DNA of 64,000 nucleotides from Nitrosopumilus oxyclinae (GTDB lineage: Archaea; Thermoproteota; Nitrososphaeria; Nitrososphaerales; Nitrosopumilaceae): positions 896,187 through 960,186 of the forward strand of contig NZ_CP026994.1 in the NCBI RefSeq assembly GCF_013407165.1, given 5' to 3'. Of the stretch, positions 1 to 64,000 are shown in pieces. The position numbers and the translations under genes were made by a program. The notes beneath the pieces were generated by a model. It did no database searches and was not told the DNA's origin. It worked only from the letters and a program-made list of their open reading frames with translations. The stretch's first letter is position 1. Every line of letters begins with the position of its first letter.

Positions 1-193
1 GCTCCTCTTTATCAAAGTCCATTGCAAGGGCTTTTCCAGCAGCTGAGGGGGCAATAATTCCAGAGTTTGCCAAAAGGCTGTCACTCATTGTTGTCTTTCC
101 GTGGTCTACGTGGGCAATTACACCAAAGTTACGAATGTTGGCTTTGTTCTTGATAATTTTCATTACCTCCCCAGTAGACTTGAATTTTGCCAT
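1..193 (-). CDS. fusA: Translation elongation factor EF-2, N-terminal part (cut by window edge)
   Basis: The first 64 residues of an archaeal EF-2, the GTPase that drives ribosomal translocation. The G1 loop AHVDHGKTT lies at residues 27-35 and is followed by the typical [12 protein letters not shown] segment. The ATG is the complement of bases 191-193. The C-terminal remainder, including the rest of the G domain and the diphthamide region, lies outside the window to the left. The intact P-loop and family-typical N-terminus make the call secure although only a fragment is visible. Confidence 0.93.
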
Positions 194-348
194 ATTCGCA
201 AAACTTTGGATTCAGGTATTAAACCTTAGTTTTTGAAAAGATCAGTAGATCATTTGGTTAGAAACATCACAAATCTTTTACTGTAAGTATCAGGCATTTT
301 TTCTTTTGGTTCTTTTTGGTATTTATTACCAGAATCAAGGAAGCAGTT

Positions 349-1176
349 ATGGAAATTTCTGTAGGCCATACTCCTGATTCAGATGACGCATTCATGTTTT
401 ATGGAATGTTTACAGGTAAAGTCCCATCTCCAGATTTTAAGGTAAATCATGTTATTGAAGATATTGAGAAATTAAATCGTAAAGCAACAGATCCGGAATT
501 AGATGTAACTGCAGTTTCGGTTCATGCATGTGCGTTTATCCCAGGATATACAATATTGAGAAGTGGTGGGAGTTTTGGGATAAACTACGGTCCAATTGTT
601 ACTGCAAAAAAACAGATGACAATTGATGAAATTAAAAAATGTAAAATTGCCATCCCTGGAAAAATGACATCTGCATTTTTGTTATTACAATTAATGATTG
701 GGAAATTTGATTATGTTGAAATGAACTTCAGCGATATTCCAGAAGCTGTAAAGTCAGGCAAAGTTGATGTCGGATTGGTAATTCATGAGACTCAACTATC
801 ATATGAACAAGAAGGAAATGTCAAAATTTTAGATGTTGGCGAATGGTGGGATAAAACTACAAACGGCCTACCAGTACCTTTAGGAATCAATGTTATGAGA
901 ACAGACCTAGGCATGGAGACAATAGTAAAGTTTGACAGATATCTTCAGGCATCCATAGAATTCGGAATAGAGCATTTTGATGATGCAATAAAATATGCAA
1001 TGCAGTATGCTAGAGGTAAAGAACAAAGTCTAATTGAAAAATTTGTAAAAATGTATGTAAACAAAGTAACTGTAAACATGGGGGATTCAGGGGAGGAATC
1101 CATCAGAAGATTATTTGAAATGGCAAAAGAGAAAGGACTTGTTCCAGACTTTGAAATAAGTATTGCCAGCAAGTAA
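349..1176 (+). CDS. mqnD: MqnD-like menaquinone biosynthesis protein (MqnA/MqnD/SBP family)
   Basis: About 275 residues. The N-terminal motif HTPDSDDAFMFYGMFTGKV matches the SPCPNDTFIFY region of MqnD (1,4-dihydroxy-6-naphthoate synthase), which cleaves cyclic de-hypoxanthine futalosine in the futalosine menaquinone route. The fold is that of periplasmic binding proteins, but no signal peptide is visible, so a cytoplasmic enzyme is likely. I chose the ATG at 349 over an upstream TTG at 316 because the family begins here. An MqnE-like radical SAM enzyme lies 1.7 kb downstream on the other strand, which supports the pathway. Alternative: another member of the MqnA/MqnD superfamily, such as a substrate-binding protein. 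Confidence 0.75.
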   Translation: MEISVGHTPDSDDAFMFYGMFTGKVPSPDFKVNHVIEDIEKLNRKATDPELDVTAVSVHACAFIPGYTILRSGGSFGINYGPIVTAKKQMTIDEIKKCKIAIPGKMTSAFLLLQLMIGKFDYVEMNFSDIPEAVKSGKVDVGLVIHETQLSYEQEGNVKILDVGEWWDKTTNGLPVPLGINVMRTDLGMETIVKFDRYLQASIEFGIEHFDDAIKYAMQYARGKEQSLIEKFVKMYVNKVTVNMGDSGEESIRRLFEMAKEKGLVPDFEISIASK

Positions 1177-1203
1177 TTATAGAACCGAAAAAAAATAATA
1201 TTC

Positions 1204-1494
1204 ATGGGAGATGGAATCGGTGGCGCAGTACTCAATATTCTCACAAACAATGCTTTTGAGCTACTAGTTAGTCATACTAGAAAAGACAATCAAGAGCAAT
1301 ACGGTAAAGTCGAAAAAGTGATAATGAGTAAAATTGATGATCCCGATCAACCACAATACGAAGAGAAAACTAAAGAAGATTTAGAACGTGCACTCAAAGG
1401 AAAGTTTGTTTCATGTAATGTACAATACAGAGATGAAAAAACAGATGCACTGGTGTGTAATGTTTTTGTTCAAAGACCACCTGAAGGATTTTAG
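1204..1494 (+). CDS. Conserved hypothetical protein (96 aa)
   Basis: I do not recognise this protein. It starts MGDGIGGAVLNIL, has no signal peptide or clear membrane segment, and is moderately charged with a glutamate/lysine-rich middle. It follows the mqnD-like gene by 27 bases on the same strand and may be co-transcribed. Codon use matches its neighbours, so it is probably a real gene. Confidence 0.6.
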   Translation: MGDGIGGAVLNILTNNAFELLVSHTRKDNQEQYGKVEKVIMSKIDDPDQPQYEEKTKEDLERALKGKFVSCNVQYRDEKTDALVCNVFVQRPPEGF

Positions 1495-1558
1495 AATATT
1501 TTACCACTAGTAAAACAATTAGAATTTACTTGATATACTATTATCAAAAAAAATAGTT

Positions 1559-1687
1559 ATGGTCATGAAACTTGATGAGAAAAAAACACTTTTTGCAGGA
1601 TTGTCAATTTCACTTGAAATTTCAATTCTAGGAGGGTTTATTCTTACTACATTTCTCATGTCTGAATGCAGAGATGTAATATGCTAA
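1559..1687 (+). CDS. Small single-pass membrane protein (42 aa)
   Basis: The ORF reads MVMKLDEKKTLFAGLSIS and continues with a hydrophobic stretch (about residues 11-34) before ending in CRDVIC. Its stop overlaps the start of the next gene in the string ATGCTAA (1681-1687), a translational-coupling arrangement. No function can be assigned. Support comes from the membrane segment and the tight overlap. Confidence 0.45.
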   Translation: MVMKLDEKKTLFAGLSISLEISILGGFILTTFLMSECRDVIC

Positions 1688-1950
1688 ATTCCAAAGATAG
1701 TGAAATGGAAGATTCAGAGTTGAAATGGTCAAAGTTTCAATTCTACAAGTGGATTCCAAGAATAATCAGAGTGCAATCAGTTAGAGATGAAGACTGGCAA
1801 ACCACTCGAAAGACAATGCTAAAAACAACTCTGAAATTCAAATATAGAACTCTAGAAAAATGGCTAGAAAAAAATGAGTATTCAGATAAATCTAAAGTGC
1901 AAACCCAACACTACATGCAAGCATTGAGGAGAAGTGGCTTAATTGAATAA
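1681..1950 (+). CDS. Hypothetical protein (89 aa), coupled to upstream membrane microprotein
   Basis: The ATG at 1681 lies inside the stop region of the upstream 42-residue membrane protein; a longer in-frame start at 1666 would overlap that gene more. The protein is basic and rich in Trp, Lys and Arg. Its C-terminal half (RTLEKWLEK...KVQTQHYMQALRRSGLIE) looks like a small winged-helix or DNA-binding tail, but this is only a resemblance. Function unknown. Confidence 0.5.
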   Translation: MLNSKDSEMEDSELKWSKFQFYKWIPRIIRVQSVRDEDWQTTRKTMLKTTLKFKYRTLEKWLEKNEYSDKSKVQTQHYMQALRRSGLIE

Positions 1951-2047
1951 TTTAGCATCCATTAGTTGAAAAAACACTAGTTGCAACTAGTGCTGAAAAT
2001 AATAAAAAGAAAATACCTAATATATGATAAAAATTATTGAAACATAA

Positions 2048-2323
2048 TTGGTTTTAGTAGATAAGAGAATTTTATCAGGAGGACTCGTAATGATAATTGC
2101 AGGGATTATTGTCACCATTGCATCTACTGAGCAGCCAATAGGTCAATCAGGAATGAGTGAAGAAGAAGTTATCGATTTACTAATAGCTGAAGATCAAAAT
2201 CAAGCTTATCAGATGTTATCAGGTATTTTAATCGGAGTTGGATTCTTACTGATTTTGATTAGTTTTGGTGCAAGAAGGAAAAAAGACAGTGCGACAAGAA
2301 AAGAAAAGAAACCAGCAGAATAA
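2048..2323 (+). CDS. Two-pass membrane protein (91 aa)
   Basis: Starts with TTG. Two hydrophobic segments (about residues 9-26 and 58-75) flank an acidic loop containing GMSEEEVIDLLIAED, and the C-terminus is a basic tail (ARRKKDSATRKEKK). The layout suggests a small integral membrane protein with a cytoplasmic positive tail. Family not recognised. Confidence 0.55.
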   Translation: MVLVDKRILSGGLVMIIAGIIVTIASTEQPIGQSGMSEEEVIDLLIAEDQNQAYQMLSGILIGVGFLLILISFGARRKKDSATRKEKKPAE

Positions 2324-2335
2324 TTCAAAAAATGA

Positions 2336-2446
2336 TTATTTATACAAATCAAACTTTTTCTTACAATTTCCACAAAATCGTTGTTTTGTTTTCTTACTTT
2401 CTGTGCCTAAATCAGAACCGCATCTATCACATTTTGTTTTAATCAT
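2336..2446 (-). CDS. Zinc-ribbon microprotein (36 aa)
   Basis: The reverse strand encodes MIKTKCDRCGSDLGTESKK followed by TKQRFCGNCKKKFDLYK. Two CxxC knuckles (CDRC and CGNC) separated by about 19 residues form a zinc ribbon. It is short but has an ATG and family-like cysteine spacing. It is one of many zinc microproteins in this window. Confidence 0.55.
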   Translation of the reverse strand: MIKTKCDRCGSDLGTESKKTKQRFCGNCKKKFDLYK

Positions 2447-2578
2447 TGTTTTGTTCCAATTCAAATTTATTAATAATTACCCATCTTTGAATGTTGGGAA
2501 AATCACATACAATGATTTTGGTTGTAAAAAACAACTTGAGAAGATATTATTAAGTAAAAAATAGCAAAATGAGACATA

Positions 2579-2884
2579 TTGATTCAAGCTGAAATCAGCA
2601 TATATCCAATGGCAACTAAAACCACCAGTGCCAGTTTTTACATTGCAAAGGCAATTGAATCAATTCAAAAAATAGAAAATCTAAGATACGAAATCAATGC
2701 CATGGGTACAATTCTAGAATCAGACAATATTGATGTCATAAATACAGCCACAAAACAAATGATGGAAACAGTTCATAATTTAGGCATAGCACGAGTTGAG
2801 GTAATCATCAAAATTGATTCAAGAAGAGACAAGCAAGTCAAAATGGAAGAAAAATTAGATTCTATTAAAAAACAGATGAGTTAG
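2579..2884 (+). CDS. Thiamine-binding protein, MTH1187/YkoF-like family
   Basis: About 101 residues with the family signature MIQAEISIYPM at the start, then a ferredoxin-like fold pattern with the conserved segment YEINAMGTILE. The MTH1187/YkoF family (formerly DUF77) binds thiamine or its hydroxymethylpyrimidine. The start is TTG at 2579. It converges with the mqnE-like gene, overlapping by four bases. The family call is firm; the ligand is inferred. Confidence 0.8.
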   Translation: MIQAEISIYPMATKTTSASFYIAKAIESIQKIENLRYEINAMGTILESDNIDVINTATKQMMETVHNLGIARVEVIIKIDSRRDKQVKMEEKLDSIKKQMS

Positions 2885-3978
2885 AATTTTTTCAAAATAC
2901 CAAAATGAGTATTTCTTTGAGCAGGAGACCGTCCAACCTCTTTTACCATTGTTGCAAGCTCTTCCACTGAAGAAGAAGTTGCTTTTCCAGCAGATTTGTA
3001 AATCTCCTCAGAAAATGCCGTTCCAACTAAATCATTACCACCATTAGACAATGCAACTTGAGCAAGCTTTTTGCCATATGCAACCCAGTAAACTGAGATA
3101 TTGTTTAGAACGTTTGCAAGCATCAATCTAGATAGTGCAACAACTTGTAAATCATAAACTGATGAACATTCATTGTTCACCAAATGCTCTTGTTCTAGTT
3201 CAGTGTTATCTAAACTAAATTTCAAAGGAATTAAAGTTAGAAATCCATTTGTTTTCTTTTGTAATTCACGAACCTTGATTAGATGATCAACAATATGTTC
3301 AGGTTTTTCAATATGTCCATAAAGCATGGTGACATTACTTTTGATATCCATATTGTGAGCCTCCTCAATTACATCAAGCCATTGTTGACCCGTGCATTTT
3401 CCTCTAACAATTTTTCCCCTAATATCAGGATGAAATAGTTCAGCTCCTCCACCAGGCATTGAATCAAGTCCTGCATCTTTTAGACGAGATAAAATTTCCT
3501 TTGTAGAATTTTTTGTTAATTTTGACAAATAGTAAATCTCAGCTGCAGTTAATGCTTTGATGTTAAGTTGAGGATGGCTCTTTTTGATTGACCTCATCAT
3601 ATCTTCATAATACTCTAGTGGAAGCTTTGGATGAAACCCTCCAACAATGTGAACTTCAGTAGCACCCATCTGTTTTGCAATTCCAACTCTTGCCTCAATT
3701 TCTTGAGGAGTTAAGGTGTATGCATCATCTGCACCATCTTTTCTATAAAATGCGCACATCTGACAGCTAGCTGCACAGACATTGGTGTAGTTCATGTAGT
3801 ATGATGCTGCAAATGTCACAGTGTCACCAACCAGTTTTTTTCTAGAATTATCTGCAACTGCTCCAAGTAAATGTAAATTATCATAATTCATCAATTCTAA
3901 GCCATCTTTGTAAGAAAGTTCTTCACCAGCAAGGGCACGATCTAAAGCTTGAGAATCCCCAACTAGCTGTTCCAACAT
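2881..3978 (-). CDS. mqnE: Aminofutalosine synthase MqnE-like radical SAM enzyme
   Basis: A 365-residue radical SAM protein with the cluster motif CxxxCxxC at Cys68, Cys72 and Cys75 in NYTNVCAASCQMCAFYRK. The segments EVHIVGGFHPKLPLEYYEDM, AGLDSMPGGGAE and NATML-like NVTMLYGHIE match MqnE, which joins SAM-derived adenosine to 3-[(1-carboxyvinyl)oxy]benzoate in menaquinone synthesis. The related CofH (F420 biosynthesis) and MqnC share the fold, so the exact reaction is inferred. The MqnD-like gene nearby favours the menaquinone assignment. Confidence 0.78.
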   Translation of the reverse strand: MLEQLVGDSQALDRALAGEELSYKDGLELMNYDNLHLLGAVADNSRKKLVGDTVTFAASYYMNYTNVCAASCQMCAFYRKDGADDAYTLTPQEIEARVGIAKQMGATEVHIVGGFHPKLPLEYYEDMMRSIKKSHPQLNIKALTAAEIYYLSKLTKNSTKEILSRLKDAGLDSMPGGGAELFHPDIRGKIVRGKCTGQQWLDVIEEAHNMDIKSNVTMLYGHIEKPEHIVDHLIKVRELQKKTNGFLTLIPLKFSLDNTELEQEHLVNNECSSVYDLQVVALSRLMLANVLNNISVYWVAYGKKLAQVALSNGGNDLVGTAFSEEIYKSAGKATSSSVEELATMVKEVGRSPAQRNTHFGILKKF

Positions 3979-4172
3979 ATTCGTATAATGATCCTTTCAT
4001 GATATATTCCTTAGTGAAATTCAACTAACAGAGGTTATTTTGCACCTAACTTAGAAAGAGAGAATTTTTCATTAGTTACTAGAAAGAGTTTTCAATGAAA
4101 TTCAAAATCATTGACAAAATAAAGCAATATTTTACATAGATTGTTTCATCACCTATTTAGCAAATTAAAATT

Positions 4173-5666
4173 ATGAAATTTTCACATATTCTTATTTTAG
4201 GATTTCTCATAATTGTTGGAATATCAGGAGTTATTGGGGTAATTTCATTATATCAATTCACTACAATCATAGACACACTCAAAAATTCAGTTCCAGAATC
4301 AATCGAGAATTTTAAAACTAATGCAATTGTTTTAGATAATAACAGACAGATAATTTACTATGATGAAATTTTAACTCAATCAGCGAGAAACTATGTTTTC
4401 ACTCAAAACGAAAAGTGGAAAGAAAGGTACTTTGAAACCGAACCACTTTTAGACAGCATTCTCAAAGATCCATATTCACCTGTAGATAATGAAGTGATTT
4501 TAGAACTAGATGAGATCAATATAGAACTAGTTAAAATGGAAAATACCGCATTTGATTTAGTATCTCAAGGGAATTCTGAACAAGCTATAGAAATTTTAGA
4601 AAGTGATGAATATACAAAGTTAAAACAAAGATACTCAGATTCTTGGAAACATCATGCTGAAATTAACAATGTTGAATATGGGAATACCGTAAAATCATTA
4701 GATAGTACATCAGATTTGCTATACGCAAGTATAGAGAAAGGATCTAAAGATGGCACAGCTGCGCTTCAAATAACAATTCCAATATTAATAGGACTGTCAA
4801 TTTTCCTAGGAATATTATTTTCAAAAAAACTATCATCCCCCATTAAAGATTTAAGAAAATCTACAAAGCAAATTGCTGTAGGAAATTTTGATATTGTAAT
4901 TAATCCAAAAGGTCCTGATGAAATCAAAGAGTTAATTGAGGATTTTTCTCAAATGGTAACAAAATTAAATGAAATTGATACAATGAAAAAAGATTTTTCT
5001 GCTATGATGACACATGAATTAAAAACACCTCTTGTTCCAATCTTAGGTTATGTGGATTTACTGCTATCAAAAGAATTTGGAGAATTAAATGAAAAACAAA
5101 GAGAGAGGCTAATTAGAATAAAAAATAGTTGTTCAAAAATGCAAAATTTAGTCTCAGATATGCTAGACATCAATAGAATCGAGATAAATCAGTTTAAATT
5201 TAATATGCGAATTAATGATCTTTCAGTAATTATCAAAGAAAGTGTAGAGCAGTTAAAAGATGAATTTATGAAAAAAGGAATCACAGTCGTAGAAGAATTT
5301 GAGAGTAATGCAATGTGTAATTGTGATAAAGATAGAATCAATCAAGTTATGATAAATTTACTCAGTAATGCCATAGACTTTTGTCCAAAAAAAGAAGGAA
5401 GTATCAAAATTTCAATAAAAAAAAGTAAAAACAACATCATAGTTATAGTAAAGGATAACGGAATTGGAATTTCAAAAGAGAATATGGATAAAATATTTGT
5501 AAAATACTATCAAGTTGACACCACATCTACTAGGACACATGGAGGATCAGGAATCGGATTGGCATTATCAAAATTAATTGTTGAGAATCACAGAGGTAAA
5601 ATTTGGGCCCAATCAGAAGGAATTAACAAAGGTTCTGAAATACACATTCAAATCCCAGTAATCTAA
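4173..5666 (+). CDS. Membrane sensor histidine kinase
   Basis: A 497-residue kinase. TM1 is at about residues 5-27 and TM2 at about 196-217, enclosing an extracytoplasmic helical sensor of roughly 165 residues. A HAMP linker follows (218-270), then a HisKA dimerisation helix with the phospho-acceptor His281 in MTHELKTP, and a HATPase domain with an N box (MINLLSNAID), G1 (KDNGIGIS) and G2 (GGSGIGLALSK). All catalytic boxes look intact. No response regulator is adjacent; the nearest is at 51.2 kb, so its partner is unknown. Confidence 0.92.
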   Translation: MKFSHILILGFLIIVGISGVIGVISLYQFTTIIDTLKNSVPESIENFKTNAIVLDNNRQIIYYDEILTQSARNYVFTQNEKWKERYFETEPLLDSILKDPYSPVDNEVILELDEINIELVKMENTAFDLVSQGNSEQAIEILESDEYTKLKQRYSDSWKHHAEINNVEYGNTVKSLDSTSDLLYASIEKGSKDGTAALQITIPILIGLSIFLGILFSKKLSSPIKDLRKSTKQIAVGNFDIVINPKGPDEIKELIEDFSQMVTKLNEIDTMKKDFSAMMTHELKTPLVPILGYVDLLLSKEFGELNEKQRERLIRIKNSCSKMQNLVSDMLDINRIEINQFKFNMRINDLSVIIKESVEQLKDEFMKKGITVVEEFESNAMCNCDKDRINQVMINLLSNAIDFCPKKEGSIKISIKKSKNNIIVIVKDNGIGISKENMDKIFVKYYQVDTTSTRTHGGSGIGLALSKLIVENHRGKIWAQSEGINKGSEIHIQIPVI

Positions 5667-5740
5667 AATTCTAAACTAAAAATCAAGAAAGAATAAGATA
5701 GAATCTCAAGAAATAAGTAACCAGTCATAATAGGAACATC

Positions 5741-5914
5741 ATGGTACTTCCCCTAGTAGACGAACATAAACCAAAGTGTTACTTGTGCCATGAAGGTTTT
5801 GAGAATATTGAAGAGTTAAGGGAACATCAGAATTCAAAACATAGTGATTTTTTCAAAGATAATGAAAAACAGGCAAAACGAGAGCCAGCACCAGGCGACG
5901 TTACCGTATTTTAG
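5741..5914 (+). CDS. C2H2 zinc-finger microprotein (57 aa)
   Basis: Starts MVLPLVDEHKPKCYLCHEGF. A single classical C2H2 finger is visible, with Cys-x2-Cys, twelve residues, then His-x4-His (EELREHQNSKH). The C-terminal tail is charged. Such single fingers may bind nucleic acid or protein; its target is unknown. It converges with the TPR gene downstream, overlapping by 14 bases. Confidence 0.65.
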   Translation: MVLPLVDEHKPKCYLCHEGFENIEELREHQNSKHSDFFKDNEKQAKREPAPGDVTVF

Positions 5915-6482
5915 ATTTTTTTTCATTAATTGATTTTAGCAATTCTTGAGCAATCTCTTTTGAAATACTTGCCAAATCATAGTGTTTGTCAATTGACAAT
6001 GCCTTTTTGAAATGTTTTATCGCATCTCTAAGTTCACCCATTTCCCCTAATGAAAGGCCTTTGTATGCAAGGGCCATAGCACATTTTTTATCAATCTTTA
6101 AAGCAAAATCATAGCATTCAATGGCTTGAAGGTATTTTTCATCAGAATGCAAGGTGGATCCTTTGTTCAACAACGCATCAATATTGTCAGGTGAAATTTT
6201 AAGTGCTTTATCATATGAACGAATTGCAAGTTTTAATTTACCCATATTTTGTAAAGTTGCACCCTTGTCAATTAAGATATTGACATTGTTAGGATCTTGT
6301 TTCAGGGCTAAATCATACAATTTTAAAGCTTCAGAGAAATTCTCATCTTCAACACATTCAAAAGCGTGTGTCAACATCTTCTCAATTCTATCGCTCACAG
6401 AATTGGATATTATTTTATCAATAATAAACTGATTTTTTGTCTCATTGACTATCAATTGTTCACATAAAACCTGACCACTCAC
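5901..6482 (-). CDS. TPR-repeat protein (193 aa)
   Basis: At least four tetratricopeptide repeats cover residues about 33-180, seen as recurring ALKLYDLALKQDPNN, AIRSYDKALKISPDN, AIECYDFALKI and AIKHFKKALSIDKH blocks. No signal peptide or catalytic domain is present, so it is a cytoplasmic protein-protein scaffold. A second, shorter TPR gene lies upstream on the same strand, 61 bases away. Confidence 0.82.
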   Translation of the reverse strand: MSGQVLCEQLIVNETKNQFIIDKIISNSVSDRIEKMLTHAFECVEDENFSEALKLYDLALKQDPNNVNILIDKGATLQNMGKLKLAIRSYDKALKISPDNIDALLNKGSTLHSDEKYLQAIECYDFALKIDKKCAMALAYKGLSLGEMGELRDAIKHFKKALSIDKHYDLASISKEIAQELLKSINEKKSKIR

Positions 6483-6543
6483 CCTTAAAAATTGAAAAAT
6501 GAATTATTAAATTAGCGATCATTATACAATAACCAATTCTAAA

Positions 6544-6771
6544 TCAAGATGCAAATTTGTCTCTAGGTTCAATTTCAAGAGACTTGTTAAAACATTCCAT
6601 AGATTCCTCATATCGTCCTAAACTTCGCAGTGCAATTCCTTTGTTATTCCAAAGATCAGGATCATCTTGGTTCAATAGAAGGGCTTGTTCAAAATAACCA
6701 AGGGCATCATGGAATTCCCCTTCATCCATCAGAATTTGACCTTTCTTGACTAGTGTCTCAATTTCACCCAT
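6544..6771 (-). CDS. Short TPR protein (75 aa)
   Basis: Two TPR units (ALGYFEQALLLNQDDP and SMECFNKSLEIEPRD) make up nearly the whole protein. It lies upstream of the larger TPR gene on the same strand and could be an N-terminal piece of an ancestral longer protein, but a separate stop and start are present. Function is protein binding by inference. Confidence 0.7.
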   Translation of the reverse strand: MGEIETLVKKGQILMDEGEFHDALGYFEQALLLNQDDPDLWNNKGIALRSLGRYEESMECFNKSLEIEPRDKFAS

Positions 6772-6894
6772 AGATTATTTTAGATACCATTTGTATTAAA
6801 TCTGAGAGAAAATCCAAAGGCATAGATAGAGAAAATCAAACGAATTTACATAGATTTCATGAAAATTTAAATAAATTTTTCACTATAATAGAAT

Positions 6895-7338
6895 ATGAAC
6901 CTGGATGAAACAGATGAAAAAATTCTTAAAAATCTACTCGTTGATGCAAGGCAATCTGCCAGGCAGCTTGCGCTAAAACTTGGAATGTCAACTGTGACAG
7001 TATTATCAAGAATAAAAAAATTAGAAAAAGAGAAAATCATCCACGGATACACTGCAATAATTGATCATGAAAAAATAGGATATTCAATGACTGCCATTAT
7101 CGAAATTATTGCTAAAAATGATAAAGTCATGGATATCGAGGAGGAAATAGCAAAATTTGAAAATGTTTGTGGAGTATATGACATCACAGGTTCAACAGAT
7201 ACGATAATCATTGCAAAATTCAAAGAAAGAAAGGAATTGAGCAAGTTTGTAAAGGAGCTAGCAACAATCCCTAATGTGGAAAATACAATAACTCATGTAG
7301 TTCTTAATACTGCTAAAGAAGATTTTAGATTATCATAG
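6895..7338 (+). CDS. Lrp/AsnC-family transcriptional regulator
   Basis: 147 residues. The N-terminal helix-turn-helix (NLDETDEKILKNLLVDARQS, then the recognition helix in MSTVTVLSRIKKLE) is followed by a RAM/ASNC ligand-binding domain (about residues 65-140) with the typical VCGVYDITGSTDTI turn. Lrp proteins act as octamers sensing amino acids. It is followed after 9 bases by a membrane J-protein gene. The effector is unknown. Confidence 0.9.
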   Translation: MNLDETDEKILKNLLVDARQSARQLALKLGMSTVTVLSRIKKLEKEKIIHGYTAIIDHEKIGYSMTAIIEIIAKNDKVMDIEEEIAKFENVCGVYDITGSTDTIIIAKFKERKELSKFVKELATIPNVENTITHVVLNTAKEDFRLS

Positions 7339-7347
7339 GTATAAAAA

Positions 7348-7902
7348 ATGAAGAATGTCACTATTTTTGTAATCTTAGTAATTATTTTTGGAGCAATACA
7401 AACAGCACATGCTCAAAATAGCAATTTAGATATGGAATTAGAAGTTAGCGATGATGAAAAAATAATTCTTTTTTCAGGTTTTTCAATTGCAGTAATTGGC
7501 CTATTTTTATTTTTATCAAGAGATATCATTCTACGTAGAAAAACATCATATGATAAAGGAGACTTAGAATCAAAAAAAGACAAGACGTTTGAGAAATATC
7601 ATTCAGATTGGGGAGATGATTATGAAGAATTAGGACAGAGAAGAAATACAAAAGATGACAAGGAATTCAGAGAAGCATTAAACGATAACGAATTACCAAA
7701 CTATTACGAAGTGATTGGCGTTGCAAAAGATGCAACTCCCGAAGAAATTAAAAAGAAATTCAGAGAGCTTGCAAAAAAGACACACCCGGATAAAACTAAA
7801 GAAAACTCTGAGGATGAAATGGCAGAACTGAACAAAGCATATGAAGTATTATCAGATAAAGAACGTAGAGAAAAATATGATAAATATTTCAGAGTAGTTT
7901 AA
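7348..7902 (+). CDS. Membrane-anchored J-domain protein
   Basis: 184 residues. A signal peptide-like segment (residues 1-22, ending AHAQ) is followed by a transmembrane helix (about 44-62), a charged linker, and a C-terminal J domain (about 115-180). The Hsp70-stimulating HPD motif is intact in KKTHPDKTK. The domain order puts the J domain on the cytoplasmic side, so it probably recruits DnaK/Hsp70 to the membrane. No zinc-finger or C-terminal substrate domain of classical DnaJ is present. Confidence 0.85.
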   Translation: MKNVTIFVILVIIFGAIQTAHAQNSNLDMELEVSDDEKIILFSGFSIAVIGLFLFLSRDIILRRKTSYDKGDLESKKDKTFEKYHSDWGDDYEELGQRRNTKDDKEFREALNDNELPNYYEVIGVAKDATPEEIKKKFRELAKKTHPDKTKENSEDEMAELNKAYEVLSDKERREKYDKYFRVV

Positions 7903-8303
7903 ACAGATTCTAATTTTACAATAATCAAACTAAGTTCAAGGGATGTTGGAGTCTGAACACTGTTTGTAAGATTGGTAAAAATTTCAATGGGAAAAGGTTT
8001 ACCATCATCTTCAATTTGAGTAGTTATTTTAAGTTCACCAAATTCAGTATTAGGGCCAAGCATTTTCTTAGTCAATAATGGAATGACTGAAAGATCTTCC
8101 ACAACACACTTCATTTTGTATGCAAATTTGTCTGAAAAATATACCCCTCCACGAGTAGTTGGCTCATTTACCGGAATTGGGGAATTAGTTATCAAAGTAC
8201 TTGTAATTGGATAAATTTTTTCATCAACAGAAAGTGTAAATTTGGGGGAATTTTTTTCATTAAAAGCCATCAATTTGTCCAATAAATCCTTGTTAAATGA
8301 CAT
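7899..8303 (-). CDS. Hypothetical protein (134 aa)
   Basis: No recognised domain. It starts MSFNKDLLDKLMAFNEKNSP and is mostly predicted beta with a central PTTRGGVYFSDKFAYKMKC segment. It converges with the J-protein gene, overlapping by four bases. Codon use matches its neighbours, so a real gene is likely. Confidence 0.6.
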   Translation of the reverse strand: MSFNKDLLDKLMAFNEKNSPKFTLSVDEKIYPITSTLITNSPIPVNEPTTRGGVYFSDKFAYKMKCVVEDLSVIPLLTKKMLGPNTEFGELKITTQIEDDGKPFPIEIFTNLTNSVQTPTSLELSLIIVKLESV

Positions 8304-8407
8304 TCAAAAATTACCGAACCTGAATTCTATTGAATCTTTCTAAGCATAAATTTAAAAAAATTAAAAAAATAGATCATGTTTAAAAACGGTAAATCAGATC
8401 AAAATCA

Positions 8408-9724
8408 TTGCAGCAATTTGCAAATACCCACTCAATGAGAAATGAAATTCTCAGCCTAATGGTAGAAAATGGATTAGAAGACGACTGTTATGTCGAAATG
8501 CTAGATTATACCATTGATTTGTTTGAAAGTCAAGGATTAGGAACAGAGTATTACGGATATCACAACATCAATCATGAATTAGAAGTGACCTATGTCTCAC
8601 TTTTAGCAAATAAACAAGAGAAAATTAAATTTACAAATGAAGATCTGAAATATCTATACGTTGCAGCATTATTCCACGACTTTGATCCTCAAAAAAGTGT
8701 AGATAAACCTCATGAAGAAAGTGTTTTAAAATTTATTTCAATGGATAGAAAACTTCGTCAATTAATTAATGATGCAAATATGGATTTAGAAATAATCAAA
8801 GTTTTGATTTTAAGAACCACATATCCTTGGAGTGGACAATTAAGAAAAAATGCAGAAAGCCAAATCAAACAATCTTTTGATAGTTCTGATTTAACAAGAA
8901 ATAATCTACCATATCAAGAACACATTATGGAAATGGGATGGTATCTATCAGTTGTCGATAGAATCAGCGGTTATGCATTAGGTGATTTTACAAAAGCAAT
9001 GGAGATGGCAAAAATGAATGCCCATGCTTTAGCATGGAGACCATCATTAATCATAAGAAGTGCAGTTGCATATTTTGAAGAACTATTAAACAAAGAAACA
9101 GACATGGCCAAAGCAATTCTCAAAGTGCTTCCAAAAGAAATGAGAAAAAATTTCTTTGACACAGTTTTATCATTTATGAAAATTAGACAGCAAGAAATTA
9201 CCATTCAAGCAGATTATTCTTATGAAAATTTAAAGTTTATTCCAACAATTGAATCCATGACAATGAGAGATGATCCTAAATTCATAAAGGCATTATACGA
9301 AATATTTTTAGAACTACCATCACCACTACAATTTGAAAAAGAAAATTTTGAAAAATCAGTAAAAGATCCTCAAGTAATCATCAACACTCTAAGACTAAAC
9401 GACAAAAATGGAGAAATTATAGGATTTTCAAAAGGTGGTCCACTAGAGAATTACAAATTACGTGAAGAGATTAGAGATGAAAATTATGGAGAAGGAAATA
9501 CAATATTCTTAGAACCATTGGCACTAAAAATGGGATATTGGGGATTAAAAGGAGGCAGTGAAATGCGTCATATGTTCATCATGCAAGCAAGTTCAATGAA
9601 ATTCAAATTTATGACTAGTTTTGCATTACGAGATGTCATTAGAGCAAGAATAGACAAAGAACAGGCAGAATTTGTAACATTATTTGATCCTGAAAGATGG
9701 GATTACTATAGAATTAAAGTATAG
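8408..9724 (+). CDS. HD-domain protein with C-terminal GNAT-like domain
   Basis: 438 residues. An HD-type phosphohydrolase domain (about 30-200) shows His52/His56 in YHNINHE, His90-Asp91 in LFHDFDP and a later Asp in SVVDRISG. The C-terminal part (about 300-438) resembles an acetyltransferase fold: GEIIGFSKGG strand pair, then IFLEPLAL and GGSEMRHMFI in the acetyl-CoA loop position. The GNAT call is weaker than the HD call. The TTG at 8408 is used; an ATG nine codons in is also possible. Substrates unknown; nucleotide or cyclic-nucleotide hydrolysis is a guess. Confidence 0.7.
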   Translation: MQQFANTHSMRNEILSLMVENGLEDDCYVEMLDYTIDLFESQGLGTEYYGYHNINHELEVTYVSLLANKQEKIKFTNEDLKYLYVAALFHDFDPQKSVDKPHEESVLKFISMDRKLRQLINDANMDLEIIKVLILRTTYPWSGQLRKNAESQIKQSFDSSDLTRNNLPYQEHIMEMGWYLSVVDRISGYALGDFTKAMEMAKMNAHALAWRPSLIIRSAVAYFEELLNKETDMAKAILKVLPKEMRKNFFDTVLSFMKIRQQEITIQADYSYENLKFIPTIESMTMRDDPKFIKALYEIFLELPSPLQFEKENFEKSVKDPQVIINTLRLNDKNGEIIGFSKGGPLENYKLREEIRDENYGEGNTIFLEPLALKMGYWGLKGGSEMRHMFIMQASSMKFKFMTSFALRDVIRARIDKEQAEFVTLFDPERWDYYRIKV

Positions 9725-9733
9725 TTTCACCAC

Positions 9734-11185
9734 ATGGAAAAATCAATTATAGAATTATTAGAATCAAAGATTCAAGGGAAGGTATCATCTACTAGAGAAT
9801 TTAGAGAATTTTATTCAGTTGATGCAAGTTCGTATAAAATAATTCCAAAAATAATTGTGATTCCAAAAAACGAATCAGATATAATTAATGCAGTAAAGAT
9901 TGCTAAAAAAAGAAAAATCAGCATAACTGTACGAGGTGCAGGTACAGGTCTTGTAGGAAGTGCATTAAACTCTGGAATAATATTAGATATGAAGAATTTT
10001 TCTTCAATCAGGCTCGACAAAAATTATGCCAGAGTTGAATCAGGAGTGATTAAAGGTAATTTAGATAAAAAATTAGAAGCATCAAAAAAATTCTTCCCAC
10101 CAAATCCATCAATAGGATCATTTTGTTCAGTTGGAGGAATGTTAGGGAATAATTCTAGTGGAAGTAGAAGTCTAAAGTATGGCAGTGTAATTGACAATGT
10201 TAAAGAAATTACATTCATTGACGGGAATGCTAAAAAAATTATTTTGCCAAAAAATAAAACAATTGCAAAACAAATTAAAAAAATTATAACCAACATAGAA
10301 TTAGAAAGATTTCCAAAAGTATCTAAAAATTCATCAGGATACAGATTAGATAAAATAAAAACAGAAAAAGATGTTCATAAAACAATAATTGGATCAGAGG
10401 GAACATTAGGAATAATTTTGTCTGCAAAATTAGAAATAAAAAACAAACCAAAAAAACAGATTTTAATCATTATTGAATATGAATCAGTAATAAAAGCTGC
10501 AAAAAATTGCTTAGAAATCAATAAAACAAATCCATCAGCAATTGAATTTGTAGATAAAACTACATTTGATCAAATTAAATATAAATTTAATAAAAAAAGC
10601 AAATGTTTACTTTTTGTTGAATATGATGAAAAAATTAACTTAAATGAAAAAAAAATTAGAAAAATAACAACAGGAAATATTGTTAAAAAATTACAAACAC
10701 AAGAAGAAATTGCAAAGTGGTGGAAGTACCGAGATTCATCACTGCACTATAGTTTAAAATCAATAAAAAAAGAAAATAGAATTCCCCACATCATCGAAGA
10801 TGCAGCAGTTCCTTTGGAAAAGTTTCCAAAATTATTTTTAATTTTAAATAAAATAAATAAAAAATACAAAACAAAATCAATCGTTTATGGTCATGCAGGA
10901 AATGGGAATGTACATGTGCGATTAATTTCAAAAAGGAGTGGAAATCAAATAATCAAAAAAATTGCAATAGAGTATTTTGAAGAAATACTAAATCTTGGAG
11001 GTACAATTACTGCTGAGCACGGAGATGGGCTTGCACGCTCAGAATTTATCAAAAAACAATATGGTTCAAAAAACTATAAAATATTCAAAAAAATTAAAGA
11101 GTATTTTGATCCTGACAATATTCTCAATCCAGGGAAAATCATTACTTCAAAGAGCACAGTAATTAGGAATTTAGAGAAATTTTGA
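9734..11185 (+). CDS. GlcD/D-lactate dehydrogenase-type FAD-linked oxidoreductase
   Basis: 483 residues of the FAD_binding_4 plus FAD-oxidase C family. The PP-loop type FAD site is visible as TVRGAGTGLVGSALNSG (about 65-82) and PPNPSIGSFCSVGGM (about 122-136); the C-terminal half has YGHAGNGNVHVR and GTITAEHGDGLARSEF. These enzymes oxidise D-lactate, glycolate or other 2-hydroxyacids and pass electrons to quinone or FAD partners. It sits 9 bases after the HD-GNAT gene. The specific acid cannot be told from sequence. The gene is unusually lysine-rich (AAA codons). Confidence 0.85.
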   Translation: MEKSIIELLESKIQGKVSSTREFREFYSVDASSYKIIPKIIVIPKNESDIINAVKIAKKRKISITVRGAGTGLVGSALNSGIILDMKNFSSIRLDKNYARVESGVIKGNLDKKLEASKKFFPPNPSIGSFCSVGGMLGNNSSGSRSLKYGSVIDNVKEITFIDGNAKKIILPKNKTIAKQIKKIITNIELERFPKVSKNSSGYRLDKIKTEKDVHKTIIGSEGTLGIILSAKLEIKNKPKKQILIIIEYESVIKAAKNCLEINKTNPSAIEFVDKTTFDQIKYKFNKKSKCLLFVEYDEKINLNEKKIRKITTGNIVKKLQTQEEIAKWWKYRDSSLHYSLKSIKKENRIPHIIEDAAVPLEKFPKLFLILNKINKKYKTKSIVYGHAGNGNVHVRLISKRSGNQIIKKIAIEYFEEILNLGGTITAEHGDGLARSEFIKKQYGSKNYKIFKKIKEYFDPDNILNPGKIITSKSTVIRNLEKF

Positions 11186-11254
11186 ATTATTTTCAATTAA
11201 AGTTCAAAAATTAATGCAGAAAGGCTTTTGTAACTAAAAAATGTCAAAAAGATC

Positions 11255-11680
11255 ATGGTATGTAAGGGCATAGGACTATTAGTAATACTAGTGATCACTG
11301 TAAGTGTCACACCAGCATTTGCATTAACAGAGTTAGAAAGAACATCAATTTTAGAACCAAGATTAGAAAATGCATTTGGAGTTCCAGTATTAGACAACAT
11401 AAACGTGAATCAGCAAATCCAGATCTCATCAGATATTACAAATCATCAAACAAATTCACAAAATTTTGTTTATCTAGTACAAATTAAAAATGATTTAGAT
11501 CTTGTAGTATCATTAGGATGGATAAGTGGTCAACTTACTCCAGATCAAGAACTTAGTCCATCTTTATCATGGACACCAAGTGATTCAGGAAAATACATTG
11601 CAGAGATTTTTGTTTGGGAAGGTTTGAAAAATCATAGTGCACTGTCAGAGTTTGTAAAATTATCAATCAACGTGAGTTGA
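11255..11680 (+). CDS. Secreted beta-rich protein (141 aa)
   Basis: A signal peptide is visible at residues 1-24 (hydrophobic core IGLLVILVITVSVTPAFA). The mature part is beta-rich, with a strand pattern like an Ig-fold extracellular module (NLDVVVSLGWISGQ, SWTPSDSGKYIAEIFVWEG). Probably exported or cell-surface located. Specific role unknown. Confidence 0.7.
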   Translation: MVCKGIGLLVILVITVSVTPAFALTELERTSILEPRLENAFGVPVLDNINVNQQIQISSDITNHQTNSQNFVYLVQIKNDLDLVVSLGWISGQLTPDQELSPSLSWTPSDSGKYIAEIFVWEGLKNHSALSEFVKLSINVS

Positions 11681-11873
11681 TATTATTAAAAATAAACAGC
11701 AAAAATATTATGAATTTAAAGAATTCGAATGATTTATTCCTAAAAAAAGATCAATTTATTCCACGATACGAATAAAATCGTTCTGCAACACAATAAATGG
11801 GATCGGAGATTTGTCATATAGTGAAAAAAGTTCAACAAGTTCTCGCTAATATGACCTTGCGTCTAATCAAATT

Positions 11874-12017
11874 ATGACAATAGGATATTGTGTAAAGTGT
11901 CGAGACAAACGAGAAATCGGCGGCCCTAAACCATACACCATGAAAAATGGTAAACCTGCAATCAAGGGTACATGCCCTACATGTAGTACAGCCATTTTTA
12001 GAATAGGCAGAGGATAA
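11874..12017 (+). CDS. Zinc-ribbon microprotein, DUF5679 type (47 aa)
   Basis: The ORF MTIGYCVKCRDKREIGGPKP continues to GKPAIKGTCPTCSTAIFRIGRG. Two CxxC knuckles (CVKC, CPTC) and the IKGTCP..IFRIG ending match the DUF5679 ribbon, also found in bacteria and phages. Function unknown, possibly nucleic-acid binding. Confidence 0.75.
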   Translation: MTIGYCVKCRDKREIGGPKPYTMKNGKPAIKGTCPTCSTAIFRIGRG

Positions 12018-12035
12018 ACTTCTCACTAGAGAAAT

Positions 12036-12287
12036 TTAATACTGCCATTCATCAGTAAGGCCATTCCAAAGCGAACGCATTGGCGATGGATCTTTTTCTA
12101 TTTCTTCAGTAATCCTATTTTTTAGCACGAAAAAGAAATTCTCCAAAGCATCTATCCCACCATCAGCAAATAATTCATGACCAATTTCAGTAATTCGTTT
12201 ATGTTTATCAGATACCTCTGATGAATCAGGGTTCTGTAGACAAAAAGTCATCAAATCAATTAATTCTTCTTCTAACATGAAATCCAT
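12036..12287 (-). CDS. Hypothetical acidic protein (83 aa)
   Basis: Acidic helical protein starting MDFMLEEELIDLMTFCLQ. I use the ATG at 12287, immediately after the stop of the upstream zinc-ribbon gene; an alternative ATG at 12308 would overlap that gene by 20 bases. The two are probably one transcript. No recognised family. Confidence 0.6.
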   Translation of the reverse strand: MDFMLEEELIDLMTFCLQNPDSSEVSDKHKRITEIGHELFADGGIDALENFFFVLKNRITEEIEKDPSPMRSLWNGLTDEWQY

Positions 12288-12288
12288 A

Positions 12289-12447
12289 TTATGGGAATCT
12301 CCCTTCATCGATTAATTCTTTGTATATTGTTGATTCAATACGATTTTGAGATTTACCACATTTAGGACACATGCCCGTTTCATTAGGATCTTCTTTCATT
12401 TTCTTTTCACATTCCACACATGTATTAATTCCTCTTTTGAATCCCAT
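12289..12447 (-). CDS. Zinc-ribbon microprotein (52 aa)
   Basis: Reverse-strand ORF MGFKRGINTCVECEKKMKED followed by PNETGMCPKCGKSQNRIE and a helical tail ending ELIDEGRFP. Two CxxC pairs (CVEC, CPKC) form a ribbon. It is directly followed by the 83-residue acidic protein gene, so the two are likely co-translated. Confidence 0.65.
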   Translation of the reverse strand: MGFKRGINTCVECEKKMKEDPNETGMCPKCGKSQNRIESTIYKELIDEGRFP

Positions 12448-12503
12448 AGGAATAGGTAAAAATTTAGTAGAATTTAGATATTTACATCAAAAAGAAAAAG
12501 AGA

Positions 12504-12878
12504 TCATTTTAGACGTCTGTAAATCTCTTTGAATTCACAAGATATGTTATACGACATATTTAGCAAATGGGCTAGTTGATTCATAGATGTTTTACCATGA
12601 CCTAATTGTCTTAACAAAGTCAAAGCTTTTTGTGGAGAGCTAGGAGCTAAGGGACTCTGTCCAGACCAGGTTTTAAAAGCATCTTCAACATCCAAGCTGA
12701 AATTTAAAACAAATTCTTTCCAATTAGACATTGCACTAAGTGCTTTTTTGTTTAGAAGAACCTCAGACAATTCACGAAATTCATTTTTTCTATCAAGATA
12801 AAGCATAGATAGAGCTTGATGAATTTTCTCATAACTGTATTCTTCTGTGTTTAGCATATACATTCCAGCGATACTCAT
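12504..12878 (-). CDS. Hypothetical helical protein (124 aa)
   Basis: All-helical by appearance, with a C-terminal KTSMNQLAHLLNMSYNISCEF segment that looks like a winged-helix recognition region. No signal peptide. It could be a DNA-binding regulator, but I cannot assign a family. It stands alone between small genes. Confidence 0.55.
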   Translation of the reverse strand: MSIAGMYMLNTEEYSYEKIHQALSMLYLDRKNEFRELSEVLLNKKALSAMSNWKEFVLNFSLDVEDAFKTWSGQSPLAPSSPQKALTLLRQLGHGKTSMNQLAHLLNMSYNISCEFKEIYRRLK

Positions 12879-13000
12879 GATATACTATACTCACAATCAA
12901 AGATAAGTTAGATAGGTGATTGTCAGAGAAAATGTTAAAAAAAATCCTTAAAAATGAACAAATGTTCAATAATTAAAAAAAATAAAAATAAAAAAAGAAT

Positions 13001-14338
13001 TTATTGGAATGGGTCAATAAATGGACAGTTGACTATATGGTCACTATCCATCGGACGTGCAATACCAATGTTGATCAAGCCAGCTTCGCTGTATGCGTTC
13101 ATATCATCAATGGTTTCTAACAATTGAGCATCATCAGGGTTTTCCCAACCAATCATAAAGATCCTCCACATTGGAGAATAATTAGCATCGCCAGGAGCTC
13201 CTGCTGCTATACCAGGTTGAAATCCTAATGGACCAGTACCTGTTAAACCATTTTTGAACTGAAACAAATCTACTGCTGCTGAATTTGCAATCAATCTTGC
13301 AGATGTTGGTGAACTTACAACACCCATCATTCCGGCAGGACCACTTGGAGTAGCATCTGTTACAATGTAATAGATTGTTCTACCATCTGGACCCCATCCG
13401 CGATGAGCTATGAAAGTTACATTCATCTCTTCTGTATCGATATCAAGAACTTGACCGCCACCATAAGGAGTGACATCAGTTAATGTTTTGTCTTCCTTAA
13501 CCATCATCTGACCTTCAGGCCAAATGATTTGTGGCATATTCAAAACTACATTAATTTCTGTTAATGTAATTTCATTGTTCTTAGCTGCCTCCATAATCAT
13601 TGCTTCTGAATCAAGCACTCTTGGAGATTCACCATCATTCCACATTACGTGGACATGTGAGGTCAATGCACTGTAAACATCTGCTTGTGCAGGAGTACTA
13701 GTAAACACTTGACCTTGATATCCATGTATACCATCGCCTTCAATGCCGTTGGTAAACAAGTATACTTTTGATAGTGCGTCTTTAGGAGCATTCTTCAACA
13801 AAGGAGCAAGCTCTACTTGCCATCCTTGATTTTCAGTAATTAATTCTGCATGTGTTGGATCACTAGAATCAGTGATGATATAGTAAACATCTTCACCGTT
13901 GTAGTAACCTTGATGCATCGGAATTGTTGCTGGAACATTTGCTCTTGATAATCTAAGTACAGAACCCAAGTCTGCTTCAGTTTCTTCCATGGTTTCTTTT
14001 TCCATCATGGTTTCTTTTTCCATCATGGTTTCTTTTTCCATCATGGTTTCTTTTTCCATCATGGTTTCTTTTTCCATCATGGTTTCTTTTTCCATAGATT
14101 TTTCAACTGGAGCTACAGGAGCGACACTACTACCTTGATCTGCTTTCCAAGCTGCTTTACCGCCAGGATAGTTTGAGCATAGGTCTAATCCACAGATGTT
14201 AGTGCTAGAACCATATTGTGATGTTCCAGTACCTTTGCTTTTGAGGGCTTCAGCATCTGAGAAATAATCTGTCGTCATACCTGCTGTAAACAAGGGTAAA
14301 ATTGCAAGAAGTGCAATGTATCTTAGACTCTTGTTCAT
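13001..14338 (-). CDS. Secreted two-domain protein with MEKETM repeats (445 aa)
   Basis: A signal peptide spans residues 1-20 (YIALLAILPLFTAG). A Cys/Gly-containing segment with ICGLDLCSNYPGGKAAWKAD follows, then six perfect copies of the hexapeptide MEKETM (about residues 82-117). Two similar beta-rich domains follow, each with DVYYIITDSS..PTHAELI or TIYYIVTDAT..PTSARLI and a GIHGYQGQVF / GPLGFQPGIA block, so an ancient internal duplication is clear. Similar surface proteins are common in Nitrosopumilus-type cells. Its function is unknown; it is probably cell-surface bound. Confidence 0.78.
   Translation of the reverse strand: MNKSLRYIALLAILPLFTAGMTTDYFSDAEALKSKGTGTSQYGSSTNICGLDLCSNYPGGKAAWKADQGSSVAPVAPVEKSMEKETMMEKETMMEKETMMEKETMMEKETMMEKETMEETEADLGSVLRLSRANVPATIPMHQGYYNGEDVYYIITDSSDPTHAELITENQGWQVELAPLLKNAPKDALSKVYLFTNGIEGDGIHGYQGQVFTSTPAQADVYSALTSHVHVMWNDGESPRVLDSEAMIMEAAKNNEITLTEINVVLNMPQIIWPEGQMMVKEDKTLTDVTPYGGGQVLDIDTEEMNVTFIAHRGWGPDGRTIYYIVTDATPSGPAGMMGVVSSPTSARLIANSAAVDLFQFKNGLTGTGPLGFQPGIAAGAPGDANYSPMWRIFMIGWENPDDAQLLETIDDMNAYSEAGLINIGIARPMDSDHIVNCPFIDPFQ
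13988..14095. repeat. Six perfect 18-bp tandem repeats in a secreted-protein gene
   Basis: The 18-bp unit catggtttctttttccat occurs six times without a mismatch. On the coding strand it gives the hexapeptide MEKETM. Perfect DNA identity between copies suggests recent expansion and possible slippage-driven length variation of the linker. Confidence 0.95.
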
Positions 14339-14389
14339 GAGTAAAAAGTATAGTTTTTGTTTAAAAGAATTTGTCCAAATCAGACAAAA

Positions 14390-15010
14390 TTATGCAAGTT
14401 CTGAAAATCTATTTCCAACATAATCCCAATTAACAACATTCCACCATGCATTAACATAATCAGGTCTTTTGTTTTGATATTTCAAATAATATGCATGCTC
14501 CCAAACATCCAAACCAAGTAACGGGAATTTTCCCAGAGTCCAAGGACTAGTTTGATTTTCAGTGGTGATGATTTCAATTTTATGATAAGTTGAATTAAAA
14601 ACTAACCAACACCAACCACTACCCTGAATATTGATGGCAGTTTCCGAAAAAACTTTTTTGAAATTATCAAAATTATCAAAATAAACATCAATTTGATCCT
14701 CCAATTGACCAGTTGGTTTTCCATCACTATTTGGGGTCATGGTTTCCCAAAACAAACGATGATTTTCAAATCCACCACCAAAAAAGTTAATCGCACTTCT
14801 TCCAGATTCTGGAATAGATTTTAGATCAGATAGTACAGATGAAATGTATTGCGGATGAGATGCACTTCCTACATCTGCAAGAGATTTGTTCAACCCATCA
14901 ACATATGCCTGATGATGTTTCTGATGATGAATTTTCATTGTTTCTGTATCAAGAAATGGTTCTAGTTCATCATACCCATAAGGCAATCTTGGAAGTTCGT
15001 ATTGAACCAT
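14390..15010 (-). CDS. sodA: Superoxide dismutase, Fe/Mn family
   Basis: 206 residues, the normal family length. Metal ligands are His28 (IHHQKHHQAYV), His84 (FENHRLFW), Asp168 and His172 (DVWEHAYYLKYQ). The hinge QGSGWCWLVF is typical. It converts superoxide to hydrogen peroxide and oxygen in the cytoplasm, as expected for aerobic ammonia oxidisers. Iron versus manganese cannot be decided from sequence alone. It follows the secreted MEKETM-repeat gene on the same strand, 51 bases away. Confidence 0.95.
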   Translation of the reverse strand: MVQYELPRLPYGYDELEPFLDTETMKIHHQKHHQAYVDGLNKSLADVGSASHPQYISSVLSDLKSIPESGRSAINFFGGGFENHRLFWETMTPNSDGKPTGQLEDQIDVYFDNFDNFKKVFSETAINIQGSGWCWLVFNSTYHKIEIITTENQTSPWTLGKFPLLGLDVWEHAYYLKYQNKRPDYVNAWWNVVNWDYVGNRFSELA

Positions 15011-15083
15011 AAGTCAATCCAGTATAATCCACATATATTCTTCAAGTGCAAAGAATGATAAATCTCAAGGAATTGTCAACATT

Positions 15084-15698
15084 ATGAGAAAACTAGGAAC
15101 GATTGATTTAGAAATTTTACATTTAGCAATTAATGAAAATGGAACATTTAATGAAAACAATCTAGAGAATTCAGAATTAAAGAGATTAGGGGTTGGAAAA
15201 TTATTAGATTCGCTTGCAACATTAAAAGACAGAAAAATGATTTCACTGAATAATGACGGCTCATTTTCAATTACTGAACTAGCAAAAGAAATTCTTTGGA
15301 GCAAAAGTATTCCCACATGGGCAAAAATATTACGATTATTACAAATTAAATCATGCAGTATTGGACAGATAGAAAATATTTTAAAAATATCTAGAAATGA
15401 AATTGAAGAAGATATTGAAAAATTAAGAAAAAATCAATTTGTGTTAATGTCACCCCAAAGAATAGAAGATAAAGTAATCAAAGTTTATGAGATACTTCCT
15501 GAAGGGGTACTCGAGATAGATAAGACAGAAACAGATGGATTTGATAATACTAAATTTGGAGAAGTGAAACAAGATGTAGAAATCCTCAGCATTATAGAAC
15601 TAGCCATAAAAGAAATTCAAGATACACAAATAGAACAATCAAAAAAAGATTCAATCATTAAGAAATTATCCACATTAAAAGAAAAATTAGAAATTTAG
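15084..15698 (+). CDS. Winged-helix protein (204 aa)
   Basis: Two helix-turn-helix-like regions can be made out: DLEILHLAIN...GVGKLLDSLATLKDRKMISL (about 8-55) and AKILRLLQIKSCSIGQIENILKISRNEIEEDIEKLRKN (about 75-115). The C-terminus is coiled-coil-like and lysine-rich. It is convergent with the SNF2 helicase gene, whose stop is directly adjacent. A DNA-binding regulator is inferred; the target is unknown. Confidence 0.6.
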   Translation: MRKLGTIDLEILHLAINENGTFNENNLENSELKRLGVGKLLDSLATLKDRKMISLNNDGSFSITELAKEILWSKSIPTWAKILRLLQIKSCSIGQIENILKISRNEIEEDIEKLRKNQFVLMSPQRIEDKVIKVYEILPEGVLEIDKTETDGFDNTKFGEVKQDVEILSIIELAIKEIQDTQIEQSKKDSIIKKLSTLKEKLEI

Positions 15699-17423
15699 TT
15701 ATTTTGATCTAATCTTATCTTGAATTTGGGCCAGAATCAATTCAGCTTTGTCTTTATTTTCATAATTTTCTTTTGACTCATCCATAATTTCATCAATTTC
15801 ATAGCTCTTATCGACTAAAATATTGGCAACGTGATCATCCAAAGTTCCTTTTCCAATCAAATAATATGCAAATACAGTGTTTTTCTGACCAATTCTATGA
15901 AGTCTATCTTCTGCTTGTCTATGAATAGCAGGACTCCAATCAAGCTCTGCAAAAATTACATATTTTGCTCGAGTTAAATTAATACCAACATTTCCAGCAC
16001 GAATACCTGCAATCATTAATTTTGATTCACCCTTTTGAAATTTGTCTATTTGATCCTGACGAAGATTGTCAGATTGTCCACCAATTATAGATACAGGGGA
16101 GAATTCTTGCAAGCTTTCATGAAGTAACTTGTGGATTACCTTATGATGGCAAAACACCACAACACTCTCTTCAATTTCCATAATATTTTTCACAAAATTA
16201 ATTACATGTGGAAGCTTTGCAATTCCTGCAATTTGTCGTTCACTTTGTATGGCTCTATGATATGAAGCAGATTTAATAAATTCTGAATCTGCATCTTTCT
16301 GTTCAGATTCTACCTTTTTCCAAACTTTATCTAATTCTTCAAGATAATAATCAGTATCTGCAGCAATAACTTCCTTGTAACGAACTTTATCTTTGAGCTC
16401 CTTTAGAACATCAGCTTTCTTTCTTCGAAGCATAACATGTTTTTGTAATTCATTTCTTAATGATGCACGTTTATTTTCTAAAACAATCGCCTTGCCTTTT
16501 TCATTGACATAACAAAAATATTCACAAAATTCCTTAAAGCTTCCCAATAAACCAGGTTTTAGGATATCAATAATCGGCCAAATTTCTGAACCACGATTGT
16601 AAATTGGAGTTCCAGAAAGACCAATTCTATATAGAACGGAACTGTTTGCGGCTAATTTTTTTACAGCTTTATATTTTTGCGTTGTTTTTGATCTTAAATT
16701 ATGGACCTCATCACAAACAATTGTCTTCAATCCCAATTTAGCCAAGTCATCATTTCTTTTGAAAAGTAATTCATAGTTGATTAAGTAAATATCAGTTTTA
16801 GGAAGTTCATGTGATTTTCCAGTTCTAATCATTGTAACACTTGGGGATTCAGATTCAAGTATACGTCCATTCCTGCTTTTTTTCTTTAGAAATTTTTGAA
16901 TTTCTCGTTCCCAATTGTTTAACGTAACTAATGGAGCTACAACAAGAAGAGGAAAAGTTTGTTTTTCAGTTGCAGCATATGAAAGAGTTTGAACAGTTTT
17001 TCCAAGTCCCATCTCATCAGCTAGTAAAGCATTTCCAGAAGATTTGAGTAAAAAATCCAAACCCTCTTTTTGGAAATTTAGGAGTTTTCCTCTAAATTGC
17101 TCTCCAGTTTTTGCACGTTTTAGTTTAAGTTTGATTGGAGGGATCGTAGGTTTTGGAGCATATGTTTTTACAATTTTCCTCTGCCAAACAGATTTGGATA
17201 AAATTTCAAGTGGATATCTATCCATGATGAGTTTGAGTTGTTTTACAGTTTCTGTACTATCAGGAATTATAATCTCATTCACATTCTCCCCATACCACGC
17301 CTCAGAGACGAGTCTAGAGATCATACTAACGGCACGATCACCAGTGACTTTCCAGCTCCAAATTTTAGAGTATTTGTCAAGAACATACTCTAGAGTGCCG
17401 ATGTTTTCCATGGATGTTTCCAT
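15699..17423 (-). CDS. SNF2-family DNA helicase/translocase (SMARCAL1/RapA-like)
   Basis: 574 residues. Walker A is at 136-143 (DEMGLGKT) and Walker B is DEVHNLRS (about 240); motif III is GLSGTPIYN. The C-terminal helicase domain has VVFCHHKV, GIRAGNVGINLT and the motif VI block HRQAEDRLHRIGQ. It moves along double-stranded DNA to remodel nucleoprotein or anneal strands. A short N-terminal extension of about 100 residues carries no recognised domain. No methyltransferase or restriction gene is adjacent, so a repair or remodelling role is more likely than restriction. Confidence 0.88.
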   Translation of the reverse strand: METSMENIGTLEYVLDKYSKIWSWKVTGDRAVSMISRLVSEAWYGENVNEIIIPDSTETVKQLKLIMDRYPLEILSKSVWQRKIVKTYAPKPTIPPIKLKLKRAKTGEQFRGKLLNFQKEGLDFLLKSSGNALLADEMGLGKTVQTLSYAATEKQTFPLLVVAPLVTLNNWEREIQKFLKKKSRNGRILESESPSVTMIRTGKSHELPKTDIYLINYELLFKRNDDLAKLGLKTIVCDEVHNLRSKTTQKYKAVKKLAANSSVLYRIGLSGTPIYNRGSEIWPIIDILKPGLLGSFKEFCEYFCYVNEKGKAIVLENKRASLRNELQKHVMLRRKKADVLKELKDKVRYKEVIAADTDYYLEELDKVWKKVESEQKDADSEFIKSASYHRAIQSERQIAGIAKLPHVINFVKNIMEIEESVVVFCHHKVIHKLLHESLQEFSPVSIIGGQSDNLRQDQIDKFQKGESKLMIAGIRAGNVGINLTRAKYVIFAELDWSPAIHRQAEDRLHRIGQKNTVFAYYLIGKGTLDDHVANILVDKSYEIDEIMDESKENYENKDKAELILAQIQDKIRSK

Positions 17424-17819
17424 AATTTGTCGACAGAAAGTTTTTTTGACTTATGAATCTTCATATTTATCTCGATCATTAAAAAAGGAAATTAAAATCT
17501 ACAAGAGTTAAAATATGATATCAATTTTTACTTATGGGGTAAATTTCTAGAGTTGATCTCTAGGCACAAAAATAGAAAAAAATTATTAAAAAAATCAAAA
17601 TTAAATATATCAAAAATATCACTAAAGTTCGAAGCTAGGTTTTTCCTCAAATAATGACAAATACTTGTCAATGGGATTAATCTTAAAAAAAATAGAAATT
17701 AAAAACAGATTCCAAAAAATTGAATCATAAAAATGAAAATAGCATTATAAAATTTAATCCCATGATAAAAAATCAAAAAGACAACATACGTTTAAACTTC
17801 ATTAGATATCAAAGAGGTC
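17424..17819. other. Intergenic region without a supported gene
   Basis: AT-rich sequence of about 400 bases between the divergent SNF2 and PAC2 genes. I found only very short ORFs (11-12 codons) and no convincing zinc knuckles, tRNA or strong hairpin. It probably holds both promoters. Confidence 0.6.
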
Positions 17820-18500
17820 ATGGAGTTCATTCAAAATGAAGAGCCAGAAATTACTAAACCAATTATCATAGCTGCAATGCAAGACATGGGAAATGTCGGG
17901 AGCATAGTTGTAAATTTTATCAATGACTCACTTAGAACAAAAACATTCAGAACGGCAAAAACTCCATTTCCAACATATATTGTTGATAGAGGAGGATACG
18001 TGGATATTCCTGATGAAAAGTGGGAATACAGATACACGGAGGATTTGATTGTTTTTGGCGGAGGTAAAGGACAACCACAAAGCAATAATGAACTAAATGA
18101 ATTATGTCAAGACGTCATAGATACTGCAAAAAAATATTCTGCAAAATTTATCTACACGTTAGGAGGATTCCATACTAATAGAATTTTCAATAATGAACCC
18201 AAAACATACATCACTACGACATCAAGGGAGCTGACAAAACAGATGGAGGGGTTAAACGTAGAAACCACCCCTCAAAAATCAATTATTACAGGTTTTAATG
18301 GATTGATTCTAGGATTTGCAAAAATGAATAAAATTCAAGGAATAGGAATGTATGGCGAACTAAATGAACCTGAAATACCACAATATAGATCAGCAATTAG
18401 CATCATCAAAACCATAGAAAAATTGACATATAGAAAATTAGGGGATACAAGTCAATTAGAAATTATGGCCCAAGAGATTGAAAGAAAATTTAAAAATTAA
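17820..18500 (+). CDS. PAC2-family protein (proteasome-assembly chaperone-like)
   Basis: 226 residues with the PAC2 pattern: IIAAMQDMGNVGSIVVNFI near the N-terminus, LIVFGGGKGQPQ in the middle and YTLGGFHTNRI. Archaeal PAC2 proteins resemble the eukaryotic PAC2 chaperone that helps 20S assembly; the archaeal role is not settled. A proteasome beta subunit is encoded at 41.1 kb in this window. The ATG at 17820 fits the family start. Confidence 0.85.
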   Translation: MEFIQNEEPEITKPIIIAAMQDMGNVGSIVVNFINDSLRTKTFRTAKTPFPTYIVDRGGYVDIPDEKWEYRYTEDLIVFGGGKGQPQSNNELNELCQDVIDTAKKYSAKFIYTLGGFHTNRIFNNEPKTYITTTSRELTKQMEGLNVETTPQKSIITGFNGLILGFAKMNKIQGIGMYGELNEPEIPQYRSAISIIKTIEKLTYRKLGDTSQLEIMAQEIERKFKN

Positions 18501-18502
18501 AT

Positions 18503-18637
18503 TTAATGGGATTTCCCTACTTCATGAGCCTCTGTATTTTCATCATGGCAATCACAGCTACAAAGATGAGTCTTGTGATTATTCATACAATCAATGCATT
18601 CAAAATGCTTCCTAGTTTCACATGCTGCACAAATCAT
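18503..18637 (-). CDS. Cys/His-rich microprotein (44 aa)
   Basis: The reverse strand reads MICAACETRKHFECIDCMNN and then HKTHLCSCDCHDENTEAHEV. It has seven cysteines and several histidines in ordered pairs (CAAC, CIDC, CSCDCH), resembling a B-box or double zinc site. The ATG at 18637 is the only sensible start. Function unknown. Confidence 0.55.
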   Translation of the reverse strand: MICAACETRKHFECIDCMNNHKTHLCSCDCHDENTEAHEVGKSH

Positions 18638-18688
18638 CCTAGTATCACTAAGAAATAGGAGGATTTGAATTTTTTCTATTTTACAGTC

Positions 18689-19348
18689 TTAATACAGGAC
18701 TTCGCTTCGTTCAAGTAGATCATTTGTCAAATCCATGTATCCTTGCGGATCAAGTTCCTTAGCAAATCCTTTGTCGATATTAATTAGATATATTGAATGA
18801 AGATGAGCATTCAAAATATCATCATATTCTATTGGCGGATTTTTGTAGTACCGATCACAAAGATCTTTAATCCTCTGCACATCTTCTTTTTTTCGTGCAT
18901 TTGGAGGCAATAGAAATATTTTAGAAATAGGCAACAAGCCCACTACAGGAGTTGCCAGAGAGAACTTTGAGCAGTATTGGCTATATCTGGCAATCTTACT
19001 CATAATTCTTGCAGAGAAATAATCTATAGTATCCATAGCATGTTCAGGAGGAGTAAATCCAGTTTCAATTTCAATAATATTATTTCCTCCACCTTTTTTT
19101 GCAAAAATATCACAAACAAGAATATCAGAAATATCTTTTTCAACTTCAACAGTAAATCCTCTAGAAATTAGATTACTAGCACAAATTAGCTCTAAAATAG
19201 AATGATTGATTTTGACAAGATTTTTCTTATACATCCCAATCAATTGTTTCCCAACATAATTCAGTTTAGAAGCATCGTTTTCTTTTAGATTTTTTGAGAG
19301 TTTTTCAGACATTTCAAAAACATCATTGCTGAATTTTTTCAAATCCAT
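18689..19348 (-). CDS. Hypothetical protein with possible PD-(D/E)XK-like core
   Basis: 219 residues. The segment LELICASNLISRGFTVEVEKD followed by ILVCDIFAKKGGGNNIIEIETGF has the shape of a restriction-endonuclease-like fold: helix, strand with Asp, then a strand with ExE. The classical lysine of the ExK motif is replaced by Thr or Glu context, so activity is doubtful. No methyltransferase neighbours it. I would call it a hypothetical protein with a nuclease-like core pattern. Confidence 0.5.
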   Translation of the reverse strand: MDLKKFSNDVFEMSEKLSKNLKENDASKLNYVGKQLIGMYKKNLVKINHSILELICASNLISRGFTVEVEKDISDILVCDIFAKKGGGNNIIEIETGFTPPEHAMDTIDYFSARIMSKIARYSQYCSKFSLATPVVGLLPISKIFLLPPNARKKEDVQRIKDLCDRYYKNPPIEYDDILNAHLHSIYLINIDKGFAKELDPQGYMDLTNDLLERSEVLY

Positions 19349-19503
19349 GATTTAAGATAGAATAATTTTAATGGTTTAAGAATTAGTAGGGATTGTTAAA
19401 TTGACCCAGTTTCAATGCTCAAATCAAAGATAATTACTCAATTAAAATTGAAAATTAGCGAATTTTTATTCATACTTTATCTTAACTGCAAAAATCAAAA
19501 CAA

Positions 19504-20418
19504 ATGCATGTGTATAATGATAAAGCCATAGTAATAGGACTATGCTCGTTTGTAATTTTATTCTCATTTATTCCAACTTCTCAGGCAGTACTTTGGGATT
19601 TTATTGTAGAATTAGACATGGAAAAGGGCGCAGTATATGCTGGAGACACAGTGGTTGTGACTGGAAGAGTAGTAGACCACGCATACCATCCTACCAGAGG
19701 AGTAGAAGTTTTAGTTAGAACAGGTGCTGATACCACCAAGGCATTTACAAATCCTGATGGGGAATTTAAAGCACAATTTGTAAATTTCCAAAGAATTCCA
19801 GGAACATATACCGTTAACGTAGTTGCTTCATGGTATGGCATGACAGGATTATCAAGTACTCAATTTCAGGTAAAAGGAGAGGCAAACCCAGACTCATTAT
19901 TACAACAGCAATTATCAACAGATGAAGCAATAAAATATCTTAGCTCAAATGAAAGTGATTTTGATAGAAACCCAATAGGTCAAACACTATTCAAATATTA
20001 TCATGGATTACTTGACCAATTAATTGCAAAACAAAAGGAATCTCAGAAACCAATTGCAGAAGAGATATTTTTAGAACAACAAAGAAGAATTGCTGAAAAT
20101 CTCAGAAACCAAGCAATCGAGGAATACAAGCCAGGTTATGGCACATATGGCGGTTACAAGTATGAAGACTATATCGGAGGATTAAATCCGGAAATCAGAG
20201 GATTAGTAATCAATCAATTAAACTATACTCAAAATAACTTTTTAGATGCTCAAAAAATCAGAGCAGAAATTCTTGAGAATGGAGGAACATACGAAGAAGC
20301 AAGACAAGCATATCTAGACAGATTGACGATCTCTAAAGAAACCCTTGAGAAATTCAATGAAACACATTTAGAGAGTTCTGAAAAAGAGGTAGAACAATCA
20401 AGTGAAGAAGTAGAATAG
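19504..20418 (+). CDS. Secreted protein with N-terminal Ig-like/CarboxypepD_reg-like domain
   Basis: 304 residues. A signal peptide covers about 1-29 (VIGLCSFVILFSFIPTSQA). An all-beta domain of about 95 residues follows (GDTVVVTGRVVD..GVEVLVRT..GEFKAQF..GTYTVNVVA), typical of extracellular adhesion or regulatory-like modules. The C-terminal half is helical, Gln/Glu-rich and may form a coiled coil. Probably a cell-surface or secreted protein of unknown role. Confidence 0.75.
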   Translation: MHVYNDKAIVIGLCSFVILFSFIPTSQAVLWDFIVELDMEKGAVYAGDTVVVTGRVVDHAYHPTRGVEVLVRTGADTTKAFTNPDGEFKAQFVNFQRIPGTYTVNVVASWYGMTGLSSTQFQVKGEANPDSLLQQQLSTDEAIKYLSSNESDFDRNPIGQTLFKYYHGLLDQLIAKQKESQKPIAEEIFLEQQRRIAENLRNQAIEEYKPGYGTYGGYKYEDYIGGLNPEIRGLVINQLNYTQNNFLDAQKIRAEILENGGTYEEARQAYLDRLTISKETLEKFNETHLESSEKEVEQSSEEVE

Positions 20419-20465
20419 ATAAATTCTACGCGGCTCTTATATTCAAAATTACATATTAAAAATTG

Positions 20466-20633
20466 ATGAAAATAGATATTCCATTACCTTGTCCTTCATG
20501 TGGCGGAAAAATGTATTCAGTATCATACGATGCATCACTTTCAATTCTTAAAAAAAGAAGTTGGCAAGCATGTAAAGAATGTGATTTTGAAAGAAATTCA
20601 GATGATTTCAATAAAAGCATATGTTGTGTATGA
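20466..20633 (+). CDS. Zinc-ribbon microprotein (55 aa)
   Basis: ORF MKIDIPLPCPSCGGKMYSVS continues with KRSWQACKECDFERNSDDF and ends ICCV. CPSC and CKEC pairs make a ribbon with a helical linker. It starts 48 bases after the secreted-protein gene. Function unknown. Confidence 0.6.
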   Translation: MKIDIPLPCPSCGGKMYSVSYDASLSILKKRSWQACKECDFERNSDDFNKSICCV

Positions 20634-20797
20634 CAGCATATTCATTTTTTGAAATAATCAATTATCTCTTAATTAATTTTTATGAAAATAATGGATCAGA
20701 CTCTAAACTCTTTTCCAAATATTGTGAGTGATAATTGATAAGACGTGTGCTTTTTTGAACACACTTTATCCTAAATAATCAAATTTTCTTTAGATAT

Positions 20798-20854
20798 ATG
20801 ATGGATGATGAAGATACTGAAAGAGCTGAATGGGACTGGCTCAAAAAGAAATGA
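20798..20854 (+). CDS. Possible 18-residue acidic peptide gene
   Basis: MMDDEDTERAEWDWLKKK, ending in an ATGA overlap with the following Cys-rich ORF. Too short to support alone; the overlap is the only positive evidence. Confidence 0.2.
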   Translation: MMDDEDTERAEWDWLKKK

Positions 20855-20973
20855 TTAATTATTTTCACCCACATTGCACTAATCTTGGAACTTTGATATG
20901 CTCATGTTGTAAAAGTGAATGGTGTACTGATCATATAGATAGTCATTATGAGTCAATGAAAAAGAAAAATTAG
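20851..20973 (+). CDS. Cys/His-rich microprotein (40 aa)
   Basis: MINYFHPHCTNLGTLICSCC followed by KSEWCTDHIDSHYESMKKKN. Four cysteines with histidines at both ends could bind one zinc. It starts in the ATGA of the preceding short ORF. Small size makes it a moderate call. Confidence 0.4.
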   Translation: MINYFHPHCTNLGTLICSCCKSEWCTDHIDSHYESMKKKN

Positions 20974-21054
20974 ATTCCAATCTTGTCAATTTTAGAAAAA
21001 CACTGTCAATAGACCCCTAAACAAATTTTAATCCAAGTTAAAAATTAAAACAGA

Positions 21055-21390
21055 TTGAAAGTATATCATAAATCAACCTGCATTACCTGTAAAAAGACAA
21101 TTTCAAGTATTGAAAGAATGAAAATAGACATAGATGCACGGGATTTTTTCAAAGATCCATTTAACGAAGATGAATTAAAAAAAATCATCAAAATGACAGG
21201 TAAAAAGGCACAAGAATTGTTACGAAAAAGAGACAAAATGTACAAAGAATTAGATTTAGACAATATCAAAAAATCAGACAGTCAATTGATCAAATTAATG
21301 GTAAAGCATCCAGGCTTAATTTTAAGACCAATTGTAATTACAAAAAACAAAGCACATGTCGGAAAAATAGACGTAAAAGATTTGAAATAG
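21055..21390 (+). CDS. ArsC/Spx-family thioredoxin-fold protein
   Basis: 111 residues. The N-terminal YHKSTCITCKK holds a CxxC redox pair (Cys9 and Cys12), followed by the ArsC pattern: IDIDARDFFKDPFNEDELK and the C-terminal HPGLILRPIVI, where Arg of the RP motif is the family's substrate-binding arginine. Could be an arsenate reductase, Spx-like regulator or general thiol oxidoreductase; no ars genes are nearby. Start is TTG at 21055. Confidence 0.8.
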   Translation: MKVYHKSTCITCKKTISSIERMKIDIDARDFFKDPFNEDELKKIIKMTGKKAQELLRKRDKMYKELDLDNIKKSDSQLIKLMVKHPGLILRPIVITKNKAHVGKIDVKDLK

Positions 21391-21391
21391 C

Positions 21392-21634
21392 TTAACCAGA
21401 ATTTTCTTTGAATATCCTAATTGCTTCCAAATGAGAACAATTTGCCTTTAATCCTTTTCCATGATGAAATTTATAGAAATTTTTGAAACCAGGACATTCA
21501 CAAGTATCTGATGTTACAAAGTATGATTTTTCAGGATCAGATGAAGATTTTATTTGAAATAAATCCTCATCAATTTTTTCCACACCGCCACTTTCAACAA
21601 GTTTCTTGGCTTTTCTAATCGTATTTGCACTCAT
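21392..21634 (-). CDS. SWIM-type zinc-finger protein (80 aa)
   Basis: The pattern DTCECPGF...NCSHLEA matches CxCx(n)CxH, the SWIM zinc finger. A short N-terminal helix precedes it. SWIM fingers bind DNA or protein; in this short form the role is unknown. It is convergent with the ArsC-like gene. Confidence 0.7.
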   Translation of the reverse strand: MSANTIRKAKKLVESGGVEKIDEDLFQIKSSSDPEKSYFVTSDTCECPGFKNFYKFHHGKGLKANCSHLEAIRIFKENSG

Positions 21635-21690
21635 ACAGTATCAACAAATCTCAAAGTTTTATCTGTTATTTTTCATATATTCATATAATG

Positions 21691-21696
21691 TTTAAA
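21691..21696 (+). promoter_or_regulatory. TATA box for a putative small RNA
   Basis: The string tttaaa sits about 25-30 bases before the start of the GACGAGAG hairpin element, the usual archaeal TATA-to-start spacing. It points rightwards, away from the SWIM gene. Confidence 0.4.
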
Positions 21697-21719
21697 TTCT
21701 ATGATCGTGTATAATACTA

Positions 21720-21782
21720 GGACGAGAGATTTGCTTTTCTGCCTCAGTGAAGCCTAGAATTCGTTTCACTCTCGTCTTTTTT
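21720..21782 (+). ncRNA. Putative structured small RNA
   Basis: About 60 bases between two minus-strand genes. The ends GACGAGAG (21721-21728) and CTCTCGTC (21769-21776) pair perfectly over 8 bp and the element ends in a run of T. A TATA-like tttaaa lies at the correct distance upstream. It does not carry C/D or H/ACA boxes that I can see. It could alternatively be a terminator for the leftward YwbE gene. Confidence 0.45.
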
Positions 21783-21786
21783 AAAA

Positions 21787-21981
21787 CTAGGTTATTTTTT
21801 GAACTCTACCAATTTTACCAGAATCTAATTCAACTTTAATTCCATGAGGATGAATATGGCTTGATGTAAGGATTCGCTTAACAGTACCAGAAGTTAATTT
21901 TCCTGAACGTTGATCATGTTTTTGAACAATTTCTACCACCATACCAATTGAAATGTTGTTTCTTGAGGGGATGTCATTCAT
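21787..21981 (-). CDS. YwbE/DUF2196-family protein
   Basis: 64 residues from the ATG at 21981 (an ATG five codons upstream is possible). SIGMVVEIVQKHDQRSGKLT followed by GTVKRILTSSHIHPHGIKVEL and GKIGRVQKI match the small YwbE family, a compact SH3/KOW-like beta barrel. Function of the family is not established. Confidence 0.75.
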   Translation of the reverse strand: MNDIPSRNNISIGMVVEIVQKHDQRSGKLTSGTVKRILTSSHIHPHGIKVELDSGKIGRVQKIT

Positions 21982-22061
21982 AATATTCAGCAACAATGAA
22001 AGATTCTAAATCTTTGTTTTATAAAATAAAGGAGTTTTGAAATTTACTCAAAACGGAATTT

Positions 22062-22418
22062 CTAATTTTTGTGGCTTTGGAAGCATTCTCTGCAATAAAC
22101 AGGTCTGTCTTCTCTTGGCTTGAATGGTACTTGACAATCAGTTCCACAATCCCCACATTTTGCATCATGCATTTCACGTGGTCTGTCGTCTCGATTACCA
22201 AATCTAGAACCTCTATCTCCACCAAATCCGCCAGATCTTCCACCGCCGGATCTTCCACCAAATCTACCCCCACCTTCTCTTGGTGCTGGTTTGTGGTTTT
22301 GGAAGCATTCTCTGCAATAAACAGGTCTGTCTTCTTTTGGTTTGAATGGTACTTGACATTCATTTCCACAGTCACCGCATTTTGCAGTGTGCATTTCTCT
22401 TTCTCTATCAAAGGACAT
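22062..22418 (-). CDS. Tandem CxxC zinc-ribbon protein with Gly/Arg-rich linker
   Basis: 118 residues from the ATG at 22418; an upstream in-frame start at 22472 adds a hydrophobic stretch that I do not favour. Two nearly identical ribbons (AKCGDCGNECQVPFKPKED with VYCRECF, and AKCGDCGTDCQVPFKPRED with VYCRECF) are joined by a flexible GGG/RSGG/FGG linker. This CxxC..CxxC type is common in archaea and some bacteria, usually as one copy. The linker resembles RGG boxes that bind RNA. RNA or DNA binding is inferred. Confidence 0.75.
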   Translation of the reverse strand: MSFDREREMHTAKCGDCGNECQVPFKPKEDRPVYCRECFQNHKPAPREGGGRFGGRSGGGRSGGFGGDRGSRFGNRDDRPREMHDAKCGDCGTDCQVPFKPREDRPVYCRECFQSHKN

Positions 22419-22513
22419 GTCTTTTCTAAATCTAAGTAATATTGTACAGTAATAAACTGTGGGAAAAAACATCTATTGTTATAAACTAATTCTCTACTGA
22501 CTGATTATTGGGC

Positions 22514-23563
22514 ATGAAAAAGTACATTGCAACAAGAATGGCCACAATGTTCGGAGTTTTGATGATTACATTGTTGATTACAATTGCATTAGTTGGCTCC
22601 AATATGGATACAATTCTAAAACAAGGGATTGTTTTTCAAGTAAGATCTGAAATAACAGAGAATCCAGCCATTGCAGAAAGTTTCTCATCAGTGGATGAAT
22701 TTGAAGGGTTCATTCAAAATCAAATTGACCAAAGAATAGAGGTCTTAGGACTTGATGAGCCCTGGTATTCACCTCAAAGAATTGGAATAACAATGTACAA
22801 AATAATGTTATTAGATTTTGGGAATGCAACATTTCTAACAAGTGATGAAGGATCGTCAGATGTAAAAGACATCCTATTTGAAAAACTCCCCAGAACAGTT
22901 TTGTTATTTACAACTGCAACCATAATCATATCAATTATAGGAATATTTCTGGGCGCTTTTTCTAGCAGTAAAGTTGGTTCAACAATTGATAGAATCACTT
23001 CAAGTTTTGCAATAATTAGTTCTAGTTTTCCTGTATGGTGGATAGGAATGCTAATGATCTTTTTATTTGCATTTACATGGCAAATATTTCCTGCAAGAGC
23101 AACACCAGATATTCCATCATCAGATCCGACATATCTACTATCTTTACTATATCATATGGCATTACCATTAATTACAATTGTAATGATTGGGTTTGGTTCA
23201 TGGGCATATCTGGTAAGAAATTTCATGGTAGGAATAATGCAAGAGGATTTCATCATAGCAAAAAAAACCATAGGAATTAACCAAAAGAAAATAATTTACA
23301 CGCATGCACTGAAAAATGCAGCTCCGCCAATTGTTACAATTCTAGCTCTCAGCTTATCTGGATCTCTTGGAGGAGCAATAATTACAGAAGCTGTTTTTGA
23401 TTGGCCCGGGATGGGAAGACTGTATTTTGAAGCAATTACAGTAATGGACTTGCCCGTAATTATTGGTGCAACGTATCTACTCACAGTATTTTTCCTAATC
23501 AGCATATTCATCGCAGATTTACTTTATGGTTATTTTGATCCTAGAGTGAGGACGGGTCAATGA
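22514..23563 (+). CDS. ABC transporter permease, DppB/OppB type
   Basis: About 349 residues from the ATG at 22514 (TTG at 22508 is two codons earlier). TM1 lies at the N-terminus, a long extracytoplasmic loop follows, then the BPD_transp_1 domain (about 115-345) with the EAA-like loop FIIAKKTIGINQKKIIYTHA. It forms one half of the membrane pore for peptide or nickel-type uptake. The second permease follows with an ATGA overlap. No ATPase or binding protein lies in the window. Confidence 0.88.
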   Translation: MKKYIATRMATMFGVLMITLLITIALVGSNMDTILKQGIVFQVRSEITENPAIAESFSSVDEFEGFIQNQIDQRIEVLGLDEPWYSPQRIGITMYKIMLLDFGNATFLTSDEGSSDVKDILFEKLPRTVLLFTTATIIISIIGIFLGAFSSSKVGSTIDRITSSFAIISSSFPVWWIGMLMIFLFAFTWQIFPARATPDIPSSDPTYLLSLLYHMALPLITIVMIGFGSWAYLVRNFMVGIMQEDFIIAKKTIGINQKKIIYTHALKNAAPPIVTILALSLSGSLGGAIITEAVFDWPGMGRLYFEAITVMDLPVIIGATYLLTVFFLISIFIADLLYGYFDPRVRTGQ

Positions 23564-24927
23564 GTAATATCACACCTCAGGAAATAAAACAAGAATTCAT
23601 CAAAAGCAAGATGGGAATTGCAGGAATTTCAATTCTTTCAATCCTAGTCATAACATCAGTCATTGCAATGATCAGTATCCCTATTGAAACATTTCAAGAA
23701 TGGAATAATCCAGGAAATTGGATTTCAAATCCAAAAGTTGCAATTCCAATTTGGGTAAATATTTTCATGACTGAAAAAATCCCTGAACATAAAATTTTGA
23801 AAAATCCAAATATTGAAAAAATATCAAATTCAGAGATAAATCTTACATCACATCAATTCGGATTAAATTATGATTACGACGACTTTCCAAATGATTTCAT
23901 CTATGAATTCTCCACAGAGTATTCAGGTTCACCTCTACTACAAATGTCAGTAATCAGACCAGACGGAATTAAACTAGATTTACTGACAACATCACTGCCA
24001 TATTCGAATGGAAAAACAGTGCACAGTGAAAGAATTTTCTCCACAGATAATTCAATAAAGAAAAATCTATTTTTACAATCAGAGAAATTTGAGTTTGTAT
24101 TTGAAAGACTATCTGCAGAAAATATTGTCTTTTCTAAAATTGATACAAATGATCCTTTGAAAGGAAGTTATATTTTTTTAATTGATATGTATGGAACAAA
24201 CTCTGAAATACAAATTCATGAATCAAAATTAATCATCGGAGGTAAAGCATTTGGAATAATGGGAACTGATGAATTACGACGAGATTTGGCAATTGGGCTT
24301 TTGTGGGGAACACCACTTGCGTTATTCATTGGATTAGTAGTTTCAATTGCATCCGTGGTGATGGGTTTGCTTTATGGAGTATATGCAGGATACAAAGGCA
24401 AAAAAACAGATGAGACCATGATGAGGTTTAATGATGTAATTTACGCATTGCCAGCACTGCCATTTTTAATCATTCTATCAGTGACAATTAGTAATAGTAT
24501 TTTTGTCATGGTAGGTTTTTTAACGATTTTCGGATGGGTAGGAATTGCCAAAGTTGCCAGAAGTATGTCACTCCAAATCAAAACTCGAGGCTATGTAGAT
24601 GCAGCAAACATGATGGGTCAAAAAGATTCCAAAATCATCTTAAAACATATTGTTCCACAATTATTGCCATATGCATTTGCAAGCATTGCAATTTCAGTTC
24701 CAGCCGCAATTACAACTGAAGCAGGATTGAGTTTTCTAGGGTTAGGAGATCCATCTTTTCCGACATGGGGACAGATTTTACATGATGCCAATACGTTTGG
24801 GGCAGCATCTAGAGGAATGTGGTGGTGGATTATGCCCCCAGGAATAATGATTGCAATTACAGGATTAGCTTTTGTATTTATTGGGAATGCACTTGACGCA
24901 ATAGTAAATCCAAAATTGAAAAGATAA
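23560..24927 (+). CDS. ABC transporter permease, DppC/OppC type, with enlarged external domain
   Basis: 455 residues, against about 300 for usual DppC. TM1 (about 16-38) is followed by an extracytoplasmic segment of about 190 residues, beta-rich (EFSTEYSGSPLLQMSVIRPD), then the C-terminal BPD_transp_1 domain with TMs from about 240. The EAA-like loop is YVDAANMMGQKDSKIILKHI. The start overlaps the DppB stop by ATGA. The extra domain may bind or gate substrate. Substrate unknown. Confidence 0.85.
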   Translation: MSNITPQEIKQEFIKSKMGIAGISILSILVITSVIAMISIPIETFQEWNNPGNWISNPKVAIPIWVNIFMTEKIPEHKILKNPNIEKISNSEINLTSHQFGLNYDYDDFPNDFIYEFSTEYSGSPLLQMSVIRPDGIKLDLLTTSLPYSNGKTVHSERIFSTDNSIKKNLFLQSEKFEFVFERLSAENIVFSKIDTNDPLKGSYIFLIDMYGTNSEIQIHESKLIIGGKAFGIMGTDELRRDLAIGLLWGTPLALFIGLVVSIASVVMGLLYGVYAGYKGKKTDETMMRFNDVIYALPALPFLIILSVTISNSIFVMVGFLTIFGWVGIAKVARSMSLQIKTRGYVDAANMMGQKDSKIILKHIVPQLLPYAFASIAISVPAAITTEAGLSFLGLGDPSFPTWGQILHDANTFGAASRGMWWWIMPPGIMIAITGLAFVFIGNALDAIVNPKLKR

Positions 24928-24932
24928 TAAAG

Positions 24933-25250
24933 TTAGAGATTGAATTTTCGAATTAATTCAATAGCACCATCATTTAGTTTAATTGAATAACATGCAGAAT
25001 TCTCATTATTAATTGCGGCCAAATTGTTGGCAAATACTTTTTTGCTGTGACCGCCATAAGATGCCTTATCTGATTCATCAAAACAAATAGACATTTGTTT
25101 CATGTTTTGATTATTTTTTAGAAGAAATGTAATAAACTTTTGATAATTATCAGTATCAAACCAGTCTATGTTTTTTTCTTCACTTATTCCAATCCAAATT
25201 TCAATAGAGTTCTGATATAGAACCTTTTTTCTTAATTCTTCTAATGCCAT
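24933..25250 (-). CDS. Hypothetical protein (105 aa)
   Basis: Helical protein starting MALEELRKKVLYQNSIEIWI with no recognised domain. It lies five bases past the permease stop on the opposite strand and beside a small zinc-ribbon membrane protein. Codon use matches the neighbours. Confidence 0.55.
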   Translation of the reverse strand: MALEELRKKVLYQNSIEIWIGISEEKNIDWFDTDNYQKFITFLLKNNQNMKQMSICFDESDKASYGGHSKKVFANNLAAINNENSACYSIKLNDGAIELIRKFNL

Positions 25251-25260
25251 CCTTAATCAA

Positions 25261-25602
25261 CTAAAAGTCTGCTCTTTGCATTTTAGAACCACATCGCGGA
25301 CAGGTGCCGCCTTTGTGTTTGTTATTACAAACAAGGCAAACATATCTAACTCCACCAGATCCACCCTGTGAACCCATACCAAAGAATCCACCACTACCAG
25401 TTCCTGAATCTCCACCATAATTACCAGTATTACTCATTTGTCTTCGTCTCATAATCATAGGCAATAAAATGAAAATTGCCATTACTGCACCTATGCTGAT
25501 ATACCATGGAACACCAAGATATCCAAGACCAATTTGTAACCCAATACTAAACACCAAAGAAGCACCTAGGAAAATATAATATCGTTTAAGCTGAGGATTC
25601 AA
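25261..25602 (-). CDS. Membrane protein with C-terminal zinc ribbon (113 aa)
   Basis: Two TM segments (about 10-27 and 32-50) are followed by a Gly/Ser/Asn-rich linker and a C-terminal ribbon, CLVCNNKHKGGTCPRCGSKM, with two CxxC pairs. The ribbon is expected on the cytoplasmic side. Function unknown. Confidence 0.7.
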   Translation of the reverse strand: MNPQLKRYYIFLGASLVFSIGLQIGLGYLGVPWYISIGAVMAIFILLPMIMRRRQMSNTGNYGGDSGTGSGGFFGMGSQGGSGGVRYVCLVCNNKHKGGTCPRCGSKMQRADF

Positions 25603-25679
25603 TTCAATAAAAGTATCTTTAAAACGGATATAAAGTTTCTTCAGTTTTCTTCAGGCTGGTCAGCAGATTTGTTGTAAAA

Positions 25680-26078
25680 TTATTCAATAGAAAGTGGAAT
25701 TGTATTTCCATTACTATCCCATGCAAAAATGGAATCATCATCATATGGAGATTTGACAATCATCGAAACCAAACCAAAGAAATTATGCAAATCAGTTACA
25801 GAAGGTTCTGCAGAACCACTTGGATGAGAATGTACAATTCCTACATAACTCATATCAAAAGGTAAAAAGGAATGTGGAAATCCTGCAAAAGTAGGTCCCG
25901 TTTCACTAAATGGGGGAATTACTAATCCATCGATTTTGATTTCACCATTTTTTGATTTTCCTTTTAAAATTAAAATTCCTTCATTGGGATGTTTCATTTG
26001 ACAAAAGGACAGTATGCTATCAAGAACTTCTTTTTTCAATAAAACTTTACGTTCGTATTTTTTCTTGTTAAACAACAT
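25680..26078 (-). CDS. JAMM/MPN metalloprotease-like protein (deSAMPylase-type)
   Basis: 132 residues. The JAMM site is complete: Glu33 in NEGILIL, His83 and His85 in VHSHPSGS, Ser93 and Asp96 in SVTD, giving HxHx7SxxD. Archaeal homologues remove SAMP ubiquitin-like modifiers from proteins. A 426-residue coiled-coil gene lies upstream on the same strand. No ubiquitin-like gene was seen in the window. The enzymatic role is inferred from the complete active site. Confidence 0.82.
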   Translation of the reverse strand: MLFNKKKYERKVLLKKEVLDSILSFCQMKHPNEGILILKGKSKNGEIKIDGLVIPPFSETGPTFAGFPHSFLPFDMSYVGIVHSHPSGSAEPSVTDLHNFFGLVSMIVKSPYDDDSIFAWDSNGNTIPLSIE

Positions 26079-26109
26079 ATCAAGTATTCAGTATAGAACT
26101 AATTTAATT

Positions 26110-27390
26110 TTAAGATATTAAAACAGTATATCGAGTATTAGAAAATTGTCTCAGTTTTTGTTCTATTTCAGAGACTAGTTCAGGGATTTTTGAATCAATT
26201 TCATTTATTTCACCTTGAAAAGTTTCAGATTTTAGTTGGGATTCATCCAATGCAGAGGTATTTTTGGCAAGTTCATTTTCTAAAGAAATCAATTCTTTAG
26301 GCATTAGAGAATTCAGATCATTTTGGATCTTTTGATATTTTTTATGGTATTCAGAAACCTGGTGTACATATCCATCCAATGACTCTTCTGTTTCAGTTAT
26401 CTGAGAAAATGTTTTCTCAGTATCTTTTACAGAGATAGAACCCGATGAAACTCCTTTACGGACATTTTCAAGTATAGTAATAATAGAATCCCTATTTGCA
26501 TTAGTCATAACATCAAAGGGCTCAGAGACCAAATTTGATAAAATACTTTTTTGATCCTTGTCCAATGATGAAGCATATTCATATCTACTTAGAGGTCGAG
26601 AGATTTTTGTAAATTGTGTGTTAATTTGATTTTTAATTTTTGATTTTTCATTTGCATGGGTATCTAAAGTATTTTTTAAATTCTGATATTGGTTATAATT
26701 GTCAGATGATTTTATTTCATCAATACTATTTTGAATGGATGTTATTTTTTCATTTAGTTTAATTGTATTTTTTGTTATATCATCAATTTTTTGAGATTGT
26801 TCTTTACGTAACTTTGTAAGATTTTTAATTTGTTTTATGATATCAAGTGTTTCTTGAGAAAGAGACTTTGTAGAATCGTAATTTTTCAATAAATCATTAA
26901 TTTCAGAGTGATTAGAATTCATCACTGCAAGATTTTCTTTTAGTTGCGATGCATATTTTTTGGCAAAAATATGAATTACTCTAGTTTGGCGTCCCAACAC
27001 ATCACCTACTTTTTTAAGAATAAGATTCAATACAGAATTTAATTTTTCAGCATCCTCAAAAGAAGATATTTTCGGTAATGAAACAACATCTTTTTTGATC
27101 ATATCAATAACTTGTTTTTTACCTCTGACTACAATGATTGCCAAATGTTTGTCTACATCATCCATATTGAGATTATCTTTTTCAAGGACATTACCAATTT
27201 TCATCAATTCTTCAATGAGAGGAACCGTTTTGTTTCTCAAGTTATTTATTTCAGACAAGGTTTGAGATTTTCTCAAATTAGTAAGATCATCTATAATTTT
27301 GGGAACATCTGCAAGTGAAATTTCCTTATTTTGCGGTATTTCTTCAATAGATGTATCTACTTGTTTCTTTTTTCCCCATCCAAAGACCAT
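26110..27390 (-). CDS. Long coiled-coil protein (426 aa)
   Basis: Starts MVFGWGKKKQVDTSIEEIPQ. Nearly the whole protein is heptad-rich helix (KEQSQKIDDITKNTIKLNEK, DSKIPELVSEIEQKLRQFSN), with no signal peptide, TM segment or ATPase motif. It lies directly upstream of the JAMM protease gene, same strand, so the two may act together. Structural or scaffold role inferred. Confidence 0.7.
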   Translation of the reverse strand: MVFGWGKKKQVDTSIEEIPQNKEISLADVPKIIDDLTNLRKSQTLSEINNLRNKTVPLIEELMKIGNVLEKDNLNMDDVDKHLAIIVVRGKKQVIDMIKKDVVSLPKISSFEDAEKLNSVLNLILKKVGDVLGRQTRVIHIFAKKYASQLKENLAVMNSNHSEINDLLKNYDSTKSLSQETLDIIKQIKNLTKLRKEQSQKIDDITKNTIKLNEKITSIQNSIDEIKSSDNYNQYQNLKNTLDTHANEKSKIKNQINTQFTKISRPLSRYEYASSLDKDQKSILSNLVSEPFDVMTNANRDSIITILENVRKGVSSGSISVKDTEKTFSQITETEESLDGYVHQVSEYHKKYQKIQNDLNSLMPKELISLENELAKNTSALDESQLKSETFQGEINEIDSKIPELVSEIEQKLRQFSNTRYTVLIS

Positions 27391-27467
27391 TTGATATTAT
27401 TCTCCTCAGGGGATTAAAAATGGTTGTTCAGCTAAAATTTAAAATTATGTAATATCGGGATAGAGAC

Positions 27468-27920
27468 ATGGTGAAAAAGGCACATCATACTGGAACTGTT
27501 AAAAAAACAATCAAGATCAAAGCATCAAAAGACAAGGTTTGGAGAAAAATTAGCAATATTGCAGGATTGCCTACATGGGTAGTAGACGTTAAAAAAACAG
27601 TGTACTTATCAAAAAAGAAAACAGATGTAGGTGCTATCAGATTAATCACATTTGAAGACGGAAACAAAATTGAAGAGCATGTTGTTGCATGGAAAAAAGG
27701 CGAGTATTTCACATATATCGCAACTGAAGGATTACCATTAAGAGCATATGTTGCAACAATTTCAATTAAACCAAAATCTAAAAATCTAGTAGAGTTGACA
27801 TGGCAATCATATCTCAATAGTGAGAAAATGTCTGAAAAAGAATTTTTAGACTTCATAGTGTTTTTGGCAGCATTTTATGAAGCATCACTTGAAAATCTTA
27901 AAGCATTACTTGAAAAATAA
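27468..27920 (+). CDS. SRPBCC/START-like ligand-binding protein (150 aa)
   Basis: The helix-grip pattern is visible: TVKKTIKIKASKDKVWRKIS, then NIAGLPTWVVDVKKTVYLSK, GAIRLITFEDGNKIEEHVVA and the long C-terminal helix FIVFLAAFYEASLENLKALL. The fold binds lipids or polyketide-like ligands. Specific ligand unknown. Confidence 0.8.
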   Translation: MVKKAHHTGTVKKTIKIKASKDKVWRKISNIAGLPTWVVDVKKTVYLSKKKTDVGAIRLITFEDGNKIEEHVVAWKKGEYFTYIATEGLPLRAYVATISIKPKSKNLVELTWQSYLNSEKMSEKEFLDFIVFLAAFYEASLENLKALLEK

Positions 27921-27974
27921 CACTAGTAAATTTTAAGGTCAAAATGTAAATACGATAAATCAGAGAAAAAAATT

Positions 27975-28319
27975 ATGAGTGACATGAGATTCATCATTGC
28001 AGGCATCATTCTAATCTTTGTAGGATTTCTTATCCTAGGTGTATTTGGAAATAATTTTCAAGCTGCAACTCTAGAATCAAATCAATTTGGAACATGTTAC
28101 GAATATTCTGATGATTCCCCTCCAGTTGAAATCAATTGCTCATACAAGATATTTGATCAGACAGTATTCTTTGGTCTAGTTTTAGGATTCATTGCAGCTG
28201 GAATCATCTCTCTAATTAAAGGAGTTAAAGGAGATTGGGATAACAGAGTTAAACCTGAAGATATTGTAGGACCTGGGAATAATAAAAATGACAGTCCCAA
28301 TAATTCAGACAAGGATTAA
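27975..28319 (+). CDS. Two-pass membrane protein (114 aa)
   Basis: Two TM segments (about 6-24 and 58-77) with a cysteine-containing external loop (FGTCYEYSDDSPPVEINCSY) that may form a disulfide, and a polar C-terminal tail. Family not recognised. Confidence 0.6.
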   Translation: MSDMRFIIAGIILIFVGFLILGVFGNNFQAATLESNQFGTCYEYSDDSPPVEINCSYKIFDQTVFFGLVLGFIAAGIISLIKGVKGDWDNRVKPEDIVGPGNNKNDSPNNSDKD

Positions 28320-28393
28320 TTCTGTTTTTTAGACTTTAATTTCTCTAATTTTTCATCTTCCATTTTTTGGAAATATACTTCTTCATATGGCAT
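28316..28393 (-). CDS. Possible 25-residue microprotein
   Basis: MPYEEVYFQKMEDEKLEKLK plus KSKKQN, a short amphipathic helix. It overlaps the stop of the convergent membrane-protein gene by four bases. Length alone makes this uncertain. Confidence 0.3.
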   Translation of the reverse strand: MPYEEVYFQKMEDEKLEKLKSKKQN

Positions 28394-28476
28394 TTTTTCT
28401 CTATTCTATATTACAAAATTTACATTTAAGCTTGAAGAATGATTTGTACTTGTTCAGTCCAAAATAGGTCTAAATT

Positions 28477-28857
28477 TTAGGATTCAGACTCTATGATGTT
28501 TTTCATTGAATTAAACATCTCACCGAGTTCTTCCATTCTTTGATCAAATTGAACATCAGTTATTTCATCAGGTTTGTTCAAAGTAATTATAACCTCAGAA
28601 ACATCACCATTTGAAACAACTCTCATAGGAACATCCCATTTAGATTCTTCATCAATGTATTGATGGTCTAAAATTCCAAGAGATTTATTTTCAGCAAATT
28701 TTAGCATTGATTTTCCATGAGGTCCAGTAAATAACCACCAACCAGAATCGTTGATTTTTGCATCAGGCATCATTTTTGGAGGCATCTTCAAAATAGCATC
28801 AAACGCATCGCCTGTTTTCTTCGCCACAGAAATTGTAATAGTTCTCGATCTGCCCAT
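28477..28857 (-). CDS. Hypothetical SRPBCC-like protein (126 aa)
   Basis: Starts MGRSRTITISVAKKTGDAFD, then KMPPKMMPDAKINDSGWWLF and KSLGILDHQYIDEESKWDVP. The alternation and the C-terminal helix (FDQRMEELGEMFNSMKNII) resemble the SRPBCC fold. Ligand and role unknown. Confidence 0.6.
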   Translation of the reverse strand: MGRSRTITISVAKKTGDAFDAILKMPPKMMPDAKINDSGWWLFTGPHGKSMLKFAENKSLGILDHQYIDEESKWDVPMRVVSNGDVSEVIITLNKPDEITDVQFDQRMEELGEMFNSMKNIIESES

Positions 28858-28917
28858 GACATGAATTTCAAATAATGATTAAAAAAGATATAGTAGTAAT
28901 CATTAGGTATAATTCTA

Positions 28918-29094
28918 CTATTTGTTCAAAAACTCTTTGATTTTTTTGAGATTAGCAACATTGGATTCATGAAACATCACCATGGATTCAGATAAAGAAT
29001 TAGGCAATACCGATTTGAGATTATCAACTAATTCATCACCACTAGAAATCATATTATCAATCAATTTGTCGATTTCGTTTTTCTCATCAACCAT
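28918..29094 (-). CDS. Hypothetical microprotein (58 aa)
   Basis: ORF MVDEKNEIDKLIDNMISSGD continues to VMFHESNVANLKKIKEFLNK. Helical and acidic; no cysteines. It sits between an SRPBCC-like gene and an Lrp-type fragment, on the same strand. Function unknown. Confidence 0.5.
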   Translation of the reverse strand: MVDEKNEIDKLIDNMISSGDELVDNLKSVLPNSLSESMVMFHESNVANLKKIKEFLNK

Positions 29095-29116
29095 TAGAAC
29101 TACTATGGGTCTATTC

Positions 29117-29350
29117 TTAATTATCTTTTTTTATCAGAGTAGAAGTAGCACGTACGTTTTTTAGCTTTTGAATATTCCATGAAACAATTTCTCTTATTTT
29201 TTCAAAATTTTCTGCTTGCAATTTTACCATCATATCATGAGTACCAATGGTTTCAAAAACATCAACTACCTGTTCAAGTTCTTTGAGTTGTTCAATAATT
29301 GCCTCTTCAGCACCAAGTTCACAATTTAGCATTACATATGCATCAGTCAT
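29117..29350 (-). CDS. Stand-alone Lrp/AsnC ligand-binding (RAM) domain
   Basis: 77 residues starting MTDAYVMLNCELGAEEAIIE, then VVDVFETIGTHDMMVKLQAE, the RAM/ASNC pattern without a helix-turn-helix. Such proteins may bind amino acids or co-assemble with full-length Lrp proteins, such as the one at 6.9 kb. Confidence 0.82.
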   Translation of the reverse strand: MTDAYVMLNCELGAEEAIIEQLKELEQVVDVFETIGTHDMMVKLQAENFEKIREIVSWNIQKLKNVRATSTLIKKDN

Positions 29351-29402
29351 GAAATAAACAATAAACTATGATTATTTAAAGCTGGAGAATTTCAAGTGGA
29401 TA

Positions 29403-30050
29403 TTACCACTTTACATGAACTAAATCTTTTAGGTTTCTTCTAGGTTTAGCAAACTTTGTTTGTTCAGGATACCCTATGCAAAGGACAGATGAGGGGACCA
29501 AATCAGTTTCGATAGCATCCATTACTTTTTGTTCATCAAACATTCCAATCCAAATAGAACTTAATCCTAAAGCTTGAGCAGCTAGTTGCGAATATCCTGC
29601 AGCAAGAGTTGCATCCTGAATGGCAAATTTTTTCAAAATATCATCAGGGAAATCAAACTTTACTCTAGAAGGATTTTTGCAGAAAACCAACACAACAGGG
29701 GCATCAACATATGGTTGTTTATTACAAGCCTCAACTAGGAGTTTTTTTATTTTTGGACTTTTGATATAAAATACTTCAAACCCTTGAAAATTTCCTGCTG
29801 TTGGAGCAGTATCTGCAGCTGCAATTATTTTATCAACCTTGGTAGTTTCAACTGGTTTGTCAGAGAATTTTCGAGTAGAACGCCTCTTTGCCATTACTGC
29901 AAACAAATCAGTGTCGACAACTTCAGTAGGCCCAGAAGTTAAAATAAAATCAAGTAATTGATTTCGGATATTTGGATTATCAGAAACAGGGATATCATCA
30001 GGTTCATAACCTAAAGGAAAAATTTTTTCTGGTTGTTTTTCTGAACCCAT
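29403..30050 (-). CDS. Nitroreductase-family FMN oxidoreductase
   Basis: 215 residues. FMN phosphate contact RRSTRKFSDKPVE lies at about 52-64; the PTAGNFQGFEVF loop and the C-terminal GYPEQTKFAKPRRNLKDLVH match the family. It uses NAD(P)H and FMN to reduce nitro groups, quinones or similar. Physiological substrate unknown. Confidence 0.87.
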   Translation of the reverse strand: MGSEKQPEKIFPLGYEPDDIPVSDNPNIRNQLLDFILTSGPTEVVDTDLFAVMAKRRSTRKFSDKPVETTKVDKIIAAADTAPTAGNFQGFEVFYIKSPKIKKLLVEACNKQPYVDAPVVLVFCKNPSRVKFDFPDDILKKFAIQDATLAAGYSQLAAQALGLSSIWIGMFDEQKVMDAIETDLVPSSVLCIGYPEQTKFAKPRRNLKDLVHVKW

Positions 30051-30110
30051 AAGATACTTGTAAAAATATCATATTAAAGAATTATAAAAATTTCAAATAG
30101 TAGAAATTAA

Positions 30111-30305
30111 TCATTCTGCTTCAAATTTATCACAGCCAGATGTACATGGTTTGTTCATGACACCCTCACATGCACCCAAATCATTATGCATTATTCGATG
30201 ATGACCACAAATTTTACATTTTTCCCGAAAATGAGAAATCAATTCAGCATTAGAAAGATCAGAATCTTGAATTTTTGATTCAATCTCAGATGTCATGATA
30301 ATTTT
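30111..30305 (-). CDS. Small CGH-type zinc protein (64 aa)
   Basis: Carries CKICGHHRIMHNDLGACEGV and then CTSGCDKFEAE. The arrangement CxxCGHxxxxH...CxxxCxKF recurs in the 72-residue protein at 47.0 kb, so the two belong to one small family. The start is between the ATG at 30305 or two codons upstream. Function unknown. Confidence 0.6.
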   Translation of the reverse strand, partial: KIIMTSEIESKIQDSDLSNAELISHFREKCKICGHHRIMHNDLGACEGVMNKPCTSGCDKFEAE

Positions 30306-30434
30306 GAGCAATCATGTTAGTTTAAACATTTTGAATAAATTATAAAATAAAAGATCAAAAATGACGATGTAGAAATTCGAACCTCAATGTGAATTCAATT
30401 CAGGTTGAGTCAGACGTTATTTTGGAGATAAAGT

Positions 30435-30713
30435 CTAGATGCCTTTTAAGACATTCTTTTTTACTTTAATTCCTTCTCCTAGCACAAGATTCACAACTTG
30501 AGAAAAGGATATGGATTCATTGGTGTTTAGAATTAGACTGGATTGAATGGCTCTAAGACTTTTGGATATATCTCCATCCATGCTTACAGTTACTCGAACA
30601 AAGTTTGAATCGTTTTTTCTTGCTAACTCATCAGAATAATAGGTATCACATTTTTTAGAACAAAAAATGGCATTTTTTGCAAGGGAAATTTTTCCACAGT
30701 ATTTACATTTCAT
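30435..30713 (-). CDS. Zinc-finger protein with C-terminal helical domain (92 aa)
   Basis: From the ATG at 30713: MKCKYCGKISLAKNAIFCSK then KCDTYY, an N-terminal treble-clef-like zinc site with CxxC and CxxxC. The C-terminal part (ISKSLRAIQSSLILNTNESI..FSQVVNLVLGEGIKV) looks like a ribbon-helix-helix DNA-binding region. A regulatory role is a guess. Confidence 0.6.
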   Translation of the reverse strand: MKCKYCGKISLAKNAIFCSKKCDTYYSDELARKNDSNFVRVTVSMDGDISKSLRAIQSSLILNTNESISFSQVVNLVLGEGIKVKKNVLKGI

Positions 30714-30864
30714 GATATTAAACAAACATGTATTAATTCTCTATATATCTCATTTTTTCTTATTTTAGATTTAATGTTGTAACATATTTCTAGAGATCAT
30801 ACCAATTTTTAGAATAACATTCAAAATGTGAAATTATTTGTACTGGTAGTTTCCCAATCAATCT

Positions 30865-31017
30865 ATGAAAGGAGATTTACCCGCTGAATGTCTAGATTGT
30901 GGGGAACAATGTACGTATTCTAAAAAACTAGGTCAAACTCATTCAGATTATTTGAAAAAACATCGATGTCCAAAATGTGGAGCATTTGCATTAAAAACTA
31001 AAAGTTTAGAAATTTAA
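30865..31017 (+). CDS. Zinc-ribbon microprotein (50 aa)
   Basis: MKGDLPAECLDCGEQCTYSK followed by KHRCPKCGAFALKTKSLEI. CLDC and CPKC form a ribbon. ATG at 30865 and a clean stop. Function unknown. Confidence 0.6.
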   Translation: MKGDLPAECLDCGEQCTYSKKLGQTHSDYLKKHRCPKCGAFALKTKSLEI

Positions 31018-31033
31018 TTCTGTAGAAAGCAAG

Positions 31034-31144
31034 TTATGGGATCGGAGAATCAATAATTCCATTCGCTACAAAAATCATCAATAGAACTGGAATTCCAGTA
31101 CCTAATAAAATTCCAGTTAAAACTAAACGATCTCTTTTATCCAT
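31034..31144 (-). CDS. Single-pass membrane microprotein (36 aa)
   Basis: MDKRDRLVLTGILLGTGIPV then LLMIFVANGIIDSPIP. Positive N-terminus followed by one hydrophobic helix, so the N-terminus is probably inside. Function unknown. Confidence 0.45.
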   Translation of the reverse strand: MDKRDRLVLTGILLGTGIPVLLMIFVANGIIDSPIP

Positions 31145-31218
31145 AGTATATCAAAAATTAGTTTTATTGTTTCTATTATACCTTCATGTAATTCATTATA
31201 ATTTCAAAATATGAAATC

Positions 31219-31242
31219 AATATGTTGAGAGCGCCGAGAGAG
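31219..31242. repeat. 24-bp imperfect copy of the tRNA-Ser 3' end and its flank
   Basis: This stretch, ending GCGCCGAGAGAG, matches bases 31978-32001 at 21 of 24 positions. In the second copy the last 11 bases are the 3' acceptor end of tRNA-Ser (read on the other strand). Such partial tRNA copies can mark an old integration event; the enclosed 730 bases hold one secreted-protein gene. Confidence 0.6.
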
Positions 31243-31340
31243 TGAACAGTACAGAAAGTTTGACGCCCTAATTGAAGATTCAAATTCACGGGGATTCAGC
31301 TAGATTAGCGTGAAATAAAAAATAAAAAAATTAAAAAGTT

Positions 31341-31826
31341 CTAGAAAACTAGTTGCGAGGTGGCACTAATAGTAGATTGCCCAGATATTAGATTGGTTTG
31401 AGACAATGCACCTTCAGCAAAACCTGATACATCATATGTAATACCAAAGTCTCCTGCAATTCTATATTTTCCAACTAGAACATCTTTAACAGGATCATAC
31501 TTCACAATGATTTGACCAGTTTCAAGATCACCAATTTTGATTTTTCCAGTTTCACCTGCAGGATATGTATAACTTACAGGTGTGGATGTTTGACCTGAAG
31601 CCGTAATCTCCCATGTGAAATTGATATCTTCATCGATAGAAGGCATGTTATTGACTCTAACTGTAGATATCACAATTGTTTCTTGATTAACTCGTTTTAT
31701 CTTAGCATCAAATACAGGTACTTGTGTACCTTGTGCAATAACCATTTGGTCTGCAAAAGTACTTCCTAATAGTACACTTGCCAAGCTAATTGCAACAAAT
31801 GAAAAGATAGTTTGGGTTTTGTTCAT
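31341..31826 (-). CDS. Secreted protein (about 161 aa)
   Basis: Signal peptide TIFSFVAISLASVLLGSTFA follows the ATG at 31826 (an upstream ATG at 31844 adds six residues). The mature part is all-beta with PVFDAKIKRVNQETIVIST and TSTPVSYTYPAGETGKIKIG, an extracellular Ig-like pattern. It lies between the partial and complete tRNA-Ser copies. Confidence 0.68.
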   Translation of the reverse strand: MNKTQTIFSFVAISLASVLLGSTFADQMVIAQGTQVPVFDAKIKRVNQETIVISTVRVNNMPSIDEDINFTWEITASGQTSTPVSYTYPAGETGKIKIGDLETGQIIVKYDPVKDVLVGKYRIAGDFGITYDVSGFAEGALSQTNLISGQSTISATSQLVF

Positions 31827-31990
31827 TGGTTGAATGAACTTCATATTATAAATAAAGATTATTCTTTGTCAAAGAGTAATATTACAAATTCATTCTATAG
31901 TTTTAGAATTAGTCTAGTGATAATATTTAGAATCTTGACATATTCTTGAGATAGATTAGAATTTAAAATATGATATTATTATGTTAAGCG

Positions 31991-32072
31991 CGCCGAGAGA
32001 GGGATTCGAACCCCCGCACGCTTGCGCGTAGCCGTTTTCGAGACGGCCGCCGTACTACTTGGCTATCTCGGC
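31991..32072 (-). tRNA. tRNA-Ser (anticodon CGA)
   Basis: The reverse strand folds as a class II tRNA: acceptor GCCGAGA pairs with TCTCGGC, the anticodon stem GCCGT/ACGGC holds the loop CTCGAAA with anticodon CGA, the extra arm is long (TACGCGCAAGCGTG), and the T arm reads GGGGGTTCGAATCCCTC. The discriminator is G, as usual for serine. CCA is not encoded and I see no intron. Confidence 0.97.
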
Positions 32073-32125
32073 ATCTATTCTCAGAATAACTCCATAATAA
32101 AGCAAATCAGAAAAAACAGTAAAGA

Positions 32126-32389
32126 TCAAAGATGATCAATATCAAATAATTCATCATTGAATTTCTTTTTGATTTGATCCTTTGTGCTATTCCATTTTTC
32201 GTCACTAACAGTGTTTGAAAAAATAGAACGAAACCCATCAAAAGCAACATCATCTAAAATAGAAACAATTTCTTGTTTTTCTAATTCATCAAATGGGAAA
32301 TATGAAATAATTTTAGAAATAGTTTTATCAGGATCATATTTTATTTCAAAAATTTTGTCTTTCAAATGTAAAGGCAAGTCAACTGGCAA
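32126..32389 (-). CDS. Hypothetical protein (87 aa)
   Basis: Starts MPVDLPLHLKDKIFEIKYDP. A small helical protein with KTISKIISYFPFDELEKQEI; no cysteines and no signal peptide. Lies just upstream of tRNA-Ser on the same strand. No family recognised. Confidence 0.55.
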   Translation of the reverse strand: MPVDLPLHLKDKIFEIKYDPDKTISKIISYFPFDELEKQEIVSILDDVAFDGFRSIFSNTVSDEKWNSTKDQIKKKFNDELFDIDHL

Positions 32390-32499
32390 TAATCATCATT
32401 AGATTATCTGTATATTAAAATCGATTTCAAAAATCACAATAAAACATCGATCAGAGATAAAAGATAAACACAAAATACCTCATAGACACAAGAAATTCT

Positions 32500-33519
32500 A
32501 TGGGATTAAACCTAAAGGATTTGGTAATAAGGGAGAAAACAACCCTAGAGGCATTTTCAAATAGAGTAGTTGCAATTGATGCATACAATGCAATTTACCA
32601 ATTCTTGGCAAGTATTAGAGGGCCAGACGGATTACAATTAACGGATTCTGAAGGAAGAATTACCAGTCATCTAAGCGGATTATTATACAGAAATGTAAAT
32701 TTTCTGTCATTAGGGATTCAACCAGTGTATGTTTTTGATGGAAAACCACCATCACTAAAAACTGCAGAAATTGAGCGTAGAAAACAAATCAAAAGAGACG
32801 CCACTGTAAAATATGAAAAAGCAGTTGCAGAAGGAAATATGGAAGATGCAAGAAAATTTGCACAGCAAACAACTAGTATGCGAGATGGAATGGTAAAAGA
32901 ATCAAAAGAATTTCTCACATATTTTGGCATTCCATATATTGAAGCACCATCAGAAGGAGAAGCAACTGCAGCACATCTAACAAACACAGGACAAGCATAT
33001 GCATCAGCTAGTCAAGACTATGACTCCATATTATGTGGAGCAAAAAGACTAGTAAGAAATTTTACAAGTAGTGGAAGAAGGAAAATTCCAAACAGAAATA
33101 CATACATCGATGTATTGCCAGAAATTATTGAAACCCAGAAAACACTTGAATCAATTGGATTAACCAGAGAAGAATTAATTGATGTAGGAATTTTAATTGG
33201 TACTGATTTTAATCCAAATGGATTTGAGAGAGTCGGTCCAAAGACTGCAATGAAGTTAATCAAACAACATTCAAGATTGGAAGATATCCCACAAATTCAA
33301 GAACAGTTATCAGAAATTGATTTTCAACAAATACGAAAAATATTCCTAAATCCTGAAGTTGCAGATGTAGATGAAATTGTGTTTAATGAAGTAGATTATG
33401 AAGGAGTCATGAAATATCTTAAAGAAAGGAGTTTCTCTGAAGATAGAATCCAATCTACTTTAAACAGATTGAAAAAAGCATTGGAGAAAAAGAGTCAAAA
33501 TCTCGATCAATGGTTCTAA
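32500..33519 (+). CDS. fen: Flap endonuclease FEN1
   Basis: 339 residues. N-region starts [20 protein letters not shown] with [14 protein letters not shown] and VYVFDGKPP; the I region contains [13 protein letters not shown] and [19 protein letters not shown], supplying the acidic metal ligands. The helix-hairpin-helix [19 protein letters not shown] and C-terminal PCNA-binding PIP box QNLDQWF are present. Cuts 5' flaps during lagging-strand synthesis and repair. Confidence 0.96.
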
Positions 33520-33557
33520 GATTTCAATTTAATAACTAGTCAATCTAATTTTAAAAA

Positions 33558-34088
33558 ATGCCTCAAACAGAAGCTAGGAAAACTCTGAAAGACGCCCCAA
33601 TTATGTGGAGAAGAATCAATTCCATAGGCATGATTTTGGACTGTAATTCGACATATGCGGCAAATCTAGGCTATGCAAAGTCAGAAATTCTCGGAAAACC
33701 AATCTTCGAACACGTACCAAAAGACTCTTGGGGCGACATGAATAATTCACTAAAAATATGGTTTGAGACAGGCAAAGTGACAGATAGAAAAATAACATTC
33801 AAAAAACAAAATGGCGATACTTTTTCAGGATTATTACAAGCAACCAGTCTATATGATGAAAATAAAAATCTGCTAGGAAGCAATACCGTAATTTTTGATT
33901 TGGCACAAATGTCAGATGAAAAAATAAAAGAGTATGAAGAATTTTTTAAAGAATCAATTAAGAGATTAGATGAAATTAAAGAAAAAGAATATGATCAATT
34001 TGATGAAAATTCAAAATCAGAATATGACGGACTAAAAGAAATGTTTGAAATGTTATCTAAAATTAAATTAGATGATTTAAAAAAATAA
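33558..34088 (+). CDS. PAS-domain protein with C-terminal coiled coil
   Basis: 176 residues. The PAS domain (about 15-115) shows WRRINSIGMILDCNSTYAAN, GYAKSEILGKPIFEHVP and FKKQNGDTFSGLLQAT. The tail (about 120-176) is a charged helix. No kinase or HTH domain is attached, so it is a stand-alone sensor that may interact with a kinase. Confidence 0.82.
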   Translation: MPQTEARKTLKDAPIMWRRINSIGMILDCNSTYAANLGYAKSEILGKPIFEHVPKDSWGDMNNSLKIWFETGKVTDRKITFKKQNGDTFSGLLQATSLYDENKNLLGSNTVIFDLAQMSDEKIKEYEEFFKESIKRLDEIKEKEYDQFDENSKSEYDGLKEMFEMLSKIKLDDLKK

Positions 34089-36008
34089 TTATCTAGAATT
34101 TTCTTTAATTGATTTTTGCAATTCATCAAAAACTTGTTGAACTTCAGTTACTGCAGCACCATCTTCCAATGTACTGACATCACCTATTTTCTCATTATTT
34201 CCAATTGCTTTTAACAATCTTCTCATTATTTTTCCACTACGGGTTTTTGGTAATTTAGAAACAAAATAGATTTGTTTTGGAGTTGCAATTGCACCAATAT
34301 CAGTTCTAATTTTATTAGACAATTCTTTTTCTAAAATACTAGTATCATTTGAAATACCTTGTTTTAAAACAACAAATGCAATAATCACCTCACCTTTAAC
34401 TTCATCAGGAATACCACATGCTGCAGATTCTGCAATACTTGGATGTGAAACCATGCAACTTTCAAGTTCAGCAGTGCCAATTCTATGACCTGCAACTTTT
34501 AGAACATCATCTGCACGACCTAGCAACCAAATATAGTCATCATCATCTTTTAAAGCATAATCACCAGGATAGTAGCAATTTTCATATTTTGACCAGTAAA
34601 CTGTTTTATATTTTTCATCATCACCCCACAATGTCAAAAGCATCCCAGGCCAAGGGTTTTTGATTACAAGATATCCTTTGGTATTTGCAGGTACATCACC
34701 CCCATTTTCATCAACTACAGTGATATTTACGCCTGGAATTGGCAGAGTTCCAGATCCAGGCTTTAGGGGAATAGTCTCCAATCCAGGTAAAGAAGAAATT
34801 AACATTCCACCAGTTTCAGTTTGCCACCAAGTATCAATAATTGGACATTTTTCTTTCCCTATAGTTTTGAAATACCATTTCCAAACTTCAGGGTTTATCG
34901 GCTCCCCAACGGTTCCAAGTAATCTTAATTGAGATAAATCAAAAGAATTTGGAATATCATCTCCAAATTTCATAAACATTCTCAAAGCAGTAGGAGTTGT
35001 GTAAAAAATTGTAACGTTATATTTTTGTAAAATTTCCCACATTCTAGATGGTTCAGGAAAATCAGGTGCGCCTTCATACATCACTTGTGTTGCACCATGA
35101 AGGAATGGAGCATAAACAACATAGCTATGTCCAGTTACCCAACCAATATCAGCAGTACAAAAAAATACATCTGAATCTTTAATGTCAAATGCCCATTTGA
35201 ATGTCGAGTACAAATGTGTCAAGTATCCTCCAGTACCATGCAACACGCCTTTGGGTTTTCCTGTAGTTCCAGAAGTATACAAAATGTAAAGAGGATGATC
35301 ACTAGGTAATTCTTCAGCAGGACAAGAAGATGAAGCACTATCAATTAATTCTGTCCAGAGTTGATCTTTAGATGACATTGAAATTTTATTTTTTGTTCTC
35401 TCTAGTACTATTACATGTTCAACAAAATCTAATTCACTTATTGCTTCATCAATTACATCCTTTAGTGGAACGATTTTCCCCCGTCTATACCCACCATCAG
35501 CAGTTATGATTACTTTGGAATTTGAGTCAGCCACTCTATCTTTAATGGATGTTGCACTAAACCCGGAAAAAATTACAGTGTGGGCGGCACCAATTCTAGC
35601 ACATGCCAACATTGCAATGGGTAGCTCTGGAACCATCGGAAGATAAATTGTAACTCTATCTCCTTTTTTAACACCAAGTGATTTGAGAACATTTGCAAAT
35701 TTTTGTACCTGAGTAAACATTTGTCCATATGTGAGGTTTCTTGATTCGCCATTTTCCCCCTCCCATAGAATTGCAGATTTATCAGATTTTGCGGCCTGAT
35801 GAATATCCAGTGTATTATACGAGGCATTAATCGTGCCTCCAACGAACCATTTAGCAAAAGGAGGCCTCCAATCTAGAGTTTTTTCCCACGGAGAGAACCA
35901 CGACAAATTCTTTGCCTGCTCATCCCAAAACGATACAAAGTCAGCATCAGCTTTTTTTCTTAATGCATCATCATTATTTCCAAGACCTATATGAAAAATT
36001 TCAGACAT
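34089..36008 (-). CDS. acs: Acetyl-CoA synthetase (AMP-forming)
   Basis: About 639 residues, close to the usual Acs length. The adenylation core YTSGTTGKPKGVLHGTGGYL, the TWWQTETGGMLIS motif and the C-terminal SKLPKTRSGKIMRRLLKA, with the regulatory lysine in GK, are intact. It activates acetate to acetyl-CoA through acetyl-AMP. The start is ATG at 36008 or 36011. It is convergent with the PAS-protein gene, whose stop is adjacent. Confidence 0.95.
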   Translation of the reverse strand: MSEIFHIGLGNNDDALRKKADADFVSFWDEQAKNLSWFSPWEKTLDWRPPFAKWFVGGTINASYNTLDIHQAAKSDKSAILWEGENGESRNLTYGQMFTQVQKFANVLKSLGVKKGDRVTIYLPMVPELPIAMLACARIGAAHTVIFSGFSATSIKDRVADSNSKVIITADGGYRRGKIVPLKDVIDEAISELDFVEHVIVLERTKNKISMSSKDQLWTELIDSASSSCPAEELPSDHPLYILYTSGTTGKPKGVLHGTGGYLTHLYSTFKWAFDIKDSDVFFCTADIGWVTGHSYVVYAPFLHGATQVMYEGAPDFPEPSRMWEILQKYNVTIFYTTPTALRMFMKFGDDIPNSFDLSQLRLLGTVGEPINPEVWKWYFKTIGKEKCPIIDTWWQTETGGMLISSLPGLETIPLKPGSGTLPIPGVNITVVDENGGDVPANTKGYLVIKNPWPGMLLTLWGDDEKYKTVYWSKYENCYYPGDYALKDDDDYIWLLGRADDVLKVAGHRIGTAELESCMVSHPSIAESAACGIPDEVKGEVIIAFVVLKQGISNDTSILEKELSNKIRTDIGAIATPKQIYFVSKLPKTRSGKIMRRLLKAIGNNEKIGDVSTLEDGAAVTEVQQVFDELQKSIKENSR

Positions 36009-36062
36009 CAAAAAGTGTATGAACTTAGATCTTTCTAAGTGTTGAAAAATAATATAAAAAAA

Positions 36063-36941
36063 TTATTGTGCTTCCATTCTTGCAAGCCAATCGTTATCAT
36101 TGTCGTCTTTTGAAGTTTCTGCTGTCACCTGTTGGGGTGGTTCTGGAAATGCAAATGCTACCTCAGATTCTGTTGGAGGTTCTGGTATAGGGGTACTAGG
36201 TGCCTCAATTAGTTCTGAAGGTGTTGTTGATTCGACTGGTACTTCTGGAAGTATTGTCTGAACAATTTGTTGTTCTTGTTCAGTAGTCTCCAGATATGAA
36301 CGGGCTGATTCTTGGATGTCTGGTGTTGGAGGGGCAGTTATCTGTTGCACTTCCAATTCAAGGTCTGCAATTCTACTCTTTACATTTGCGATTTCTGCTG
36401 TTTCGTGAGTTACATGCTCAATTACCTCAGTTGTGCATGATTTCACAGTCTCAAATGTTGCATCAGAGATTTCGTTGCTCTTAAATTGTACTTTTGCATC
36501 AAACGATAACATTTTTGCAGACTTCATTTGATCATCTAACTCTGTCAATCTTGCCTCAAGTATTGCTTTGATTTCACGTTCTGTTTCATCTAATGATACA
36601 AGTTTTGACTTGTATTTTTCATGAATTATTTCTGCATCTGTTTTCATGTCATCATTTTCAGAAACTATATCAATCAATGCTTTCAATCGACGTAGAGTTA
36701 ATTGTTTTTCTCGAATGAGTCTTTGTGAGTCAAGTCTCCATTTTGGAATAAATATAACAACTTCACCTTGAACGACTAGTTGCTCATATTGGATTTGCTG
36801 TAATCCTTGTGAACCGCAGTCGATTCCGACGGATTGAATACTTCCGTCAAAGTCAGTTATTGTTCCTACGACTTTACCCATGAATGTTCCGTACATGTCT
36901 TTGACATTTTTACCGATAATTTCGATATCGTCGTTTGTCAT
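36063..36941 (-). CDS. cdvA: Cell division protein CdvA
   Basis: About 292 residues from the ATG at 36941; a TTG at 36974 adds eleven residues. An N-terminal PRC-barrel (MYGTFMGKVVGTITDFDGSI; VIFIPKWRLDSQ) is followed by a long coiled coil (about 90-200), a Pro/Thr/Glu-rich linker and the C-terminal motif NDWLARMEAQ, the place where CdvA binds ESCRT-III (CdvB). CdvA forms filaments on membrane at the division site. Genes for CdvB and CdvC are not in the window. Confidence 0.9.
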   Translation of the reverse strand: MTNDDIEIIGKNVKDMYGTFMGKVVGTITDFDGSIQSVGIDCGSQGLQQIQYEQLVVQGEVVIFIPKWRLDSQRLIREKQLTLRRLKALIDIVSENDDMKTDAEIIHEKYKSKLVSLDETEREIKAILEARLTELDDQMKSAKMLSFDAKVQFKSNEISDATFETVKSCTTEVIEHVTHETAEIANVKSRIADLELEVQQITAPPTPDIQESARSYLETTEQEQQIVQTILPEVPVESTTPSELIEAPSTPIPEPPTESEVAFAFPEPPQQVTAETSKDDNDNDWLARMEAQ

Positions 36942-37074
36942 GTGTGATACTTTAGAGATTTGTATAACCGGCAAAGTGTAAGAAATATTTTTAGTTTTAG
37001 TAAGATTAAATTCACCAACTCAACATCGCCTGAGATTTAGCAATTTTAAAATTTAGAGACAATTTAGTAGGCTC

Positions 37075-37368
37075 ATGATTCAAAAAGAAGAACTTGAGCA
37101 AATTTTGAATTTTGTCGCAAGCAGATGGACTGAAGCTACAAAGGATCCAAATAACAAAGCAATGGAGACCTTGCCAAACGATTTCTGGATGAACTCAATT
37201 GGAGGGAAAACAGCCAAGAAAGGATTCTGGGTTACAACACTGCTATACACTGAAAACGAAGAAGATGCAGAAGGATTCAAGCAAGTGTTATTGAGATGGC
37301 AAGCAAAAGGTCAAGACAAAAACAGAGACAAGGGACCCGATCTAATTCAAATTGGAAAAAAGAAATAG
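37075..37368 (+). CDS. Hypothetical protein (97 aa)
   Basis: Starts MIQKEELEQILNFVASRWTE and ends in a basic tail (KGQDKNRDKGPDLIQIGKKK). No recognised domain. It lies divergent to CdvA and 32 bases ahead of the ThyX-like gene. Confidence 0.6.
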   Translation: MIQKEELEQILNFVASRWTEATKDPNNKAMETLPNDFWMNSIGGKTAKKGFWVTTLLYTENEEDAEGFKQVLLRWQAKGQDKNRDKGPDLIQIGKKK

Positions 37369-37400
37369 ACTATTAATAATTGTGAAACAGCATATCCATA

Positions 37401-39020
37401 TTGTCTGAATTCTCAATTAAAGAAAAAAATATTCTATCAGATCACTTTTCAAACACTGAAGGCAACGTCTTTGCAATAATTACTCCACGACAAGTTGATC
37501 GTGGTGCATTGATGTCAAGATATAGTAGAACAGACAAAAGCATGAGACGAATTTTTCTTGATGAATTTTTACAAAACAAAACTAGAGGTGAGGAATTTTA
37601 CAATCGAGTTCTCTTAGAGTATGGCGATGATTCAGTTGCAGAGTTAGGAGAAGCACAAATTGCAATTGAAGGATTATCAAACATTGCAGTGAAAAAAATT
37701 GAAGACAGAAGAATAGGATTATCATATTTAGAAAAATCATCAAGATATGTGGCATGGAACAAAAAAGAAAACGGAAAGTACAGATTTTACAGAGACCCTG
37801 AAATAATGAAATCTCGTTTTGCAGATATGTATGAGGAGAGTTGTAATTTTTCATTTGATGTTTATTCAAAAAATATTGAACCAATGATAAATTATGTTAG
37901 AGAAAAATATCCAATTGAAAAATATAGTTTCAAAGATTCTAAAGATGGAAAAGAAAAATTATTTACCAAATTAAAAAATGAATCAGATATAAAATCTGCA
38001 AACATGATCTATAGAGGTTCCACTAAAGCCAAAGCTCTTGATATTCTCAGAGGATTATTACCAGCATCAACTTTGACCAATGTTGGAATTACTGGAAACG
38101 GAAGAGCATTTGAATATCTACTTACTGTTTTAGGTGCATCTGAACTAAAAGAAGAACAAGATTTAGCCTCAAAAATCAAAAAAGAGCTTGACACCACAAT
38201 AAAGTCATTTGTGAGACGAGCAGATGACAAATATGGAAAAGCATTCCAAAAATATCTCAGAGATATAAAAAACAAATCCAAAATAATTACATCTAGAGAA
38301 ATAAAACCAAACCCAAAGAAAGGCACCGTTACCAAACTAGTATACTATGAATCAGAGAAAAATTCTATAGACACAATAATTACAAGCATCATGTATGAGC
38401 AATCACCTAGCACATCATACCAAGACATACTAAAACAAGTAAAAAAAATATCAAAAGATAAAAAAATTAAAATCATCAATGAATTTACAAAAATTCGTAC
38501 AAACAGACGTCATAGACCATCAAGGGCCTTTGAAAATATCTATTATACTTTTGATTTATGTAATAATTTTGGAATGTTTAGAGATTTTCACAGACATAGA
38601 GCACTTACACTTGAAAGACAATTACTAACAACAGATCATGGATACAGCATTCCAAACGAAATTAAAGTTTTAGGAATTGAAAATGATTTCAAAGACTGTA
38701 TGAATAAAACAAAAGAAATATTTGATAAAATCAGAATTAAACTTCCAGAACAAGGACAGTATGTTGTAAACTTTGGATACAACTATCCATATTTCATGAA
38801 AATGAATCTAAGAGAAGCATGTCATTTAATTGAATTACGAACAGTTCCACAAGGACATGTAGATTATAGAAGAGTCGCACAACAAATGTTCAAACAAATT
38901 AACAAAGTTCATCCAAATCTCAGTAAAATAATGAAGTATGTAGACATGAAAGAATATGATTTGGAAAGATTTGAATCTGAAAAAAGAACAGAAGAAAAGC
39001 GAAAGAAATTAAAAAAATAG
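37401..39020 (+). CDS. thyX: Tandem ThyX-like (FAD-dependent) thymidylate synthase
   Basis: 539 residues, over twice the usual ThyX length. The first half carries [20 protein letters not shown] and a degenerate signature at Arg103-Tyr116: the Ser108, Ser113, Arg115 and Tyr116 positions of RHRxxSxxxxSxRY are kept but His and the second Arg are lost. The second half has [14 protein letters not shown] near 397 and [13 protein letters not shown]. Each half may contribute part of the active site. Product role (dUMP to dTMP with FAD) is inferred. Start is TTG. Confidence 0.75.
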
Positions 39021-39056
39021 AAAAATATACTAATATCAGAATAATTAAAAAATATC

Positions 39057-39464
39057 ATGACAGAAAAAATTGTGAAAAAGCCTGAAGAATGGAAAAAGCA
39101 GCTAACCCCAGATCAATATGAAATTTGTATTAACCATGGAACAGAACCACCATTTACTGGAAAATATAACAATACCAAACTAGAAGGGACTTTCAAATGC
39201 ACGTGTTGTGGTGAAGAACTATTCTCATCTGATGCAAAATTTGATTCAGGGTCAGGATGGCCAAGTTTCTGGAAACCAATCTCTGAAGAAAAGATAGAAT
39301 ACATTTCAGATAACGCATATGGAATGGTTCGTACTGAAGTTAATTGCAACAAATGTGGCGCACATTTAGGTCACGTATTTGACGACGGTCCTCAGCCTAC
39401 AAATCAAAGATATTGTATCAATTCAATTTCATTACAACATGAAAAAGATGAAGATATGCAATAG
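39057..39464 (+). CDS. msrB: Methionine sulfoxide reductase B
   Basis: 135 residues. Zinc cysteines CTCCGEELF and CNKCGAHLGHV, the SGSGWPSF segment, GHVFDDGPQPTNQRYCINS with the catalytic Cys. MsrB reduces methionine-R-sulfoxide in proteins. The start is ATG at 39057. Confidence 0.95.
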   Translation: MTEKIVKKPEEWKKQLTPDQYEICINHGTEPPFTGKYNNTKLEGTFKCTCCGEELFSSDAKFDSGSGWPSFWKPISEEKIEYISDNAYGMVRTEVNCNKCGAHLGHVFDDGPQPTNQRYCINSISLQHEKDEDMQ

Positions 39465-39556
39465 TCATCAATTAACAAAGGCATGTTAATTGTGAAAGAT
39501 TATTCAAAAATTATTAATAAAACACAATTAAGGATAATAAAATCAAGAAGAATATT

Positions 39557-39598
39557 ATGAACCACAAAAACGAAACAAAAGGGAAAGAAATGATTTGA
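39557..39598 (+). CDS. Possible leader peptide of homoserine dehydrogenase
   Basis: A 13-residue ORF (MNHKNETKGKEMI) ends in TTGA, the start of the hom gene. Overlap of this sort couples translation. Attenuation in archaea is not well documented, so this may be chance. Confidence 0.22.
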   Translation: MNHKNETKGKEMI

Positions 39599-40605
39599 GA
39601 ATCATATTATGCGGTTTTGGGGTTGTAGGTCAAAGCTTGGTAAAATTATTTGAATCAAGAGCAGATGATCTATATGCAAAATATGGATTAAAGCCAAGAG
39701 TTGTAGGAGTTTTTGATAGTAAAGGAAGTGCAGTAGACCCATCAGGATTAAATTTCAATAAACTAATTGAGGCAAAGAAAAAGTTTGGGACGGTAAAAAA
39801 TTATTCAGATTCTAAAAATTTAATGTCCGGAATTGACATGTTAAAAAATGTAGATGCAGATGTGTTAATTGAAACTACAGCAAGTAACTACAAAGATGCA
39901 GAGCCGGGAATGACTCACATCACTACTGCCATGAAAAAAGGCATGCATGTGATATCGGTAAATAAAGGACCACTAGCGCTAGCATTCCCATCACTGTTAG
40001 AACTTGCAACATACAATCAGGTAATGTTCAAATTCAGCGGTACAGTTGGAGGTGGAACCCCAATCCTAGATTATGCAAAAAATAGCCTTAGCGGTGAAAG
40101 AATTACATCGTTTGCAGGAATTCTTAATGGAACTACAAATTACATTTTAACAAATATGGGAACAGGGGTAACTTATGAAGAAGCTCTCAAAGATGCAAAA
40201 GACAAAGGGTATGTAGAAGCAGACGAGACATTAGATTTAGATGGATTAGATGCTGCAGCAAAACTAGTCATCCTTGCTAACTGGATTATGGGAATGAAAG
40301 TAACACTTCCAGACATCAACTGTACAGGAATTAGAAAAGTCACAGTTGAAGATATCAAAAAGGCTGCCAAAAATAATTGTGCAATTAAACTAATCGCATC
40401 TTGCAACAAAGAACTTGTTGTAGGACCAAAAGAAGTATCAAATGACGATCCTCTATGTGTGAATGGAACATTAAACGCAATCGCTTTTACATCTGAGCAT
40501 TCAGGCACCCAGACAATTATCGGTAAAGGTGCAGGAGGCATGGAAACAGCCAGTTCAATTCTCAGAGACTTGTTAGACATCAGACAAGAGATTGCAAGAG
40601 ATTGA
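39595..40605 (+). CDS. hom: Homoserine dehydrogenase
   Basis: 336 residues, without the C-terminal ACT domain of bacterial enzymes. N-terminal Rossmann motif GFGVVGQSLVKL; catalytic-domain signature FKFSGTVGGGTPILDYAKNS, then NGTTNYILTNM and YVEADETLDLDGLDAAAKL. Reduces aspartate semialdehyde to homoserine for threonine and methionine. TTG start overlaps a tiny upstream ORF, and the stop overlaps the next gene (TTGA). Confidence 0.93.
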   Translation: MRIILCGFGVVGQSLVKLFESRADDLYAKYGLKPRVVGVFDSKGSAVDPSGLNFNKLIEAKKKFGTVKNYSDSKNLMSGIDMLKNVDADVLIETTASNYKDAEPGMTHITTAMKKGMHVISVNKGPLALAFPSLLELATYNQVMFKFSGTVGGGTPILDYAKNSLSGERITSFAGILNGTTNYILTNMGTGVTYEEALKDAKDKGYVEADETLDLDGLDAAAKLVILANWIMGMKVTLPDINCTGIRKVTVEDIKKAAKNNCAIKLIASCNKELVVGPKEVSNDDPLCVNGTLNAIAFTSEHSGTQTIIGKGAGGMETASSILRDLLDIRQEIARD

Positions 40606-41078
40606 AGTCTAATTTAATTTCTAAAAGTGAAACTAGTACACTGCTAAAGACAGTTTCAGAAAAATGGGGAATGGAATTTCCTAAAATGAAAAATGTCAAA
40701 GTTCATCAAATTTTAGATGATGCACAAATTATTACAGGAGATGGATTAAAAATTCTCAAAGTCGATGAAGATTATTTACCATTTTTATCTGAAATTGAAA
40801 TGTTAGAAAAATTTCCAACAGTTACAGTAGACATGGGAGCAGTGAAGTTCATGTGTAAGGGAGCAAATTTGATGAGACCAGGAATTAAAAAATTCACAGA
40901 GTTTGAAAAAGATAAGATAGTATGTATTGTTGAGGAATCTCAACACAAGTTTTTAGCAGTTGGAAAGTCACTGGTAAGTAGTTCAGAATTAGAAACCATG
41001 GAAAAAGGAGAGGTGATAAAAAATATGCATTATGTCTCAGACAGATTCTGGGAAACGGGAAAAACTATTTACGATTAA
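40602..41078 (+). CDS. PUA-domain RNA-binding protein (MCT-1/Tma20-like)
   Basis: 158 residues starting with TTG inside the stop of hom. An N-terminal region of about 75 residues is followed by the PUA pattern VTVDMGAVKFMCKGANLMRP and DKIVCIVEESQHKFLAVGKS. PUA proteins bind structured RNA or ribosomes; the MCT-1/Tma20 resemblance rests on the N-terminal part before PUA. Confidence 0.75.
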   Translation: MKSNLISKSETSTLLKTVSEKWGMEFPKMKNVKVHQILDDAQIITGDGLKILKVDEDYLPFLSEIEMLEKFPTVTVDMGAVKFMCKGANLMRPGIKKFTEFEKDKIVCIVEESQHKFLAVGKSLVSSSELETMEKGEVIKNMHYVSDRFWETGKTIYD

Positions 41079-41101
41079 AACTAATTTTTAAAATAAATTT
41101 T

Positions 41102-41698
41102 TTATTTAATATCTTCTGTAAATTCTTCAGTACCATCTTTAGTGATCACTAGGATATCTAATCCATCACCACTAGCAGAATCTCTAAGGGCTGCTGAACG
41201 CACGGCATGTTTTGCTAATTCTACTGCTTCATCTCTACTCATGTTTGGTTTGAATTGAGGATCCAAAACACCTAATGCCATTTCTGCACCAGTTCCTACT
41301 GCTGCATAATCATCAGGAAGTACTGAACCTAACGGGTCTAAGGTATACATGATTGGTTTGTCGACTACGCCACCAACAATTACCTGAGTTAACAATGGGA
41401 AGTATCTTCTTTCATACATCATATTTGACATCATTTTGGCTACTGTATTTGGTGGAACGTCTCTTTTAAGTTCCATTTTTCTAATTTTAGCTAAAGCAGC
41501 AATTTGCAAAGATAGAATTTGCATGTCAGCTACAAGGCCAGCACAGGTTGCACCAACTTTGTTAGTAATAGGGAATGTTTTCTTTGTGGATTTACTTACC
41601 AAAAAGTTTCCAAATGCGATCCTTTTCTCACTTGCAAGAACAATACCGCCATCAAAAGTAATCCCAACAGCAGTTGCTCCTGGCATATACATTGACAT
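41102..41698 (-). CDS. psmB: Proteasome beta subunit, probably non-catalytic paralogue
   Basis: 198 residues. The core aligns to the Thermoplasma beta subunit: GATAVGITFDGGIVLASEKR then NFLVSK..KK and RDSASGDGLDI. The Glu17, Lys33, Asp166 and Ser169-equivalents are kept, but the position of the N-terminal nucleophile Thr1 is Ala8, with Thr at the next position. Crenarchaea and thaumarchaea usually have one active and one inactive beta subunit. This copy looks like the inactive kind, unless processing is shifted by one residue. Confidence 0.88.
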   Translation of the reverse strand: MSMYMPGATAVGITFDGGIVLASEKRIAFGNFLVSKSTKKTFPITNKVGATCAGLVADMQILSLQIAALAKIRKMELKRDVPPNTVAKMMSNMMYERRYFPLLTQVIVGGVVDKPIMYTLDPLGSVLPDDYAAVGTGAEMALGVLDPQFKPNMSRDEAVELAKHAVRSAALRDSASGDGLDILVITKDGTEEFTEDIK

Positions 41699-41792
41699 AT
41701 TTCAAATAATTTTGCCGCATAATAAAGGGCTTTCTACATTTAACGTATAATTTGTGGGCAAAATAATTATAGTGAAAGTTCAAGGTAGTCTC

Positions 41793-42209
41793 ATGACCTC
41801 TGCTGAAATTCGAGAGAAGATTCTAAACGATTTAGTGTTCATGGGGTTAAGATCTGCAATCGGTGTGATCTTTATTCTTCATGGAATCTCAAAGTTCAGT
41901 CCAGGATTTGCAGAGAATTTGCCAAACATGGGATTGCCTGTAGAAATGCAAATCCCAATTGCATTAGCAGAACTAGTTCCAGGAATTTTACTAATCATTG
42001 GAGTTCTAAGTAGACTATCTGCATCATTAATTTCAATTATTATGCTTGGTGCAATTTTCATGGTCAAAGGAGCATCAAGCATTACGGGTAAAGGAGGAGT
42101 AGAATTGGATTTAATTTTACTTGCAGTAGCACTTGTAATTATGATAGTAGGTCCAGGTAGAATATCACTTGCCCAAGCTATCAAAAAAATACCCAGATGT
42201 CTACACTAG
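41793..42209 (+). CDS. DoxX-like membrane protein
   Basis: About 138 residues from ATG 41793; an in-frame GTG at 41754 would add 13 residues but lies too close to the likely TATA (tttaacg near 41738). Four TM segments: VFMGLRSAIGVIFILHGISK, PIALAELVPGILLIIGVLS, SLISIIMLGAIFMV and DLILLAVALVIMIVG. DoxX proteins act as quinone-linked oxidoreductase subunits or in redox homeostasis; exact role unknown. Confidence 0.85.
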   Translation: MTSAEIREKILNDLVFMGLRSAIGVIFILHGISKFSPGFAENLPNMGLPVEMQIPIALAELVPGILLIIGVLSRLSASLISIIMLGAIFMVKGASSITGKGGVELDLILLAVALVIMIVGPGRISLAQAIKKIPRCLH

Positions 42210-43567
42210 GAATTTCCAAAATTATTCATTATCTCACACATACATTTTGTAGTTTTCTTTAACAAATCAATTCTTGCAAATTCGTTTGGTGAATGAATTC
42301 TTGAAAACATGTATGTGCTTCCTATAGATATGCAAGGAGCATTTAGAATTTCAACAAATGGATGCATCGGACCAGTACCGGCATTTGAAACGTTAAGAAT
42401 TGACTTTCCAAACGACTTGTCTGCAGCATCTTTAACTTGGGATACAAATGGATGTGAAGAGTCAGTTCTAGCAGCTGCCTCACCATGGTAAACTTTGATG
42501 CCAACATCTGAAAATCCTTTTGATTTCAAGTGGTTTTTTAATCGTAAAACTTGTTTTTTAGGATCCATCTTAGGGATTAATCTAAAGTCAATCTTCACAA
42601 GGGCACTACCAGGAAGAACAGTTTTTGCACCATCACCAATGTATCCTGAAACAAAACCTGCAATGTTACAAGTTGCCCCTCCAACTAGAGCCTTTTTTGC
42701 ATCCATTCCTTTTTTGTTTCCCACAAATGACTTTATTCCAAATTCTTTTTTAAATACACTTTCATCAAAAGGCTCCTCTCGAATTATTTTCAAATCGTTT
42801 TTTGAAAAAGAAGATACTTCATCATACCATCCTTTGATGAGGACTTTGCCATCAGAGTTCCTCAGAGTATTTACAACCTCGATTAATCGCCAAGCAGGAT
42901 TTTTAATTAATACTGCCAAGCTTGAATGTGCATCTCGAACGGATTCTTTTACAGACAATTCAACAAAGAGTAATCCCTTCATTCCAAGTCCGATGATTGG
43001 TCTATTTTTTGCATCAACATATCCAAATTCCCAAATTACTCCATCGCATGAAAATTTCTTTTTGTATTTTTTCAGATATTCTTCAATATGTGCACTGCCA
43101 GTTTCCTCTTCACCTTCAATTACAAATTTTATGTTACAAGGTACATCACCGGTTGTTTTCAGACATGCCTCTACTGCTTTGATTCGAGTGATTAATTCTC
43201 CCTTGTCATCAGTTGCACCACGTCCAAAGATTTTGTTACCTTTTTTTGTACCACTAAATGGAGGATCATCCCATAAATCAAAAGGTTCTGCAGGCTGGAC
43301 ATCATAATGATTGTAAAACATGAGAGTTTTTTCGGGGTTTTGTTTTGATTTTATTTCACCATATACAATTGGTGCAACACCTTTCTTTAATCGTAAAATT
43401 TCTGATTTGACCCCAGATTTTTTTAGTAATTTTTGAACCAAAACTGCACATTCTTCAATCCCCTCATTTTTTGCAGAAACGCTTGGTTGACGAATTAGTA
43501 ATTGTAAATCTGAGACAAGTTCATCCATATGAGAATCTACATGCTTTGCTGGAATCATTTTACTCAC
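42206..43567 (-). CDS. M20-family metallopeptidase (dipeptidase/carboxypeptidase-like)
   Basis: 453 residues with GTG start. Metal-binding NHYDVQPAEPFDLW and GRGATDDKGELITR (His and Asp ligands), the catalytic EGEEETGSAHIEE pair of glutamates, and FRLIPKMDPKKQV in the lid domain. It should release amino acids from di- or small peptides. The GTGA overlap with the nnrD stop shows an operon with nnrD and trmI upstream. Confidence 0.92.
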   Translation of the reverse strand: MSKMIPAKHVDSHMDELVSDLQLLIRQPSVSAKNEGIEECAVLVQKLLKKSGVKSEILRLKKGVAPIVYGEIKSKQNPEKTLMFYNHYDVQPAEPFDLWDDPPFSGTKKGNKIFGRGATDDKGELITRIKAVEACLKTTGDVPCNIKFVIEGEEETGSAHIEEYLKKYKKKFSCDGVIWEFGYVDAKNRPIIGLGMKGLLFVELSVKESVRDAHSSLAVLIKNPAWRLIEVVNTLRNSDGKVLIKGWYDEVSSFSKNDLKIIREEPFDESVFKKEFGIKSFVGNKKGMDAKKALVGGATCNIAGFVSGYIGDGAKTVLPGSALVKIDFRLIPKMDPKKQVLRLKNHLKSKGFSDVGIKVYHGEAAARTDSSHPFVSQVKDAADKSFGKSILNVSNAGTGPMHPFVEILNAPCISIGSTYMFSRIHSPNEFARIDLLKKTTKCMCEIMNNFGNS

Positions 43568-44436
43568 ACAATTCTATCAAAAGGCTTCATTACAGATGGA
43601 ATTTCATCTAAAAGATCCATCGATGTCATGTGTAATCCTAAGCGTTTTTGAGCAGATTTTCCTGCCAATCCATTAATGAATGTAGCAGCTGCTGCAGATT
43701 CCAAAGAATTTCTATTATTTGATAACAATCCTGCCACTAATCCAGATAAAACGTCACCAGTTCCACCAACGGTCATAGCAGGAGTTTTTTTCTCATTAAG
43801 ATAAGTAGTAGTGCCATTAGATACAACATCAGTTGCACCTTTCAGTAAAACAGTAATTCCAAACTCTTTTGCTTTAGATTCTACAAGTTTGATTCTTTCA
43901 TTTTTTGTGTTTGGTGGTACATCTCCAAACAATCTTTTGAATTCTCCTGCATGAGGAGTAACTACAACATTCTTGTTTGCCAGAAATGGTAAAACATCAG
44001 GGATTAATGCACTAGCATCTAGAGATAATCTAACATCCCTATCAAGTAATGACTTTACAAAATGCAACAATGAATTTTTTTCTTGAATTGCCAATCCCAT
44101 TCCAATTGTTGCTGAATGTAAATTACGGGGTAAAGCGCCAATCAGTTTGTTTACTGCACCTAATGTAAGTTTTTGATCAACTAAAGGAATTACAATCAAA
44201 TTTGGAGAAACTGCACGAGTTGGAGTAACGTTAACTTTAGGAACAGATGTGTAAACTAGATCAGTTCCGCATTTCAATGCAGCAAGTGAAGATAATATTG
44301 GCGCGCCATGGTAAATGTAACTTCCACCAACAACTAGAACAATTCCATTGTCACCTTTTCGGGATTTTGATTTTCTGGCAGGAATAAATTTCTTAACCAT
44401 TGCAGCAGTCAGATTCTTCCTCACCATACCATACAC
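43564..44436 (-). CDS. nnrD: ADP- or ATP-dependent NAD(P)H-hydrate dehydratase
   Basis: 290 residues (ATG 44436; a second ATG three codons on). YjeF C-domain pattern: GDNGIVLVVGGSYIYHGAPI, VVTPHAGEFKRLFGDVP and the kinase-like anion hole MTVGGTGDVLSGLVAGLL. It repairs hydrated NAD(P)H. The epimerase domain usually fused at the N-terminus is absent. Operon member with the M20 peptidase and, further upstream, trmI. Confidence 0.92.
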   Translation of the reverse strand: MYGMVRKNLTAAMVKKFIPARKSKSRKGDNGIVLVVGGSYIYHGAPILSSLAALKCGTDLVYTSVPKVNVTPTRAVSPNLIVIPLVDQKLTLGAVNKLIGALPRNLHSATIGMGLAIQEKNSLLHFVKSLLDRDVRLSLDASALIPDVLPFLANKNVVVTPHAGEFKRLFGDVPPNTKNERIKLVESKAKEFGITVLLKGATDVVSNGTTTYLNEKKTPAMTVGGTGDVLSGLVAGLLSNNRNSLESAAAATFINGLAGKSAQKRLGLHMTSMDLLDEIPSVMKPFDRIV

Positions 44437-44483
44437 TCTAAAAAATAGATGAATAAAACTTGTTTTAAAGTATCTAACAATGA

Positions 44484-45407
44484 CTAGGCAGATTTTTTAC
44501 TTGTCCTTTTTGGGGTTTTTCCACTAGTCTTTTTTGCCGGTTTTGTGATAGTTTTTTTAACAATTTTTGGAGCAGTTTTCTTTGAAGAGTCTGAAACTTT
44601 TGCTGCTTCTGCAGATCTTCGAGCCTCTCTACCAAAAAAGGCCTTTCTTGCAAAACAAAGATAAGTTGTATGTCCAATCCCCTGGAAAGAATGTCTGGTT
44701 TTTCCCTCTCTGGCCTCTATATTTCGGATGATATGTTCAGTTGATTCAATGTCAGTGAATTCATTTTCAACTAGTGCCATGGTTAATTTTTCTAATTGAT
44801 TCATAGTAGGACAAATAGCAAACATAGTTCCACTACCCTTCAACATCTGTCTAACTTGAGGAATTACAACCCAAGGATCCCCTAAATCAATAATTGCCAT
44901 ATCCATTTCGTCTAAAGGCATTTTTTTAGCAGTTTTTAGATCAAGATTGTGTTGAGTTACATATTTTGAAACTCCTGCTTTTTTGATATTTTTCTCAGCA
45001 ATTTTCATAAAATTTTCATCGACATCAAATGTGTATACATGACCACGAGGTTTTACAACACTAGCTACAAACGAAGTTAATGAGCCACTGCCTGTTCCAA
45101 TCTCTAAGATTTTTTGTCCATCGCCAATCCCAGCTCTTGCAATAATGTATCCAATATCTTTAGGATACACAATTTGTGTACCATGTTGGATTTTCATTAC
45201 ATAATCATACATTGTTGGCTGCAAAAGATAGACGTACTTGTCCTTGTTTGTCATTAATCTAGAACCATATTCTTTGCCAATTGCATCAGAGTGTTTGATA
45301 ATACCAATGTGAGTGTGGAAGGATTCTTTTTTAGAAATTTTGGTTAACCATTTTTTTGAATTATTGTAGAAGAATAATACTGGAGAATTATTCTTAATTT
45401 TAGCCAT
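44484..45407 (-). CDS. trmI: tRNA (adenine-N1)-methyltransferase TrmI with lysine-rich tail
   Basis: 307 residues. SAM-binding motif I is EIGTGSGSLTSFVASVV, motif for the adenine pocket IDLGDPWVVIPQV. The N-terminal beta domain contains LIRTGDF-like KYVYLLQPTMYDYVMKIQ. The C-terminal 50 residues are Lys/Ser/Thr-rich (KKTAPKIVKKTITKPAKKTS), an unusual tail that may bind RNA. It methylates A57/A58 of tRNA. Same strand as nnrD, 47 bases upstream of it. Confidence 0.92.
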   Translation of the reverse strand: MAKIKNNSPVLFFYNNSKKWLTKISKKESFHTHIGIIKHSDAIGKEYGSRLMTNKDKYVYLLQPTMYDYVMKIQHGTQIVYPKDIGYIIARAGIGDGQKILEIGTGSGSLTSFVASVVKPRGHVYTFDVDENFMKIAEKNIKKAGVSKYVTQHNLDLKTAKKMPLDEMDMAIIDLGDPWVVIPQVRQMLKGSGTMFAICPTMNQLEKLTMALVENEFTDIESTEHIIRNIEAREGKTRHSFQGIGHTTYLCFARKAFFGREARRSAEAAKVSDSSKKTAPKIVKKTITKPAKKTSGKTPKRTSKKSA

Positions 45408-45437
45408 ATATTTTGCCTCAAATTTTTAGATAAGAAT

Positions 45438-45526
45438 CTACTGTTTGACGGACTAAACCAGGGTTTTTTGAATAATCTTGTGCCTATGTTATCTGAAATA
45501 ACATACAGATGGTAATGTATGAAAAT
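45438..45526. repeat. 89-bp repeat, copy 1
   Basis: Matches 47304-47392 at 87 of 89 positions. It contains CTACTGTTTGACGGACTAAA, an internal hairpin (tgttatctgaaataaca) and ends ATGGTAATGTATGAAAAT, which in this copy is the first part of the secreted-protein ORF. It therefore includes promoter or leader sequence. Confidence 0.97.
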
Positions 45527-46912
45527 ATGCAAATTTTGATTATGAAATTGGTTTGGATGGTGATGCCCTTACTCTTGTTGTTCAGTTTCATTCCTTCTTC
45601 ATTTGCAGAACCGGAAAATTTGGAACAAATGATGAATTCTGAACAAATTAGTTCTATACAGAATTGTAAAATTGGAATTTATGAAGGACCTTTTTCAAAC
45701 GGTAGATATTATCTGAATCTTATTCAAAAAAATGAAGACTCTTGCAATCTTGATGGGTTTTCAAAAATTAATGATATTCGTAGATCCTTTGATTGCCAGT
45801 TACCCTTTGATTATTTGATAACTTTTGAAGGTTGGAATGATAATGCCATGTGGCCAGAATTTCCAAAACTAGTTCCATTTGCAGATAATTGTCAAGTTTC
45901 TGAAAAAGATGAATCTTTATTTTCAAATTATGCTTTTTCTCAAATGAGTGATGAAGAATTAATTGATCTCTTTCAAGAAATTTTAAACATAAAAACAAGA
46001 GAAGATTTTTTCACAATATTCTCTTCTGATGTTGAAATTGAACATCTAGGTAGTGAAATGACTACAACATTATTACGAATTGAAGATAAATTAAGTCAGC
46101 GAGGTTGGGAACTTTCTTCATATGCAGCTATTCATGAGGATGGTTCAATGATCCCTTATCTGAATATTTTAGAACCTGAAGAATTTCATCGAAAGGTGTT
46201 TAGAAGTATCGACATGGAATTATTTTCTGTGGATGTGAAAGAATTGGTAAATGAATACAATGCATTAGTTGATAAATTTGATAAACAGGGAAGCAATCCG
46301 GAACTATTAGATATATCTCAAGAATTAATTGATGATATTAATTCTGATCTGTATCAATTTGAAAATATTGTAGTTGTATTACAATATCGCGGGTATGATG
46401 GAACGACTGATGTGGAGTTTATAGATGGTTTGCCTTTTGCCACTGTATCTTTTTTTGATAAATATTCTATTGAACCTTTATTCAAAAGACAAATTCCTCA
46501 AGGGGCTGTCAATATTTTTGGCACCATGGGATTATTCAAAGAATTAGACTCTGAAGGAATTCCTCTTTCTTATGAAGAACAAGTAATCATGTTAAATTCA
46601 TCTTCTGCATTAATTGGCACGATATCTTCTTTTAATCACTCTACAGATCCTGATAATGAAATCTCTTTAGGAATGATTTTATCTGCAATAGGAGCATATC
46701 ACCCGAGTGTGGATAATCTAAAAAGTTCAGAGTCTGAATTATTATCGTCAAAAGAAATCCCTAGTTTGAAAATTCAAGAAGAATCAGGCATAGCTCCATT
46801 AGACATTGTTTGTAGACAAGGTTTCCAAAAAATTTTCAAAGTAGATAAATCTCCAGCTTGTGTAAAACCATCAACAATTGAAAAATTAATTGCACGTGGT
46901 TGGGCTTACTAA
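45509..46912 (+). CDS. Secreted protein of unknown function (467 aa)
   Basis: A signal peptide is visible about residues 12-33 (LVWMVMPLLLLFSFIPSSFA). The first in-frame ATG at 45509 lies in the 89-bp repeat; later ATGs at 45527 and 45542 are also possible. The mature protein has Cys pairs at SIQNCKIG, EDSCNLDG and FDCQLPF, and a C-terminal IVCRQGFQKIFKVDKSPACV with KPSTIEKLIARGWAY, which recurs in thaumarchaeal secreted proteins. Codons end in T more often (TCT, CCT, ACT) than in neighbours, suggesting recent acquisition. Confidence 0.75.
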   Translation: MVMYENMQILIMKLVWMVMPLLLLFSFIPSSFAEPENLEQMMNSEQISSIQNCKIGIYEGPFSNGRYYLNLIQKNEDSCNLDGFSKINDIRRSFDCQLPFDYLITFEGWNDNAMWPEFPKLVPFADNCQVSEKDESLFSNYAFSQMSDEELIDLFQEILNIKTREDFFTIFSSDVEIEHLGSEMTTTLLRIEDKLSQRGWELSSYAAIHEDGSMIPYLNILEPEEFHRKVFRSIDMELFSVDVKELVNEYNALVDKFDKQGSNPELLDISQELIDDINSDLYQFENIVVVLQYRGYDGTTDVEFIDGLPFATVSFFDKYSIEPLFKRQIPQGAVNIFGTMGLFKELDSEGIPLSYEEQVIMLNSSSALIGTISSFNHSTDPDNEISLGMILSAIGAYHPSVDNLKSSESELLSSKEIPSLKIQEESGIAPLDIVCRQGFQKIFKVDKSPACVKPSTIEKLIARGWAY

Positions 46913-46925
46913 ACAGAATTGAATT

Positions 46926-46961
46926 ATTAGTTAAAATCAATTATCCAACCTACTGTTTGAC
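46926..46961. repeat. 36-bp repeat family, copy A
   Basis: ATTAGTTAAAATCAATTATC followed by CAACCTACTGTTTGAC. Matches 47280-47315 with three mismatches and 48320-48355 less closely. It has no clear coding role. Confidence 0.9.
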
Positions 46962-47012
46962 CACAGCAAATCATGTGGCTAAAGTGTGAATAGGTTTAGA
47001 ATCCAATTCATT

Positions 47013-47231
47013 TCACGATTTATCTTTTAATGAGTAATTTTGATTTTTTTTCCAAAAATGCTTTTTATTGAATTTTGGACATTCACAAAATCTACAATTA
47101 ATCCTATTTTCTACAAACTCATGACTGAATCTTGAATAGATTGTTTTTTTGATAGGTCCATGATGATGCCCGTTGAGAAAATGTCCACAAACACATTTGG
47201 ACCCATAGGAATCTTCTGATTTTTCAAACAT
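47013..47231 (-). CDS. Small CGH-type zinc protein (72 aa)
   Basis: KCVCGHFLNGHHHGPIKKTI is followed by NCRFCECPKFNKKHF. The CxCGHxxxxH...CxxCxCxKF layout resembles the protein at 30.1 kb, so they are paralogues of one zinc family. Function unknown. Confidence 0.6.
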   Translation of the reverse strand: MFEKSEDSYGSKCVCGHFLNGHHHGPIKKTIYSRFSHEFVENRINCRFCECPKFNKKHFWKKNQNYSLKDKS

Positions 47232-47279
47232 AGTATATCGATATTTTTATTCTCCCAACTAGCATATGATAAACAATCC

Positions 47280-47315
47280 ATTAGTCAAACCCAATTATCC
47301 AACCTACTGTTTGAC
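47280..47315. repeat. 36-bp repeat family, copy B
   Basis: ATTAGTCAAACCCAATTATC then CAACCTACTGTTTGAC. Overlaps the left end of the second 89-bp repeat copy. Confidence 0.9.
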
Positions 47316-47392
47316 GGACTAAATCAGGGCTTTTTGAATAATCTTGTGCCTATGTTATCTGAAATAACATACAGATGGTAATGTATGAAAAT
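47304..47392. repeat. 89-bp repeat, copy 2
   Basis: Same as copy 1 except two mismatches. Here the ATGGTAATGTATGAAAAT end runs into a stop (CATAAGTGA), so only the leader part has been duplicated, not the downstream gene. Confidence 0.97.
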
Positions 47393-47397
47393 CATAA

Positions 47398-47691
47398 GTG
47401 AATTATATGAAAAATGAACCTGTAGACATTAAGAAACAAACACAATATGTCTACATTCCAGGTCTGGATCTTTATGCTGCAAACAAAGTAGGAAAATTGA
47501 CTCCATATGTTATGATTGTGCTTGGCATTGGACTCCCTGTATTTGGTGTTATGATGTATTTTTTCCCCATGTCTTTAATGCATGTTGTAATACCTGAACT
47601 TGCAATATTACCTGTTGCAATGTATTTTATAAAAAAATGGTCAAAAGAATGGAATGAACAATTCACAAAAAACCATACAGGATCTGTCTAA
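47398..47691 (+). CDS. Two-pass membrane protein (97 aa)
   Basis: TMs at about 35-55 and 61-80; N-terminal part MNYMKNEPVDIKKQTQYVYI is cytoplasmic-like. It overlaps the next gene by one base (TAATG) and the pair probably makes a complex. Start is TTG- or GTG-like at 47398. Confidence 0.65.
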   Translation: MNYMKNEPVDIKKQTQYVYIPGLDLYAANKVGKLTPYVMIVLGIGLPVFGVMMYFFPMSLMHVVIPELAILPVAMYFIKKWSKEWNEQFTKNHTGSV

Positions 47692-48023
47692 TGTCATTTA
47701 GAACAATTTTAGAATCTCTCAGATTACACTATCTAGTTTGGTGGGTGCCAATACATGCAGAAGAACATGAAAAGGGAATTACCATAAGTGCAGGTTTAGC
47801 TTTATCTGGGGTGATATTATTTTATATTCCTGCACTTATTCTATTTTTCTCATCTGAAATCATTGGCGGTATTAAAAACTCTGTTTTACCAGATTGGGTT
47901 TTATCCATACTGACCATAATGTTATTTTTATCTTTTCCAATGACGATAATTGGATACTTACTATATCGTGATGCACTAGGTCATCATAATTCAAATGATT
48001 TTAGAGACAAAAACAAAGAATAA
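47691..48023 (+). CDS. Membrane protein (110 aa)
   Basis: Starts MSFRTILESLRLHYLVWWVP; hydrophobic segments at about 31-52 and 70-92. The C-terminus is polar (HHNSNDFRDKNKE). Coupled to the preceding membrane protein by TAATG. No family recognised. Confidence 0.62.
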   Translation: MSFRTILESLRLHYLVWWVPIHAEEHEKGITISAGLALSGVILFYIPALILFFSSEIIGGIKNSVLPDWVLSILTIMLFLSFPMTIIGYLLYRDALGHHNSNDFRDKNKE

Positions 48024-48426
48024 TCATTCTGTTCAAACCTTCTACAATTTGGCATTGCAGTGTTCTAAACTCTTTTGAGAAATAAACAATATGCTTAATT
48101 TTTTAAATTTTAATTCCTACCATTCTTGGTCGGGGTTCTCTAATTGGTCCCATTTGTTTTGAATTATTTTGAAAATATTTCTTTTATTTTTTAATTGAAT
48201 CATAAATCCATTATGCAAAATTTGTATTTAACCACGACGTAGAAATTATACATAAAAAAATTTCCTCAGATTCCAAACTCTTTTGAGAATAGACTACAGT
48301 AGAGCATCATAAACCATCCATTAGTTAAAACAGATTATCCAACCTACTGGTTTTTCTAGACTTTTTACCCATATTGAATATACTGAATTTCAATAAGCTT
48401 AAGTTTGGAATTCCCATAGGGGAATT
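48024..48426. other. Intergenic region with repeat fragments
   Basis: About 400 AT-rich bases without a supported gene. The string aaactcttttgagaa occurs at 48067 and again near 48288, and the third 36-bp repeat copy lies at 48320-48355. Confidence 0.6.
48320..48355. repeat. 36-bp repeat family, copy C
   Basis: ATTAGTTAAAACAGATTATC followed by CAACCTACTGGTTTTT. The left part agrees with copies A and B; the right end diverges. Confidence 0.8.
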
Positions 48427-48534
48427 GTGAGTGTTAGAACAAGTGTATTTTCAACAAAGGAACTGGCAATAATTATCGGAATTTCAGTTATCGCATCATC
48501 AATACTGTATATCATCTATGTCACAGGCAAATGA
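48427..48534 (+). CDS. Single-pass membrane microprotein (35 aa)
   Basis: GTG start; VSVRTSVFSTKELAIIIGIS then VIASSILYIIYVTGK. One transmembrane helix of about 20 residues after a short polar N-terminus. Function unknown. Confidence 0.38.
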   Translation: MSVRTSVFSTKELAIIIGISVIASSILYIIYVTGK

Positions 48535-48564
48535 GTAGAATCTATAAACCCATTTTGTTGTCAA

Positions 48565-48759
48565 TTATCCAGAATTAATGAATACAGTGGAGTTTGTCAC
48601 TGTTATCATTTCTGCCATTTTAATTGAAATATTCTCTTTTTTTGAAATTTTCAAAATTTCATCATGGTGTTCTTTATTCAAATGTTTTAGAAATTCACCT
48701 TCATCAACATTATTGCATTTGTAACTACATGACGAAAAAATACAGTTAAAATTCAACAA
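48565..48759 (-). CDS. C2H2-like zinc-finger protein (64 aa)
   Basis: MLNFNCIFSSCSYKCNNVDE followed by GEFLKHLNKEHHDEIL gives Cys-x4-Cys or Cys-x3-Cys then His-x4-His, a variant finger. The C-terminal half is unremarkable. Might bind DNA. Confidence 0.5.
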   Translation of the reverse strand: MLNFNCIFSSCSYKCNNVDEGEFLKHLNKEHHDEILKISKKENISIKMAEMITVTNSTVFINSG

Positions 48760-48824
48760 CAGTACTCCCCAGTTCTACTAAAAAAATCAATACGCTTAAA
48801 ATTCATAATTATTTGAGAAAAGTT

Positions 48825-49022
48825 ATGGAAGGTGCAGAAATTGCCAAGCGTGACCATCAGAGAAATAAATCTGAAATTGTAAAACTAGTCAAAGAGATGC
48901 TAGGTCTGGATAAATGGGGAGATGAAGAATACAAGAAAAAACTACAAGAATTAGTTACAAAAGATGAAGAATTAGTTCAAGAAGTCATTAGAAAAATAAA
49001 GTTAGAAAAAGGCATAGAGTAA
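48825..49022 (+). CDS. Small charged helical protein (65 aa)
   Basis: From the ATG at 48825: MEGAEIAKRDHQRNKSEIVK then EYKKKLQELVTKDEELVQEV. Helical throughout, with no cysteines. Function unknown. Confidence 0.5.
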   Translation: MEGAEIAKRDHQRNKSEIVKLVKEMLGLDKWGDEEYKKKLQELVTKDEELVQEVIRKIKLEKGIE

Positions 49023-49073
49023 CACCTGCAATCATTCCAATAACCTTAAGTTCACAAATAATTCAAAAAAGTT

Positions 49074-49301
49074 GTGAAAGAGATTTTTGTATATTGCAAA
49101 ACATGTAAGAAGAAAGTCAAAGCCGTGATTTTAACAAAACATGACAAGGAATATGATGAATCAACTAGCAGTTACAAACGATATGGGATGGTTAGAATAT
49201 TACAACATACTATTGGATTTAGAAAAAACTGCGAAGATACATCTCAAATAAAAGCAATTGTAGAATCAGATTCTAAAGACAGTAATGGTGTAATGACCTA
49301 G
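49074..49301 (+). CDS. Hypothetical small protein (75 aa)
   Basis: GTG start, MKEIFVYCKTCKKKVKAVIL with one CxxC pair only, then a beta-like STSSYKRYGMVRILQHTIGF. The single CxxC is unlikely to form a full zinc site by itself. Function unknown. Confidence 0.5.
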   Translation: MKEIFVYCKTCKKKVKAVILTKHDKEYDESTSSYKRYGMVRILQHTIGFRKNCEDTSQIKAIVESDSKDSNGVMT

Positions 49302-49559
49302 ATGAGAAAAACTTACGTTGCATCGTAATTCAAAGTGTTATTTACCTCAAAAATTAAAGTCATGTGCTGATGATTATTACAACGGGTTCTATCTGATTTC
49401 CTCAAATTTGATGAATATTGCCGAATAATGAAGCTATTTCTTGCATATGGAGATAAGACAAGTCTCAAACAATTGCGCATGATTTTTGTGATCGGGCGTT
49501 TAGAAATTTAACCTAAAAGTAATTATTTTTGATTCTGGTTTTTTAACAAAAACATAGAC

Positions 49560-49675
49560 GTAAGAGGTTCATTGAGTCAGAGACATCTCGCGGTGTTAGC
49601 TGGAAGAGCCCAATGCTCACATAAACTAGTTAATACATTTCAGAGTCTCCATAGTAAAGGAGACTGACTTTTTTT
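49560..49675 (+). ncRNA. Putative structured small RNA ending in a terminator-like hairpin
   Basis: Within a 440-base gene-free region. The 3' end holds AGTCTCC (49644-49650) pairing with GGAGACT (49659-49665), followed by a T run. GTCAG at about 49576 can pair with CTGAC at 49664-49668 and GAGC/GCTC form a hairpin near 49605-49617. A TATA-like ttttttaac lies about 20 bases before the element. The class is unknown. Confidence 0.4.
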
Positions 49676-49743
49676 CCAGAATGGAAACAAAAAATCATCT
49701 AGTTCAAACAGTATTTTAAGACCAAACAAGACAATATATCAAA

Positions 49744-50064
49744 TTGACCGAAATTCAACTAGCCGGATCAGGTGGATGGATTAATGCAGATCTTACTGAT
49801 GAGCAAGTAACAAAATCAAAACTTGTTCCAAATATAGACAAGCATTTTTTAGCATCACTTGAAAAATTAGATACTGCAAAAATGTCAAAACACTTTTGCA
49901 AACAATGTAATTCAGAGTTTAATGGACCAACTCAAATACAAATTGAGGAACAGCCAAACGAAGCAGTTGCAGATGGATTAACTTTGATAGAAAGAGGACA
50001 ATACACATGTCACAAGTGTAACTCTATTATCGGAGAATACAGAGTATTTCAGAAATCTGAATAA
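49744..50064 (+). CDS. Hypothetical zinc-binding protein (106 aa)
   Basis: TTG start. Central CKQCNSEFNGPTQIQIEEQP and CHKCNSIIGEYRVF form two CxxC pairs about 40 residues apart, so a split zinc ribbon. The N-terminal 45 residues are acidic. Function unknown. Confidence 0.62.
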   Translation: MTEIQLAGSGGWINADLTDEQVTKSKLVPNIDKHFLASLEKLDTAKMSKHFCKQCNSEFNGPTQIQIEEQPNEAVADGLTLIERGQYTCHKCNSIIGEYRVFQKSE

Positions 50065-50153
50065 CCCATACTAAATTATTCTGAACTTTATTATTTTCAT
50101 CTCCAGCCTAAATAATGCGCATTAATTAAATACGGCAATTCTATACTAACATC

Positions 50154-50291
50154 ATGTCAAATCAAAAATGTGTATCATGTGGAATTGGTTTCTTCTCCCC
50201 AACAGGAGCAGAGAAATGTTCCAAATGTGCAGGTAAAGAATCAGAAGGCCATGGCGGACATGACTCTTGTGGTTGTGGACACAGCCATTAA
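50154..50291 (+). CDS. Zinc-ribbon microprotein with His-rich tail (45 aa)
   Basis: MSNQKCVSCGIGFFSPTGAE then KCSKCAGKESEG, followed by GHGGHDSCGCGHSH. CVSC and CSKC form a ribbon and the tail CGCGHSH can bind more metal. Possible metal carrier; unproven. Confidence 0.6.
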   Translation: MSNQKCVSCGIGFFSPTGAEKCSKCAGKESEGHGGHDSCGCGHSH

Positions 50292-50340
50292 TTCTTTTTT
50301 TCTATAACATGGATATATCAGATAAGGAATAACCAGACTC

Positions 50341-50853
50341 ATGGCAAAAACACCTCAAGAAATGAAAAATTTGGTTGAAGAATTTATCAAAGTTACAAAA
50401 ATCAATTATGAAGATCAAACTGAAAAAATCAAAGAGAAGAGCAAGATCATAGATTGGCAGTTTCATGTAGGTAGCAATGTCATTGTCAGCAAAAATGCAA
50501 ACCGGGAAGACAGAGTTCACATCAATGTAAACATGAGATTCCCATCCCAAGATTCAAAATTACTAGTTATGAAAAACCCATCATTTTCTAAAGCAATTAT
50601 GGAAATAAGTGAGATTTGTACAACATGTGGTGTTGGGCATCAATGGATTAAGGCGGGAGAGGATATTGCAGGATTAGCCATATTTTCCCATGTAGATGAG
50701 CAATCACTAGACAGGATCTCATTTCATAGTGCATGGGATAATGTGGCAAGAGTGTCAGGGCATGTTCAAAAAATTCTTCGCTCAAATTTAAGTGGATTTT
50801 CAGCTCAAAACAACACTACTGATGCAACAATTGACAAATCAATGTACGGGTAA
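50341..50853 (+). CDS. Hypothetical protein (170 aa), possibly DUF2299-like
   Basis: Starts MAKTPQEMKNLVEEFIKVTK. The middle has WQFHVGSNVIVSKNANREDR and VHINVNMRFPSQDSKLLVMK, resembling the small archaeal DUF2299 domain, and CTTCGVGHQW may hold a metal. The match is weak. Function unknown. Confidence 0.55.
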   Translation: MAKTPQEMKNLVEEFIKVTKINYEDQTEKIKEKSKIIDWQFHVGSNVIVSKNANREDRVHINVNMRFPSQDSKLLVMKNPSFSKAIMEISEICTTCGVGHQWIKAGEDIAGLAIFSHVDEQSLDRISFHSAWDNVARVSGHVQKILRSNLSGFSAQNNTTDATIDKSMYG

Positions 50854-50898
50854 GAGAACCGAAATGAACATACACTAGTAAAATGGAGCAAAAATGAA

Positions 50899-51198
50899 AT
50901 GATTTCCTTCGAACACAGAGTATTAAGTGAATATAGAATTAAAATAGCAAAAATTGAGACACTTGCAAAATCCATTTTATCCCACAAGGATCCTAAAAGT
51001 GATGAATCTAAAGGTGCATCAGAATTTCTAGATGTTTTAATTAATGAGACAGATAAATTTTATGAAAATAATAGTACTGTACTATCAAACAATGGTAAAA
51101 GACCACATGCACGCTCTCGTCTTGCAGAAACTAAAGAGTGGAACGAGAATGTCGAGAAATATTATGAGAAGAACCCTAGACGAAAACCAAGGAAATAG
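50899..51198 (+). CDS. Hypothetical helical protein with basic tail (99 aa)
   Basis: MISFEHRVLSEYRIKIAKIE and a long charged helix, ending KYYEKNPRRKPRK. The basic C-terminus may bind nucleic acid. It converges with the response-regulator gene, with only one base between. Confidence 0.55.
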   Translation: MISFEHRVLSEYRIKIAKIETLAKSILSHKDPKSDESKGASEFLDVLINETDKFYENNSTVLSNNGKRPHARSRLAETKEWNENVEKYYEKNPRRKPRK

Positions 51199-51199
51199 A

Positions 51200-51793
51200 T
51201 TAAACCTGTTGAGATAATTTTTGAATATGAGTAAGGTCGTTTTCGGCTGCCAAGATTAATGCTTTTTGCATTTCCTGTTTATATGCTTCAAGATTATTCT
51301 CATCATTTTTAAGAATTTTACTTTCTTGTAATACAGGCAAGTCTTTGAAATTTTTGTATTGATCATGCGTCATTACACAAGTGTATGAATTTGGATCATC
51401 TTTGAATGAATATTGAATTTTAAACGGCATTGTGGTGTGTGTCTCCTCCAATATCGTTTCAACCAAAGTATTTACGTCGACTGGTTTGAAAATGATTTTG
51501 TTAGGCTCCAAAGCATCTACCCCATCACTCATTGACGGAGAAGCCCCTCCAGTAACAATTAGTACAACACTTTTTGGATCTATTTTTCTGAGTTCTTTTA
51601 ATGCATACAGCCCATCATATTTTGGCATCATCAAATCAAGTAAAACCGCATCAGGATGTAGTTTGTCGTATAATTCCACACATTCTAATCCATTGTAGCC
51701 TTTACCAACTACATTAATTCCATATATCTCTAAAAGTTCAGACATTGAATATACAATATCCTCATTATCATCAATTACAATTACAGATGTCAT
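51200..51793 (-). CDS. Response regulator with unusual C-terminal extension
   Basis: 197 residues. Receiver domain 1-120: acidic pair in VIVIDDNEDIVYSM, phospho-acceptor Asp in DAVLLDLMMPKYDGL, Thr/Ser in LIVTGGAS and Lys in IIFKPVD. The C-terminal 70 residues (TMPFKIQYSFKDDPNSYTCV, then LEAYKQEMQKALILAAENDL) contain no recognised HTH or enzyme domain. Output is unknown. A partner kinase may be the one at 4.2 kb, but they are 46 kb apart. Confidence 0.88.
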   Translation of the reverse strand: MTSVIVIDDNEDIVYSMSELLEIYGINVVGKGYNGLECVELYDKLHPDAVLLDLMMPKYDGLYALKELRKIDPKSVVLIVTGGASPSMSDGVDALEPNKIIFKPVDVNTLVETILEETHTTMPFKIQYSFKDDPNSYTCVMTHDQYKNFKDLPVLQESKILKNDENNLEAYKQEMQKALILAAENDLTHIQKLSQQV

Positions 51794-51965
51794 TTTGATC
51801 CCATGCCCATCCCTAATTTTGATCGATTATGAAATTAACAGGTGTCTGTTTGATAAAGAAATAACACAATAATAACAATAGATTAGGTACATGTATTTAA
51901 AATAATATTTTCATACTTTTTACGAAAATATGAAGTTTGTTTAAACATCCAATATGTGGTTGATT

Positions 51966-52100
51966 AATCAAAAGCGAGATTGGAAGAACTGAAGAGTCTC
52001 TCCCAATCTCATGAAGATTGGAGAGAATCCATTCTTCATAATTGCGTTTTGATTACCCGATTTGGTAATCGCGATTTTTGGAATCACGCAACAATTAACC
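51966..52100 (+). ncRNA. Putative structured RNA with three hairpins
   Basis: Gene-free region between argS and the response-regulator gene. AATCAAAA (51966-51973) pairs with TTTTGATT (52047-52054); GAAGAA with TTCTTC inside it; and CTCTCCCAATCT pairs with AGATTGGAGAG (51998-52025). Two further hairpins follow, ATTACC..GGTAAT and GATT..AATC. A TATA-like gtttaaac lies at 51938. No known family is obvious. Confidence 0.5.
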
Positions 52101-52256
52101 AGCATAGTGATGTAAAAACTAGATGATTTTTTTAAAATAATAAAATTTGTGCATTCATAGATATTTTACAAAACAATTCAATTCTCTAATGATTTTTGTA
52201 AAGTAAAGTTTATTGGAGTAAAACAAATCACAGTAAATAATTGGTTTGCACGCCAA

Positions 52257-52319
52257 GATATTCTATAGGGCTTCGGCTCAATAGGATATCCCTAGGAAGG
52301 GACCAGTTTTCTTCCTAGG
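52257..52319 (+). ncRNA. Putative RNA with UUCG-capped hairpin and second perfect stem
   Basis: GATATTCTATAGGGC-TTCG-GCTCAATAGGATATC forms an almost complete 14-bp stem closed by a C(UUCG)G tetraloop, which is a strong sign of transcription on the plus strand. Directly after it CCTAGGAAG (52291-52299) pairs perfectly with CTTCCTAGG (52311-52319). It lies at the 3' end of the leftward argS gene, so an argS terminator or antisense RNA are alternatives. Confidence 0.45.
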
Positions 52320-52322
52320 ACA

Positions 52323-54209
52323 TTACATTCTATCAGGAGATTGAATTCCCAAAAGATCCAAGGCCTTTTCTAAAACAATTTTAAATGAATTTACCAAACA
52401 TAGACGAGAATTCTCCAATTCCACATCACCTAATTCAAGAACTTTGGATTTTTCATAAAATGAATTAAATGAAACTGCTAAATCATAACAGTATCGTGCA
52501 ATAACTTTTGGAGATAGATTTTTGGCAGCATCTCTAACCTGTAGATTGAATAGACCAATATTTTTAATCAAATCTAATTCTGATTTTTCATTCAATAAAG
52601 TAAAATCAACATTAATAGTTGGAATGCGACCAGATTTCTCCAAGATTCGTGATGCTCTTGCATGAGTATATTGGATGTATGGAGATGTATCCCCCTCCAA
52701 GCTAAGAGACTTTGTCAAATCAAATGTTATTATTTTATCTAAATCCTGTTTTATCATCTCATATCGAATTGTACCAACAGATACTGAGTGAGCGATTGTT
52801 TCAATTTCAGAATCATCCATTTCAGGATGTCTTCGTTTTGTTTCTTCCTTTGTTTTCTCTTTTAGAATATTATAAACGGAATCAGCTGAAACATACAATC
52901 CTTTTCTACCAGACATTTGTGCTTGTTTGCCATCAGTTTCAAGTCCCAAAGTTTTTGCAGTATCTGAACTCAAAGTTACGGACTCGTATCCCAGATGATT
53001 GTATGCATCAGGAACAGATTTGAATTTACCCATCAAACCAGTGATAATTTTTTGTAATCTAGCCTGACGTGAATCAATTACAGTGACAACTTTCTCAGCA
53101 GTAAAATCTTTGGAGATTTTTTCAGTATTCTTCAGGGTAGTCTGCCACAAGACTCTAGAATTTGGCTGCTCTTTTTCATATTTTTCATAGTTGAAAGGAT
53201 CCTTGATCAGTCCAAGTTTCCAGGCAGCATATGGGATGTCTTTTGCAATGTATGTAGCAGTTCCATTACTACGAACTATCACCTTATCTTCTTCTTTGCC
53301 ATCTCCACGAATAACCCAACATCCATTATTCTTACCTTCATTTTCAAATTCAATTAGATTCATCTCTTTGAGTTTTTCAAAGATTTCATCCCATAACCCT
53401 GAACGAATTATCTGGGATTCAAAATTTAGACAATCATAAGTTACGCCAAAGTTCCAACAAGTTTCTAGCTGTCCGGCTAAAACCCGTCGAGTTATCTTAT
53501 CTCCAAACTTTGCAGTTTCAGAATCCCCATCTTCTAATTCTTTTAGAACATTTTTTCTGATTTCCTCTAAACTAGAATCTTGTTCATATTTTTCAGTAGT
53601 TTTAACATAAACATCATCACCACAATAATGATCAAACTTTTTTCCATCAGGAGGCTCTTGGGCATATCCAAAGTGTTTGAATCCAACTATAATGTCAGCT
53701 ACCTGTAATCCCGAATCATCAATGTAGTTTAGTACATTTACTTTGTAATCGGCTTTCTTTAAAATTCTAGATACCGTATCCCCGATAATGATATTTCTAA
53801 TATGTCCAATGTGTAGTGCCTTGTTAGGATTAACACTAGTATGCTCAACTACAACACTAGAGCCATTACCAATTTCAACATCACCACAGGTATCAAGATA
53901 AGATTCAGATAAAATCAACTGATTTAGTTTATCCCAATTTGCAAAAAAGTTAAGATATCCAGATGGATGAGCCTCAGATTTTAATACAAGCATACTAGTG
54001 CAATCAGAATATTTTGAAGAAAGAATTTCAGCAATTTCTTTAGGACTTTTCTTTAGTTGTTTTGCAAGTAAAAATGAAACATTAGAGCTTACATCTCCAA
54101 AACCAGGTTTTGCAGGCTCTACAGAAAACATCACATCAGAAATTGACAAGTCAGATAATATTTTGTTGAGATTATTTTCAATTTCATCAAGAATAGATTT
54201 GAAAGTCAT
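52323..54209 (-). CDS. argS: Arginyl-tRNA synthetase
   Basis: 628 residues. N-terminal Arg-tRNA additional domain, then class I signature HTSVNPNKALHIGHIRN (HIGH-type), KMSGRKG-like QMSGRKGLYVSAD and the C-terminal DALR anticodon-binding domain (SPYIQYTHARASRIL; YDLAVSFNSFYEKSKVL). Charges tRNA-Arg. The ATG lies two bases after the stop of the phosphatase gene, so these are one operon. Confidence 0.97.
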   Translation of the reverse strand: MTFKSILDEIENNLNKILSDLSISDVMFSVEPAKPGFGDVSSNVSFLLAKQLKKSPKEIAEILSSKYSDCTSMLVLKSEAHPSGYLNFFANWDKLNQLILSESYLDTCGDVEIGNGSSVVVEHTSVNPNKALHIGHIRNIIIGDTVSRILKKADYKVNVLNYIDDSGLQVADIIVGFKHFGYAQEPPDGKKFDHYCGDDVYVKTTEKYEQDSSLEEIRKNVLKELEDGDSETAKFGDKITRRVLAGQLETCWNFGVTYDCLNFESQIIRSGLWDEIFEKLKEMNLIEFENEGKNNGCWVIRGDGKEEDKVIVRSNGTATYIAKDIPYAAWKLGLIKDPFNYEKYEKEQPNSRVLWQTTLKNTEKISKDFTAEKVVTVIDSRQARLQKIITGLMGKFKSVPDAYNHLGYESVTLSSDTAKTLGLETDGKQAQMSGRKGLYVSADSVYNILKEKTKEETKRRHPEMDDSEIETIAHSVSVGTIRYEMIKQDLDKIITFDLTKSLSLEGDTSPYIQYTHARASRILEKSGRIPTINVDFTLLNEKSELDLIKNIGLFNLQVRDAAKNLSPKVIARYCYDLAVSFNSFYEKSKVLELGDVELENSRLCLVNSFKIVLEKALDLLGIQSPDRM

Positions 54210-54211
54210 TT

Positions 54212-54907
54212 CTATATTTCAGATAATATAGGTGCTAATTTATCTAATGCCTCAAGAACTCCATCTCCCGCATGGGCCGACATCACCATAGTTGCCTCAG
54301 ATTTTACATGATCAGATGCATTACCTAATGCAATACTTGTTTTAGACACCCGGAATAATGGAATGTCAGTTGCACTATCCCCAATTGCAATCACATCATC
54401 AGCAGAAATAGATAATTTTTCCATGATTTTAGTAAACCCTGTCCCCTTGTCAATTCCTGGTGAATTAATGTGGTATGCATATTGGCTATCAGATAATTCA
54501 ACTGAAATATTTTTTTCTTTTAACAATTTTCTTGCCAAATCCAAATCAAATGTTCTCTCCAAAACAACTTCAGTCATTCTTGGAAAAACATGTTTTTCTT
54601 GTACGTGTTCAATATTATTTTGAATTATTTCAAATGCTTTTTTGCACTCATCCATATTTCCAAGCAAAATATGTTCATCAGAATCAATTGTAATACATCC
54701 ACCATTCTCACCTACTGCAATTTTTGTTGTTCCACCAAAAACAGATAAAAGATATCCTTCAACTGAAGACCTTCCAGTTACAAAAATTACATTATGTCCC
54801 ATGGTAGTTAATCGACGCAATGCTTCAAGTGCTTCAAGATGAATTCTACCCCCACCATTTTCAGTAATAGTTCCATCAATATCTACTGCAAATGTTCTCT
54901 TTTTCAT
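54212..54907 (-). CDS. Phosphoglycolate phosphatase (archaeal HAD family)
   Basis: 231 residues. HAD motif I AVDIDGTITENGG, motif II ..VTGRS, motif III in DKGTGFTKIMEKL and motif IV GDSATDIPLF are all present, and the C2 cap lies at about 85-160. Dephosphorylates 2-phosphoglycolate or related phosphomonoesters. Directly upstream of argS on the same strand. Confidence 0.9.
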   Translation of the reverse strand: MKKRTFAVDIDGTITENGGGRIHLEALEALRRLTTMGHNVIFVTGRSSVEGYLLSVFGGTTKIAVGENGGCITIDSDEHILLGNMDECKKAFEIIQNNIEHVQEKHVFPRMTEVVLERTFDLDLARKLLKEKNISVELSDSQYAYHINSPGIDKGTGFTKIMEKLSISADDVIAIGDSATDIPLFRVSKTSIALGNASDHVKSEATMVMSAHAGDGVLEALDKLAPILSEI

Positions 54908-54997
54908 AAGAATCGTTTTTTGAACCGAATAATATTTGCTACTAAGTGCAAGTTATACGGTTTTATTTGTAAAGAAAGTGAAAAGGAGTGAACAGTA

Positions 54998-56107
54998 TTG
55001 GGAATTCCTGAAAAAATTAAATCCATTCAAGATGAAATGGCAAAGACTCAGATCAACAAGGCTACTGAGAAGCACATAGGTTTACTCAAAGCAAAGATTG
55101 CCAAGCTCAAAAGAGAGCAAGAAGATGAGGTTGTCAAAAAATCTGGAAAGAAAGAAGATGGATTTGATGTAAGGCGAAGTGGGGATGCAACTGTTGTTTT
55201 TATTGGATTGCCAAGTGTGGGGAAATCAACCCTGTTAAACAAAATGACTAGTGCAAAATCAACGGTTGGAGCTTTTCAGTTTACAACATTAACTGTAGTT
55301 CCAGGGATGATGGAGTATAGAGGTGCAAATATCCAAGTATTAGATCTTCCAGGAATCATCAAAGGGGCATCTTCAGGTAAAGGATTAGGGAAGAGAATTC
55401 TTTCAGTTGCAAGAACTGCAGATCTTGTGTTACTAGTGTTAGATGTGTTCCAGCCATTCCATGAGGATGTATTAGTAAATGAATTAGGAAATATAGGAAT
55501 TAGATTAAATCAATTGCCACCAAACATTACAATTGAAAAAGCATCAATGGGCGGAATTGCAGTTGCTCAACAAGTAAAGCTTACAAAAATTTCAGTAGAT
55601 CATCTCAAAGATATTTTACACCTTTATGGTTTAGTTAGTGCGCGTGTTGTAGTTAGAGAAGACGTGACATCAGAGCAGTTAGCTGATCATATTGCAGGAA
55701 ACATTAGTTATTCTAAAGCATTAACTATTCTAAATAAAATTGATCTAGTCGATGATGCATTTCTAAAAGATTTGAAAACAAAAATCAAATCAGAGGTAAT
55801 AGAAGTATCTGCAAACTCAGATACCAACATCGAGTTGCTTAAAGAAAAAATATATGAAAAATTAAAGTTCATTAGAATTTACTTGAAACCAAAAGGAGGC
55901 GAAGCAGATTTCAAAGAACCGCTAATTGCAAGAGAAGGAGACACTGTAGAAGACATTTGTAATAAACTACATCGAAGATTAAAACGAGAATTCAGATATG
56001 GGTTAATTTGGGGAAAGAGTGTAAAGTTTGGAGGGCAACGTGTGGGTTTGAATCACATAATGATTGATGAAGATGTGTTAACAATCATCAAAAGACGTGG
56101 GGCATAA
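54998..56107 (+). CDS. DRG-family GTPase with C-terminal TGS domain
   Basis: 369 residues, TTG start. An N-terminal helical pair precedes the G domain: G1 GLPSVGKSTLLNKM, G2 FTTLTVVPG, G3 DLPGIIKGAS and G4 NKID. The C-terminal TGS domain (about 290-369, GDTVEDICNKLHRRLKREFR) completes the Obg/DRG layout. DRG proteins bind ribosomes and RNA. Archaeal cells usually have one. Confidence 0.94.
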   Translation: MGIPEKIKSIQDEMAKTQINKATEKHIGLLKAKIAKLKREQEDEVVKKSGKKEDGFDVRRSGDATVVFIGLPSVGKSTLLNKMTSAKSTVGAFQFTTLTVVPGMMEYRGANIQVLDLPGIIKGASSGKGLGKRILSVARTADLVLLVLDVFQPFHEDVLVNELGNIGIRLNQLPPNITIEKASMGGIAVAQQVKLTKISVDHLKDILHLYGLVSARVVVREDVTSEQLADHIAGNISYSKALTILNKIDLVDDAFLKDLKTKIKSEVIEVSANSDTNIELLKEKIYEKLKFIRIYLKPKGGEADFKEPLIAREGDTVEDICNKLHRRLKREFRYGLIWGKSVKFGGQRVGLNHIMIDEDVLTIIKRRGA

Positions 56108-56331
56108 TCAAAAATAGATCGGAATAAATTACAACATTAATTTTTGTAAAAAAATTAAAAACAAACTACAAAAAAATAATTTTAAAAAAAATAATCAATA
56201 TTGCGACTAAAATACATCACAAATGAAAAAAATTAGACGAATAATTGTTCTTGTGGCAAAGAAATTGTTTGTAAAAGTAAAAAATAGAAAATTTACGATC
56301 AAAATAAAATAAATTCAAATAAAATTACTTG

Positions 56332-56351
56332 ACAATTTGTAATCAAATTGT
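56332..56351. promoter_or_regulatory. 20-bp palindrome upstream of the basic protein gene
   Basis: The sequence acaatttgtaatcaaattgt has 8-bp arms, ACAATTTG and CAAATTGT, about the left edge of a TATA-like tttagtttaa (56361-56370). It is well placed for a repressor or activator. Confidence 0.5.
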
Positions 56352-56403
56352 GTAAATTTCTTTAGTTTAACCACTGAAAAACGATGAAATTGCGGAATTC
56401 TGT

Positions 56404-56703
56404 ATGGCTACAAAAAGAAAAGCTGCAACTAAACGTAGATCAACTAAAAAATCTACCGCAGCAGCTCCAAAACGAAAAGCTACTAGAAAAACTGCAGCAA
56501 AGAAAGCAGCTCCAAAGAGAAAGGCAGCTCCAAAACGCAGAGCCGCTCCAAAGAGAAAAACTGCAGCAAAGAAAGCAGCTCCAAAGAGAAAGGCAGCACC
56601 AAAACGCAGAGCCGCTCCAAAGAGAAAAGCAGCTCCAAAGAGAAAGGCAGCTCCAAAACGCAGAGCCGCTCCAAAGAGAAAAACTGCAGCAAAAAGACGA
56701 TAA
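56404..56703 (+). CDS. H1-like lysine/alanine/proline-rich basic protein (99 aa)
   Basis: MATKRKAATKRRSTKKSTAA and then repeated APKRKAAPKRRA blocks. Composition is almost entirely Ala, Pro, Lys and Arg, resembling the C-terminal tail of eukaryotic linker histone H1 and bacterial HctA/AlgP-type proteins. It should be disordered and bind DNA or RNA. The DNA carries repeated gcagctccaaagagaaag units. A stem-loop follows the stop. Confidence 0.85.
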   Translation: MATKRKAATKRRSTKKSTAAAPKRKATRKTAAKKAAPKRKAAPKRRAAPKRKTAAKKAAPKRKAAPKRRAAPKRKAAPKRKAAPKRRAAPKRKTAAKRR

Positions 56704-56717
56704 TCTAGTCGATAAAT

Positions 56718-56750
56718 TAACAATCGTCAAAATGACGACGAATTGTTTTC
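56718..56750 (+). terminator. Hairpin with T run downstream of the basic protein gene
   Basis: ACAAT-CGTC-aaaa-GACG..ATTGT forms a stem-loop, followed by gttttcatttttc. It lies 15 bases past the stop, so it may mark transcript end. Confidence 0.45.
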
Positions 56751-56975
56751 ATTTTTCAAATTTCAAAATAGTGTTAACTCTAAATTAATTAAAAATATAA
56801 GAATACAACAGATTAGTTTTTTACAACACTACAAAACATATCCATCAATAAAGAAAAAATTAAAAATCTAAAAAAATGAAATTATTAAAATAAAGTTTAC
56901 AAAAAATAAAACCAATTTACAAATTTTAATATTGAAAATAAATTATTAAAATAATTAAATTAAAAAATAAATTTC

Positions 56976-58586
56976 TCAATAAAGATAACTCATCAATTTT
57001 ATTTGTTCTTCAGTAGTAATTACATTTTTGTCAGTTAACATTTCCAGTAAATCTTTGAAGAGTGCTTTCTGTTCTGCAGACATTCCACCAGATGGACCTT
57101 TTTCTCCAGGAGAACCTGGCGGACCTCTTGGGCCTGGTGGACCTACTGGACCTTGTCCCCCTACTGGACCTTGTTCACCAATGGAACCTATTGGACCAGT
57201 TGGGCCACGTTCACCTTGTGGACCTTGAATTCCTTGTGGACCTTGTGGACCTTTTTCTCCTGAAGGACCAGTAGTTCCACGTTCACCTTGAGAACCTTGT
57301 GGACCTTGTGGACCTTTGTCACCAGGTGCACCTAGAGGACCAGTTTGACCTTTTTCTCCAATGGGACCAATGGAACCTTTGTCACCTTTTTCTCCCTGAG
57401 GACCAGGAACTCCAGTTAATCCTTTAGAACCTGCTGGACCTTGTGGACCTTGTGGACCTTTTTCTCCGATAGGACCCTCAACACCTTTGTTTCCTTTTTC
57501 TCCTAGTGGACCAGGGGGGCCGATTGGACCTTTGTCACCAAGTGGTCCGGCAGGACCAGTTAATCCTTTATCGCCATGTGGTCCAGGAGGACCTAGTGGA
57601 CCTTTGTCACCAGGAGGACCTAGTGGACCTTTTTCTCCGATTGGTCCAGGACCACCTTGAATTCCTTTTTCTCCTTGTACACCAGATAATCCAGTTGGAC
57701 CTTTTTCTCCGGGCGGTCCGGTTGGACCAGTTAATCCTTTATCGCCAGAAGATCCTTGTGGACCATCATCGCCCTTATCACCAGGGACACCACGTAATCC
57801 AGTTGCACCTTTATCACCAATTAATCCAGTTGGACCTTTTTCTCCTTTGTCACCAAGTGGTCCTTTTAATCCAGAAGGACCTTTGTCACCAAGTGGTCCA
57901 GTTGCTCCTTTGTCACCTTTTTCACCAGGAGGACCAACAATTCCTTTATCTCCTTTATCTCCTTTATCTCCAGTAATTCCTTTATCTCCAGTTAATCCTC
58001 TATCGCCAGAAATTCCTTTATCTCCTTGAGGACCTTTGTCACCAGTTGCTCCTTTGTCACCAGGTTGACCTTTAGGACCTTCAGGACCTTTAATGCCCAT
58101 TGGTCCTTGTTGTCCAGGTGGGCCGATTGGACCTTTGTCACCAGGAGGACCAGGAGGACCGTCAGGACCTTTGTCACCAGGAGGACCGGCTGCTCCAACA
58201 ACATTTGTTTTTGTAGAACGTGTAGGTTTTTGATTATCAGCATTTGTTTTTGTTTCAGATTTTATTTCAGACTGGGTTGATGATCTAGATAACGGAACTT
58301 CAAACACAGTATGCAATGAAGAAAATAAATCAGTAACAACAATCCAAACACGATTAAGATTAGATACAGATGATGGAAGTGGATTTGTAGGAGAGCCTAG
58401 AGTTTCAGAAAATAATCCATCTTTTACTCTGAGATGGAAATTGCCTCGCCATAAAGTTGAAAATTGCTTTGAACGAATATCATCATCTGAGGGTCTACTA
58501 TCAGTAATTGCAATTTGAGCTTCATAGACACCAGATTGTTTGAATGGTGCCTGTCCTTGAATCTCTAAACGTGGCTGAGATGACAC
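56976..58586 (-). CDS. Collagen-like protein with uninterrupted Gly-X-Y repeat
   Basis: 536 residues, GTG start. Residues 1-105 form a beta-rich non-collagenous head without a signal peptide ([20 protein letters not shown]). A Ser/Thr/Lys linker leads to about 123 continuous Gly-X-Y triplets (131 to about 500), dominated by GDKGPxGPPG. Lys-Asp and Lys-Glu pairs next to glycine can stabilise the helix without hydroxyproline. The last 35 residues ([20 protein letters not shown]) are a helix that could trimerise the chain. Function unknown; without a signal, location is uncertain. Confidence 0.85.
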
Positions 58587-58711
58587 AAACGTTTGTTAAT
58601 ATTTCAAGTATTTCTGTATTTAGATCGCAAAGTTCTATTTGAAATCAAGTACGATCAAGATTAGGCGCAATTAAGGTTGGTATTTATCTAGATAAAATGC
58701 CTATTTGAGCT

Positions 58712-59833
58712 GTGAAGAAACCTTTTGGAAGAAAATCAAAGGACAAAGAGGAAATAAAAGTCGAGAAGACAATCCCACAAGAAAGAAGTTTAGTAGATAT
58801 CGATTACAATTTAAAAAGATTATACAAAAAAGGCATCAATTTGATGGCTGATGAAAAACTAGAAGATGCCATTGAAATGTTTGAGCAAGCATTACGAATT
58901 GACCCAAAAAATGTTGAAGTATTGATGAAACTAGGATACGCCAGATTCCATCTAGAGGAATTCTCAGATGCTTTGAAAGTATATGACAAAGTTTTAGAAA
59001 TTGATGTTACAAATCCAGAAGCTTGGAATCTCAAAGGGCTAGTACACTATGAACAGAAAAAATATGCTCAAGCTCTAGATGCAGCACAGAAAGCAATAGA
59101 GTCAGATGCAACATATGGAATGGCATGGTACAACAAAGCATGTTTCTTATCACTACTAAATCAAGTTCCAGAATCACTTGAAGCTTTGAAACGCTCCATA
59201 GAAATTGATGTTAAAAATGCAAGAAGGTCTATCAGAGATAGAGATTTCACAAATGTCAAAATTGAAGAAGGATTTAAAAGAATTGAAGAAGTCGTTGTTT
59301 TAGAATCAATCAGACAAGGATACCATACAATAGGGGCAATTGTATGGACAACATTCCTAGACAAAGTAGATGCAGAAACTGCTTTGAGAAAATTATTAGA
59401 GAAAGGACTAATAGTTCAAAATGAAAAACGTGACGGTCTAAGTAAAATTCCAATATATGATCTAGCAGATAACATTGCAGAGAAACTCGGCAAAGAAAAG
59501 AAAGGACTATTTGGAATTACAAAGAAAACATTACCACGACCAGTTAAAAATTTGAAAGAACTTAGTCAAGCTATTCAATCAGTAAGAGAAGCAATAGAAG
59601 AAGAAGATGTCGATAAAACAATTGAACTGTTTGATGAATTCATTGACCCAACAAAATCAGGTGAACAAATGATTGAAACTTTCTTTGATGAACATAGAGA
59701 AATAAGATTATGGAAAATCAGACTAAAAGATAGAGGGGTAGATTATCTAATTGATAACAAAGACAAAATGGTAGATCTCTTCGACAACATTGAAGGAACT
59801 GTAACGAAAAAACTTAGAGAACAGATTTCCTAA
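58712..59833 (+). CDS. TPR protein with C-terminal winged-helix-like region
   Basis: 373 residues, GTG start. Four TPR units at about 30-165 (DAIEMFEQALRIDPKN, DALKVYDKVLEIDVTN, QALDAAQKAIESDATY). The middle (VWTTFLDKVDAETALRKLLE..KIPIYDLADNIAEKLGKE) resembles a winged helix. It probably binds proteins and perhaps DNA. Convergent with the rhodanese gene, with stops adjacent. Confidence 0.8.
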   Translation: MKKPFGRKSKDKEEIKVEKTIPQERSLVDIDYNLKRLYKKGINLMADEKLEDAIEMFEQALRIDPKNVEVLMKLGYARFHLEEFSDALKVYDKVLEIDVTNPEAWNLKGLVHYEQKKYAQALDAAQKAIESDATYGMAWYNKACFLSLLNQVPESLEALKRSIEIDVKNARRSIRDRDFTNVKIEEGFKRIEEVVVLESIRQGYHTIGAIVWTTFLDKVDAETALRKLLEKGLIVQNEKRDGLSKIPIYDLADNIAEKLGKEKKGLFGITKKTLPRPVKNLKELSQAIQSVREAIEEEDVDKTIELFDEFIDPTKSGEQMIETFFDEHREIRLWKIRLKDRGVDYLIDNKDKMVDLFDNIEGTVTKKLREQIS

Positions 59834-60640
59834 TTATTCTGCTGATAAATCCCAGTAATTTGCATCTTCTTGTTTTTCAGTTGGTTTTTGAAGATTTTTC
59901 CATTCTTTGAAAGAACGAACGTATAGTTTTGTATTTGATAATCCAGTAGATTTTAGTGCATAGTATGCCAAACCTGAAAGTGTGCCAACACTACCACAAT
60001 AAGTGATAATTTCAGAACCCCCTGTAATTCCACGATTATCCAATAATCGTTTCATATCATCTTTTGAGCGTAAAATTTTATCATTTGAGGCCAAAGTACG
60101 ATAAGGTAAACTGATAGCACCTGGAATATGTTGTTCAAGAAAGTTCAGTCTTTCCCTATTATCAATTAAAATTACATCATCTCGAGTTTTTGCAGTTTCC
60201 AAATAATCCGAAGTTGCCAAAATATCAGGTTTTAATTTCATAGAGTGTTCCTTAGATTGAATTTCAGGAGTGGTAGAATCATTTTCCAATCCAAGGGATT
60301 TCCAATGACTATATGTGGATTCCAACAGAGTTACATCTGAATGCCCAAGATATTCCAAAGTCCATGCAACTCTTGATGCCAATGCACCAAAAGTATCATC
60401 ATAAACTACAACAGGAGTTTCATCATCAACCCCCATAGAATTTACTAATTTTAAAACACGTTCAGGGCTATCATCAGATAATAAATTTGCAAGAGGTAAA
60501 TTTACAGCAGTTGGAATATGATCTTGTTTGTAATCGGCTTCTCGTCTAACATCAATTACTCTAACACTTTTGTCACGAATCTCTGAACGTAAAGAGTCTA
60601 CATCAGTTGTAATTTTAACAGTGTCTGTCAAGCAGCACAT
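59834..60640 (-). CDS. Two-domain rhodanese (thiosulfate/3-mercaptopyruvate sulfurtransferase)
   Basis: 268 residues. Two rhodanese domains: DKSVRVIDVRREADYKQDHI (first) and DDVILIDNRERLNFLEQHIP (second), with the active-site cysteine near 214 in IITYCGSVGTLSG. It transfers sulfane sulfur. The ATG overlaps the end of the sulfite-reductase gene by 13 bases, so the two are translated together. Confidence 0.9.
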   Translation of the reverse strand: MCCLTDTVKITTDVDSLRSEIRDKSVRVIDVRREADYKQDHIPTAVNLPLANLLSDDSPERVLKLVNSMGVDDETPVVVYDDTFGALASRVAWTLEYLGHSDVTLLESTYSHWKSLGLENDSTTPEIQSKEHSMKLKPDILATSDYLETAKTRDDVILIDNRERLNFLEQHIPGAISLPYRTLASNDKILRSKDDMKRLLDNRGITGGSEIITYCGSVGTLSGLAYYALKSTGLSNTKLYVRSFKEWKNLQKPTEKQEDANYWDLSAE

Positions 60641-62439
60641 TCACCCTTGCCGGTTTTTGTGTGATAGCTAGAGTCACTTCCATAATCCAAGTAAAAGTCT
60701 GGATCCTCATCAATTGTTGGTGGAATAATCAGAGGTTCCAGAATTTTTTTAATATCAATAATTGATTTAATTTCAGAATCTTCATTTCCATTTACAACCC
60801 TATGAATCCAAGATTTTAAAGTATCATCAGACTTTTTATTTGCTTTAAAAATTTCAATTATCTTTAGAATTACAGGTATCACTCGTTTTGCAGGAACACG
60901 AAGTAATGTTTGTCCCAACATTGTATCTCCATCAGAACGACCACCAACAGACATTTGGTAATTTGCGTACATGTCTTTTCCAACACGTCCACCACCACCA
61001 AAGAATCCTAAAGTTGCAATTCCATGTTGTCCACATGAATTAGGACATCCACTAATCTTAATTGAAGAATCACTAAGGTCCTCATCTTCATCTAGTTTTA
61101 GTTCTAGGAATTTTCTTTGGATTTCTTTTGCCAATCTATGAGAATTAGTTAATGCAAGATTACATGAGGTAGTTCCAGAGCAACCAATAGGGGCAGTCAT
61201 GGTTAAAGCACCTGATTTCGCCAATCCAGTCTCAAGTAATTTAGAATACAGGCGAGGCAAATCATCCTCATGCACGTATCGTAGAGCAATATTTTGTGTA
61301 AATCCACATCTTCCCTTTCCTTCAGATGAAAAGTTACGAATGATATCAGCCAATCCATATAGTTGACTTGCAGTAATGTCTCCTGCTTCAAGTGTAAGAA
61401 ATACCGATACATATCCTTCTTGTGTTTGTTTCACAGTATTGGTTTTGATCCATCTTGCATATCCATCAGGAGTTGTTTCACCACCATTCTCATCAGATAT
61501 TCGAATTGGTCTTTTGATAACATCTGGAGTATGATCAACTTCTAATTGAGTTACAACTGATTGTGTAGCTCTAACTACTGCTCTTTCTTTTAATACAAGA
61601 TTTTGGAATTTATCCCAACCCATATCATTTACCAAGTACCTCATTCTGTTTCGAGCAAGATTTTTTCTATCACCCATTCTATCAAATATTCTCACAACAG
61701 CAATTGATGTGTAAAGTAAATCTTCTTCAGGAGTAAACTCTTCTAATTGATGTCCAACAAAAGATCTGTTTCCTAAACCACCACCAAGGAAAATTTTAAA
61801 TCCTTTTTGAGTAGTTCCGTTAATTTCTCTAATCTGTGGAATTAATCCCACATCAACCATTCTTACCATTCCATGTTTCTCGCAACATGTAAAATTGAAT
61901 TTGAATTTACGAGGAAGATTTTGAGCCATAGGGTTTCTCAAAAAGAATCGTGCAGTTGCAAGTGCATATGGAGTTGCATCAAATTCTTCATCAGGGCAAA
62001 CACCAGATAAAGGACTACACATTACATTTCGTACAGAGTTTCCACATGCTTCTCTGGATGTCAAACCAACTTCTGCAAGACCCCTGAATATTTCAGAGAC
62101 ATCTTCAAGGATTACCCAGTGTAGTTGAATATTTTCTCTAGTGGAAAAATGTGCACTTCCTATAGAGTATTGTTCACTTAGTTGAGAGATTTTTTCAATT
62201 TGATCAGGATAAACTTCTCCAGCTGGGAGTTTAATTCGAACCATGGCATAGTCACTAGTCATTCTAGTTCCATATGCTCCATGTTGTAATCTATATCGTC
62301 TAAAACTAGCTTCGTCATATTTTCCTTGACGGAATAACTTTACAGTATTTGCAAAATCATCTGCCTCCTCAATTCTAGACCAATTTATTTTGGATTTTAC
62401 AGAATCAGGCAGAGATTGTTTAAGATCTGATATAGTCAA
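60628..62439 (-). CDS. Ferredoxin-dependent sulfite/nitrite reductase
   Basis: 603 residues. Two ferredoxin-like halves and the siroheme/4Fe-4S site: IGCSGTTSCNLALTNSHRL (Cys-x5-Cys near 415) and SGCPNSCGQHGIA (CxxxC near 460), as in plant-type assimilatory enzymes. The substrate may be sulfite or nitrite; overlap with the rhodanese gene favours sulfite and sulfur assimilation. The C-terminal tail ends GKGECAA. Divergent from thi4. Confidence 0.88.
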   Translation of the reverse strand: MTISDLKQSLPDSVKSKINWSRIEEADDFANTVKLFRQGKYDEASFRRYRLQHGAYGTRMTSDYAMVRIKLPAGEVYPDQIEKISQLSEQYSIGSAHFSTRENIQLHWVILEDVSEIFRGLAEVGLTSREACGNSVRNVMCSPLSGVCPDEEFDATPYALATARFFLRNPMAQNLPRKFKFNFTCCEKHGMVRMVDVGLIPQIREINGTTQKGFKIFLGGGLGNRSFVGHQLEEFTPEEDLLYTSIAVVRIFDRMGDRKNLARNRMRYLVNDMGWDKFQNLVLKERAVVRATQSVVTQLEVDHTPDVIKRPIRISDENGGETTPDGYARWIKTNTVKQTQEGYVSVFLTLEAGDITASQLYGLADIIRNFSSEGKGRCGFTQNIALRYVHEDDLPRLYSKLLETGLAKSGALTMTAPIGCSGTTSCNLALTNSHRLAKEIQRKFLELKLDEDEDLSDSSIKISGCPNSCGQHGIATLGFFGGGGRVGKDMYANYQMSVGGRSDGDTMLGQTLLRVPAKRVIPVILKIIEIFKANKKSDDTLKSWIHRVVNGNEDSEIKSIIDIKKILEPLIIPPTIDEDPDFYLDYGSDSSYHTKTGKGECAA

Positions 62440-62629
62440 TACAAAGGAATTTCTTTTAGTTTGGATATAAATTTTTGAAATTTGGAGGTTTTAGGAGAGA
62501 TACTTTCCTCAAAGTACAAAATTTTCCTATATCTATGAAGAGCATAATTTTAGAAATAATTAGTATTACCTAATTTTTTAGAAATCAGATGTGGGAAAGT
62601 ATTAATTGTTCAGGAAATGATGTGTCTTC

Positions 62630-63448
62630 ATGCAAGAAGCAACAGTTGCAGAGCAATCAGAGAAAATTTTTACCGACGTACGTGAAGTTGAAATTACACG
62701 TGCAATTGCAAATGAATTTCATGATGTATTAATTGACAGAGCAGAATCCGACGTCATCATTATTGGCGCAGGTCCTGCAGGATTAACAGCTAGTAGAGAA
62801 TTATCTAACATGGGATACAAAGTTCTAGTTATCGAACAAAACAACTACCTAGGTGGCGGCTACTGGTTAGGAGGATATATGATGAACCCAGTTACTGTAA
62901 GAGAACCAGCACAGAAAATATGGGATGAACTTGGAGTACCATACAAAAAAGTTGCAGATGGATTATACATAACACCAGGACCACATGCAGTTTCAAAATT
63001 AATTGCAGCAGCATGTGATGCAGGAGTAAAATTCTTACAATTAACTAAATTCGATGATTTGGTTTTGAAAAATGGAAGAGTTGCAGGAATTGTTGTCAAT
63101 TGGATGCCAGTTTCAGCACTACCACGTAACATTACTTGTGTCGATCCAATTGCACTTGAAGCAAAAATAATCATAGATGCATCAGGTCATGATTCAGTTG
63201 CAGTGAAAAGACTTGTAGATAGAGGATTAGCAAAATGGAAAGGAATGGAACCAATGCATGTCAACGACGGTGAAGAACACGTAGTTCACAAGACAGGTGA
63301 AGTATATCCAGGATTGATTGCCGCTGGAATGTCAGTAACTGAAACACATGGATTAGCAAGAATGGGACCAACTTTTGGCTCTATGTTATACTCTGGAAAG
63401 AGAGCAGCAGAGATTACAGCCCAGAAAATCAAAGAGTTAGAAAGATAA
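62630..63448 (+). CDS. thi4: Thiazole synthase Thi4 (cysteine-type)
   Basis: 272 residues. The dinucleotide motif DVIIIGAGPAGLTASRELSN, then VIEQNNYLGGGYWLGGYMM and the C-terminal ETHGLARMGPTFGSMLYSGK. Cys170 in ITCVDPIALEAK aligns with the sulfur-donating cysteine of yeast THI4 and the Haloferax enzyme, while Methanocaldococcus has His there. This points to single-turnover, cysteine-derived sulfur. Makes the thiazole half of thiamine from NAD and glycine. Confidence 0.93.
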   Translation: MQEATVAEQSEKIFTDVREVEITRAIANEFHDVLIDRAESDVIIIGAGPAGLTASRELSNMGYKVLVIEQNNYLGGGYWLGGYMMNPVTVREPAQKIWDELGVPYKKVADGLYITPGPHAVSKLIAAACDAGVKFLQLTKFDDLVLKNGRVAGIVVNWMPVSALPRNITCVDPIALEAKIIIDASGHDSVAVKRLVDRGLAKWKGMEPMHVNDGEEHVVHKTGEVYPGLIAAGMSVTETHGLARMGPTFGSMLYSGKRAAEITAQKIKELER

Positions 63449-63471
63449 GCAATTAAAACAATCTTTCTCTA

Positions 63472-64000
63472 GTGAAGATTTCTAAGATTATTCTATACAA
63501 TGAGCCTACAGTTCCAGAAATTCAAATTGAAAAAATTAAAGAATTCATCACAGATACATGTCAAATCAAAGTTGAGATAAACGATAATTTTTTTAAAAGT
63601 TTAGAAGATGAAATATTTGAAAAAATAGCATCAACACGAATTTTTGATTTAAAAAATCAATTCAAAAAGCATATTCCAACACAAGAAGAAATTCAAATTG
63701 AAAAAGAAAATCAAGATACAACTGAACAAGATACAATGACATTGTACGATGGATTTGAACTACGAAACATCATTGCAGAGAATATTTCAATCACAGATAA
63801 CACATTACACATAGTTTTTACAAACAAACTTACTGCAACATTTGATAATGATGATTTCAGATATCATGCTAGAGCACTAATCAGTTCCAACCCTACAATA
63901 ATTTCAACAACTGGAATGATAGAGGCACCTGCAAAACCCAAGCAATACTATTTAGATTTAATGCCAAATTTTTCAGAAGCAAAAATAGAAGAAATCAAAG
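63472..64000 (+). CDS. Conserved hypothetical protein, N-terminal part (cut by window edge)
   Basis: GTG at 63472 opens VKISKIILYNEPTVPEIQIE, followed by a long uninterrupted frame of 176 codons to the edge. A coiled, charged linker (about 70-90) separates two alpha/beta parts. It could belong to a thaumarchaeal metallopeptidase-like family (DUF6775), but the catalytic region is not in the window. It follows thi4 by 23 bases. Confidence 0.6.
   Translation, partial: MKISKIILYNEPTVPEIQIEKIKEFITDTCQIKVEINDNFFKSLEDEIFEKIASTRIFDLKNQFKKHIPTQEEIQIEKENQDTTEQDTMTLYDGFELRNIIAENISITDNTLHIVFTNKLTATFDNDDFRYHARALISSNPTIISTTGMIEAPAKPKQYYLDLMPNFSEAKIEEIK

Follow-up and report, generated by a model that had tools for sequence, protein, structure and literature searches.

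A long, unbroken collagen-like protein that very likely lacks a signal peptide appears to be an ancestral core component of the Nitrosopumilaceae

Our data reveal that almost all well-sequenced members of the Nitrosopumilaceae, ammonia-oxidising archaea that are among the ocean's most abundant microbes, carry a gene for a long, unbroken collagen-like protein, and comparison of sequences across the order suggests that this gene is a core, single-copy, syntenic and ancestral gene of the family. A protein type that is normally extracellular appears here as an ancestral and possibly internal structural part of an archaeal lineage. The architecture of the protein, its conservation, the unbroken glycine phase, the charge register along the repeat and the absence of a signal peptide form the established part of our model. 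Beyond these features we infer, with a probability of roughly 55%, that the protein trimerises into a triple-helical rod of ~106 nm, which starts out and resides in the cytoplasm and serves as a spacer or tether. Even family genomes of about 0.8-1.2 Mb retain the gene; a core, unbroken collagen-like rod without export signal in genomes of this size would rank as a prime candidate for a cell structure as yet unrecognised, and an internal collagen, if true, would call into question the view that proteins of this type act extracellularly.

The gene lies in the 64,000-nt stretch of Nitrosopumilus oxyclinae DNA that was analysed here (the window; Table 1). The original prediction had placed a long, unbroken collagen-like protein with about 123 perfect triplets at this site, and its coordinates were right: the repeat comprises 124 perfect triplets in one run, the terminal GGM counted (aa 131-502). 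From the N- to the C-terminus, the protein consists of a head of ~100 aa and a linker of ~30 aa, which together make up an N-terminal part of 130 residues, followed by the repeat and the tail of 34 aa. An in-frame TAA is located four codons upstream of the GTG start of the 536-aa ORF, and cysteine is absent from the whole protein. Collagen (PF01391, Collagen triple helix repeat) was the sole family found in a Pfam search of the whole protein, with an E-value of 4.7e-59 and 196.5 bits, above the cut-off of 27.2.

Table 1. Features of the collagen-like locus, numbered from the first letter of the window
Feature	Position	Strand	Description
Collagen-like protein gene	56976..58586	(-)	536 aa, GTG start; Pfam Collagen match; orthologs in 22 genera
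C-terminal tail, aa 503-536	56979..57080	(-)	predicted helical hairpin, near-invariant end; candidate trimerisation/nucleation module
Collagen-like domain, aa 131-502	57081..58196	(-)	124 uninterrupted Gly-X-Y triplets; ~106 nm if triple-helical
Linker, aa 102-130	58197..58283	(-)	low-complexity; ortholog lengths differ, 27-70 aa by the count used
N-terminal head, aa 2-101	58284..58583	(-)	predicted beta-sandwich, AlphaFold2
Conserved promoter element AAATACARAAATACTT(S)	58605..58621	(-)	18-19 nt upstream of the start codon
Divergent TPR protein gene	58712..59833	(+)	conserved neighbour, adjacent in most of 86 loci

Exactly one unbroken Gly-X-Y run is present in all 99 distinct complete orthologs, which excludes chance as well as a frameshift artefact. 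The run comprises 68-163 triplets, 124 being the most common length (23 orthologs). Among 15 species with repeats of the same length, the glycine codons differ by 5,621 synonymous and not a single non-synonymous pairwise change, a contrast that is absolute even though the species pairs are non-independent, and the X and Y positions have a dN of 0.17 with a dS of about 1. The composition is charge-rich, as had been predicted, but the Lys-Gly-Asp/Glu motif proposed at the time is not the prevailing one: literal KGD/KGE junctions occur only six times in the repeat, whereas Gly-Asp/Glu-Lys, with an acidic residue in X and a basic residue in Y, accounts for 34 of the 124 triplets. The positions of these acidic-basic triplets are near-invariant in the 15 species (26 always charged, 83 never, 15 mixed), and in all orthologs the charge has a periodicity of four triplets (12 residues; autocorrelation 0.51). 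The near-invariant positions and the 12-residue period together point to selection on the axial charge register besides the glycine phase. Triplet counts cluster near 101-104 and 119-126, which led us to consider a quantised length, i.e., a fixed ruler; yet triplet-level alignments reveal ordinary whole-triplet indels at differing sites, and since these alter the length, a simple ruler is unsupported.

Judging from this pattern, the repeat is likely to form a triple helix. That it is instead a soluble, disordered polyampholyte spacer without any triple helix, flanked by a functional head and tail, seems improbable to us: such a spacer would be in keeping with the absence of a match to PF13640 (a prolyl-hydroxylase-type domain) in the genome, with the low share of proline at Y (only 14%), and with marine group II archaea, in which highly expressed proteins, one cluster of them annotated as collagen-like, were classed as intrinsically disordered (PMC5069720), but disorder alone would not demand a glycine at strictly every third residue, uninterrupted in 99 proteins.

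AlphaFold2, given 56 aligned sequences, models the head with confidence as a sandwich-like domain that consists mainly of beta structure (pLDDT 92, pTM 0.83), which bears out the expectation of a folded N-terminal domain. A helical C-terminus had been anticipated as well, and the tail is indeed predicted to be helical (pLDDT 94), albeit as a two-helix hairpin and not as a single helix. In the 99 complete orthologs the tail always measures 33-35 residues, and it is more conserved than the head (dN 0.07 vs. 0.13). Head and tail match no known family: the head sequence has no match in Pfam, PHROG or PDB, the tail sequence has none in PDB, and a search for the tail in other proteins of the order gave no convincing matches. 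One weak Pfam match of the head, to OGG_N in one of 17 members, was taken as chance. The predicted fold of the head provides no functional lead either, as a Foldseek search against PDB returned nothing below E 0.08 (S-layer and Ig-like adhesin domains came nearest, with low scores) and a comparison with viral structures returned no match at E <= 0.001. For the tail, the adjacency of a predicted helical module to the collagen run makes a role in trimerisation, chain selection and nucleation plausible.

The start of the protein is marked by a conserved promoter element of 16 nt, which is found with at most two mismatches in 115 of 122 orthologous upstream regions, at a distance from the start codon that is nearly always 18-19 nt; every shuffled control had three mismatches or more. 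Its second, TATA-like half, AAATACTT, occupies the TATA-box position expected for a transcript that begins at the start codon, and the mRNA of the collagen-like gene is probably leaderless. The spacing of the element indicates that the start codon has very probably been annotated correctly, with no hidden signal peptide ahead of it, from which it follows that the protein would begin in the cytoplasm. A regulon sharing the element was considered and rejected: the exact AAATACARAAATACTT element occurs once in the genome, at the collagen-like gene, and near matches are about as frequent as the background predicts. A strongly hydrophobic N-terminal stretch is absent from all 117 orthologous proteins (maximum 15-residue Kyte-Doolittle mean 1.52), and the 536-aa protein contains no transmembrane segment, LPXTG motif or signal peptide. 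On these grounds, the lack of a signal peptide, already noted in the original prediction, is very likely genuine.

Collagen-like proteins of known role are overwhelmingly extracellular, and a cytoplasmic rod consequently has a weak prior. The main alternative to it is export by a pathway other than Sec or Tat, with the protein forming surface fibres or an adhesin in touch with the S-layer; we regard this as unlikely, if deserving of serious attention. The accessible text of a 2026 culture study of Nitrosopumilaceae describes highly expressed 'LPXTG-anchored collagen-like adhesins', one of them detected in the proteome, and proposes that they interact with the S-layer (PMC13037477). As 'LPXTG-anchored collagen-like adhesin' is the name of the NCBIfam SclB model, which our protein matches below cut-off, the protein detected may be an ortholog and would then lend weight to a surface location; it may be a misleadingly auto-named ortholog or, alternatively, the longer, second collagen-like protein that one relative encodes. 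The location of the adhesin is not established in that text, however, and a surface role sits poorly with the absence of signal peptide, transmembrane segment and LPXTG motif, and with the absence of specialised export genes adjoining the collagen-like gene in the 86 loci. Moreover, the seemingly exported collagen-like proteins of related archaea do carry signal peptides: seven others of the order have hydrophobic N-termini (1.96-3.19), several of them signal-peptide-like. Residence in the cytoplasm is, in our view, more likely than a location at the surface.

The archaeal protein shares with streptococcal Scl1/Scl2 and with Legionella Lcl a long, charge-rich Gly-X-Y run beside a non-collagenous domain. 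The NCBIfam models for Lcl, SclB and SclA match the archaeal repeat, but not the head or the tail, and the scores stay below the equivalog cut-offs of SclB (217.7 vs. 325 bits) and SclA (183.2 vs. 400) as well as the Lcl cut-off (235.4 vs. 500, with the best stretch confined to the repeat). In contrast to Scl1/Scl2, it possesses neither a signal peptide nor an LPXTG anchor, and is encoded by a core gene of a whole archaeal family. Matches of the NCBIfam adhesin models (NF038329, NF046116) to the repeat lie below cut-off, and pipelines blind to cut-offs would call an LPXTG-anchored adhesin; such repeat-derived automatic names (SclB- or Lcl-like adhesin) may mislead. The BclA-type exosporium glycoproteins of Bacillus have a collagen-like stalk and a C-terminal TNF-like trimer domain, lack a classical signal peptide, are synthesised in the cytoplasm, and are freed by mother-cell lysis in these spore formers. 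The two would have in common the stalk, its synthesis in the cytoplasm and the lack of such a signal peptide, whereas the C-terminus in our case is a predicted helical hairpin of 34 aa instead of a TNF/C1q-like beta trimer domain, and the hosts do not sporulate.

Gly-X-Y repeats are also found in other archaeal collagen-like proteins; in themselves they are no rarity among archaea, contrary to what had been supposed, but the prediction of a long, unbroken one without signal peptide in an ammonia-oxidiser was right. In the seven others of the order the runs are shorter (14-52 triplets) and the N-terminus is hydrophobic, and none of them possesses this head or tail. Our literature search found no dedicated study of a signal-less collagen-like protein in Nitrosopumilaceae, and while archaeal collagen-like proteins were already known, a conserved, core and signal-less one appears to be new. 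The DnaK/Hsp70 of the same genome (C1:106000-111000) bears seven C-terminal GAEGQQ repeats, which are Gly-X-Y-like and trigger the Pfam Collagen model.

With the head alone as query, 32 of 61 relatives, all of them Nitrosopumilus, gave a single match each, and the head alignment recovered the gene, always in one copy, in 192 of the 400 genomes sampled from the order (22 of 66 genera). None of the matches listed for these 400 genomes lies outside Nitrosopumilaceae, and a phylum-wide sample gave only marginal matches outside the family (E of at least 0.06). The search across the order and outgroups, which the original prediction had called for, thus uncovered a family-wide core gene, an extent greater than had been foreseen. 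All 24 closed (single-contig) family genomes listed carry the gene, one of them with a broken frame: this copy, in a divergent family genome (G236 C1:43000-49000), has a frame change and a stop, for which sequencing error and decay are alike possible. None of the listed family genomes without the gene is closed, and many are fragmented assemblies, from which repeat genes readily drop out. A non-exhaustive scan of 84,980 named species genomes, with a single peptide pattern as its basis, located 67 loci, every one of them titled as thaumarchaeal or as an unspecified archaeon (Nitrosopumilus, Nitrosarchaeum, Nitrosotalea, Nitrosopumilales MAGs, Marine Group I and similar). The tree of head, tail and neighbour genes is grouped in line with genera, as vertical descent predicts. 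The MAG SCK_bin.6, titled Nitrososphaeraceae, groups with Nitrosarchaeum by its collagen-like gene and neighbours, and is probably misnamed.

This distribution also bears on the idea that a viral or mobile-element fibre gene was captured in the chromosome. Phage tail fibres often have collagen-like shafts without signal peptides, a likeness to our protein that makes the idea worth weighing. We nevertheless consider it highly improbable: no viral contig encodes a relative of the head, which has no PHROG match either, the gene stands in housekeeping synteny as a chromosomal core gene across the family, and its single copy and vertical pattern argue against a recent mobile gene. A fibre of an extracellular contractile injection system was rejected as well, the catalogue paper giving no link to Nitrosopumilaceae.

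If the protein is a cytoplasmic trimeric rod, as we prefer to think, its gene would date from the ancestor of Nitrosopumilaceae and have remained a single-copy core gene ever since. The mRNA would probably be leaderless and encode no signal peptide, so that the protein would start out in the cytoplasm; three chains would be joined via their C-terminal helical hairpins, and the Gly-X-Y stretch would then wind into a triple helix without interruptions, which would owe its stability to proline and the regularly spaced acidic-basic triplets and not to hydroxyproline. The product would be a rigid rod that carries three beta-sandwich heads at the N-terminus and measures about 106 nm here (relatives: about 58-140 nm). 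The heads might bind one partner, while the conserved tail and the charge pattern would govern how the rod assembles along its length and at its opposite end; our best guess as to the most likely role is a structural spacer or tether. A bolder version, in which an ancestral and obligately cytoplasmic collagen, as a core cytoskeletal-like rod with charge-driven ordered assembly, organises the interior of the very small cells of all Nitrosopumilaceae, is less likely and put forward only tentatively.

The usual locus (86 loci) comprises a Drg-like GTPase gene, the collagen-like gene and the divergent TPR gene, beyond which follow a rhodanese, then a sulfite/nitrite-reductase-type and then a Thi4-like gene (names given by inspection of translations). 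Other families of the order possess the TPR gene without a collagen neighbour, and the collagen-like gene was therefore probably gained beside it in the family ancestor. The TPR gene is the older of the two, and their adjacency does not imply a functional partnership. Downstream of the collagen-like gene and convergent to it, positions 56404-56703 (+) encode a 99-aa Lys/Arg/Ala repeat protein with AAPKRK units, which resembles histone-H1-type tails and has matches in only 10 of the 86 related loci.
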